A program made the position numbers and the translations under genes. This document shows positions 1 through 64,000 of a DNA stretch of 64,000 nt, piece by piece. Under the pieces are notes generated by a model. It worked only from the letters and a program-made list of their open reading frames with translations. It had not been told where the DNA came from and did not search any database. The stretch is from Lamellibrachia satsuma (taxonomy: Eukaryota > Annelida > Polychaeta > Sabellida > Siboglinidae): assembly GCA_033239005.1 (NCBI GenBank), contig BSQZ01000021.1, positions 8,389,516 to 8,453,515 of the forward strand, in the 5' to 3' direction. How positions within the stretch are numbered: the stretch's first letter is position 1; each line of letters starts with the position of its first letter.

Positions 1-825
1 CCTTTCTTGAAGATTGGTGCTATATTTGCTTGTTTCCAGTCACCTGGTGCACCACCATTTTCAAGGGATTTTGAAATGTTATTTGTAGAATGGGAGCAAC
101 TGCTTTGGCTGTTTCTTTGAGAACCCTGGGTGAAGCCTGTCTGGTCCCATAGGTTTGTTAGGGTTTGGATTTTCTATAGGTCATTTCTTGTGGCTTATAT
201 CAGTTTTTGTCCCAAGAAAGATTTCAATCCTTATTGCGTTGGGTCATTCATTACAAGAAGATCTAGACATTGTCCTCCATGGTGGATTGGTCAGTGACCT
301 GGGTCAAGCCATGATCAGCGAGAATGTCTGGAAACAGGTAATGTTGTGAAGAAGAACAGCAAGAGGGCTTCAATTGAGTCGATGGCCACTCCAGGCCAGG
401 AAGGTTCATATCACTAGCTAGCCATATATGGCAGTTGTCACGAGGCAGTTTAGCTAATGACTGTTTAAGTGAGTCGATGCATTGTTCATATGTAGCTTTA
501 AGCCTATAATATGTGCCCATGTACAGGCTCTTGCGGGATACGATGTTCATGCAGTTTGATCCAGTGGATCTCGCACTTTGTCTCTAGGTCTTTCTTATAG
601 TAATAGCATCTGCTCTTACTGCTATGAAGACTCCACCCCCTCGTTCCATCTCCCTGTCTCTAAACTGTGAAATCTGGAGGGAAAACTTCACTATCCTTGA
701 TGTCAGGAGTGATCCAGGCTCTGTGCCAACAACAATATGTCTTTGTGCTGTACAGGAGGTGATCTAGTTTTTCTCTTTTGTTCATTATGGACTGGCAGTT
801 AACATTCAACAGTCAACATTTTGAC
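1..825 (-). mobile_element. Degenerate CR1/L2-like LINE fragment (endonuclease plus start of RT)
   Basis: Read on the minus strand from about 825 down to 1, the translation gives a non-LTR retrotransposon endonuclease. It begins with LNVNCQSIMNKREKLDHLL, continues through WITPDIKDSEVFPPDF and CHIWLASDMNLPGLEWPS (the usual GDFNLPGIDW block, with the GD altered), and ends near LADHGLTQVTDQ. Around 1-150 comes the start of the reverse transcriptase, including GAPGDWKQANIAPIFKK, cut by the window edge. An in-frame stop near 660, frameshifts and a shortened EN-RT linker (about 150-262) show a dead copy. The family assignment rests on motif recognition; the clade (CR1 versus L2) is inference. Confidence 0.85.
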
Positions 826-1154
826 GCAGTGTGACATGATCTTGTGGGAGAAAACAAGGCCAACGATGTCCCCAGTGATGAGCACCCGCTGCTTGAGGAA
901 GTCTAAAATGAAAAGAAACTTTGCCTAATCTGGAGCCTTGAATGATTTGCATTTACCAAATGTCAAGGGCCAGGTTTTTACACCAAATGTATAGACACTC
1001 TCACGGACACATATCGCATAAGCACACACAGGATGTGGAGGTGTATGCGCCGAACAACAAACGTCTAGTATTTTCTGTTTAGAATGCTCCATATGTTCTA
1101 AAGTTCTGGTACTAACTAACTGGTACTGACCGGTACACTGCTGTTTGTCTTCAG
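826..1154. other. Unassigned DNA before the first visible exon
   Basis: I see no coding or repeat signature here. The last bases form a pyrimidine-rich 3' splice site (TGTTTGTCTTCAG) directly before the first recognisable NRF exon. No promoter or start codon is visible, and the exon needs one base of a split codon from an earlier exon, so this is intron. Confidence 0.6.
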
Positions 1155-1318
1155 TTGCTGATGCCGGTTTCAAGCTGCCAAGCGGCGTGCTGCAAGGGGA
1201 CCTCAATTGGCTGGGTTCCTACAGTGAGTGTATCAATGTGACAGCACATATCAAGGGCCACGACCAACAGGCCGAGCTGTTCAGGGCCCATTACTGCTCT
1301 GCAAAGGTTGACTCACAG
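1155..1318 (+). CDS. nrf-6-like: NRF-like gene, first visible exon (NRF domain start)
   Basis: The exon translates as VADAGFKLPSGVLQGDLNW, then LGSYSECINV, ending with RAHYCSAKVDSQ. LPSGVLQGDLNWLGSYSEC is the hallmark opening of the extracellular NRF domain (usually PPSGILxGNLxWLGxYDEC), and HYC supplies the next conserved cysteine. The acceptor is TTGTCTTCAG before 1155 and the donor is CAG/GTCAGT at 1319. The first codon is split, with one base in an upstream exon outside the model, and the last codon is complete (phase 0). An alternative donor at 1307 (AAG/GTTGAC) would break the phase with the next exon. Confidence 0.9.
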
Positions 1319-1599
1319 GTCAGTGGATGATTCAACATGTCACACTTACCACTACACATCATCACTGCTTGGTTGTAAAATAAATAACAAATTCAAATGT
1401 AGCATGATCAACGGATGAGGTGTGGGGAATTGTGTATCAGTTAGAAAATTAAACTGTAAATATAATTTTGTATTGTCTTCTGTAACTATAAGCATACAAA
1501 CAAATCTATTTATACGGCCTAGAGACCATGGTGTTAATGGAAAAACAACAAGAGAAACTGCAAGTTTACAAGAGTAACTGGGTGATAAGAATTGCGGGA
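1319..1599. other. Intron sequence without recognised feature
   Basis: AT-rich intron following the GTCAGT donor. No open frame, RNA gene or repeat was recognised. Confidence 0.6.
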
Positions 1600-1849
1600 G
1601 TGATAAGAATAGACAAGCATGGAAAGAATGGAAGGGGTACGGCTAACGAAGAGAGCGGATGCACTTAGAGTGGAGGGTAGAAGGAGAAGAGGAAGACCGA
1701 GACTGAGATGGGAGGACTGCGTGAAGAGAGATTTAGTCTGAGTGGGAGGGGAGTGGGAGGGGAGGGGAGAATGAGAGGAAGGGATAGGGTGGAGTGGAGA
1801 CGGCAGTGAGACGGGATCAATGACAAAGAAGAAGGAAAAAAGTGACGAC
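1600..1849 (+). mobile_element. 3' end of a LINE (RT C-terminal tail)
   Basis: On the plus strand the sequence reads MEGVRLTKRADALRVEGRR followed by RRGRPRLRWEDCVKRDL, the basic GRPRxRWxDxVKxD motif common at the extreme C-terminus of many LINE reverse transcriptases. A G-rich degenerate stretch (1741-1800) and GSMTKKKEK-like residues follow. Only the tail is present, as expected of a heavily 5'-truncated insertion. The clade is not assigned. Array A starts immediately downstream, so the element's end may have seeded it (inference). Confidence 0.65.
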
Positions 1850-4489
1850 CAGTATCAATGCCAGCCTCACCCCAGACTTCAGGGATAAACAGTATCAGTG
1901 CCAGCCTCACCCCTGACTTCAGGGATAAACAGTATCAGTGCCAGCCTCAACCCAGACTTCAGGGATAAACAGTATCAGTGCCAGCCTCAACCCAGACTTC
2001 AGGGATAAACAGTATCAGTGCCAGCCTCAACCCAGACTTCAGGTATAAACAGTATCAGTGCCAACCTCAACCCAGACTTCAGGGATAAACAGTATCAGTG
2101 TCAACCTCAACCCAGACTTCAGGGATGAACAGTATCAGTGCCAACCTCAACCCAGACTTCAGGGATAAACAGTATCAGTGCCAACCTCAACCCAGACTTC
2201 AGGGATAAACAGTATGAGTGCCAGCCTCAACCCAGACTTCAGGGATAAACAGTATCAGTGCCAGCCTCACCCCTGACTTCAGTGATAAACAGTATCAGTG
2301 CCAGCCTCAACCCAGACTTCAGGGATAAACAGTATCAGTGTCAACCTCAACCCAGACTTCAGGGATAAACAGTATCAGTGCCAATCTCAACCCAGACTTC
2401 AGGGATAAACAGTATCAGTGCCAACCTCAACCCAGACTTCAGGGATAAACAGTATGAGTGCCAGCCTCAACCCAGACTTCAGGGATAAACAGTATCAGTG
2501 CCAGCCTCACCCCGGACTTCAGGGATAAACAGTATCAGTGCCAGCCTCACCCCTCACTTCAGGGATAAACAGTATCAGTGCCAGCCTCAACCCAGACTTC
2601 AGGGATAAACAGTATCAGTGCCAGCCTCAACCCAGACTTCAGGGATAAACAGTATCAGTGCCAACCTCAACCCAGACTTCAGGGATAAACAGTATCAGTG
2701 CCAACCTCAACCCAGACTTCAGGGATAAACAGTATCAGTGCCAACCTCAACCCAGACTTCAGGGATAAACAGTATCAGTGTCAGCCTCAACCCAGACTTC
2801 AGGGATAAACAGTATCAGTGCCAACCTCAACCCAGACTTCAGGGATAAACAGTATCAGTGCCAACCTCAACCCAGACTTCAGGGATAAACAGTATCAGTG
2901 TCAGCCTCAACCCGGACTTCAGGGATAAACAGTATCAGTGCCAACCTCAACCGAGACTTCAGGGATAAACAGTATCAGTGCCAACCTCAACCCAGACTTC
3001 AGGGATAAACAGTATCAGTGTCAGCCTCACCCCGGACTTCAGGGATAAACAGTATCAGTGCCAACCTCAACCCAGACTTCAGGGATAAACAGTATCAGTG
3101 CCAGCCTCAACCCAGACTTCAGGGATAAACAGTATCAGTGTCAGCCTCACCCCGGACTTCAGGGATAAACAGTATCAGTGCCAACCTCAACCCAGACTTC
3201 AGGGATAAACAGTATCAGTGTCAGCCTCAACCCAGACTTCAGGGATAAACAGTATCAGTGCCAACCTCAACCCAGACTTCAGGGATAAACAGTATCAGTG
3301 CCAACCTCAACCCAGACTTCAGGGATAAACAGTATCAGTGTCAGCCTCAACCCGGACTTCAGGGATAAAGAGTATCAGTGCCAACCTCAACCCGGACTTC
3401 AGGGATAAACAGTATCAGTGCCAGCCTCACCACGGACTTCAGGGATAAACAGTATCAGTGCCAACCTCAACCCAGACTTCAGGGATAAACAGTATCAGTG
3501 TCAGCCTCAACCCAGACTTCAGGGATAAACAGTATCAGTGCCAACCTCAACCCAGACTTCAGGGATAAACAGTATCAGTGCCAACCTCAACCCAGACTTC
3601 AGGGATAAACAGTATCAGTGTCAGCCTCAACCCGGACTTCAGGGATAAAGAGTATCAGTGCCAACCTCAACCCAGACTTCAGGGATAAACAGTATCAGTG
3701 CCAACCTCAACCCAGACTTCAGGGATAAACAGTATCAGTGTCAGCCTCAACCCGGACTTCAGGGATAAACAGTATCAGTGCCAACCTCAACCCAGACTTC
3801 AGGGATAAACAGTATCAGTGCCAACCTCAACCCAGACTTCAGGGATAAACAGTATCAGTGTCAGCCTCAACCCGGACTTCAGGGATAAACAGTAACAGTG
3901 CCAACCTCAACCCAGACTTCAGGGATAAACAGTATCAGTGCCAGCCTCACCCCAGACTTCAGGGATAAACAGTATCAGTGCCAGCCTCAACCCGGACTTC
4001 AGGGATAAACAGTATCAGTGCCAGTCTCAACCCCAGACTTCAGGGATAAACAGTATCAGTGCCAGCCTCACCCCTGACTTCAGGGATAAACAGTACCAGT
4101 GCCAGCCTCAACCCAGACTTCAGGGATAAACAGTATCAGTGCCAGCCTCACCCCTGACTTCAGGGATAAACAGTATCAGTGCCAGCCTCAACCCAGACTT
4201 CAGGGATAAACAGTATCAGTGCCAGCCTCACCCCAGACTTCAGGGATAAACAGTATCAGTGCCAGCCTCACCCCAGACTTCAGGGATAAACAGTATCAGT
4301 GTCAGCCTCAACCCAGACTTCAGGGATAAACAGTATCAGTGCCAACCTCAACCCAGACTTCAGGGATAAACAGTATCAGTGCCAGCCTCAACCGGACTTC
4401 AGGGATAAACAGTATCAGTGCCAGCCTCAACCCAGACTTCAGGGATAAACAGTGTCAGTGTCAGCCTCAACCCAGACTTCAGGGATAAA
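1850..4489 (+). repeat. Minisatellite array A, 40-bp unit, about 66 copies
   Basis: The unit is AGGGATAAACAGTATCAGTG followed by CCAGCCTCAACCCAGACTTC, exactly 40 bp. Phase stays constant except for +1 near 4030 (an extra C) and -1 near 4393. Variants include CCAACC, TCAGCC and TCAACC at the start of the second half, CCCGGACTTC, and CTCACCCCTGAC. From about 2780 to 3880 the TCAGCC variant recurs mostly every 120 bp, a trimer higher-order repeat. The rare AGTATGAGTG recurs 240 bp apart (2211, 2451) and GATAAAGAGT 280 bp apart (3361, 3641), both multiples of 40. The array lies in the intron between exons 1155-1318 and 4696-4783. Because 40 is not a multiple of 3, no coding role is expected. Confidence 0.97.
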
Positions 4490-4695
4490 GAGGAGCGACA
4501 ACAACAAAGTGACCACCATTGCTCCTGTCTGGTCCAGCCACAAAGCAGGTGACCATAGTCAATCTGCTCAGTGGGGCGATTACTGTAACAAATATTTTGT
4601 TGGTGTGATAAACAGCCATAACATGACAAGTGACAGTCAAACAAGTGACCGGTGATGAAGACGAGAGTGTTATACATTGTACATGTATTTGTCAG
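4490..4695. other. Short intron segment between array A and the next exon
   Basis: Unique-looking sequence containing direct AAGTGAC repeats (about 4628-4650). It ends in TGTATTTGTCAG, the acceptor for the following exon. Confidence 0.6.
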
Positions 4696-4783
4696 GGTCT
4701 CTTGTCCAGCCAGGCAGTCACCCTGGGTCTGTGCGTTCCAAGGGCGTGCACTGAGGTGGACATGCAACACGTGCTCAAGGCAG
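4696..4783 (+). CDS. nrf-6-like: NRF-like gene, exon with the CVPxxC motif
   Basis: Translation is GLLSSQAVTLGLCVPRACTE followed by VDMQHVLKA. LGLCVPRACTEVDM is the conserved LGxCVPSSCTxEDV block of the NRF domain, with both cysteines present. The acceptor is TTTGTCAG before 4696 and the donor is CAG/GTGAGT at 4784. Entry in phase 0 matches the exit of the 1155-1318 exon, and the exon leaves in phase 1 (G of a split codon), matching the CT that opens the next exon. It is too short to stand out as an ORF and was found by motif and phase. Confidence 0.9.
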
Positions 4784-4868
4784 GTGAGTTGAGGACACGT
4801 CCCTTGTGAACAACTATGCATGTATACATGTGTGACACACATGCATGTGTGACACACATATACATGTG

Positions 4869-4921
4869 TGTCAGCACACATGTATACATGTGTGCTGACA
4901 TACATGTATGTCAGCACACAT
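4869..4921. repeat. Two overlapping perfect palindromes (32 and 34 bp)
   Basis: Positions 4869-4900 are a perfect 32-bp palindrome centred on ATGTATACAT, with arms TGTCAGCACAC. Positions 4888-4921 are a perfect 34-bp palindrome centred on TACATGTA, with arms ATGTGTGCTGACA. They share the right arm of the first as the left arm of the second. A shorter palindrome, CACACATGCATGTGTG, lies just upstream (about 4836-4851). The arms could form alternative cruciforms or RNA hairpins. Confidence 0.95.
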
Positions 4922-5264
4922 ACATATCTCTTACATGTGACTTGATGGGTCTATGTACAAGGGGCACCAAAATGTTAAGATTCTGGGACTTTGCTGTCAA
5001 GTGAGAAATTTGTGAGGATTAACAGCACAGTGGGTGAGCTTAACATTTGTAATGTTATGTACTAAATTATATTACTTTGGACAATGATTTGACAGGCTTG
5101 AGTTGAATAAACAGACTGGGTAGTGGTGTGTGCCATGGCCTGCTTCAATAAACGAAACTACGTTCGTTTGTAATGAATCTGTGACATCAGCGGATATTCA
5201 TGTTACAACATTCTCTGTCAAAAAGTATGTATGATTTGCCAACTTGTCTAGCACCCTGCATAAG

Positions 5265-5365
5265 GGTGTAGGACATTGCAAATATATCTTGGGTGAGACA
5301 CTAAAAGCCATCAGTACCATCTATCTGGTGTCTAAGTCAAGGGAAGAAATAGTTGACATATTGTG
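5265..5365 (+). mobile_element. SINE 3'-body fragment
   Basis: GAGACACTAAAAGCC followed by TACCATCTATCTGGTGTCTAAG and AAGGGAAG closely parallels the bodies of the SINEs at about 11975-12145 (GAGACACTAAAAGC) and 15000-15230 (AACACTAAAGGC, CTACCTGGTGTCTATGCAAG). The tRNA-like head is missing here. Assignment is by internal comparison only. Confidence 0.55.
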
Positions 5366-5573
5366 ACTGTATTAGCAATGGCATTTTTACAAATTCTATC
5401 AGAATAATAATGTTGTAAAGGTGTGTGCACAAAATAATTGACATTTACAAGATAAGTTTCCCTATGGTAAGACTGTGTTATCTTTTCCATTAAACATCAA
5501 TGCGTTGTGTTGATACCTGTGCATCATACTATTGCACCTGACACTTGGTGACAAGGAGTGTGTTTGTTTGTAG

Positions 5574-5664
5574 CTCTGTCGAAAGTGTCACTAGGTTCTA
5601 TGACATTCACCATGACATGTCTACCCAAGTCAACTCGATTCAGTCCATCTGAAGTGATCCTCAT
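5574..5664 (+). CDS. nrf-6-like: NRF-like gene, end of NRF domain leading into TM1
   Basis: In the frame set by the previous exon this reads LSKVSLGSMTFTMTCLPKST then RFSPSEVIL, followed by a split codon. The cysteine and the S/P-x-E/A-V-I-x stretch just before a membrane segment match the end of the NRF extracellular domain. The acceptor is GTTTGTTTGTAG before 5574, with the first two bases completing a phase-1 codon. The donor is CAT/GTGAGT at 5665 (phase 2), and AT joins T of the next exon to give Ile. The other two frames contain stops, so the call depends on phase agreement on both sides. Confidence 0.8.
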
Positions 5665-6630
5665 GTGAGTGGAGTCAGTAGTGGAGCCACTAGTTATGTC
5701 ACAACTTTAAAATATATGTCTAGTTCTTTGTATTTGTAATATAAGTTGAAATACAAAACAAGATACATATAGATTCATTAGGAATATTGCCATAAAAACC
5801 TACTTATAATGCACTGCTTGAATCACTGAATGTTCCTGAGATTGTTTCTTCCCCAGCTCTATGCTTAGTATATGCCATCACCTAACATTTGAACAATACT
5901 GTGGTCACTTGGAAGTTTATCTAACGTACTCGTAAAACATCCATGTGTAAAACATCCTGAAGACATCATGCCCACTTTGTCCTGTGGCGATCTGCCAAAT
6001 TTATCAGCCCACATATTTGATAATGTCTTTAAGAGAACAAGGCTCTGGCAGGTCAGCTAGAAGTAACTTGTGCAGCTCGTCTCAAAGGTCCCACATCAAT
6101 TTGATTTTTCACTAGTCTTTCAAAATCAAACCTACCTAGTATCTAGTACAACATGCTTACTTGTTTGTGCAACATTTGTGAGTAGTTTTTTTGTGAAATC
6201 ATCAGACAAACTATTAAATTACTTAATATTTGGTCAAACATTAATTGAAGTGAAAATGGAAATGCTGAAAACTCACGAATTTCACCCTTCATGAAATGTG
6301 TTCACTTTGTCGTGTGATCGATGAGAGAATGGAAGTCACGCCCATGATCGGCATTGACCCACACAGTGTTTATTATTATGGATATCTAATATTTTTAGTC
6401 TTACCAGATCGAACGACTAAAGTCAATTCTTCAAATGATTTGAACAAAAATACGTATTTTTTTATTTAACAGACATCGGATGTTACATAGACTATTTACA
6501 CACTATATATTTGGACATAAACTAACTGGATTTGCGATAGGCTAAATCAGTTGAGGATGGAGTTTTAAGATGTACCGCTGCTTTACAAGTACTTCACTTT
6601 ATATATTTTTAACATGTTCTTCATGTGTAG
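5665..6630. other. AT-rich intron, no feature recognised
   Basis: No repeat unit, RNA gene or coding signature is seen. An open frame at 6070-6294 has AT-driven composition and no family motif, so it is treated as chance. Confidence 0.6.
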
Positions 6631-6775
6631 TGTCTTCTTGGCCTGCCTGGCGGGAGCACTGCTGGCCGGCACGCTCTATGATGTCATCATTCACCAGGCA
6701 AAGCTTGAGCCTGCTACAAGCCCACTGAACATAGACAGAGTCATGGATGGAGCTCCCCGTATTGGGGTAGATGGG
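6631..6775 (+). CDS. nrf-6-like: NRF-like gene, first transmembrane exon
   Basis: With the split Ile codon the exon reads IVFLACLAGALLAGTLYDVI followed by IHQAKLEP and a polar linker ending in DGAPRIGVDG. A hydrophobic segment closed by GTLYD is diagnostic of the first TM helix of NRF-6-like proteins; the following variable linker is cytosolic in the family. The acceptor is TTCATGTGTAG before 6631. Two phase-0 donors are possible, GGG/GTAACA at 6776 (used here) and GGG/GTAGAT at 6767; the second would shorten the linker by three residues. Transcript data would be needed to choose. Confidence 0.88.
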
Positions 6776-7240
6776 GTAACATCGGAAACAACCCCACTAA
6801 TGTGAGGCCAGGGCGCAAAGACTCCCACTGGTGAGGGCAATTTACATGATATTTAACAAGATTCATCAAGGTTGCCTTCAAAAGCAAAAGTACCAGACGG
6901 CAAGTGGACAGGGAAGTCATAGGATTTTTGTGCCTATGACTTCCTTGTCTACTTGCCATCTGGATTTCGGATGCAAATAAGTGTCAGATTCAGCCCTGGG
7001 TCCTCGTACATGGAGCCACGTTCAGATGCTGCAGGCTCTACTCATGCTGCCGAAACTTGTTTCAAACTTTGCTTCAAAGATCGACGTGGCCAGGTATGAC
7101 AGGAAAGTACATGATTATCAGGTCGACCAGCGACTGCCAAATGAAACGTGCCGTCAACGAATGGTGGATGGCTGTAGAAGGTGAAGGGATGGGAGGTCGC
7201 AACTTTAGGGTGGAGCTGCCGACGTACTCCAGTCTACAGG
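6776..7240. other. Intron start with a long hairpin, otherwise unassigned
   Basis: Apart from the inverted repeat at 6893-6963, this part of the intron is moderately GC-balanced with no recognised gene. An open frame at 6981-7184 shows no known domain and could be a decayed mobile element. Confidence 0.5.
6893..6963. repeat. Imperfect inverted repeat, 31-bp arms, 9-bp loop
   Basis: The left arm (6893-6923, beginning CCAGACGGCAAGTGG) pairs with the right arm (6933-6963, ending CTTGCCATCTGG) at 28 of 31 positions around the loop ATTTTTGTG. The same GATGGCAAGTGGACAAGGAAG sequence occurs at the 3' end of the CR1-like LINE near 15500. The hairpin therefore looks like two head-to-head copies of a LINE 3' terminus (inference). 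Confidence 0.85.
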
Positions 7241-10200
7241 CTGTGATGTACAGGCTGGGAATGGGGAGGAGCAGTGAGCAGACATGTGATGTACAGGCTG
7301 GGAATGGGGAGGAGCAGTGAGCAGACACGCGATGTACAGGCTGGGAATGGGGAGGAGCAGTGAGCAGACACATGATGTACAGGCTGGGAATGGAGAGGAG
7401 CAGTGAGCAGACACGTGATGTACAGGCTGGGAATGGGGAGGAGCAGTTAGCAGACACGTGATGTACAGGCTGGGAATGGAGAGGAGCAGTGAGCAGACAC
7501 GTGATGTACAGGCTGGGAATGGGGAGGAGCAGTGAGCAGACATGTGATGTACAGGCTGGGAATGGAGAGGAGCAGTTAGCAGACACGTGATGTACAGGCT
7601 GGGAATGGAGAGGAGCAGTTAGCAGACACGTGATGTACAGGCTGGGAATGGAGAGGAGCAGTGAGCAGACACGTGATGTACAGGCTGGGAATGGAGAGGA
7701 GCAGTGAGCAGACATGTGATGTACAGGCTGGGAATGGAGAGGAGCAGTGAGCAGACACGTGATGTACAGGCTGGGAATGGGGAGGAGCAGTGAGCAGACA
7801 TGTGATGTACAGGCTGGGAATGGAGAGGAGCAGTGAGCAGACACGTGATGTACAGGCTGGGAATGGGGAGGAGCAGTGAGCAGACACGTGATGTACAGGC
7901 TGGGAATGGAGAGTAGCAGTGAGCAGACACGTGATGTACAGGCTGGGAATGGGGAGGAGCAGTGAGCAGACATGTGATGTACAGGCTGAGAATGGGGAGG
8001 AGCAGTGAGCAGACACGCGATGTACAGGCTGGGAATGGGGAGGAGCAGTGAGCAGACACGTGATGTACAGGCTGGGAATGGAGAGGAGCAGTGAGCAGAC
8101 ACGTGATGTACAGGCTGGGAATGGGGAGGAGCAGTGAGCAGACACGTGATGTACAGGCTGGGAATGGAGAGTAGCAGTGAGCAGACACGTGATGTACAGG
8201 CTGGGAATGGGGAGGAGCAGTGAGCAGACATGTGATGTACAGGCTGGGAATGGGGAGGAGCAGTGAGCAGACACGTGATGTACAGGCTGGGAATGGAGAG
8301 TAGCAGTGAGCAGACATGTGATGTACAGGCTGGGAATGGGGAGGAGCAGTGAGCAGACATGTGATGTACAGGCTGGGAATGGGGAGGAGCAGTGAGCAGA
8401 CACGTGATGTAGAGGCTGGGAATGGAGAGTAGCAGTGAGCAGACATGTGATGTACAGGCTGGGAATGGGGAGGAGCAGTGAGCAGATACGTGATGTACAG
8501 GCTGGGAATGAAGAGTAGCAGTGAGCAGACACGTGATGTACAGGCTGGGAATGAAGAGGAGCAGTGAGCAGACATGTGATGTACAGGCTGGGAATGGAGA
8601 GTAGCAGTGAGCAGACACGTGATGTACAGGCTGGGAATGAAGAGTAGCAGTGAGCAGACACGTGATGTACAGGCTGGGAATGAAGAGGAGCAGTGAGCAG
8701 ACATGTGATGTACAGGCTGGGAATGGAGAGTAGCAGTGAGCAGACACGTGATGTACAGGCTGGGAATGAAGAGTAGCAGTGAGCAGACATGTGATGTACA
8801 GGCTGGGAATGAAGAGTAGCAGTGAGCAGATACGTGATGTACAGGCTGGGAATGAAGAGGAGCAGTGAGCAGACATGTGATGTACAGGCTGGTAATGGAG
8901 AGTAGCAGTGAGCAGATACGTGATGTACAGGCTGGGAATGAAGAGTAGCAGTGAGCAGACACGTGATGTACAGGCTGGGAATGAAGAGGAGCAGTGAGCA
9001 GACATGTGATGTACAGGCTGGGAATGGAGAGTAGCAGTGAGCAGACACGTGATGTACAGGCTGGGAATGGAGAGGAGCAGTGAGCAGACATGTGATGTAC
9101 AGGCTGGTAATGGAGAGTAGCAGTGAGCAGATACGAGTGATGTACAGGCTGGGAATGAAGAGTAGCAGTGAGCAGACACGTGATGTACAGGCTGGGAATG
9201 AAGAGGAGCAGTGAGCAGACACGTGATGTACAGGCTGGGAATGGAGAGGAGCAGTGAGCAGACACGTGATGTACAGGCTGGGAATGGAGAGGAGCAGTGA
9301 GCAGACATGTGATGTACAGGCTGGGAATGGAGAGGAGCAGTGAGCAGACACGTGATGTACAGGCTGGGAATGGAGAGGAGCAGTGAGCAGACACGTGATG
9401 TACAGGCTGGGAATGGAGAGGAGCAGTGAGCAGAGGAGCAGTGAGCAGACAAGTGATGTACAGGCTGGGAATGGGGAGGAGCAGTGAGCAGACAAGTGAT
9501 GTACAGGCTGGGAATGGAGAGGAGCAGTGAGCAGACATGTGATGTACAGGCTGGGAATGGAGAGGAGCAGTGAGCAGACAAGTGATGTACAGGCTGGGAA
9601 TGGAGAGGAGCAGTGAGCAGACATGTGATGTACAGGCTGGGAATGGAGAGGAGCAGTGAGCAGACATGTGATGTACAGGCTGGGAATGGAGAGGAGCAGT
9701 GAGCAGACATGTGAAGTACAGGCTGGGAATGGAGAGGAGCAGTGAGCAGACACGTGATGTACAGGCTGGGAATGGAGAGGAGCAGTGAGCAGATATGTGA
9801 TGTACAGAGGCTGGGAATGGAGAGGAGCAGTGAGCAGATATGTGATGTACAGGCTGGGAATGGAGAGGAGCATTGAGCAGACAGGTGATGTACAGGCTGG
9901 GAATGGAGAGGAGCAGTGAGCAGACATGTGATGTACAGGCTGGGAATGGAGAGGAGCAGTGAGCAGACACGTGATGTACAGGCTGGGAATGGAGAGGAGC
10001 AGTGAGCAGACACGTGATGTACAGGCTGGGAATGGAGAGGAGCAGTGAGCAGACACGTGATGTACAGGCTGGGAATGGAGAGGAGCAGTGAGCAGACACG
10101 TGATGTACAGGCTGGGAATGGAGAGGAGCAGTGAGCAGACATGTGATGTACAGGCTGGGAATGGAGAGGAGCAGTGAGCAGACACGTGATGTACAGGCTG

Positions 10201-10834
10201 GGAATGGAGAGGAGCAGTGAGCAGATATGTGATGTACAGGCTGGGAATGGAGAGGAGCAGTGAGCAGACATGTGATGTACAGGCTGGGAATGGGGAGGAG
10301 CAGTGAGCAGACAAGTGATGTACAGGCTGGGAATGGAGAGGAGCAGTGAGCAGACATGTGATGTACAGGCTGGGAATGGAGAGGAGCAGTGAGCAGACAT
10401 GTGATGTACAGGCTGGGAATGGAGAGGAGCAGTGAGCAGACATGTGATGTACAGGCTGGGAATGGAGAGGAGCAGTGAGCAGACATGTGATGTACAGGCT
10501 GGGAATGGAGAGGAGCAGTGAGCAGACATGTGATGTACAGGCTGGGAATGGAGAGGAGCAGTGAGCAGACACGTGATGTACAGGCTGGGAATGGAGAGGA
10601 GCAGTGAGCAGATATGTGATGTACAGGCTGGGAATGGAGAGGAGCAGTGAGCAGATATGTGATGTACAGGCTGGGAATGGAGAGGAGCATTGAGCAGACA
10701 TGTGATGTACAGGCTGGGAATGGAGAGGAGCAGTGAGCAGACACGTGATGTACAGGCTGGGAATGGAGAGGAGCAGTGAGCAGATATGTGATGTTCAGGC
10801 TGGGAATGGAGAGGAGCAGTGAACAGACACGTGA
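7241..10834 (+). repeat. Minisatellite array B, 43-bp unit, about 84 copies
   Basis: The unit is GTGATGTACAGGCTGGGAAT followed by GGGGAGGAGCAGTGAGCAGACAC (43 bp). Variable sites are GGGGAGG/GAGAGG/GAGAGTAG/AAGAGTAG/AAGAGGAG and CACGTG/CATGTG/CAAGTG/TATGTG/TACGTG. About 8500-9200 shows a trimer (129 bp) higher-order order. The rare GGCTGGTAATGG recurs at 8889 and 9104, exactly 5 units apart. Irregular units occur near 9130, 9435 and 9810. The plus strand is purine-rich. The complement has no stop in any frame of the typical unit, which explains long minus-strand open frames of 43-residue period. It lies in the intron between exons 6631-6775 and 11791-11953. Confidence 0.97.
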
Positions 10835-11790
10835 TGCTGCAATCAAGCTGCTCACAGTTGACAACCCTGTATTGGACCACCCCCTCCCCAAGAAACCTGA
10901 TGCAGAACATGAAGTTGGTGTACATCACACACAGCAAGGTGAAGCAGGTGGCCAGGGAGGGCATACAGAACGGTCTGCAATTTTTGCATTGTTGGACAAG
11001 CAACATTGATGTCGAAACACAAAGCGCAAGAGCAGACAAACAAAGATGCAAGGTGACTGAAGACTCTCCACCTTCACTATGTGGTGAAGAAAACAGAAAA
11101 TGCAAGACAGAAAGCAACAAGTGACAGGAAGAAATGCAGACTACAAAAGAACCAGTGATCGAGTTATTGAACATTTCTTTGTAATTTTCACACTGAACTG
11201 TCAAGAAGACACTTCTTTGTCATTTTCACACAGAACACTTTACTTTCAAGGAGATATTTCTTTGTCGTTTTTACAACGAACACTTCTTTTTATATCATAC
11301 ACTAGTTATTGTGAATTGTTTGTAATATGCATTTGTAGTTATATGTAGAATATCATAAGTCTTATCATATGTATAATAAATATTCATATACTGTTAGTTC
11401 CATTTTTGTTTTCTAAAATCCCAAATGTAGTTCTCATACTGTATATTAAGTGTGTAAAAATACGTTCAGTTGTACCACAGACAATGTGGTTTGTAAAAAA
11501 ATGTGGTCCCCCACCACCGCATTCTCGCATCACACAAAAATCTTTCTCTTAAATGGTTTCTCTCCTCTCACATGCCTGTGAATAAGATAAGTCTGTTGTA
11601 AAACAATGTAGGTCCACTGCAAATCAAATGTAAGTTCTTTACGTAAGACATGTTCATCCTAAGGCAATGTAAGTTTATGTAAGATAGGTCCATCTATGTA
11701 ATGTCAATATCAGTTCACTGTGAGACAGGACAATGTAATATTGTACCTCTGCTGGGTATTTTTTGTTTGTGTCCGTCTGTTTGATCAGAG
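10835..11790. other. Intron remainder, unassigned
   Basis: Between array B and the next exon. Positions 10850-11120 are open in two plus-strand frames but show no known domain. Positions 11150-11290 contain loose repeats of ACTTCTTTGT with TTTTCACACNGAACAC. From about 11600 to 11740 there are decayed direct repeats of AATGTAAGT. Nothing is assigned. Confidence 0.5.
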
Positions 11791-11953
11791 AGTTCAAGAC
11801 TGGTGAAGACGGCTCTCGCCCTGTCTCTCTACTCGAATGGTGCGAAGGTTCTCGATGTGAGCACAACACGAGAGGGAAACCTTGGTATACGCTTCATCAG
11901 CATGACATGGGTGATGCTTGGCCATGTCTACTTCTTCGGTGCCTCATGCTTCA
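11791..11953 (+). CDS. nrf-6-like: NRF-like gene, Acyltransferase-3 start (SLYSNG, IRFISMTW)
   Basis: The exon reads SSRLVKTALALSLYSNGAKV, then LDVSTTREGNLGIRFISMTW and VMLGHVYFFGASCF. CFSxYTNGxKLL followed by GIRFLSMTWVILGHTYFF is the signature entry to the Acyltransferase-3 domain in NRF-6-like proteins; the His of LGH is the conserved polar residue often proposed as catalytic. The donor is TTCA/GTAAGT at 11954 (phase 1). The acceptor CAGAG at 11790 matches the phase-0 donor upstream. A stronger-looking CAG at 11788 would need a phase-1 donor. The core is certain, the first two residues less so. Confidence 0.92.
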
Positions 11954-12510
11954 GTAAGTCTTCTACAGCAGGGCAGTGGGTCAGTATTAGAACACTGGAC
12001 TGTCGATCGAGATGACCAGGGGTCAGGTCCACCTACTGCCGCCTTGAAACTTGGGGAATTTACATTTACCCCACTTTGTCTGTATCTTTTGAGAGAGACA
12101 CTAAAAGCTCACGGGAAAGTAAAAGATCCTGCAGAAGGAGATGGATAAGGCATATCATAGACTGGCTAACTCTAGAGCTAGAAGGGAAACTCTGAAAATA
12201 AACCATTCTTTTGTTAGCCCTGGGCAGAGTTGTTTGGAACATAACCTCATAAGTCATAAGCAGTTATGGTGTTCTAGGAGCAAGGTTCTTAGTAACTTAA
12301 TATACATGGGTGTACCTATGAAGGAATATGAGTTGTTCTACATTGGCAGTGAGAAATAGCATTTTCTAAATGTATCGATTGACTGTAATTATGAGTAATC
12401 GTAACCGATTATAAGTTTTGTCTGAGTTACTGAATCAACTAACCAACCCCATTCAGCATGGTTTTGTGGTTATATGTGTATTAAATTGTGGCCATTTTGA
12501 TTGATTTCAG
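11954..12510. other. Intron with a SINE
   Basis: Holds the SINE at about 11975-12145. The stretch 12150-12500 shows nothing recognisable except the acceptor TTGATTTCAG before 12511. Confidence 0.6.
11975..12145 (+). mobile_element. tRNA-derived SINE (old copy)
   Basis: A degenerate tRNA-like head (GTCAGTATTAGAACACTGGAC, then GGGGTCAGGTCCACC near the B-box position) is followed by a body containing CTACTGCC, ACCCCACTTTGTCTGT, GAGACACTAAAAGC and GTAAAAGATCC. It matches the better preserved SINE at 15000 element by element. A and B boxes are decayed, so it is probably inactive. Confidence 0.7.
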
Positions 12511-12604
12511 AGAACCCTGTCATCCTGTTGTCGTACTTCAAGCGGTTCACCTTCCAAGCTGTCTTGAGTGGCACAGTGTCAGTAGACTCGTTCTTAGTGA
12601 TAAG
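12511..12604 (+). CDS. nrf-6-like: NRF-like gene, Acyltransferase-3 exon (TVSVDSF)
   Basis: With the split codon the exon reads KNPVILLSYFKRFTFQAVLS then GTVSVDSFLVIS. The block FQxxxxxTVSVDTFFxxSG is strongly conserved in the family. The acceptor is TTGATTTCAG, phase 1 in. The donor is AAG/GTTAGT at 12605, phase 2 out, completed to AGT (Ser) by the T of the next exon. Confidence 0.93.
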
Positions 12605-12689
12605 GTTAGTTCACTACATGTATATACATGCTTTATATTGCGACTTCTGTGGGATATGTTATCACATTGTTGTGTGACAGTTGTGACTT
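12605..12689. other. Intron start before array C
   Basis: Short AT-rich stretch between the GTTAGT donor and the first array C unit; no feature. Confidence 0.6.
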
Positions 12690-13497
12690 CTGTTTGTTGA
12701 TACAGTGGCACTCTGGTGTCTGTTGATACAGTGGCGCTCTGGTGTCTGTTGATACAGTGGCGCTCTGGTGTCTGTTGATACAGTGGCGCTCTGGTGTCCT
12801 AAATGTAGTTGTTGCAGTTGCACCACTCTGGTGTCTGTTGCTGCAGTGGCACTGTGGTGTCCTAACTGTGTTTGTTGCTACAGTGGCACTATGGTGTCCT
12901 AACTGTGTTTGTTGCTACAGTGGCACTGTGGTGTCCTAACTGTGTTTGTTGCTGCAGTGGCACTATGATGTCCTAACTGTGTTTGTTGCTACAGTGGCAC
13001 TGTGGTGTCCTAACTGTGTTTGTTGCTACAGTGGCACTATGGTGTCCTAACTGTGTTTGTTGCTGCAGTGGCACTGTTGTGTTGTTGTGTTGGAGTCTTA
13101 AATGTGTTTGTTGTTGCAGTGGCACTTTGGTGTCGTAAGTGTGTTTGTTGTTGCAGTGGCACTTTGGTGTTGTAAGTGTGTTTGTTGTTGCAGTGGCACT
13201 TTGGTGTCGTAAGTGTGTTTGTTGTTGCAGTGGCACTTTGGTGTTGTAAGTGTGTTTGTTGTTGCAGTAGCACACTGGTGTCCTAAATGTGGTTGTTGTT
13301 GCAATAGCACTGTGGTGTCCTAACTGTGGCTGCTGCTGCAGAAGCACTCTGGTGTCCAAACTGTGGTTGTGGTTCCAGTAACACTATGGCTGGTGTCCTA
13401 ACTGTGGTTGTTGTTGCAATAGAACTGTGGTGTCCTAACTGTGGTTGTGGTTCCAGTAACACTATGGCTGGTGTCCTAACTGTGGTTGTTGTTGCAG
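12690..13497 (+). repeat. Minisatellite array C: tandemly repeated 3' splice site, about 22 copies
   Basis: The typical 37-bp unit is TGGCACTGTGGTGTCCTAAC plus TGTGTTTGTTGCTACAG. The first four copies (12706, 12732, 12758, 12784) are 26-bp units ending TGTTGATACAG; 37-bp units run from about 12847 to 13310; the last copies include a roughly 78-bp dimer with GGTTCCAGTAACACTATGG. Each canonical unit equals the real acceptor plus the start of exon 13498-13596 (TTGTTGCAG/TGGCACTCTTGTGTCCTA). The array therefore consists of repeated acceptor and exon-start sequence ending directly at the genuine splice site. Confidence 0.95.
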
Positions 13498-13596
13498 TGG
13501 CACTCTTGTGTCCTACCTCCTGCTGCAAGAGATGAAGAGATCAGGAGGACCAAGGAAGACCAACTGGCTGCATTTCTACCTGCATCGTTACTGGAG
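13498..13596 (+). CDS. nrf-6-like: NRF-like gene, Acyltransferase-3 exon (SGTLVSYLLLQEM)
   Basis: Joined to the previous exon it reads SGTLVSYLLLQEMKRSGGPR then KTNWLHFYLHRYWR. SGxLVSYLxLKExKK followed by WxxxYxHRFWRLTP is a core family block with a membrane segment. The acceptor is TTGTTGTTGCAG before 13498, the last of the repeated acceptors of array C. It differs from typical array copies by TAC where they have TAA, so only this copy reads through. The donor is GAG/GTGATT at 13597, phase 2. Confidence 0.93.
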
Positions 13597-13740
13597 GTGA
13601 TTGTGTGCTTTAATGTTCATTAGTCGATTACTTTAACAACTTAATTAGTTGTATTTCTCTTTTTTGGTAAATGAATTTGCATCAGTTGTTTATATTTTAT
13701 CTGTATTAGATAAATGAGTAATCTGTTTTGATGCAGGATG
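13597..13740. other. Intron start, AT-rich
   Basis: No feature recognised before array D. Confidence 0.6.
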
Positions 13741-15000
13741 TGGTGGTCTATGTGGTAGAGCTGTGGGGTGTGGTAGTCTAGGTGGTAGAACTATGGGGTG
13801 TGGTGTTCTAGGTGGTAGAGCTGTGGACGGGGTGGTCTAGGTGGTAGAGCTGTGGGATGGGGTGGTCTAGGTGGTAGAGCTGTGGGATGGGGTGGACTAG
13901 GTGGTAGAGCTGTGGGATGGGGTGGTCTAGATGGTAGAGCTGTGGGATGGGGTGGTCTAAGTGGTAGAGCTGTGGGGTGGGGTGGTCTAGGTGGTAGAGC
14001 TGTGGGATGGGGTGGTCTAGGTGGTAGAGCTGTGGGGTGGGGTGGTCTAGGTGGTAGAGCTGTGGGATGGGGTGGACTAGGTGGTAGAGCTGTGGGACGG
14101 GGTGGTCTAGGTGGTAGAGTTGTCGGATTGGGTGGTCTAGGTGGTAGAGCTTTGGGATGGGGTGGACTAGGTGGTAAAGCTGTGGGATGGGGTGGTCTAG
14201 GTGGTAGAGCTGTGGGATGGGGTGGACTAGGTGGTAGAGCTGTGGGACGGGGTGGTCTAGGTGGTAGAACTGTGGGACGGGGTGGTCTAGGTGGTAAAGC
14301 TGTGGGATGGGGTGGACTAGGTGGTAGAACTGTGGGACGGGGTGGTCTAGGTGGTAGAGCTGTGGGATGGGGTGGACTAGGTGGTAGAACTGTGGGATGG
14401 GGTGGACTAGGTGGTAGAGCTGTGGGATGGGGTGGACTAGGTGGTAGAGCTGTGGGACGGGGTGGTCTAGGTGGTAGAGCTATGGGACGGGGTGGTCTAG
14501 GTGGTAGAGCTGTGGGACGGGGTGGTCTAGGTGGTAGAGCTGTGGGATGGGGTGGTCTAGGTGGTAGAGCTGTGGGATGGGGTGGACTAGGTGGTAAAGC
14601 TGTGGGACGGGGTGGTCTAGGTGGTAGAGCTGTGGGATGGGGTGGACTAGGTGGTAAAGCTGTGGGATGGGGTGGACTAGGTGGTAGAACTGTGGGACGG
14701 GGTGGACTAGGTGGTAGAGCTGTGGGATGGGGTGGTCTAGGTGGTAGAACTGTGGGACGTGGTGGTCTAGGTGGTAGAGCTGTGGGATGGGGTGGTCTAG
14801 GTGGTAGAGCTATGGGATGGGGTGGACTAGGTGGTAGAGCGGTGGGATGGGGAGGTCTAGGTGGTAGAGCTGTGGGACGGGGTGGTCTAGGTGGTAGAGC
14901 TGTGGGGTGGGGAGGTCTAGGTGGTAGAGCTATGGGATGGGGTGGTCTAGGTGGTAGAACTGTGGGACGGGGTGGTCTAAGTGGTAAAGCTGTGGGGCAC
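13741..15000 (+). repeat. Minisatellite array D, 30-bp unit with pol III A box, about 42 copies
   Basis: The unit is GGTGGTCTAGGTGGTAGAGC followed by TGTGGGATGG, exactly 30 bp, with G/A, GGACTAGG and GTAAAGC variants. TGGTCTAGGTGG matches the pol III A box TRGYNNARNNGG perfectly, and the unit continues into the SINE head at 15001 (TGGTCTAAGTGGAAGAGC). The array thus appears to be an amplified SINE or tRNA 5' end. The plus strand is G-rich with repeated GG and GGG/GGGG runs, so G-quadruplexes are possible. Decapeptide-period open frames on both strands (GGLGGRAVGW; PPRPPHPTAL) follow from the 30-bp period and are not taken as genes. Confidence 0.96.
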
Positions 15001-15230
15001 GATGGTCTAAGTGGAAGAGCACTGGACCGTCGGTCAAGGGACGAGGTTCGAAACCACCTACTGGCATTTTGAAACATGGGCAATTTCATTCATCCCACTT
15101 TGCCTGTTTTTTTTGGAAGGAACACTAAAGGCTGTTGGTCCCTTCTACCTGGTGTCTATGCAAGGGGAAGTAAAAGTCCCACACGGGGTAAATGTAGAAC
15201 CAGCAGTGGACTCCATCTCTCATGAGCCAC
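15001..15230 (+). mobile_element. tRNA-derived SINE adjoining array D
   Basis: A box TGGTCTAAGTGG (15003-15014) and B box GGTTCGAAACC (15045-15055; 10 of 11 to GGTTCRANYCC), about 30 bp apart, form a tRNA-like head. The body has CTACTGGC, CATCCCACTTTGCCTG, GAACACTAAAGGC, CTACCTGGTGTCTATGCAAG and GTAAAAGTCCC. It shares this order with the copies at 5265 and 11975. No clear target-site duplication is seen, since its 5' side runs into array D. Confidence 0.85.
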
Positions 15231-15309
15231 TGCAGAAGTGTCGGTGACTTATTTTCTTTTTCAAACAATGCTACATGTTTGACATATTATGTTTAATTTT
15301 CTTTGGCAG

Positions 15310-15472
<163 letters not shown>

Positions 15473-15474
15473 CA

Positions 15475-16085
15475 AAATTTGTCATCCAAGCCAATGACCC
15501 AGATGGCAAGTGGACAAGGAAGCCATTGGCTTATCGAGAGTCCAACAATGTTCATCTCCTGAGATATGTGTCAACCTTGTTTTTAAACATATTCACGCTG
15601 CTAGCAGTTACACAATCCGTAAACAATTTGTTCCATTCATTTATTGTCCTCTGTGAGAACAAGTACTTCCTGGTTTCCAATTAACACTGATCCTTTAGTA
15701 ATTTGACCTCATGTCCTCTAGTTCTACTATCTTTCTTGAGTGTGAAAAACATATTTGCATCAATATTTTCGTACCTATTCAATATCTTAAAAACTTCAAT
15801 GTGATCTCTTAACCTCCTTGTCTCTAGAGTTGTTAAACCACATTCTTTCAGGTGTTCTTCATAACTAAAGTCTCTCAGTTCTGGAATAATTTTAGTAGCT
15901 CTCCTCTGTATGCATTGAAGCGTATATATATCCTTATTATGATGTAGTCTCCATGCTTGTATACAGTATTCTAAATGAAGTGTAATTACTTTATACAGAT
16001 GTATAATTAGCTTTTTTCCTTGTACGTTATGTTTCTCCTAATCAACCCAAGAAGGTGATTACCCTTTGAAGCTGCAATACCACAC

Positions 16086-16127
<42 letters not shown>

Positions 16128-16860
16128 GGCGCGATGGTATACCGGTTAGAAGGCCGGACTCTCAATCTAGAGAACCCGGTTTCAAATCCCACTGTGGTCA
16201 CTTTGAACCTTTGGCAAGTTTGATCACCCCACGTTGCCATAGTTCACTCAGCTGTATAAATGAGCACCTGGCAATACAGACAGTGAAAGAAATGTAAACG
16301 AATAGTCTTCGTGCAATTGCAGCATGGCTGAATGCTTCCCAGAGAAGTTGAGATGGCCTTGGAATGAACAGGTCTGCCACGGGATGAAGTGTAAAGTGCT
16401 TTGAGCGGTCATACTGACTGGATACCACGCTATATAAGAACGTACCTTTACTGTTCTGAAACTTTCATTTCAGCACTTACTGTTATTCCTAAGTCCTTTT
16501 CTAACAGTAGTACCTAGAACAATATCTCCCATATTATAGTGTACATCCAAGTTACTGTGTCCTGTATGTAGGCATTTGCATTTCCCAAAATTTAATAACG
16601 TGCCAATTTTCAGACCATTTAACTAATTTGTCTAGATCGTTTTGTAAATGTTGTTTATCACCATCAGTGTTAACCTTTCTAAACACTTTTGTTGTGTCAT
16701 CCGCAAATTTCAGTATGTCGCTTGTTATATTGTTGTCCAAATCATTTATATAAATTAGAATAATAAGAATAATAAAGATCCTAATACCGATCGACTCAAA
16801 ACTGATTTCCAGTTTGAAACCTCTCCATCTACTACAACACGCTGTCTTCCATCAGTCAGC
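15475..16860 (-). mobile_element. CR1-like LINE, RT C-terminal half, split by a SINE insertion
   Basis: Minus-strand reading from 16860 gives [19 protein letters not shown], then ILKFADDTTKVFRKVNTDG (RT catalytic FADD near 16700), QNDLDKLVKWSENW, ASKGNHLLGLIRRNI, and QRRATKIIPELRDFSYEEHL with ETRRLRDHIEVFKILNRYEN. This is the typical C-terminal half of a CR1-like polymerase. The 3' end (15475-15540) has an inverted repeat, AAGCCAATG with CATTGGCTT. The element is interrupted at 16090-16449 by (AT)n plus a SINE. Scattered stops and frameshifts show it is dead. Confidence 0.88.
16090..16449 (+). mobile_element. tRNA-derived SINE with (AT)n, nested in the LINE
   Basis: After an (AT)n tract (16090-16125), the SINE opens at GGGGCGCGATGGTATACCGG, with an A-box-like region (TGGTATACCGGTTAGAAGG) and B-box GGTTTCAAATCCC. 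It ends in GTGCTTTGAGCGGTC and GCTATATAAGAACG, a SINE/LINE 3' tail common in marine invertebrates. ACTGTT occurs on both sides (16084-16089 and 16450-16455), consistent with a short target-site duplication, and the LINE reading frame resumes across it. It is a different SINE family from the one at 15001. Confidence 0.85.
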
Positions 16861-16861
16861 C

Positions 16862-17055
<194 letters not shown>

Positions 17056-17210
17056 TGCAGTTTTACAATATTTTTGAAAAATCCTTTTATAGGTATAAAC
17101 AGAAAAAGGACAGCACCAAAGAAATAATGAGTGTTGAACGAGCATCTTCCTGTGTTTGTACTACCATGATGTGTCACTGCATGACGTGTCACTACAAGTG
17201 TCTGTCCTAG
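17056..17210. other. Intron end before the next exon
   Basis: Contains direct repeats of GTGTCACTGCATGA/GTGTCACTACAAG and ends in TGTCTGTCCTAG, the acceptor for the exon at 17211. Confidence 0.7.
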
Positions 17211-17339
17211 ACTGACGCCCCCTACATGCTGGTGATGGCCGTGTGGGCCATCCTCTTCCCCCTCATGGGAAGAATGATGTGTGATTCCTGGTGGAGGAAC
17301 ACCCTCTACATCAACAACCTCTTCCCCTCCACTCAGGAC
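17211..17339 (+). CDS. nrf-6-like: NRF-like gene, Acyltransferase-3 exon with an apparent one-base deletion
   Basis: The in-frame portion reads [20 protein letters not shown] then [20 protein letters not shown], matching the family block (R)LTPPYMLVMxxWxxLxP...WWxNLLYINNFYP. The donor is GAC/GTATGT at 17340, phase 0, and fits the next exon. Entry does not fit: the previous exon ends AG, and ACTGACG followed by five Cs (17218-17222) gives RLTPP, then shifts to a stop at 17230-17232. One more C would keep R-L-T-P-P-Y-M in frame. An in-frame TAG at 17208-17210 excludes an upstream acceptor. Assembly error, polymorphism or a disabling mutation are all possible. Confidence 0.85.
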
Positions 17340-17452
17340 GTATGTCTCATGTTAGTAGTTCTGCTACTGTTTATCTTCTTTTGCAAAAATGCGCATGCAG
17401 ATACACGATTCATATGTTCCACATACACATGCTTAATATGCATTACGCACAC
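17340..17452. other. Intron start
   Basis: Begins with the GTATGT donor and contains TTCATATGTTCCACATACACA, one copy of a degenerate CA-rich motif that recurs at 18085-18150 and 20015-20160. Confidence 0.6.
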
Positions 17453-18077
17453 TAGTGCCCTGCACGGGCCTATAATTTGAGCCCAAGCACGGCCCGCAAT
17501 TAGCAGTTAGAAAATTTTCATGCCTGGCCCAGGCCCACAAACTAGAATTTAAACCCAGGCCCAACCCAGACTGTTAATGTTTGGCCCAGCCCAGCCCAGC
17601 CTGGCCAGTACGTTTCAGTAAGCCCACAAGCCCATGGCCTGCTAATTTTTTATTAAAAGATAAACCTATTATCTAAAACGAAACACAAATAAACTGTAAT
17701 ACATACGTATTGTTTTACTAAATAACATAAAAAATTGAATTAGCTTAACTAAGTTAACTTAATTTAATTAATTAATGTTACCAGTAAGGGCAGTTAATTT
17801 GGTAGTAATTGATATTTCAATTAAATGTCACCTACTGGCACTGACAGCCAGTGACATTTCCAGCAGGCCTGCAGTCACTAGCCTGAGAGATCAGGTTCAG
17901 ACATATGTGAATTAGTACAAGGGTGAATGAATCAGTACTGGGGAAATTGTAGACACTAAACAGTAGACACTAGTTACCACAATTCAGAAATACCAGCTGG
18001 GCAGTGGGCAGTTGCCAGTGAGCAGGTCATTCAGGCAGGCAAGATTTGGAGAGAAGGCCAGCCCGTGCAAGGCACTA
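17453..18077. mobile_element. hAT-like non-autonomous DNA transposon (MITE), 625 bp
   Basis: The ends are TAGTGCCCTGCACGGGC (17453-17469) and its reverse complement GCCCGTGCAAGGCACTA (18061-18077), 16 of 17 matching. The 8-bp flanks are ACGCACAC and ACGCAAAT, a 6 of 8 match compatible with an aged hAT-type target-site duplication. The 5' subterminal region (17470-17640) has many GGCCCAGGCCC-like motifs; the interior is AT-rich and non-coding. The superfamily call rests on the 8-bp duplication and end style; it is inference. Confidence 0.65.
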
Positions 18078-18297
18078 ACGCAAATGTTTCATTACTACCG
18101 GTATGTGTTCCACATACGCACACACGCTTCATATGCAATACGACACACACTTATTTTTAGAATGTCCATAGTGTGGGTCAAAGGATGATATGTTGATGGT
18201 TAAGCATGGTATGATTGCCTCTGCAAATATGTCTAAAAAGTAAACATTTGGGGCTGGCTACTTCCAGCCAAGTGAACTTATGGGGCCATTAAATCTA
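18078..18297. other. Intron, degenerate CA-rich repeat then unassigned
   Basis: A copy of TATGTGTTCCACATACGCAC and related CA-rich sequence, then unassigned DNA up to the LINE target-site duplication. Confidence 0.55.
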
Positions 18298-19589
18298 TGC
18301 AAAAGGCTACTTACTTACTTACTTACTTACTTAATCCTCTTCATGCGGTATCACACATAAGGCCGACACCAAAGAACGCCAATGTTGCCTTTCCGTTGCA
18401 AGCTTCATCACCTGGCCCCAACTCCACCCGAGAGCCTTCATCTCCCGCTCTACTGATCTCCTCCATGTCTCCTTGGGTCTCCCCCTCGCTCTCTTGCCAC
18501 CAGGGGTCCAGCGCATGGCCACTCTTGGAATGGATGTCAGCGGCATTCTGCAGATGTGTCCGATCCATTTCCATCTGCGGCGTTTAACCTCGAGAGAGAG
18601 ATGGGCTGCATACCTGTTCTTTCATGGAGATCCGTGTTGGAGATTTTGTTCGGCCAGTAGATTCGCAGTATCTTCCTGAGGCACTTGTTTTGGAAATCTG
18701 GCATATGCTTTTGGTAACTTTCCATGATTCCGCCGCATATAGTAGCACACTTAGGACGTTGCTCTTGAACAGGCGGATCTTTGTTCTGTTCCTGATCTTG
18801 TTTGTCTTCCAGATATTCTTCAGTGCCGCAAATGCCCCTCTTGCCTTTCTAATCCTTGCCTTAATCTCAGACTCTGAGTTTCCATCTGTTGACACCTTGG
18901 CCCCAAGGTAGGTGAACTCGGTCACCTCTTCAATATCCTTTCCTCCAATCGTGATGGGGTCTGCTGTTTGGCTGTTGTTTCGCAGCATCTTTGTTTTGTT
19001 TATGTTTATCTGCAGCCCAATCTTTTCGGCATTTCTTGCAAGTTCATCGCTTTTTCTTTGGATGTCACTGTAGCGGTGCGACAGAAGAGATATGTCATCT
19101 GCATAGTCTAAATCACCTAATGTTTCTGTGAAGGTCCATTTGATGCCGCTTTTGTCTCCTAGTGCTGTTTCCTTCATGACCCAGTCGATCCCGAGGCAGA
19201 AGAGGAAGGGGGATAGTATGCATCCTTGTTTCACTCCAGTCTTAATTTCAAAATCTTCTGTCAGGTATTGTCCGCAAATGACCTTGGTCCTGAAATCGCC
19301 ATATAACAGTTTGATTATGCTCACAATCTTGGGGGGATTCCATAGTGCCGGAGTATACGCCAGAGAGAGTCTCTGTGAATGCTGTCGAAAGCCTTTTCAA
19401 AATCGACAAAATTTGCGTAGATTGGTGTGTTCCATTCCTGGCACTGCTCCAGGATCTGCCTTAAGGTAAAGATGTGGTCCCACAGGATTTTCCTTTCCTA
19501 AAACCTGCCTGTTCTTTGCGTAACAGTGGGTCAAGGGCTTCTGAAATTCTGTCAAAGATCACCCTGCTGAAAACTTTGCAAAAGGCTAC
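18298..19589 (-). mobile_element. 5'-truncated LINE insertion with 13-bp target-site duplication
   Basis: TGCAAAAGGCTAC flanks the insertion perfectly (18298-18310 and 19577-19589). Inside, the minus strand encodes an RT: VFSRVIFDRISEALDPLLRK, a frameshifted QGC-upstream palm segment, then a 246-codon open stretch (19324-18584) with TGVKQGCILSPFLFCLGIDW, LGDLDYADDISLLSHRYSD (catalytic YADD), FTYLGAKVSTDGN and an Arg/Lys-rich tail. A frameshift precedes KRARGRPKETWRRSVEREMK and WGQVMKLATERQHWRSLV near the C-terminus (18331-18546). The 3' tail is a GTAA tetranucleotide repeat (18311-18334 on the plus strand as TTAC). A clean duplication with few frame breaks suggests a fairly recent insertion. 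The clade is not assigned. Confidence 0.93.
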
Positions 19590-19960
19590 ATTCATGCCAA
19601 AAATATGCATCTGTAACATGATTATTCTATACGAACTACGTAGAATATAATATGTACTGTGTAATGTGTGTGCTGTGTATGCAATACTATGCAATACTAT
19701 GCATTGCTATTATATGAAATGTCTCTATTAAAAGAATGCACATTATTAAAATTATACCATTGGAAGTCCCATTGTTGAAAAGAGGTTAAACTACATTCTA
19801 ACATATAAAGCACTGGTGTCATTCATAATTCCATCTAAGGTCTCAATTTGCAACTATGTAATACTAAAGAAATAATTTTAAACATTCATTAACCGGAAAT
19901 ATAATTTATAATCAGTTTTCCTTAATATTAAAATAAAAAATCTAAGTTTGTATTAATTTT
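19590..19960. other. AT-rich intron, nothing recognised
   Basis: Contains a short GCAATACTAT direct repeat near 19680-19700 and otherwise no recognisable feature. Confidence 0.6.
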
Positions 19961-20005
19961 TTATGAGGTCCACGCCCGGCCCGACCTGGCCCGGCCCGCT
20001 CACAC
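19961..20005 (-). mobile_element. Possible GGCCCG-rich transposon terminus
   Basis: CGCCCGGCCCGACCTGGCCC and GGCCCGCTCACACTA resemble the TAGTG-starting, GGGCC-rich end of the MITE at 17453 when read on the minus strand (TAGTGTGAGCGGGCCGGG). It may be one end of a related element. No partner end was found. Confidence 0.4.
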
Positions 20006-20410
20006 TAGGCCCGACACACACTTCATTACTATGTGTTCCACATATGCACACATGCGTTACACACACACTTCATTGCTATGTGTTACACACGCACAAACAC
20101 ACACACTTCATATGTTCCACACACACGCTTCAGATTCACAGACACATACACGTTTCATATGATGTGATCCACACAAGCATGCATACCACACACGCACACG
20201 AGCACACACATATTCATGTGCATGTCTGCACTCTCACACACGTGCACACGCAAACACAGATATACAAGCACAATCACGCGTGCATGCACACACACACACA
20301 TGCATGGATGCACATGTGTGCATACACACACACACACACATGCGCACTTCGCGTAATGTGATTCTCCAGCCTTCAAGTCGAAGCCTGCTAGATGTGACTG
20401 AGTGAGTTGC
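20006..20410. repeat. Degenerate CA-rich repeat tract
   Basis: Loose repeats of TTCATTNCTATGTGTTCCACA and (CA)n through to about 20345. Short open frames of Thr/His/Cys here are compositional. Confidence 0.75.
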
Positions 20411-20420
20411 GTTGTTACAG

Positions 20421-20500
20421 TGTATGGGCTGGATGTGGTACGTGGCCAATGACATGCAGTTCTACCTCATCAGTCCCCTCATCCTGGTGCCCATCTTCTG
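20421..20500 (+). CDS. nrf-6-like: NRF-like gene, last exon in window (WYVANDMQF)
   Basis: The exon reads CMGWMWYVANDMQFYLISPL then ILVPIFW. CMGWSWYLANDMQFFxxSPL is one of the most recognisable blocks of the NRF-6 and Acyltransferase-3 domain. The acceptor is GCGTTGTTACAG before 20421, phase 0 in, matching the previous donor. The donor is TG/GTAAGT at 20501, a consensus site, phase 2 out. Remaining transmembrane segments of the domain must be encoded beyond array E, outside the window. Confidence 0.95.
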
Positions 20501-23500
20501 GTAAGTCTCACACAGAAACAGGGCCCATAGACACAAACATACACAGCACCCACATCTCTGTCAATGTTGAAACATTCACAGTTCACTGGGCTCAGGGACA
20601 CAAACATACACAGCACACACATCTCTGTCAATACTGAAACATTCACAGTTCACGGGGCTCAGGGACACAAACATACACAGCACACACATCTCTGTCAATA
20701 TTGAAACATTCACAGTTCACTGGGCTCAGGGACACAAACATACACAGCACACACATCTCTGTCAATATTGAAACATTCACAGTTCACTGGGCTCAGGGAC
20801 ACAAACATAAACAACACACACATCTCTGTCAATATTGAAACATTCACAGTTCACTGGGCTCAGGGACACAAACATACACAACACACACATCTCTGTCAAT
20901 ATTGAAACATTCACAGTTCACTGGGCTCAGGGACACAAACATACACAACACACACATCTCTGTCAATATTGAAACATTCACAGTTCACTGGGCCCAGGGA
21001 CACAAACATACACAACACACACATCTCTGGCAATACTGAAACATTCACAGTTCACTGGGCTCAGGGACACAAACATACACAGCACACACATCTCTGTCAA
21101 TACTGAAACATTCACAGTTCACTGGGCTCAGGGACACAAACATACACAGCACACACATCTCTGGCAATACTGAAACATTCACAGTTCACTGGGCTCAGGG
21201 ACACAAACATACACAGCACACACATCTCTGTCAATATTGAAACATTCACAGTTCACTGGGCTCAGGGACACAAACATACACAGCACATACATCTCTGTCA
21301 ATATTGAAACATTCACAGTTCACTGGTCTCAGGAACACAAACATACACAGCACACACATCTCTGTCAATATTGAAACATTCACAGTTCACTGGGCTCAGG
21401 GACACAAACATACACAACACACACATCTCTGTCAATATTGAAACATTCACAGTTCACTGGGCTCAGGGACACAAACATACACAACACACACATCTCTGTC
21501 AATATTGAAACATTCACAGTTCACTGGGCTCAGGGACACAAACATACACAGCACACACATCTCTGTCAATATTGAAACATTCACAGTTCACTGGGCCTAG
21601 GGACACAAACATACACAGCACACACATCTCTGTCAATATTGAAACATTCACAGTTCACTGGGCTCAGGGACACAAACATACATGGCACACACATCTCTGG
21701 CAATACTGAAACATTCACAGTTCACTGGGCTCAGGGACACAAACATGCACAACACACACACATCTCTGGCAATACTGAAACATTCACAGTTCACTGGGCT
21801 CAGGGACACAAACATGCACAACACACACATCTCTGTCAATATTGAAACATTCACAGTTCACTGGGCCCAGGGACACAAACATACACAGCACACACATCTC
21901 TGTCAATATTGAAACATTCACAGTTCACTGGTCTCAGGGACACAAACATACACAGCACACACATCTCTGTAAATATTGAAACATTCACAGTTCACTGGGC
22001 TCAGGGACACAAACATACACAGCACACACATCTCTGTCAATATTGAAACATTCACAGTTCACTGGGCTCAGGGACACAAACATACACAGCACACACATCT
22101 CTGTCAATACTGAAACATTCACAGTTCACTGGGCCCAGGGACACAAACATACACAGCACACACATCTCTGTCAATATTGAAACATTCACAGTTCACTGGG
22201 CTCAGGGACACAAACATACACAGCACACACATCTCTGTCAATATTGAAACATTCACAGTTCACTGGGCTCAGGGACACAAACATACACAACACACACATC
22301 TCTGTCAATATTGAAACATTCACAGTTCACTGGGCTCAGGGACACAAACATACACAGCACACACATCTCTGTCAATATTGAAACATTCACAGTTCACTGG
22401 GCTCAGGGACACAAACATACACAACACACACATCTCTGGCAATACTGAAACATTCACAGTTCACTGGGCTCAGGGACACAAACATACACAACACACACAT
22501 CTCTGTCAATATTGAAACATTCACAGTTCACTGGGCCCAGGGACACAAACATACACAGCACACACATCTCTGTCAATATTGAAACATTCACAGTTCACTG
22601 GGCTCAGGGACACAAACATACACAACACACACATCTCTGGCAATATTGAAACATTCACAGTTCACTGGGCCCAGGGACACAAACATACACAACACACACA
22701 TCTCTGTCAATATTGAAACATTCACAGTTCATTGGGCTCAGGGACACAAACATACACAACACACACATCTCTGTCAATATTGAAACATTCACAGTTCACT
22801 GGGCTCAGGGACACAAACATACACAACACACACATCTCTGTCAATGTTGAAACATTCACAGTTCACTGGGCTCAGGGACACAAATATACACAACACACAC
22901 ATCTCTGGCAATACTGAAACATTCACAGTTCACTGGGCTCAGGGACACAAACATACACAACACACACATCTCTGTCAATATTGAAACATTCACAGTTCAT
23001 TGGGCTCAGGGACACAAACATACACAACACACACATCTCTGTCAATATTGAAACATTCACAGTTCACTGGGCCCAGGGACACAAACATACACAGCACACA
23101 CATCTCTGTCAATATTGAAACATTCACAGTTCACTGGGCTCAGGGACACAAACATACACAGCACACACATCTCTGTCAATATTGAAACATTCACAGTTCA
23201 CTGGGCCCAGGGACACAAACATACACAGCACACACATCTCTGTCAATATTGAAACATTCACAGTTCACTGGGCTCAGGGACACAAACATACACAACACAC
23301 ACATCTCTGTCAATATTGAAACATTCACAGTTCACTGGGCTCAGGGACACAAACATACACAACACACACATCTCTGTCAATATTGAAACATTCACAGTTC
23401 ACTGGGCTCAGGGACACAAACATACACAACACACACATCTCTGGCAATACTGAAACATTCACAGTTCACTGGGCTCAGGGACACAAACATACACAACACA

Positions 23501-26500
23501 CACATCTCTGTCAATATTGAAACATTCACAGTTCATTGGGCCCAGGGACACAAACATAAACAACACACACATCTCTGTCAATATTGAAACATTCACAGTT
23601 CACTGGGCCCAGGGACACAAACATACACAACACACACATCTCTGGCAATACTGAAACATTCACAGTTCACTGGGCTGAGGGACACAAACATACACAGCAC
23701 ACACATCTCTGTAAATACTGAAACAATCACAGTTCACTGGGCTCAGGGACACAAACATACACAACACACACATCTCTGTCAATATTGAAACATTCACAGT
23801 TCACTGGGCCCAGGGACACAAACATACATGGCACACACATCTCTGTCAATACTGAAACATTCACAGTTCACTGGGCCCAGGGACACAAACGTACACAACA
23901 CACACATCTCTGTCAAAATTGAAACATTCACAGTTCACTGGGCCCAGGGACACAAACATTCATGACACACACATCTCTGTCAATACTGAAACATTCACAG
24001 TTCACTGGGCTCAGGGACACAAACATATACAACACACACATCTCTGTCAATACTGAAACATTCACAGTTCACTGGGCCCAGGGACACAAACATACACAGC
24101 ACACACATCTCTGTCAATATTGAAACATTCACAGTTCACTGGGCTCAGGGACACAAACATACACAGCACACACATCTCTGTCAATATTGAAACATTCACA
24201 GTTCACTGGGCCCAGGGACACAAACATACACAACACACACATCTCTGTCAATATTGAAACATTCACAGTTCACTGGGCTCAGGGAAACAAACATACACAA
24301 CACACACATCTCTGTCAATATTGAAACATTCACAGTTCACTGGGCCAAGGGACACAAACATACACAGCACACACATCTCTGTCAATATTGAAACATTCAC
24401 AGTTCACTGGGCTCAGGGACACAAACATACACAACACACACATCTCTGTCAATATTGAAACATTCACAGTTCACTGGGCTCAGGGACACAAACATACACA
24501 ACACACACATCTCTGTCAATATTGAAACATTCACAGTTCACTGGGCTCAGGGACACAAACATACACAACACACACATCTCTGTCAATACTGAAACATTCA
24601 CAGTTCACTGGGCCCAGGGACACAAACATACACAGCACACACATCTCTGTCAATATTGAAACATTCACAGTTCACTGGGCTCAGGGACACAAACATACAC
24701 AGCACACACATCTCTGTCAATATTGAAACATTCACAGTTCACTGGGCTCAGGGACACAAACATACACAGCACACACATCTCTGTCAATATTGAAACATTC
24801 ACAGTTCACTGGGCCCAGGGACACAAACATACACAGCACACACATCTCTGTCAATATTGAAACATTCACAGTTCACTGGGCTCAGGGACACAAACATACA
24901 CAGCACACACATCTCTGTCAATATTGAAACATTCACAGTTCACTGGGCTCAGGGACACAAACAATCACAGCACACACATCTCTGTCAATATTGAAACATT
25001 CACAGTTCACTGGGCTCTTGGACACAAACATACACAACACACACATCTCTGTCAATACTGAAACATTCACAGTTCACTGGGCCCAGGGACACAAACATAC
25101 ACAACACACACATCTCTGTCAATACTGAAACATTCACAGTTCACTGGGCCCAGGGACACAAACATACACAGCACACACATCTCTGTCAATACTGAAACAT
25201 TCACAGTTCACTGGTCTCAGGGACACAAACATACACAGCACACACATCTCTGTCAATATTGAAACATTCACAGTTCACTGGGCTCAGGGACACAAACATA
25301 CACAACACACACATCTCTGTCAATATTGAAACATTCACAGTTCACTGGGCTCAGGGACACAAACATACACAACACACACATCTCTGTCAATATTGAAACA
25401 TTCACAGTTCACTGGGCTCAGGGACACAAACATACACAGCACACACATCTCTGTCAATATTGAAACATTCACAGTTCACTGGTCTCAGGGACACAAACAT
25501 ACACAACACACACATCTCTGTCAATATTGAAACATTCACAGTTCACTGGGCTCAGGGACACAAACATACACAACACACACATCTCTGTCAATACTGAAAC
25601 ATTCACAGTTCACTGGTCTCAGGGACACAAACATACACAACACACACATCTCTGGCAATATTGAAACATTCACAGTTCACTGGGCCCAGGGACACAAACA
25701 TACACAGCACACACATCTCTGTCAATGTTGAAACATTCACAGTTCACTGGGCCCAGGGACACAAACATACAAGGCACACACATCTCTGTCAATATTGAAA
25801 CACTCACAGTTCACTGGGCTCAGGGACACAAACATACACAGCACACACATCTCTGTCAATATTGAAACACTCACAGTTCACTGGGCTCAGGGACACAAAC
25901 ATACACAGCACACACATCTCTGGCAATACTGAAACATTCACAGTTCACTGGGCTCAGGGACACAAACATACACAGCACACACATCTCTGTCAATACTGAA
26001 ACATTCACAGTTCACTGGGCTCAGGGACACAAACATACACAACACACACATCTCTGTCAATACTGAAACATTCACAGTTCACTGGGCTCAGGGACACAAA
26101 CATACACAGCACACACATCTCTGTCAATACTGAAACATTCACAGTTCACTGGGCTCAGGGACACAAACATACACAGCACACACATCTCTGTCAATATTGA
26201 AACATTCACAGTTCACTGGGCTCAGGGACACAAACATACACAGCACACACATCTCTGTCAATATTGAAACATTCACAGTTCACTGGGCTCAGGGACACAA
26301 ACATACACAACACACACATCTCTGTCAATATTGAAACATTCACAGTTCACTGGGCTCAGGGACACAAACATACACAGCACACACATCTCTGTCAATATTG
26401 AAACATTCACAGTTCACTGGGCTCAGGGACACAAACATACACAACACACACACATCTCTGTCAATACTGAAACATTCACAGTTCACTGGGCTCAGGGACA

Positions 26501-28740
26501 CAAACATGCACAACACACACATCTCTGTCAATATTGAAACATTCACAGTTCACTGGGCCCAGGGACACAAACATACACAGCACACACATCTCTGTCAATA
26601 TTGAAACATTCACAGTTCACTGGGCTCAGGGACACAAACATACACAGCACACACATCTCTGTCAATACTGAAACATTCACCGTTCACTGGGCCCAGGGAC
26701 ACAAGCATACACAGCACACACATCTCTGTCAATATTGAAACATTCACAGTTCACTGGGCTCAGGGACACAAACATACACAACACACACATCTCTGGCAAT
26801 ATTGAAACATTCACAGTTCACTGGGCCCAGGGACACAAACATACACAACACACACATCTCTGTCAATATTGAAACATTCACAGTTCACTGGGCTCAGGGA
26901 CACAAACATACACAACACACACATCTCTGTCAATATTGAAACATTCACAGTTCACTGGGCTCAGGGACACAAACATACACAACACACACATCTCTGTCAA
27001 TATTGAAACATTCACAGTTCACTGGGCTCAGGGACACAAACATACACAACACACACATCTCTGTCAATATTGAAACATTCACAGTTCACTGGGCTCAGGG
27101 ACACAAACATACACAACACACACATCTCTGTCAATACTGAAACATTCACAGTTCACTGGGCCCAGGGACACAAACATACACAGCACACACATCTCTGTCA
27201 ATATTGAAACATTCACAGTTCACTGGGCTCAGGGACACAAACATACACAGCACACACATCTCTGGCAATATTGAAACATTCACAGTTCACTGGGCTCAGG
27301 GACACAAACATACACAACACACACATCTCTGTCAATATTGAAACATTCACAGTTCACTGGGCTCAGGGACACAAACATACACAACACACACATCTCTGTC
27401 AATATTGAAACATTCACAGTTCACTGGGCTCAGGGACACAAACATACACAGCACACACATCTCTGTCAATATTGAAACATTCACAGTTCACTGGGCTCAG
27501 GGACACAAACATACACAACACACACATCTCTGTCAATATTGAAACATTCACAGTTCACTGGGCTCAGGGACACAAACATACACAACACACACATCTCTGT
27601 CAATATTGAAACATTCACAGTTCACTGGGCTCAGGGACACAAACATACACAACACACACATCTCTGTCAATACTGAAACATTCACAGTTCACTGGGCTCA
27701 GGGACACAAACATACACAGCACACACATCTCTGTCAATACTGAAACATTCACAGTTCACTGGGCCCAGGGACACAAACATACACAGCACACACATCTCTG
27801 TCAATATTGAAACATTCACAGTTCACTGGGCTCAGGGACACAAACATACACAGCACACACATCTCTGTCAATATTGAAACATTCACAGTTCACTGGGCTC
27901 AGGGACACAAACATACACAGCACACACATCTCTGTCAATATTGAAACATTCACAGTTCACTGGGCTCAGGGACACAAACATACACAGCACACACATCTCT
28001 GTCAATACTGAAACATTCACAGTTCACTGGGCTCAGGGACACAAACATACACACCACACACATCTCTGTCAATACTGAAACATTCACAGTTCACTGGGCT
28101 CAGGGACACAAACATACACAGCACACACATCTCTGTCAATATTGAAACATTCACAGTTCACTGGGCTCAGGGACACAAACATACACAACACACACATCTC
28201 TGTCAATATTGAAACATTCACAGTTCACTGGGCTCAGGGACACAAACATACACAGCACACACATCTCTGTCAATATTGAAACATTCACAGTTCACTGGGC
28301 CTAGGGACACAAACATACACAGCACACACATCTCTGTCAATATTGAAACATTCACAGTTCACTGGGCTCAGGGACACAAACATACATGGCACACACATCT
28401 CTGTCAATACTGAAACATTCACAGTTCACTGGGCTCAGGGACACAAACATAAACAACACACACATCTCTGTCAATACTGAAACATTCACAGTTCACTGGG
28501 CTCAGGGACACAAACATACACAGCACACACATCTCTGTCAATATTGAAACATTCACAGTTCACTGGGCTCAGGGACACAAACATACACAGCACACACATC
28601 TCTGTCAATATTGAAACATTCACAGTTCACTGGGCTCAGGGACACAAACATACACATCACACACATCTCTGTCAATATTGAAACATTCACAGTTCACTGG
28701 GCTCAGGGACACAAACATACACAGCACACACATCTCTGTC

Positions 28741-29290
28741 AATATTGAAACATTCACAGTTCACTGGGCTCAGGACACAAACATACACAACACACACATC
28801 TCTGTCAATATTGAAACATTCACAGTTCACTGGGCTCAGGGACACAAACATACACAACACACACATCTCTGTCAATATTGAAACATTCACAGTTCACTGG
28901 GCTCAGGGACACAAACATACACAACACACACATCTCTGTCAATATTGAAACATTCACAGTTCACTGGGCCCAGGGACACAAACATACACAACACACACAT
29001 CTCTGTCAATATTGAAACATTCACAGTTCACTGGGCTCAGGGACACAAACATACACAACACACACATCTCTGTCAATATTGAAACATTCACAGTTCACTG
29101 GGCTCAGGGACACAAACATACACAACACACACATCTCTGTCAATATTGAAACATTCACAGTTCACTGGGCTCAGGGACACAAACATACACAACACACACA
29201 TCTCTGTCAATATTGAAACATTCACAGTTCACTGGGCTCAGGGACACAAACATACACACACACACATCTCTGTCAATATTGAAACATTCA
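28741..29290 (+). repeat. Array E duplicated block (partner about 46847-47395)
   Basis: The one-G-short variant GGGCTCAGGACAC (28768) and the contracted CATACACACACACACATC (29251) recur about 18,106 and 18,104 bp downstream (46874, 47355). The 2-bp change in offset is explained by a CA deletion near 47300. Confidence 0.75.
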
Positions 29291-32200
29291 CAGTTCACTG
29301 GGCTCAGGGACACAAACATACACAACACACACATCTCTGTCAATATTGAAACATTCACAGTTCACTGGGCTCAGGGAAACAAACATACACACACACACAT
29401 CTCTGTCAATATTGAAACATTCACAGTTCACTGGGCCAGGGACACAAACATACACACACACACATCTCTGTCAATATTGAAACATTCACAGTTCACTGGG
29501 CTCAGGGACACAAACATACACAACACACACATCTCTGTCAATATTGAAACATTCACAGTTCACGGGGCTCAGGGACACAAACATACACAACACACACATC
29601 TCTGTCAATATTGAAACATTCACAGTTCACTGGGCTCAGGGACACAAACATACACAACACACACATCTCTGTCAATATTGAAACATTCACAGTTCACTGG
29701 GCTCAGGGACACAAACATACACAACACACACATCTCTGTCAATATTGACACATTCACAGTTCACTGGGCCCAGGGACACAAACATACACAACACACACAT
29801 CTCTGTCAATATTGAAACATTCACAGTTCACTGGGCTCAGGGACACAAACATACACAGCACACACATCTCTGGCAATATTGAAACATTCACAGTTCACTG
29901 GGCCCAGGGACACAAACATACACAGCACACACATCTCTGTCAATATTGAAACATTCACAGTTCACTGGGCTCAGGGACACAAACATACACAACACACACA
30001 TCTCTGTCAATATTGAAACATTCACAGTTCACTGGGCTCAGGGACACAAACAAACACAACACACACATCTCTGTCAATATTGAAACATTCACAGTTCACT
30101 GGGCTCAGGGACACAAACATACACAACACACACATCTCTGTCAATATTGAAACATTCACAGTTCACTGGGCCCAGGGACACAAACATACACACACACACA
30201 TCTCTGTCAATACTGAAACATTCACAGTTCACTGGGCCCAGGGACACAAACATACACACACACACATCTCTGTCAATACTGAAACATTCACAGTTCACTG
30301 GGCTCAGGGACACAAACATACACAACACACACATCTCTGTCAATATTGAAACATTCACAGTTCACTGGGCTCAGGGACACAAACATACACAACACACACA
30401 TCTCTGTCAATATTGAAACATTCACAATTCACTGGGCTCAGGGACACAAACATACACAGCACACACACATCTCTGTCAATATTGAAACATTCACAGTTCA
30501 CTGGGCTCTGGGACACAAACATACACAGCACACACATCTCTGTCAATATTGAAACATTCACAGTTCACTGGTCTCAGGGACACAAACATACACAACACAC
30601 ACATCTCTGTCAATATTGAAACATTCACAGTTCACTGGGCTCAGGGACACAAACATACACAAACACACACATCTCTGTCAATATTGAAACATTCACAGTT
30701 CACTGGTCTCAGGGACACAAACATACACAACACACACATCTCTGTCAATATTGAAACATTCACAGTTCACTGGGTCTCAGGGACACAAACATACACAACA
30801 CACACATCTCTGGCAATATTGAAACATTCACAGTTCACTGGGCCCAGGGACACAAACATACACAACACACACATCTCTGTCAATGTTGAAACATTCACAG
30901 TTCACTGGGCCTCAGGGACACAAACATACACAGCACACACATCTCTGGCAATACTGAAACATTCACAGTTCACTGGGCTCAGGGACACAAACATACACAG
31001 CACACACATCTCTGTCAATATTGAAACATTCACAGTTCACTGGGCTCAGGGACACAAACATACACAACACACACATCTCTGTCAATATTGAAACATTCAC
31101 AGTTCACTGGGCTCAGGGACACAAACATACACAGCACACACATCTCTGTCAATATTGAAACATTCACAGTTCACTGGGCTCAGGGACACAAACATACACA
31201 GCACACACATCTCTGTCAATATTGAAACATTCACAGTTCACTGGGCCCAGGGACACAAACATACACAACACACACATCTCTGTCAATATTGAAACATTCA
31301 CAGTTCACTGGGCTCAGGGACACAAACATACACAACACACACATCTCTGGCAATATTGAAACATTCACAGTTCACTGGCCCAGGGACACAAACATACACA
31401 ACACACACATCTCTGTCAATATTGAAACATTCACAGTTCACTGGGCTCAGGGACACAAACATACACAACACACATCTCTGTCAATATTGAAACATTCACA
31501 GTTCACTGGGTTCAGGGACACAAACATACACAACACACACATCTCTGTCAATATTGAAACATTCACAGTTCACTGGGCTCAGGGACACAAACATACACAA
31601 CACACACATCTCTGTCAATACTGAAACATTCCAGTTCACTGGGCTCAGGGACACAAACATACACAACACACACATCTCTGTCAATATTGAAACATTCACA
31701 GTTCACTGGGCTCAGGGACACAAACATACACAACACACACATCTCTGTCAATATTGAAACATTCACAGTTCACTGGGCTCAGGGACACAAACATACACAG
31801 CACACACATCTCTGTCAATATTGAAACATTCACAGTTCACTGGGCTCAGGGACACAAACATACACAGCACACACATCTCTGTCAATATTGAAACATTCAC
31901 AGTTCACTGGGCTCAGGGACACAAACATACACAACACACACAAATCTCTCACAATATTGAAACATTCACAGTTCACTGGGCTCAGGGACACAAACATGCA
32001 CAACACACACACATCTCTGGCAATACTGAAACATTCACAGTTCACTGGGCTCAGGGACACAAACATACACAACACACACATCTCTGTCAATATTGAAACA
32101 TTCACAGTTCACTGGGCTCAGGGACACAAACATACACAACACACACCTCTCTGTCAATATTGAAACATTCACAGTTCACTGGGCTCAGGGACACAAACAT

Positions 32201-34439
32201 ACACAGCACACACATCTCTGTCAATATTGAAACATTCACAGTTCACTGGGCTCAGGGACACAAACATACACACCACACACATCTCTGTCAATATTGAAAC
32301 ATTCACAGTTCACTGGTCTCAGGGACACAAACATACACAACACACACATCTCTGTCAATATTGAAACATTCACAGTTCACTGGGCCCAGGGACACAAACA
32401 TACACAACACACACATCTCTGTCAATATTGAAACATTCACAGTTCACTGGGCTCAGGGACACAAACATACACAACACACACATCTCTGTCAATATTGAAA
32501 CATTCACAGTTCACTGGGCTCAGGGACACAAACATACACAACACACACATCTCTGTCAATATTGAAACATTCACAGTTCACTGGGCTCAGGGACACAAAC
32601 ATACACAACACACACATCTCTGGCAATATTGAAACATTCACAGTTCACTGGGCTCAGGGACACAAACATACACAGCACACACATCTCTGTCAATATTGAA
32701 ACATTCACAGTTCACTGGGCTCAGGGACACAAACATACACACACACACACATCTCTGTCAATATTGAAACATTCACAGTTCACTGGGCTCAGGGACACAA
32801 ACATCACAACACACACATCTCTGTCAATATTGAAACATTCACAGTTCACTGGGCTCAGGGACACAAACATACACAACACACACATCTCTGTCAATACTGA
32901 AACATTCACAGTTCACTGGGCCCAGGGACACAAACATACACACACACACATCTCTGTCAATACTGAAACATTCACAGTTCACTGGGCTCAGGGACACAAA
33001 CATACACAACACACACATCTCTGTCAATACTGAAACATTCACAGTTCACTGGGCTCAGGGACACAAACATACACAACACACATCTCTGTCAATATTGAAA
33101 CATTCACAGTTCACTGGGCTCAGGGACACAAACATACACAACACACACATCTCTGTCAATATTGAAACATTCACAGTTCACTGGGCTCAGGGACACAAAC
33201 ATACACAACACACACATCTCTGTCAATATTGAAACATTCACAGTTCACTGGGCTCAGGGACACAAACATACACAACACACACATCTCTGTCAATATTGAA
33301 ACATTCACAGTTCACTGGGCTCAGGGACACAAACATACACAACACACACATCTCTGTCAATATTGAAACATTCACAGTTCACTGGGCTCAGGGACACAAA
33401 CATACACAACACACACATCTCTGTCAATATTGAAACATTCACAGTTCACTGGGCTCAGGGACACAAACATACACAACACACACATCTCTGTCAATATTGA
33501 AACATTCACAGTTCACTGGGCTCAGGGACACAAACATACACAACACACACATCTCTGGCAATACTGAAACATTCACAGTTCACTGGGCTCAGGGACACAA
33601 ACATACACAACACACACATCTCTGTCAATATTGAAACATTCACAGTTCACTGGGCTCAGGGACACAAACATACACAACACACACATCTCTGTCAATATTG
33701 AAACATTCACAGTTCACTGGGCTCAGGGACACAAACATACACAACACACACATCTCTGTCAATATTGAAACATTCACAGTTCACTGGGCTCAAGGACACA
33801 AACATACACAGCACACCTCTCTGTCAATATTGAAACATTCACAGTTCACTGGGCTCAGGGACACAAACATACACAACACACACATCTCTGTCAATATTGA
33901 AACATTCACAGTTCACTGGGCTCAGGGACACAAACATACACAACACACACATCTCTGTCAATATTGAAACATTCACAGTTCACTGGGCTCAGGGACACAA
34001 ACATACACAACACACACATCTCTGTCAATATTGAAACATTCACAGTTCACTGGGCTCAGGGACACAAACATACACAGCACACACATCTCTGTCAATATTG
34101 AAACATTCACAGTTCACTGGGCTCAGGGACACAAACATACACAACACACACATCTCTGTCAATACTGAAACATTCACAGTTCACTGGGCTCAGGGACACA
34201 AACATACACAACACACACACATCTCTGTCAATATTGAAACATTCACAGTTCACTGGGCTCAGGGACACAAACATACACAACACACACATCTCTGTCAATA
34301 TTGAAACATTCACAGTTCACTGGGCTCAGGGACACAAACATACACAGCACACACATCTCTGTCAATATTGAAACATTCACAGTTCACTGGGCTCAGGGAC
34401 ACAAACATACACAGCACACACATCTCTGTCAATACTGAA

Positions 34440-35650
34440 ACATTCACAGTTCACTGGGCCCAGGGACACAAGCATACACAGCACACACATCTCTGTCAAT
34501 ATTGAAACATTCACAGTTCACTGGTCTCAGGGACACAAACATACACACAACACACATCTCTGGCAATATTGAAACATTCACAGTTCACTGGGCTCAGGGA
34601 CACAAACATACACAACACACACATCTCTGTCAATATTGAAACATTCACAGTTCATTGGGCTCAGGGACACAAACATACACAACACACACATCTCTGTCAA
34701 TATTGAAACATTCACAGTTCACTGGGCTCAGGGACACAAACATACACAACACACACATCTCTGTCAATATTGAAACATTCACAGTTCACTGGGCTCAGGG
34801 ACACAAACATACACAACACACACATCTCTGGCAATACTGAAACATTCGCAGTTCACTGGGCTCAGGGACACAAACATACACAACACACACATCTCTGTCA
34901 ATATTGAAACATTCACAGTTCATTGGGCTCAGGGACACAAACATACACAACACACACATCTCTGTCAATATTGAAACATTCACAGTTCACTGGGATCAGG
35001 GACACAAACATACACAACACACACATCTCTGTCAATATTGAAACATTCACAGTTCACTGGGCTCAGGGACACAAACATACACAACACACACATCTCTGTC
35101 AATATTGAAACATTCACAGTTCACTGGGCTCAGGGACACAAACATACACAACACACACATCTCTGGCAATATTGAAACATTCACAGTTCACTGGGCTCAG
35201 GGACACAAACATACACAACACACACATCTCTGTCAATATTGAAACATTCACAGTTCATTGGGCTCAGGGACACAAACATACACAACACACACATCTCTGT
35301 CAATATTGAAACATTCACAGTTCACTGGGCTCAGGGACACAAACATACACAACACACACATCTCTGTCAATATTGAAACATTCACAGTTCATTGGGCTCA
35401 GGGACACAAACATACACAACACACACATCTCTGTCAATATTGAAACATTCACAGTTTATTGGGCTCAGGGACACAAACATACACAACACACACATCTCTG
35501 TCAATATTGAAACATTCACAGTTCACTGGGCTCAGGGACACAAACATACACAACACACACATCTCTGGCAATACTGAAACATTCACAGTTCACTGGGCTC
35601 CAGGGACACAAACATACACAACACACACATCTCTGGCAATACTGAAACAT
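34440..35650 (+). repeat. Array E duplicated block, copy 1 (partner 59371-60581)
   Basis: An ordered set of rare variants is shared with the partner at a constant offset of 24,931 bp: ACAAGCATAC at 34469, TTCATTGGG near 34652, 34920, 35255 and 35389, CATTCGCAG at 34845, and CAGTTTATTGGG at 35452. I counted roughly ten differences in about 1.2 kb. Confidence 0.9.
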
Positions 35651-38600
35651 TCACAGTTCACTGGGCTCAGGGACACAAACATACACAACACACACATCTC
35701 TGTCTATATTGAAACATTCACAGTTCACTGGGCTCAGGGACACAAACATACACAACACACACATCTCTGTCAATATTGAAACATTCACAGTTCACTGGGC
35801 TCAGGGACACAAACATACACAGCACACACATCTCTGGCAATACTGAAACATTCACAGTTCACTGGGCTCAGGGACACAAACATACACACACACACACATC
35901 TCTGTCAATATTGAAACATTCACAGTTCACTGGGCTCAGGGACACAAACATACACAGCACACACATCTCTGTCAATATTGAAACATTCACAGTTCACTGG
36001 GCTCAGGGACACAAACATACACAACACACACATCTCTGTCAATATTGAAACATTCACAGTTCACTGGGCCCAGGGACACAAACATACACAGCACACACAT
36101 CTCTGGCAATACTGAAACATTCACAGTTCACTGGGCTCAGGGACACAAACATACACAACACACACATCTCTGTCAATATTGAAACATTCACAGTTCACTG
36201 GGCTCAGGGACACAAACATACACACACACACATCTCTGTCAATATTGAAACATTCACAGTTCACTGGGCTCAGGGACACAAACATACACAACACACACAT
36301 CTCTGTCAATATTGAAACATTCACAGTTCACTGGGCTCAGGGACACAAACATACACAACACACACATCTCTGTCAATATTGAAACATTCACAGTTCACTG
36401 GGCTCAGGGACACAAACATACACAACACACACATCTCTGTCAATACTGAAACATTCACAGTTCACTGGGCTCAGGGACACAAACATACACAACACACACA
36501 TCTCTGTCAATATTGAAACATTCACAGTTCACTGGGCTCAGGGACACAAACATACACAGCACACACATCTCTGTCAATACTGAAACATTCACAGTTCACT
36601 GGGCTCAGGGACACAAACATACACAACACACACATCTCTGTCAATATTGAAACATTCACAGTTCACTGGGCTCAGGGACACAAACATACACAACACACAC
36701 ATCTCTGTCAATATTGAAACATTCACAGTTCACTGGGCTCAGGGACACAAACATACACACACACACACATCTCTGTCAATATTGAAACATTCACAGTTCA
36801 CTGGGCTCAGGGACACAAACATACACAACACACACATCTCTGTCAATATTGAAACATTCACAGTTCACTGGGCTCAGGGACACAAACATACACAACACAC
36901 ACATCTCTGTCAATATTGAAACATTCACAGTTCACTGGGCTCAGGGACACAAACATACACAACACACACATCTCTGTCAATAATGAAACATTCACAGTTC
37001 ACTGGGCTCAGGGACACAAACATACACAGCACACACATCTCTGGCAATACTGAAACATTCACAGTTCACTGGGCTCAGGGACACAAACATACACAACACA
37101 CACACACATCTCTGTCAATATTGAAACATTCACAGTTCACTGGGCTCAGGGACACAAACATACACAACACACACATCTCTGTCAATATTGAAACATTCAC
37201 AGTTCACTGGGCTCAGGGACACAAACATACACAACACACACATCTCTGTCAATATTGAAACATTCACAGTTCACTGGGATCAGGGACACAAACATACACA
37301 GCACACACATCTCTGTCAATATTGAAACATTCACAGTTCACTGGGCTCAGGGACACAAACATACACAACACACACATCTCTGTCAATATTGAAACATTCA
37401 CAGTTCACTGGGCTCAGGGACACAAACATACACAACACACACATCTCTGTCAATATTGAAACATTCACAGTTCACTGGGCTCAGGGACACAAACATACAC
37501 AACACACACATCTCTGTCAATATTGAAACATTCACAGTTCACTGGGCTCAGGGACACAAACATACACAACACACACATCTCTGTCAATATTGAAACATTC
37601 ACAGTTCACTGGGCTCAGGGACACAAACATACACAACACACACATCTCTGTCAATATTGAAACATTCACAGTTCACTGGGCTCAGGGACACAAACATACA
37701 CAACACACACATCTCTGTCAATATTGAAACATTCACAGTTCACTGGGCTCAGGGACACAAACATACACAACACACACATCTCTGTCAATATTGAAACATT
37801 CACAGTTCACTGGGCTCAGGGACACAAACATACACAACACACACATCTCTGTCAATATTGAAACATTCACAGTTCACTGGGCTCAGGGACACAAACATAC
37901 ACACACACACATCTCTGTCAATATTGAAACATTCACAGTTCACTGGGCTCAGGGACACAAACATACACAACACACACATCTCTGTCAATATTGAAACATT
38001 CACAGTTCACTGGGCTCAGGGACACAAACATACACAGCACACACATCTCTGTCAATATTGAAACATTCACAGTTCACTGGGCTCAGGGACACAAACATAC
38101 ACAGCACACACATCTCTGTCAATACTGAAACATTCACAGTTCACTGGGCTCAGGGACACAAACATACACAACACACACATCTCTGTCAATATTGAAACAT
38201 TCACAGTTCACTGGGCTCAGGGACACAAACATACACAGCACACACATCTCTGTCAATATTGAAACATTCACAGTTCACTGGGCTCAGGGACACAAACATA
38301 CACAGCACACACATCTCTGTCAATATTGAAACATTCACAGTTCACTGGGCTCAGGGACACAAACATACACAACACACACATCTCTGTCAATATTGAAACA
38401 TTCACAGTTCACTGGGCTCAGGGACACAAACATACACAACACACACATCTCTGTCAATATTGAAACATTCACAGTTCACTGGGCTCAGGGAAACAAACAT
38501 ACACAACACACACATCTCTGTCAATATTGAAACATTCACAGTTCACTGGGCTCAGGGACACAAACATACACAGCACACACATCTCTGTCAATATTGAAAC

Positions 38601-41600
38601 ATTCACAGTTCACTGGGCTCAGGGACACAAACATACACAACACACACATCTCTGTCAATATTGAAACATTCACAGTTCACTGGGCCCAGGGACACAAACA
38701 TACACAGCACACACATCTCTGTCAATACTGAAACATTCACAGTTCACTGGGCTCAGGGACACAAACATACACAACACACACATCTCTGTCAATATTGAAA
38801 CATTCACAGTTCACTGGGCTCAGGGACACAAACATACACAACACACACATCTCTGTCAATATTGAAACATTCACAGTTCACTGGGCTCAGGGACACAAAC
38901 ATACACAGCACACACATCTCTGTCAATACTGAAACATTCACAGTTCACTGGGCTCAGGGACACAAACATACACAACACACACATCTCTGTCAATATTGAA
39001 ACATTCACAGTTCACTGGGCTCAGGGACACAAACATACATGGCACACACATCTCTGTCAATACTGAAACATTCACAGTTCACTGGGCTCAGGGACACAAA
39101 CATACACAACACACACACATCTCTGGCAATACTGAAACATTCACAGTTCACTGGGCTCAGGGACACAAACATACACAACACACACATCTCTGTCAATATT
39201 GAAACATTCACAGTTCACTGGGCTCAGGGACACAAACATACACACACACACACATCTCTGGCAATACTGAAACATTCACAGTTCACTGGGCTCAGGGACA
39301 CAAACATACACAACACACACATCTCTGTCAATATTGAAACATTCACAGTTCACTGGGCTCAGGGACACAAACATACACAACACACACATCTCTGTCAATA
39401 TTGAAACATTCACAGTTCACTGGGCTCAGGGACACAAACATACACAGCACACACATCTCTGTCAATATTGAAACATTCACAGTTCACTGGGCTCAGGGAC
39501 ACAAACATACACAACACACACACATCTCTGTCAATATTGAAACATTCACAGTTCACTGGGCTCAGGGACACAAACATACACACACACACACATCTCTGTC
39601 AATATTGAAACATTCACAGTTCACTGGGCTCAGGGACACAAACATACACAACACACACATCTCTGTCAATACTGAAACATTCACAGTTCACTGGGCTCAG
39701 GGACACAAACATACACAACACACACATCTCTGTCAATATTGAAACATTCACAGTTCACTGGGCTCAGGGACACAAACATACACAACACACACATCTCTGT
39801 CAATACTGAAACATTCACAGTTCACTGGGCTCAGGGACACAAACATACACAACACACACATCTCTGTCAATATTGAAACATTCACAGTTCACTGGGCTCA
39901 GGGACACAAACATACACAACACACACATCTCTGTCAATATTGAAACATTCACAGTTCACTGGGCTCAGGGACACAAACATACACAGCACACACATCTCTG
40001 GCAATACTGAAACATTCACAGTTCACTGGGCTCAGGGACACAAACATACACACACACACACATCTCTGTCAATATTGAAACATTCACAGTTCACTGGGCT
40101 CAGGGACACAAACATACACAGCACACACATCTCTGGCAATATTGAAACATTCACAGTTCACTGGGCTCAGGGACACAAACATACACAACACACACATCTC
40201 TGTCAATACTGAAACATTCACAGTTCACTGGGCTCAGGGACACAAACATACACAACACACACATCTCTGTCAATATTGAAACATTCACAGTTCACTGGGC
40301 TCAGGGACACAAACATACACAGCACACACATCTCTGTCAATATTGAAACATTCACAGTTCACTGGGCTCAGGGACACAAACATACACAGCACACACATCT
40401 CTGTCAATATTGAAACATTCACAGTTCACTGGGCTCAGGGACACAAACATACACAACACACACATCTCTGTCAATATTGAAACATTCACAGTTCACTGGG
40501 CTCAGGGACACAAACATACACAACACACACATCTCTGTCAATATTGAAACATTCACAGTTCACTGGGCTCAGGGACACAAACATACACAACACACACATC
40601 TCTGTCAATATTGAAACATTCACAGTTCACTGGGCTCAGGGACACAAACATACACAACACACACATCTCTGTCAATATTGAAACATTCACAGTTCACTGG
40701 GCTCAGGGACACAAACATACACAAACACACACATCTCTGTCAATATTGAAACATTCACAGTTCACTGGGCTCAGGGACACAAACATACACAACACACACA
40801 TCTCTGTCAATATTGAAACATTCACAGTTCACTGGGCTCAGGGACACAAACATACACAACACACACATCTCTGTCAATATTGAAACATTCACAGTTCACT
40901 GGGCTCAGGGACACAAACATACACAAGCACACACATCTCTGTCAATATTGAAACATTCACAGTTCACTGGGCTCAGGGACACAAACATACACAACACACA
41001 CATCTCTGTCAATATTGAAACATTCACAGTTCACTGGGCTCAGGGACACAAACATACACAACACACACATCTCTGTCAATATTGAAACATTCACAGTTCA
41101 CTGGGCTCAGGGACACAAACATACACAACACACACATCTCTGTCAATATTGAAACATTCACAGTTCACTGGGCTCAGGGACACAAACATACACAACACAC
41201 ACATCTCTGTCAATATTGAAACATTCACAGTTCACTGGGCTCAGGGACACAAACATACACAACACACACATCTCTGTCAATATTGAAACATTCACAGTTC
41301 ACTGGGCTCAGGGACACAAACATACACAACACACACATCTCTGTCAATATTGAAACATTCACAGTTCACTGGGCTCAGGGACACAAACATACACAACACA
41401 CACATCTCTGTCAATATTGAAACATTCACAGTTCACTGGGCTCAGGGACACAAACATACACAACACACACATCTCTGTCAATATTGAAACATTCACAGTT
41501 CACTGGGCTCAGGGACACAAACATACACAACACACACATCTCTGTCAATATTGAAACATTCACAGTTCACTGGGCTCAGGGACACAAACATACACAACAC

Positions 41601-44600
41601 ACACATCTCTGTCAATACTGAAACATTCACAGTTCACTGGGCTCAGGGACACAAACATACACAACACACACATCTCTGTCAATATTGAAACATTCACAGT
41701 TCACTGGGCTCAGGGACACAAACATACACAACACACACATCTCTGTCAATATTGAAACATTCACAGTTCACTGGGCTCAGGGACACAAACATACACAACA
41801 CACACATCTCTGTCAATATTGAAACATTCACAGTTCACTGGGCTCAGGGACACAAACATACACAACACACACATCTCTGTCAATATTGAAACATTCACAG
41901 TTCACTGGGCTCAGGGACACAAACATACACAACACACACATCTCTGTCAATATTGAAACATTCACAGTTCACTGGGCTCAGGGACACAAACATACACAAC
42001 ACACACATCTCTGTCAATATTGAAACATTCACAGTTCACTGGGCTCAGGGACACAAACATACACAACACACACATCTCTGGCAATATTGAAACATTCACA
42101 GTTCACTGGGCTCAGGGACACAAACATACACAACACACACATCTCTGTCAATACTGAAACATTCACAGTTCACTGGGCCTCAGGGACACAAACATACACA
42201 ACACACACATCTCTGTCAATATTGAAACATTCACAGTTCACTGGGCTCAGGGACACAAACATACACACACACACACATCTCTGTCAATATTGAAACATTC
42301 ACAGTTCACTGGGCTCAGGGACACAAACATACACAACACACACATCTCTGTCAATATTGAAACATTCACAGTTCACTGGGCTCAGGGACACAAACATACA
42401 CAACACACACATCTCTGTCAATATTGAAACATTCACAGTTCACTGGGCTCAGGGACACAAACATACACAACACACACATCTCTGTCAATATTGAAACATT
42501 CACAGTTCACTGGGCTCAGGGACACAAACATACACAACACACACATCTCTGTCAAAATTGAAACATTCACAGTTCACTGGGCTCAGGGACACAAACATAC
42601 ACAACACACACATCTCTGTCAATATTGAAACATTCACAGTTCACTGGGCTCAGGGACACAAACATACACACCACACACATCTCTGTCAATATTGAAACAT
42701 TCACAGTTCACTGGGCTCAGGGACACAAACATACACAACACACACATCTCTGTCAATATTGAAACATTCACAGTTCACTGGGCTCAGGGACACAAACATA
42801 CACAACACACACATCTCTGTCAATATTGAAACATTCACAGTTCACTGGGCTCAGGGACACAAACATACACAACACACACATCTCTGTCAATATTGAAACA
42901 TTCACAGTTCACTGGGCTCAGGGACACAAACATACACAGCACACACATCTCTGTCAATATTGAAACATTCACAGTTCACTTGGCTCAGGGACACAAACAT
43001 ACACAACACACACATCTCTGTCAATATTGAAACATTCACAGTTCACTGGGCTCAGGGACACAAACATACACAACACACACATCTCTGTCAATATTGAAAC
43101 ATTCACAGTTCACTGGGCTCAGGGACACAAACATACACACACACACATCTCTGTCAATATTGAAACATTCACAGTTCACTGGGCTCAGGGACACAAACAT
43201 ACACAACACACACATCTCTGTCAATACTGAAACATTCACAGTTCACTGGGCTCAGGGACACAAACATACACAACACACACATCTCTGTCAATATTGAAAC
43301 ATTCACAGTTCACTGGGCTCAGGGACACAAACATACACAACACACACATCTCTGTCAATATTGAAACATTCACAGTTCACTGGGCTCAGGGACACAAACA
43401 TACACAACACACACATCTCTGTCAATATTGAAACATTCACAGTTCACTGGGCTCAGGGACACACACATACACAACACACACATCTCTGTCAATAATGAAA
43501 CATTCACAGTTCACTGGGCTCAGGGACACAAACATACACAACACACACATCTCTGTCAATATTGAAACATTCACAGTTCACTGGGCTCAGGGACACAAAC
43601 ATACACAACACACACATCTCTGTCAATATTGAAACATTCACAGTTCACTGGGCTCAGGGACACAAACATACACAACACACACATCTCTGTCAATATTGAA
43701 ACATTCACAGTTCACTGGGCTCAGGGACACAAACATACACAACACACACATCTCTGTCAATACTGAAACATTCACAGTTCACTGGGCTCAGGGACACAAA
43801 CATACACAACACACACATCTCTGTCAATATTGAAACATTCACAGTTCACTGGGCTCAGGGACACAAACATACACAACACACACATCTCTGTCAATACTGA
43901 AACATTCACAGTTCACTGGGCTCAGGGACACAAACATACACAGCACACACATCTCTGTCAATATTGAAACATTCACAGTTCACTGGGCCCAGGGACACAA
44001 ACATACACAGCACACACATCTCTGTCAATATTGAAACATTCACAGTTCACTGGGCTCAGGGACACAAACATACACAACACACACATCTCTGTCAATATTG
44101 AAACATTCACAGTTCACTGGGCTCAGGGACACAAACATACACAACACACACATCTCTGTCAATATTGAAACATTCACAGTTCACTGGGCTCAGGGACACA
44201 AACATACACAACACACACATCTCTGTCAATACTGAAACATTCACAGTTCACTGGTCTCAGGGACACAAACATACACAACACACACATCTCTGTCAATATT
44301 GAAACATTCACAGTTCACTGGGCTCAGGGACACAAACATACACAACACACACATCTCTGTCAATATTGAAACATTCACAGTTCACTGGGCTCAGGGACAC
44401 AAACATACACAACACACACATCTCTGTCAATATTGAAACATTCACAGTTCACTGGGCTCAGGGACACAAACATACACAGCACACACATCTCTGTCAATAT
44501 TGAAACATTCACAGTTCACTGGGCCAGGGACACAAACATACACAGCACACACATCTCTGTCAATATTGAAACATTCACAGTTCACTGGGCTCAGGGACAC

Positions 44601-47600
44601 AAACATACACAACACACACATCTCTGCAATACTGAAACATTCACAGTTCACTGGGCTCAGGGACACAAACATACACAACACACACATCTCTGGCAATACT
44701 GAAACATTCACAGTTCACTGGGCTCAGGGACACAAACATACACAACACACACACATCTCTGTCAATATTGAAACATTCACAGTTCACTGGGCTCAGGGAC
44801 ACAAACATACACAACACACACATCTCTGGCAATATTGAAACATTCACAGTTCACTGGGCTCAGGGACACAAACATACACAACACACACATCTCTGTCAAT
44901 ACTGAAACATTCACAGTTCACTGGGCTCAGGGACACAAACATACACAACACACACATCTCTGTCAATATTGAAACATTCACAGTTCACTGGGCCTCAGGG
45001 ACACAAACATACACAACACACACATCTCTGTCAATATTGAAACATTCACAGTTCACTGGGCTCAGGGACACAAACATACACAACACACACATCTCTGGCA
45101 ATACTGAAACATTCACAGTTCACTGGGCTCAGGGACACAAACATACACAACACACACATCTCTGGCAATACTGAAACATTCACAGTTCACTGGGCTCAGG
45201 GACACAAACATACACAACACACACATCTCTGTCAATATTGAAACATTCACAGTTCACTGGGCTCAGGGACACAAACATACACAACACACACATCTCTGTC
45301 AATATTGAAACATTCACAGTTCACTGGGCTCAGGGACACAAACATACACAACACACACATCTCTGTCAATACTGAAACATTCACAGTTCACTGGGCTCAG
45401 GGACACAAACATACACAACACACACATCTCTGTCAATACTGAAACATTCACAGTTCACTGGGCTCAGGGACACAAACATACACAACACACACATCTCTGG
45501 CAATATTGAAACATTCACAGTTCACTGGGCTCAGGGACACAAACATACACAACACACACATCTCTGTCAATATTGAAACATTCACAGTTCACTGGGCTCA
45601 GGGACACAAACATACACAACACACACATCTCTGTCAATATTGAAACATTCACAGTTCACTGGGCTCAGGGACACAAACATACACAACACACACATCTCTG
45701 TCAATATTGAAACATTCACAGTTCACTGGGCTCAGGGACACAAACATACACAACACACACATCTCTGTCAATACTGAAACATTCACAGTTCACTGGGCTC
45801 AGGGACACAAACATACACACACACACACATCTCTGTCAATATTGAAACATTCACAGTTCACTGGGCTCAGGGACACAAACATACACACACACACACATCT
45901 CTGGCAATACTGAAACATTCACAGTTCACTGGGCTCAGGGACACAAACATACACAACACACACATCTCTGTCAATATTGAAACATTCACAGTTCACTGGG
46001 CTCAGGGACACAAACATACACAACACACACATCTCTGTCAATATTGAAACATTCACAGTTCACTGGGCTCAGGGACACAAACATACACAACACACACATC
46101 TCTGTCAATACTGAAACATTCACAGTTCACTGGGCTCAGGGACACAAACATACACAACACACACATCTCTGTCAATACTGAAACATTCACAGTTCACTGG
46201 GCTCAGGGACACAAACATACACAACACACACACATCTCTGTCAATATTGAAACATTCACAGTTCACTGGGCTCAGGGACACAAACATACACAGCACACAC
46301 ATCTCTGTCAATATTGAAACATTCACAGTTCACTGGGCTCAGGGACACAAACATACACAGCACACACATCTCTGTCAATATTGAAACATTCACAGTTCAC
46401 TGGGCCCAGGGAAACAAACATACACAGCACACACATCTCTGTCAATATTGAAACATTCACAGTTCACTGGGCTCAGGGACACAAACATACACAGCACACA
46501 CATCTCTGTCAATATTGAAACATTCACAGTTCACTGGGCACAGGGACACAAACATACACAGCACACACATCTCTGTCAATATTGAAACATTCACAGTTCA
46601 CTGGGCTCAGGGACACAAACATACACAGCACACACATCTCTGTCAATATTGAAACATTCACAGTTCACTGGGCTCAGGGACACAAACATACACAGCACAC
46701 ACATCTCTGTCAATATTGAAACATTCACAGTTCACTGGGCTCAGGGACACAAACATACACACACACACACATCTCTGTCAATATTGAAACATTCACAGTT
46801 CACTGGGCTCAGGGACACAAACATACACAACACACACATCTCTGTCAATATTGAAACATTCACAGTTCACTGGGCTCAGGACACAAACATACACAACACA
46901 CACATCTCTGTCAATATTGAAACATTCACAGTTCACTGGGCTCAGGGACACAAACATACACAACACACACATCTCTGTCAATATTGAAACATTCACAGTT
47001 CACTGGGCTCAGGGACACAAACATACACAACACACACATCTCTGTCAATATTGAAACATTCACAGTTCACTGGGCTCAGGGACACAAACATACACAGCAC
47101 ACACATCTCTGTCAATATTGAAACATTCACAGTTCACTGGGCTCAGGGACACAAACATACACAACACACACATCTCTGTCAATATTGAAACATTCACAGT
47201 TCACTGGGCTCAGGGACACAAACATACACAACACACACATCTCTGTCAATATTGAAACATTCACAGTTCACTGGGCTCAGGGACACAAACATACACAACA
47301 CACATCTCTGTCAATATTGAAACATTCACAGTTCACTGGGCTCAGGGACACAAACATACACACACACACATCTCTGTCAATATTGAAACATTCACAGTTC
47401 ACTGGGCTCAGGGACACAAACATACACAACACACACATCTCTGGCAATATTGAAACATTCACAGTTCACTGGGCTCAGGGACACAAACATACACAACACA
47501 CACATCTCTGTCAATATTGAAACATTCACAGTTCACTGGGCTCAGGGACACAAACATACACAACACACACATCTCTGTCAATATTGAAACATTCACAGTT

Positions 47601-50600
47601 CACTGGGCTCAGGGACACAAACATACACAACACACACATCTCTGTCAATATTGAAACATTCACAGTTCACTGGGCTCAGGGACACAAACATACACAACAC
47701 ACACATCTCTGTCAATATTGAAACATTCACAGTTCACTGGGCTCAGGGACACAAACATACACAACACACACATCTCTGTCAATATTGAAACATTCACAGT
47801 TCACTGGGCTCAGGGACACAAACATACACAACACACACATCTCTGTCAATATTGAAACATTCACAGTTCACTGGGCTCAGGGACACAAACATACACAGCA
47901 CACACATCTCTGTCAATATTGAAACATTCACAGTTCACTGGGCTCAGGGACACAAACATACACAACACACACATCTCTGTCAATATTGAAACATTCACAG
48001 TTCACTGGGCTCAGGGACACAAACATACACAACACACACATCTCTGTCAATATTGAAACATTCACAGTTCACTGGGCTCAGGGACACAAACATACACAAC
48101 ACACACATCTCTGTCAATACTGAAACATTCACAGTTCACTGGGCTCAGGGACACAAACATACACAACACACACATCTCTGTCAATACTGAAACATTCACA
48201 GTTCACTGGGCTCAGGGACACAAACATACACAGCACACACATCTCTGTCAATATTGAAACATTCACAGTTCACTGGGCTCAGGGACACAAACATACACAA
48301 CACACACATCTCTGTCAATATTGAAACATTCACAGTTCACTGGGCTCAGGGACACAAACATACACAACACACACATCTCTGTCAATATTGAAACATTCAC
48401 AGTTCACTGGGCACAGGGACACAAACATACACAGCACACACATCTCTGTCAATATTGAAACATTCACAGTTCACTGGGCCCAGGGACACAAACATACACA
48501 GCACACACATCTCTGTCAATATTGAAACATTCACAGTTCACTGGGCTCAGGGACACAAACATACACAACACACACATCTCTGTCAATATTGAAACATTCA
48601 CAGTTCACTGGGCTCAGGGACACAAACATACACAACACACACATCTCTGTCAATATTGAAACATTCACAGTTCACTGGGCTCAGGGACACAAACATACAC
48701 AACACACACATCTCTGTCAATATTGAAACATTCACAGTTCACTGGGCTCAGGGACACAAACATACACAGCACACACATCTCTGTCAATATTGAAACATTC
48801 ACAGTTCACTGGGCCCAGGGACACAAACATACACAACACACACATCTCTGTCAATATTGAAACATTCACAGTTCACTGGGCTCAGGGACACAAACATACA
48901 CAACACACACATCTCTGTCAATATTGAAACATTCACAGTTCACTGGGCCCAGGGACACAAACATACACAGCACACACATCTCTGTCAATATTGAAACATT
49001 CACAGTTCACTGGGCTCAGGGACACAAACATACACAACACACACATCTCTGTCAATATTGAAACATTCACAGTTCACTGGGCCTCAGGACACAAACATAC
49101 ACAACACAAACTTCTCTGTCAATATTGAAACATTCACAGTTCACTGGGCTCGGGGACACAAACATACACAACACACACACATCTCTGTCAATATTGAAAC
49201 ATTCACAGTTCACTGGGCTCAGGGACACAAACATACACAACACACACATCTCTGTCAATATTGAAACATTCACAGTTCACTGGGCTCAGGGACACAAACA
49301 TACACAACACACACATCTCTGTCAATATTGAAACATTCACAGTTCACTGGGCTCAGGGACACAAACATACACAACACACACATCTCTGTCAATATTGAAA
49401 CATTCACAGTTCACTGGGCTCAGGGACACAAACATACACAACACACACATCTCTGTCAATATTGAAACATTCACAGTTCACTGGGCTCAGGGACACAAAC
49501 ATACACAACACACACATCTCTGTCAATATTGAAACATTCACAGTTCACTGGGCTCAGGGACACAAACATACACAACACACACATCTCTGTCAATATTGAA
49601 ACATTCACAGTTCACTGGGCTCAGGGACACAAACATACACACACACACACATCTCTGTCAATATTGAAACATTCACAGTTCACTGGGCCCAGGGACACAA
49701 ACATACACAACACACACATCTCTGTCAATATTGAAACATTCACAGTTCACTGGGCTCAGGGACACAAACATACACAACACACACATCTCTGTCAATATTG
49801 AAACATTCACAGTTCACTGGGCTCAGGGACACAAACATACACAGCACACACATCTCTGTCAATATTGAAACATTCACAGTTCACTGGGCTCAGGGACACA
49901 AACATACACAACACACACATCTCTGTCAATATTGAAACATTCACAGTTCACTGGGCTCAGGGACACAAACATACACAACACACACATCTCTGTCAATATT
50001 GAAACATTCACAGTTCACTGGGCTCAGGGACACAAACATACACAACACACACATCTCTGTCAATACTGAAACATTCACAGTTCACTGGGCTCAGGGACAC
50101 AAACATACACAACACACACATCTCTGTCAATATTGAAACATTCACAGTTCACTGGGCTCAGGGACACAAACATACACAACACACACATCTCTGTCAATAT
50201 TGAAACATTCACAGTTCACTGGGCTCAGGGACACAAACATACACAACACACACATCTCTGTCAATATTGAAACATTCACAGTTCACTGGGCTCAGGGACA
50301 CAAACATACACAACACACACATCTCTGTCAATATTGAAACATTCACAGTTCACTGGGCTCAGGGACACAAACATACACACACACACATCTCTGTCAATAT
50401 TGAAACATTCACAGTTCACTGGGCTCAGGGACACAAACATACACAACACACACATCTCTGTCAATACTGAAACATTCACAGTTCACTGGGCTCAGGGACA
50501 CAAACATACACAACACACACATCTCTGGCAATATTGAAACATTCACAGTTCACTGGGCTCAGGGACACAAACATACACAACACACACATCTCTGTCAATA

Positions 50601-53600
50601 TTGAAACATTCACAGTTCACTGGGCTCAGGGACACAAACATACACAACACACACATCTCTGTCAATATTGAAACATTCACAGTTCACTGGGCTCAGGGAC
50701 ACAAACATACACAACACACACATCTCTGTCAATATTGAAACATTCACAGTTCACTGGGCTCAGGGACACAAACATACACAACACACACATCTCTGTCAAT
50801 ACTGAAACATTCACAGTTCACTGGGCTCAGGGACACAAACATACACAACACACACATCTCTGTCAATACTGAAACATTCACAGTTCACTGGGCTCAGGGA
50901 CACAAACATACACAACACACACATCTCTGGCAATACTGAAACATTCACAGTTCACTGGGCTCAGGGACACAAACATACACAACACACACATCTCTGGCAA
51001 TACTGAAACATTCACAGTTCACTGGGCTCAGGGACACAAACATACACAACACACACATCTCTGTCAATATTGAAACATTCACAGTTCACTGGGCTCAGGG
51101 ACACAAACATACACAACACACACATCTCTGGCAATATTGAAACATTCACAGTTCACTGGGCTCAGGGACACAAACATACACAACACACACATCTCTGTCA
51201 ATATTGAAACATTCACAGTTCACTGGGCTCAGGGACACAAACATACACAACACACACATCTCTGTCAATATTGAAACATTCACAGTTCACTGGGCTCAGG
51301 GACACAAACATACACAACACACACACATCTCTGGCAATACTGAAACATTCACAGTTCACTGGGCTCAGGGACACAAACATACACAACACACACATCTCTG
51401 TGCAATATTGAAACATTCACAGTTCACTGGGCTCAGGGACACAAACATACACAACACACACATCTCTGGCAATACTGAAACATTCACAGTTCACTGGGCT
51501 CAGGGACACAAACATACACAACACACACATCTCTGTCAATATTGAAACATTCACAGTTCACTGGGCTCAGGGACACAAACATACACAACACACACATCTC
51601 TGTCAATATTGAAACATTCACAGTTCACTGGGCTCAGGGACACAAACATACACAACACACACATCTCTGTCAATATTGAAACATTCACAGTTCACTGGGC
51701 TCAGGGACACAAACATACACAGCACACACATCTCTGTCAATGTTGAAACATTCACAGTTCACTGGGCTCAGGGACACAAACATACACAGCACACACACAT
51801 CTCTGTCAATATTGAAACATTCACAGTTCACTGGGCTCAGGGACACAAACATACACAGCACACACACATCTCTGTCAATATTGAAACATTCACAGTTCAC
51901 TGGGCTCAGGGACACAAACATACACAACACACACATCTCTGTCAATACTGAAACATTCACAGTTCACTGGGCTCAGGGACACAAACATACACAACACACA
52001 CATCTCTGTCAATATTGAAACATTCACAGTTCACTGGGCTCAGGGACACAAACATACACAACACACACATCTCTGTCAATATTGAAACATTCACAGTTCA
52101 CTGGGCTCAGGGACACAAACATACACAGCACACACATCTCTGTCAATATTGAAACATTCACAGTTCACTGGGCTCAGGGACACAAACATACACAGCACAC
52201 ACATCTCTGTCAATATTGAAACATTCACAGTTCACTGGGCTCAGGGACACAAACATACACAACACACACATCTCTGTCAATATTGAAACATTCACAGTTC
52301 ACTGGGCTCAGGGACACAAACATACACACACACACATCTCTGTCAATACTGAAACATTCACAGTTCACTGGGCTCAGGGACACAAACATACACAACACAC
52401 ACATCTCTGTCAATATTGAAACATTCACAGTTCACTGGGCTCAGGGACACAAACATACACAGCACACACATCTCTGTCAATATTGAAACATTCACAGTTC
52501 ACTGGGCTCAGGGACACAAACATACACAGCACACACATCTCTGTCAATATTGAAACATTCACAGTTCACTGGGCTCAGGGACACAAACATACACACACAC
52601 ACATCTCTGTCAATATTGAAACATTCACAGTTCACTGGGCTCAGGGACACAAACATACACAAGCACACACATCTCTGTCAATATTGAAACATTCACAGTT
52701 CACTGGGCTCAGGGACACAAACATACACACACACACACATCTCTGTCAATATTGAAACATTCACAGTTCACTGGGCTCAGGGACACAAACATACACAACA
52801 CACACATCTCTGTCAATACTGAAACATTCACAGTTCACTGGGCTCAGGGACACAAACATACACAACACACACATCTCTGTCAATACTGAAACATTCACAG
52901 TTCACTGGGCTCAGGGACACAAACATACACAACACACATCTCTGTCAATATTGAAACATTCACAGTTCACTGGGCTCAGGGACACAAACATACACAACAC
53001 ACACATCTCTGTCAATATTGAAACATTCACAGTTCACTGGGCTCAGGGACACAAACATACACAACACACACATCTCTGTCAATATTGAAACATTCACAGT
53101 TCACTGGGCTCAGGGACACAAACATACACAACACACACATCTCTGTCAATATTGAAACATTCACAGTTCACTGGGCTCAGGGACACAAACATACACAACA
53201 CACACATCTCTGTCAATACTGAAACATTCACAGTTCACTGGGCTCAGGGACACAAACATACACAACACACACATCTCTGTCAATATTGAAACATTCACAG
53301 TTCACTGGTCTCAGGGACACAAACATACACAACACACACATCTCTGGCAATATTGAAACATTCACAGTTCACTGGGCCCAGGGACACAAACATACACAAC
53401 ACACACATCTCTGTCAATATTGAAACATTCACAGTTCACTGGGCTCAGGGACAAAAACATACACAACACACACATCTCTGTCAATATTGAAACATTCACA
53501 GTTCACTGGGCTCAGGGACACAAACATACACAGCACACACACATCTCTGTCAATATTGAAACATTCACAGTTCACTGGGCTCAGGGACACAAACATACAC

Positions 53601-54960
53601 AGCACACACATCTCTGTCAATATTGAAACATTCACAGTTCACTGGGCTCAGGGACACAAACATACACAGCACACACATCTCTGTCAATACTGAAACATTC
53701 ACAGTTCACTGGGCTCAGGGACACAAACATACACAACACACACATCTCTGGCAATACTGAAACATTCACAGTTCACTGGGCTCAGGGACACAAACATACA
53801 CAGCACACACATCTCTGTCAATACTGAAACATTCACAGTTCACTGGGCTCAGGGACACAAACATACACAACACACACATCTCTGTCAATATTGAAACATT
53901 CACAGTTCACTGGGCCTCAGGGACACAAACATACACAACACACACATCTCTGTCAATATTGAAACATTCACAGTTCACTGGGCTCAGGGACACAAACATA
54001 CACAGCACACACATCTCTGTCAATATTGAAACATTCACAGTTCACTGGGCTCAGGGACACAAACATACACAGCACACACATCTCTGTCAATATTGAAACA
54101 TTCACAGTTCACTGGGCTCAGGGACACAAACATGCACACACACACACATCTCTGGCAATACTGAAACATTCACAGTTCACTGGGCTCAGGGACACAAACA
54201 TGCACAACACACACATCTCTGTCAATATTGAAACATTCACAGTTCACTGGGCTCAGGGACACAAACATACACAACACACACATCTCTGTCAATATTGAAA
54301 CATTCACAGTTCACTGGGCTCAGGGACACAAACATACACAGCACACACATCTCTGTCAATACTGAAACATTCACAGTTCACTGGGCTCAGGGACACAAAC
54401 ATACACAGCACACACATCTCTGTCAATATTGAAACATTCACAGTTCACTGGGCTCAGGGACACAAACATACACAACACACACATCTCTGTCAATATTGAA
54501 ACATTCACAGTTCACTGGGCTCAGGGACACAAACATACACAACACACACATCTCTGTCAATATTGAAACATTCACAGTTCACTGGGCTCAGGGACACAAA
54601 CATACACAACACACACATCTCTGTCAATATTGAAACATTCACAGTTCACTGGGCCCAGGGACACAAACATACACAACACACACATCTCTGTCAATATTGA
54701 AACATTCACAGTTCACTGGGCTCAGGGACACAAACATACACAACACACACATCTCTGTCAATATTGAAACATTCACAGTTCACTGGGCTCAGGGACACAA
54801 ACATACACAACACACACATCTCTGTCAATATTGAAACAGTCACAGTTCACTGGGCTCAGGGACACAAACATACACAGCACACACATCTCTGTCAATATTG
54901 AAACATTCACAGTTCACTGGGCCAGGGACACAAACATACACAGCACACACATCTCTGTCA

Positions 54961-55500
54961 ATATTGAAACATTCACAGTTCACTGGGCCCAGGGACACAA
55001 ACATACACAACACACACATCTCTGTCAATACTGAAACATTCACAGTTCACTGGGCTCAGGGACACAAACATACACAACACACACATCTCTGTCAATACTG
55101 AAACATTCACAGTTCACTGGGCTCAGGGACACAAACATACACAGCACACACATCTCTGTCAATATTGAAACATTCACAGTTCACTGGGCTCAGGGACACA
55201 AACATACACAGCACACACATCTCTGGCAATATTGAAACATTCACAGTTCACTGGGCCCAGGGACACAAACATACACAACACACACATCTCTGTCAATATT
55301 GAAACATTCACAGTTCACTGGGCTCAGGGAAACAAACATACACAACACACACATCTCTGTCAATATTGAAACATTCACAGTTCACTGGGCCAAGGGACAC
55401 AAACATACACAGCACACACATCTCTGTCAATATTGAAACATTCACAGTTCACTGGGCTCAGGGACACAAACATACACAACACACACATCTCTGTCAATAT
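54961..55500 (+). repeat. Array E duplicated block (partner 61641-62180)
   Basis: Two rare neighbours, CAGGGAAACAAAC (55326) followed one unit later by GGGCCAAGGGAC (55388), recur 6,680 bp downstream (62006, 62068) with the surrounding unit order conserved. A third occurrence of the doublet lies near 24283-24345. Confidence 0.85.
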
Positions 55501-58500
55501 TGAAACATTCACAGTTCACTGGTCTCAGGGACACAAACATACACAACCACACACATCTCTGGCAATATTGAAACATTCACAGTTCACTGGGCTCAGGGAC
55601 ACAAACATACACAACACACACATCTCTGTCAATATTGAAACATTCACAGTTCACTGGGCTCAGGGACACAAACATACACAACACACACATCTCTGTCAAT
55701 ATGAAACATTCACAGTTCACTGGGCTCAGGGACACAAACATACACAACACACACATCTCTGTCAATATTGAAACATTCACAGTTCACTCAGGACACAAAC
55801 ATACACAACACACACATCTCTGTCAATATTGGCTGGCCCAGGGACACAAACATACACAACACACACATCTCTGTCAATATTGAAACATTCACAGTTCACT
55901 GGGCTCAGGGACACAAACATACACACACACACATCTCTGTCAATATGAAACATTACAGTTCACTGGGCCAGGACACAAAATACACAGCACACACATCTCT
56001 GTCAATATTGAAACATTCACAGTTCACTGGGCTCAGGGACACAAACATACACAGCACACACATCTCTGTCAATATTGAAACATTCACAGTTCACTGGGCT
56101 CAGGGACACAAACATACACACACACACACATCTCTGTCAATATTGAAACATTCACAGTTCACTGGGCCAGGGACACAAACATACACAGCACACACATCTC
56201 TGTCAATATTGAAACATTCACAGTTCACTGGGCTCAGGGACACAAACATACACAGCACACACATCTCTGTCAATATTGAAACATTCACAGTTCACTGGGC
56301 TCAGGGACACAAACATACACAACACACACATCTCTGTCAATATTGAAACATTCACAGTTCACTGGGCTCAGGGACACAAACATACACAACACACACATCT
56401 CTGTCAATACTGAAACATTCACAGTTCACTGGGCTCAGGGACACAAACATACACAACACACACATCTCTGTCAATACTGAAACATTCACAGTTCACTGGG
56501 CTCAGGGACACAAACATACACAACACACACATCTCTGTCAATATTGAAACATTCACAGTTCACTGGGCTCAGGGACACAAACATACACAGCACACACATC
56601 TCTGTCAATATTGAAACATTCACAGTTCACTGGGCTCAGGGACACAAACATACACAGCACACACATCTCTGTCAATATTGAAACATTCACAGTTCACTGG
56701 GCTCAGGGACACAAACATACACAGCACACACATCTCTGTCAATATTGAAACATTCACAGTTCACTGGGCTCAGGGACACAAACATACACAGCACACACAT
56801 CTCTGTCAATATTGAAACATTCACAGTTCACTGGGCTCAGGGACACAAACATACACAACACACACATCTCTGTCAATATTGAAACATTCACAGTTCACTG
56901 GGCTCAGGGACACAAACATACACAACACACACATCTCTGGCAATACTGAAACATTCACAGTTCACTGGGCTCAGGGACACAAACATACACAGCACACACA
57001 TCTCTGTCAATACTGAAACATTCACAGTTCACTGGGCTCAGGGACACAAACATACACACACACACACACATCTCTGTCAATACTGAAACATTCACAGTTC
57101 ACTGGGCTCAGGGACACAAACATACACAACACACACACACATCTCTGTCAATATTGAAACATTCACAGTTCACTGGGCTCAGGGACACAAACATACACAA
57201 CACACACATCTCTGTCAATATTGAAACATTCACAGTTCACTGGGCTCAGGGACACAAACATACACAACACACACATCTCTGGCAATACTGAAACATTCAC
57301 AGTTCACTGGGCTCAGGGACACAAACATACACAGCACACACATCTCTGTCAATATTGAAACATTCACAGTTCACTGGGCTCAGGGACACAAACATACACA
57401 ACACACACATCTCTGTCAATACTGAAACATTCACAGTTCACTGGGCTCAGGGACACAAACATACACAACACACACATCTCTGTCAATATTGAAACATTCA
57501 CAGTTCACTGGGCTCAGGGACACAAACATACACAACACACACATCTCTGGCAATATTGAAACATTCACAGTTCACTGGGCTCAGGGACACAAACATACAC
57601 AACACACACATCTCTGTCAATATTGAAACATTCACAGTTCACTGGGCCCAGGGACACAAACATACACAGCACACACATCTCTGTCAATATTGAAACATTC
57701 ACAGTTCACTGGGCTCAGGGACACAAACATACACAGCACACACATCTCTGGCAATACTGAAACATTCACAGTTCACTGGGCTCAGGGACACAAACATACA
57801 CAACACACACATCTCTGTCAATATTGAAACATTCACAGTTCACTGGGCTCAGGGACACAAACATACACAACACACACATCTCTGGCAATACTGAAACATT
57901 CACAGTTCACTGGGCTCAGGGACACAAACATACACAACACACACATCTCTGGCAATACTGAAACATTCACAGTTCACTGGGCTCAGGGACACAAACATAC
58001 ACAACACACACATCTCTGTCAATATTGAAACATTCACAGTTCACTGGGCTCAGGGACACAAACATACACAACACACACATCTCTGTCAATATTGAAACAT
58101 TCACAGTTCACTGGGCTCAGGGACACAAACATACACAGCACACACATCTCTGGCAATACTGAAACATTCACAGTTCACTGGGCTCAGGGACACAAACATA
58201 CACAACACACACATCTCTGGCAATACTGAAACATTCACAGTTCACTGGGCTCAGGGACACAAACATACACAACACACACATCTCTGTCAATATTGAAACA
58301 TTCACAGTTCACTGGGCTCAGGGACACAAACATACACAGCACACACATCTCTGTCAATATTGAAACATTCACAGTTCACTGGGCTCAGGGACACAAACAT
58401 ACACACCACACACATCTCTGTCAATATTGAAACATTCACAGTTCACTGGGCTCAGGGACACAAACATACACAACACACACATCTCTGTCAATATTGAAAC

Positions 58501-59370
58501 ATTCACAGTTCACTGGGCTCAGGGACACAAACATACACAGCACACACATCTCTGTCAATATTGAAACATTCACAGTTCACTGGGCTCAGGGACACAAACA
58601 TACACAACACACACATCTCTGTCAATATTGAAACATTCACAGTTCACTGGGCTCAGGGACACAAACATACACAGCACACACATCTCTGTCAATATTGAAA
58701 CATTCACAGTTCACTGGGCTCAGGGACACAAACATACACAACACACACATCTCTGTCAATACTGAAACATTCACAGTTCACTGGGCTCAGGGACACAAAC
58801 ATACACAACACACACATCTCTGTCAATGTTGAAACATTCACAGTTCACTGGGCTCAGGGACACAAACATACACAACACACACATCTCTGTCAATATTGAA
58901 ACATTCACAGTTCACTGGGCTCAGGGACACAAACATACACAACACACACATCTCTGTCAATATTGAAACATTCACAGTTCACTGGGCTCAGGGACACAAA
59001 CATACACACACACACATCTCTGTCAATATTGAAACATTCACAGTTCACTGGGCTCAGGGACACAAACATACACAACACACACATCTCTGGCAATACTGAA
59101 ACATTCACAGTTCACTGGGCTCAGGGACACAAACATGCACAACACACACACATCTCTGGCAATACTGAAACATTCACAGTTCACTGGGCTCAGGGACACA
59201 AACATGCACAACACACACATCTCTGTCAATATTGAAACATTCACAGTTCACTGGGCCCAGGGACACAAACATACACAACACACACATCTCTGTCAATATT
59301 GAAACATTCACAGTTCACTGGGCTCAGGGACACAAACATACACAGCACACACATCTCTGTCAATACTGAA

Positions 59371-60581
59371 ACATTCACAGTTCACTGGGCCCAGGGACAC
59401 AAGCATACACAGCACACACATCTCTGTCAATATTGAAACATTCACAGTTCACTGGGCTCAGGGACACAAACATACACAACACACACATCTCTGTCAATAT
59501 TGAAACATTCACAGTTCACTGGGCCCAGGGACACAAACATACACAACACACACATCTCTGTCAATATTGAAACATTCACAGTTCATTGGGCTCAGGGACA
59601 CAAACATACACAACACACACATCTCTGTCAATATTGAAACATTCACAGTTCACTGGGCTCAGGGACACAATCATACACAACACACACATCTCTGTCAATA
59701 TTGAAACATTCACAGTTCACTGGGCTCAGGGACACAAACATACACAACACACACATCTCTGGCAATACTGAAACATTCGCAGTTCACTGGGCTCAGGGAC
59801 ACAAACATACACAACACACACATCTCTGTCAATATTGAAACATTCACAGTTCATTGGGCTCAGGGACACAAACATACACAACACACACATCTCTGTCAAT
59901 ATTGAAACATTCACAGTTCACTGGGCTCAGGGACACAAACATACACAACACACACATCTCTGTCAATATTGAAACATTCACAGTTCACTGGGCTCAGGGA
60001 CACAAACATACACAACACACACATCTCTGTCAATATTGAAACATTCACAGTTCACTGGGCTCAGGGAAACAAACATACACAACACACACATCTCTGGCAA
60101 TACTGAAACATTCACAGTTCACTGGGCTCAGGGACACAAACATACACAACACACACATCTCTGTCAATATTGAAACATTCACAGTTCATTGGGCTCAGGG
60201 ACACAAACATACACAACACACACATCTCTGTCAATATTGAAACATTCACAGTTCACTGGGCTCAGGGACACAAACATACACAACACACACATCTCTGTCA
60301 ATATTGAAACATTCACAGTTCATTGGGCTCAGGGACACAAACATACACAACACACACATCTCTGTCAATATTGAAACATTCACAGTTTATTGGGCTCAGG
60401 GACACAAACATACACAACACACACATCTCTGTCAATATTGAAACATTCACAGTTCACTGGGCTCAGGGACACAAACATACACAACACACACATCTCTGGC
60501 AATACTGAAACATTCACAGTTCACTGGGCTCAGGGACACAAACATACACAACACACACATCTCTGGCAATACTGAAACATT
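59371..60581 (+). repeat. Array E duplicated block, copy 2
   Basis: Carries the same ordered markers 24,931 bp downstream: ACAAGCATAC at 59400, CATTCGCAG at 59776, CAGTTTATTGGG at 60383. It lacks the extra C that follows in copy 1 (near 35598). Confidence 0.9.
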
Positions 60582-63500
60582 CACAGTTCACTGGGTTCAG
60601 GGACACAAACATACACAACACACACATCTCTGTCAATATTGAAACATTCACAGTTCACTGGGCTCAGGGACACAAACATACACAACACACACATCTCTGT
60701 CAATATTGAAACATTCACAGTTCACTGGGCTCAGGGACACAAACATACACAGCACACACATCTCTGGCAATATTGAAACATTCACAGTTCACTGGGCTCA
60801 GGGACACAAACATACAACACACACACATCTCTGGCAATACTGAAACATTCACAGTTCACTGGGCTCAGGGACACAAACATGCACAACACACACATCTCTG
60901 TCAATATTGAAACATTCACAGTTCACTGGGCCCAGGGACACAAACATACACAGCACACACATCTCTGTCAATATTGAAACATTCACAGTTCACTGGGCTC
61001 AGGGACACAAACATACACAGCACACACATCTCTGTCAATATTGAAACATTCACCGTTCACTGGGCCCAGGGACACAAACATACACAGCACACACATCTCT
61101 GTCAATATTGAAACATTCACAGTTCACTGGGCTCAGGGACACAAACATACACAACACACACATCTCTGGCAATATTGAAACATTCACAGTTCACTGGGCC
61201 CAGGGACACAAACATACACAACACACACATCTCTGTCAATATTGAAACATTCACAGTTCATTGGGCTCAGGGACACAAACATACACAACACACCCATCTC
61301 TGTCAATATTGAAACATTCACAGTTCACTGGGCCCAGGGACACAAACATACACAACACACACATCTCTGTCAATATTGAAACATTCACAGTTCACTGGGC
61401 TCAGGGACACAAACATACACAACACACACATCTCTGTCAATATTGAAACATTCACAGTTCACTGGGCTCAGGGACACAAACATACACAACACACACATCT
61501 CTGGCAATACTGAAACATTCACAGTTCACTGGGCTCAGGGACACAAACATACACAGCACACACATCTCTGTCAATATTGAAACATTCACAGTTCACTGGG
61601 CCTAGGGACACAAACATACACAGCACACACATCTCTGTCAATATTGAAACATTCACAGTTCACTGGGCCCAGGGACACAAACATACACAACACACACATC
61701 TCTGTCAATACTGAAACATTCACAGTTCACTGGGCTCAGGGACACAAACATACACAACACACACATCTCTGTCAATACTGAAACATTCACAGTTCACTGG
61801 GCCCAGGGACACAAACATACACAGCACACACATCTCTGTCAATATTGAAACATTCACAGTTCACTGGGCTCAGGGACACAAACATACACAGCACACACAT
61901 CTCTGGCAATATTGAAACATTCACAGTTCACTGGGCCCAGGGACACAAACATACACAACACACACATCTCTGTCAATATTGAAACATTCACAGTTCACTG
62001 GGCTCAGGGAAACAAACATACACAACACACACATCTCTGTCAATATTGAAACATTCACAGTTCACTGGGCCAAGGGACACAAACATACACAGCACACACA
62101 TCTCTGTCAATATTGAAACATTCACAGTTCACTGGGCTCAGGGACACAAACATACACAACACACACATCTCTGTCAATATTGAAACATTCACAGTTCACT
62201 TGTCTCAGGGACACAAACATACACAACACACACATCTCTGGCAATATTGAAACATTCACAGTTCACTGTGCTCAGGGACACAAACATACACAACACACAC
62301 ATCTCTGTCAATACTGAAACATTCACAGTTCACTGGGCTCAGGGACACAAACATACACAACACACACATCTCTGTCAATACTGAAACATTCACAGTTCAC
62401 TGGTCTCAGGGACACAAACATACACAACACACACATCTCTGTCAATACTGAAACATTCACAGTTCACTGGTCTCAATGACACAAACATACACAACACACA
62501 CATCTCTGTCAATATTGAAACACTCACAGTTCACTGGTCTCAGGGACACAAACATACACAACACACACATCTCTGTCAATATTGAAACATTCACAGTTCA
62601 CTGGTCTCAGGGACACAAACATACACAGCACACACATCTCTGGCAATATTGAAACATTCAGAGTTCACTGGGCCCAGGGACACAAACATACACAGCACAC
62701 ACATCTCTGTCAATATTGAAACATTCACAGTTCACTGGGCTCAGGGACACAAACATACACAGCACACACATCTCTGGCAATATTGAAACATTCACAGTTC
62801 ACTGGGCTCAGGGACACAAACATACACAACACACACATCTCTGTCAATATTGAAACATTCACAGTTCACTGGGCTCAGGGACACAAACATACACAGCACA
62901 CACATCTCTGTCAATATTGAAACATTCACAGTTCACTGGGCTCAGGGACACAAACATACACAACACACACATCTCTGTCAATACTGAAACATTCACAGTT
63001 CACTGGGCTCAGGGACACAAACATACACAACACACACATCTCTGTCAATACTGAAACATTCACAGTTCACTGGGCCCAGGGACACAAACATACACAGCAC
63101 ACACATCTCTGTCAATATTGAAACATTCACAGTTCACTGGGCTCAGGGACACAAACATACACAGCACACACATCTCTGTCAATATTGAAACATTCAGAGT
63201 TCACTGGGCTCAGGGACACAAACATTCACAGCACACACATCTCTGTCAATATTGAAACATTCACAGTTCACTGGGCTCAGGGACACAAACATACACAACA
63301 CACACATCTCTGTCAATATTGAAACATTCACAGTTCACTGGGCTCAGGGACACAAACATACACAACACACACATCTCTGTCAATATTGAAACATTCACAG
63401 TTCACTGGGCTCAGGGACACAAACATACACGGCACACACATCTCTGTCAATATTGAAACATTCACAGTTCACTGGGCCCAGGGACACAAACATACACAGC

Positions 63501-64000
63501 ACACACATCTCTGTCAATATTGAAACATTCACAGTTCACGGGGCTCAGGGACACAAACACACACAGCACACACATCTCTGTCAATATTGAAACATTCACA
63601 GTTCACTGGGCCCAGGGACACAAACATACACAGCACACACATCTCTGTCAATACTGAAACATTCACAGTTCACTGGTCTCAGGGACACAAACATACACAA
63701 CACACACATCTCTGTCAATATTGAAACATTCACAGTTCACTGGGCTCTGGGACACAAACATACACAGCACACACATCTCTGTCAATATTGAAACATTCAC
63801 AGTTCATTGGTCTCAGGGACACAAACATACACAACACACACATCTCTGTCAATATTGAAACATTCACAGTTCACTGGGCTCAGGGACACAAACATACACA
63901 ACACACACATCTCTGTCAATGTTGAAACATTCACAGTTCACTGGGCCCAGGGACACAAACATACACAGCACACACATCTCTGGCAATACTGAAACATTCA

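What the first reader, a model, noticed from the sequence alone, without database searches (positions are those of the whole stretch)
12690..13596. A minisatellite built from the gene's own 3' splice site and exon start
Each 37-bp unit of array C reproduces the genuine acceptor plus the first ~18 bases of exon 13498-13596 (TTGTTGCAG/TGGCACTNTGGTGTCCTA). About 22 decoy acceptors therefore sit in series before the real one. In the frame entering from the previous exon, typical decoys read S-G-T-V-V-S then TAA, while the real exon has TAC, so decoy use would give an early stop. This is an unusual architecture that could act as a splice-site counter or NMD switch, or force strong distal-acceptor selection. 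The duplication mechanism clearly had one endpoint inside coding sequence.
Basis: partly seen in the sequence, partly recalled or inferred. Interest (0 to 1): 0.85.

Follow-up and report, generated by a model that had tools for sequence, protein, structure and literature searches.

The report
Splice-site minisatellite in a tubeworm-like gene
In what looks like a deep-sea tubeworm, a short piece of DNA that straddles the end of an intron and the start of the next exon has been copied about 22 times in a row; this kind of repeat is already known from lancelets, and nothing here shows that it controls the gene, which itself looks damaged.

Summary
Between 12691 and 13497 lie 22 tandem copies of the acceptor and exon start of exon 13498-13596: the first four 26 bp apart, most others 37 bp, the ones nearest the exon irregular. 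All 22 carry an AG. 13 of 22 outscore the real acceptor on a recalled human-like matrix and 6 of 22 on one built from this gene's other acceptors, so the decoys are not obviously dead; reading on from any of them meets a stop (22 of 22). Tandem arrays across exon/intron boundaries are a known kind, the "mirages" of amphioxus, reported not to disturb splicing. The gene is NRF6-like and closest to the tubeworms Lamellibrachia and Ridgeia, so this is a mirage outside lancelets. The counter/NMD-switch idea is not supported: this gene copy shows an upstream in-frame stop, a frameshift in a later exon and two deletions, and two other intron arrays also seem to have grown from unrelated sequence. No RNA or second genome could be examined. 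Most novel open reading: four units also carry a perfect GTAAGT donor and bound 15-base frame-keeping microexons.

The parts
12511..12604 (+). upstream coding exon (NRF6-like), ends ...GATAAG|GTTAGT
   Evidence: translation; tblastn with Lamellibrachia satsuma and Ridgeia proteins
12691..12798 (+). first block of the array, 26-bp units (acceptors at 12706, 12732, 12758, 12784)
12799..13082 (+). second block, mainly 37-bp units, most with a CTAAC branch-like motif (acceptors 12818, 12847, 12884, 12921, 12958, 12995, 13032, 13069)
13083..13267 (+). third block, units in which CCTAACT reads CGTAAGT or TGTAAGT; acceptors 13120, 13157, 13194, 13231, each followed 15 bases later by a GTAAGT donor (13135, 13172, 13209, 13246)
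13268..13497 (+). last block, irregular and more diverged units (acceptors 13268, 13308, 13342, 13379, 13423, 13457) running into the genuine acceptor
13498..13596 (+). genuine exon, SGTLVSYLLLQEMKRSGGPRKTNWLHFYLHRYW(R)
   Evidence: 94% identical to L. satsuma over 34 aa
6631..6830 (+). coding exon of the same gene with an in-frame TGA at 6803-6805
   Evidence: tblastn
17211..17339 (+). later coding exon, out of frame by one base after exon 13498-13596; also lacks 11 residues present in Ridgeia

Best explanation
The array is a mirage-type minisatellite. Tandem duplication of a segment that happened to straddle the 3' splice site of exon 13498-13596, followed by unequal exchange or slippage, left about 22 copies on the intron side, while coding constraint kept the last copy intact. 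It is a by-product of a locus that readily turns single-copy sequence into minisatellites. If the gene is transcribed, the genuine acceptor is most likely the main one used: it outscores the five decoys within the last 190 bases, so it may win when the exon is defined together with its donor at 13597; use of a decoy would give an early stop. Shown here: the array, its derivation, the scores, the stops, the damage to the gene. Inferred: the duplication mechanism, acceptor choice and lack of function.
For: Array and derivation. The exon start SGTLVSYLLL stands without insert in the predicted proteins of L. satsuma and Ridgeia, so the exon is the source and the array the copy. Two other arrays in the window seem to have grown from unrelated sequence: the 43-bp array 7243-10836 repeats VMYRLGMERSSEQTRD, a stretch present once in the L. 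satsuma protein, with GTGATG at both ends; the 30-bp array 13736-14996 runs into the head of an element whose body has a second copy near 11988-12109. The five decoys nearest the exon (41-190 bases upstream) score below the real site on both matrices. Gene copy damaged: in-frame TGA, frameshift, two deletions. Precedent: amphioxus mirages, said not to interfere with splicing for Adh3 and globin genes and for Adh and troponin C, with the PGBD5 authors suggesting the same for theirs; passages read.
Against: No RNA data, second individual or orthologous DNA could be examined. 13 of 22 decoys outscore the real site on the recalled matrix and 6 of 22 on the gene-derived one; decoy 13268, 230 bases upstream, does so on both and would make a 329-base exon, so strength alone does not clearly pick the real site. 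All 22 units still carry an AG although some columns vary, which could hint at constraint, though shared descent explains it too. The TGA could be skipped by a donor at 6802 with an acceptor four bases beyond the first AG (model B), and the frameshift lies by a run of C, so a sequence error is possible; pseudogene status is probable, not proven. The L. satsuma model used for comparison is itself incomplete: it ends with this exon, holds an extra segment absent from Ridgeia and has no acyltransferase hit.
Confidence: 0.78

Rival explanations
1. Splice-site counter or NMD switch: some transcripts use decoys, meet the stop and are degraded, so copy number tunes output.
For: 22 of 22 decoy paths meet a stop before 13596, 14 of 22 within 7 codons, against 141 of 552 (26%) AGs in the non-array intron stretches of this gene; many decoys score well.
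Against: The units share descent, so the 14 are not independent. The gene copy already carries an upstream stop. Amphioxus mirages are said not to disturb splicing.
Confidence: 0.07
2. Selection has weakened the decoys nearest the exon so that the real acceptor wins.
For: On the recalled matrix the five decoys nearest the exon are the five weakest of 22; on both matrices they are below the real site.
Against: On the gene-derived matrix they are not the five lowest. The same five units are more diverged on both sides than the 11 regular units 12884-13268: mean ungapped mismatches to consensus 3.0 against 1.4 on the intron side and 4.0 against 1.4 on the exon side (insertions inflate the exon figure). 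Against all 17 other units, which include the 26-bp ones, the figures are 3.0 against 3.0 and 4.0 against 1.8. This fits ordinary decay at an array edge. Two of the five (13379, 13457) are identical over the 37 bases compared, so they are not independent.
Confidence: 0.08
3. Nascent microexons: four units carry an acceptor and a perfect GTAAGT donor 15 bases apart; inclusion of one adds five residues in frame (SGTLV again, or SGTLV followed by F in place of S), a step of the intron-gain model proposed for mirages.
For: Donors at 13135, 13172, 13209, 13246; 4 of 4 such 15-base exons keep the frame without stop, and 5 of 58 acceptor-donor pairs do so in all. Three of these acceptors are at the top of the gene-derived ranking and the fourth close to it; on the recalled matrix they are in the middle.
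Against: 15-base exons are rarely recognised (recalled); the base before GT is C or T rather than G; the insert would fall in a stretch conserved among relatives; GTAAGT occurs 7 times in the first 20.5 kb, 4 of them these, and the four stem from one origin by array growth.
Confidence: 0.04

Closest known systems
Mirage minisatellites of amphioxus (Adh3, globins BflGb6 and BflGb9, troponin C, PGBD5)
   Same: Tandem repeats whose unit spans an exon-intron boundary and carries splice signals; [quoted passage not shown] unit length within the 10-72 bp given for Adh3.
   Different: The host gene is tubeworm-like by protein similarity; about 22 copies rather than 3 and 6 in the two BflGb6 haplotypes; the gene copy looks damaged; a sub-block has gained donors. 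(PMC3087553 and PMC3902484, passages read; the Adh paper itself, PMC117041, is not held.)
Intronic minisatellites linked to splicing (C. elegans CeRep25B; human ABCA7 VNTR)
   Same: Intronic tandem repeats proposed to influence splicing.
   Different: The passages read do not describe units copied from the gene's own splice site (PMC4039745); the ABCA7 paper PMC5954066 was seen only in a search listing with the start of its abstract.
Earthworm metallothionein first-intron minisatellites
   Same: Large minisatellites inside annelid introns.
   Different: The passages read do not describe repeats that copy an exon/intron boundary; they do mention duplications of a fourth exon that are absent from the final transcript (PMC12783039).

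Membership tests
Mirage minisatellite | tandem minisatellite whose unit spans an exon-intron boundary | tested here: met
Mirage minisatellite | units carry splice signals | tested here: met
   22 of 22 with AG (20 in exact register), 9 of 22 with CTAAC 19-22 bases upstream, 4 with GTAAGT
Mirage minisatellite | inner units homogenised, edge units diverged | tested here: inconclusive
   exon-side edge diverged; intron-side edge (26-bp units) nearly uniform
Mirage minisatellite | length polymorphism between haplotypes or cells | not testable with these tools
   only one sequence available
Mirage minisatellite | normal mRNA splicing despite the array | not testable with these tools
   no RNA data; the predicted L. 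satsuma and Ridgeia proteins read straight through this junction, which is not RNA evidence and says nothing of whether they have the array
Mirage minisatellite | found in cephalochordates (the reports seen) | tested here: not met
   protein closest to tubeworms L. satsuma and Ridgeia; Branchiostoma 32-37% in the same search, 44% for one in the shorter search. A matter of range, not of structure
NRF6-like acyltransferase | Acyl_transf_3 domain | tested here: met
   PF01757, E 1e-14, on a hand-joined translation of window exons
Splicing switch / counter | regulated use of array acceptors | not testable with these tools
   needs RNA

The most novel reading that the evidence does not exclude
A mirage caught in the act of making exons in an annelid: four units flanked by a good acceptor and a perfect donor are occasionally spliced in as 15-base, frame-keeping microexons that repeat the exon's own first five residues, so that splice-boundary minisatellites are a general animal route to new exons and introns.
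Probability: 0.04. Interest if true: 0.7.

Novelty: new member of a known kind. Interest (0 to 1): 0.35.

Why it matters
In the listings and passages that I saw, mirages are reported for lancelets only (searches; open-licence papers, listings capped in 20, 29 and 51). A clear case in a tubeworm-like genome suggests that minisatellite growth across splice boundaries is not a lancelet peculiarity, and gives a natural series of about 22 closely related acceptors in which rules of acceptor choice and models of intron gain could be tested.

Tried and rejected
Searching the window's own genome for further copies: the tool was busy each time, so whether the repeat occurs elsewhere is unknown. Other exon boundaries of the gene as mirages: none of 8 other acceptors and 10 donors. 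A tRNA origin for the head of the element next to the 30-bp array: ARAGORN finds no tRNA in 11000-20500, so calling it a tRNA-type SINE would be recall only. Conservation of splice positions within units: mean column identity 0.895 on the intron side and 0.846 on the exon side over 18 units, the real one included and the first five decoys left out; too small and too dependent a difference to argue for selection. Acceptor matrices: one uses frequencies recalled for human sites, the other only 8 acceptors of this gene; neither is a calibrated predictor. Papers: one search was malformed, one found nothing, one on tubeworm genomes gave no splice-boundary repeats in the passages read.

Full report
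What is there. The region 12691-13497 is a compound minisatellite in the intron between exons 12511-12604 and 13498-13596 of an NRF6-like acyltransferase gene (Pfam Acyl_transf_3). Tandem Repeats Finder splits it into a 26-bp block and two 37-bp blocks, the last of which runs 18 bases into the exon. The 24-base pattern of acceptor plus exon start has 19 matches (18 decoys and the real site) against none in 100 shuffles. In register there are 22 decoys before the real AG, 20 with AG in the exact place and 2 with it three bases on.

Which is source and which is copy. The exon start encodes SGTLVSYLLL, and predicted proteins of Lamellibrachia satsuma and Ridgeia piscesae read SGTLVSYLLL at the same place with no insert. 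The coding copy is thus old and the array was copied from it. The unit ends at CCTA, shared by the intron side (CCTAACTG) and the exon (CCTACCTC), which would suit slippage or exchange between short matching stretches; this step is inferred.

Taxon. The best protein matches are the vestimentiferan tubeworms L. satsuma (85% over 42% of the query) and Ridgeia (65% over 86%); the Branchiostoma proteins lie at 32-37% in the same search, and one at 44% in the earlier, shorter search. The window is taken to come from a tubeworm related to Lamellibrachia; this is an inference from one gene.

Acceptor strength. With a recalled human-like matrix 13 of 22 decoys score above the real acceptor, and with a matrix from the gene's 8 other acceptors 6 of 22 do. 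The five decoys nearest the exon, 41 to 190 bases upstream, score below the real site on both; on the first matrix they are the five weakest of 22, on the second they are not. The next decoy, 13268, 230 bases upstream, beats the real site on both. Those five units are also more diverged than the 11 regular units 12884-13268 on the intron side (3.0 against 1.4 mismatches) and the exon side (4.0 against 1.4, inflated by insertions), so decay at the array edge explains the pattern without selection. CTAAC, a branch-site-like motif, stands 19-22 bases before 9 of 22 decoys and before the real site: 12.4 per kb in the array against 0.56 per kb elsewhere in the first 20.5 kb.

Reading frame. Retaining sequence from any decoy meets an in-frame stop before 13596 (22 of 22), within 7 codons for 14 of 22; among 552 AGs in the gene's non-array intron stretches the share is 141. 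Of the 14 early stops 8 are the TAA of CTAAC, 4 that of GTAAGT and 2 that of CTAAAT. Since units descend from one another these are not independent events.

State of the gene. Against both the L. satsuma and the Ridgeia proteins this copy has an in-frame TGA at 6803-6805 and lacks 4 residues next to the conserved GIRF stretch; against Ridgeia it also has a one-base frameshift between exons 13498-13596 and 17211-17339 and lacks 11 residues in the latter. The L. satsuma model ends with the array's exon, so it cannot speak on the last two, and it has no acyltransferase hit of its own. A different donor at 6802 with a different acceptor could skip the stop, and the frameshift lies by a run of C, so errors are possible. 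On balance a pseudogene or decaying copy is likely, which weakens any reading as a regulated switch.

A repeat-prone locus. The 43-bp array 7243-10836 repeats a stretch that the L. satsuma protein has once (VKYRLGMERSSEQTRD), and GTGATG stands at both ends of the array. The 30-bp array 13736-14996 merges into the head of an element whose body has a second copy near 11988-12109. A 67-bp array fills 20530-64000. So minisatellites here seem to arise from whatever sequence is at hand, and one of them happened to include a splice site.

Comparison with what is known. Tandem repeats across exon/intron boundaries are called mirages in amphioxus. [quoted passage not shown] The PGBD5 paper (PMC3902484, passage read) says that Adh and troponin C mirages do not generate aberrant mRNAs and suggests the same for PGBD5. 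The original Adh paper is not held. The two structural features tested (boundary-spanning unit, splice signals) are met, edge divergence is inconclusive, polymorphism and splicing could not be tested, and the host differs. In the listings and passages that I saw from searches I met no mirage outside lancelets; the library holds open-licence papers only and long listings were capped.

Open novel reading. In four units CCTAACT has become CGTAAGT or TGTAAGT, which places a perfect intron-side donor 15 bases after an acceptor. A 15-base exon keeps the frame and adds five residues that repeat the exon's own start. [quoted passage not shown] Use of these sites is untested and unlikely.

Noticed in passing
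20530-64000: A 67-bp satellite, about 649 copies at 97%, fills the rest of the window starting about 28 bases after the donor of exon 20421-20501, so the intron may exceed 43 kb or the gene may be cut off.
   Followed up: no
7243-10836: 43-bp array, 83 copies, apparently grown from a segment that occurs once in the L. satsuma model and is absent from the Ridgeia model; GTGATG at both ends.
   Followed up: partly
13736-14996: 30-bp array that merges into the head of an interspersed element; a second copy of the element's body lies near 11988-12109.
   Followed up: partly
1850-4489: 40-bp array, 66 copies, in another intron of the same gene; origin not traced.
   Followed up: no
18331-19694: Reverse-strand open frames that look like a non-LTR reverse transcriptase (name recalled from the ORF text, not searched).
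   Followed up: no
6631-6830 and 17211-17339: In-frame stop and one-base frameshift in the NRF6-like gene, with two deletions, suggesting a pseudogene.
   Followed up: partly
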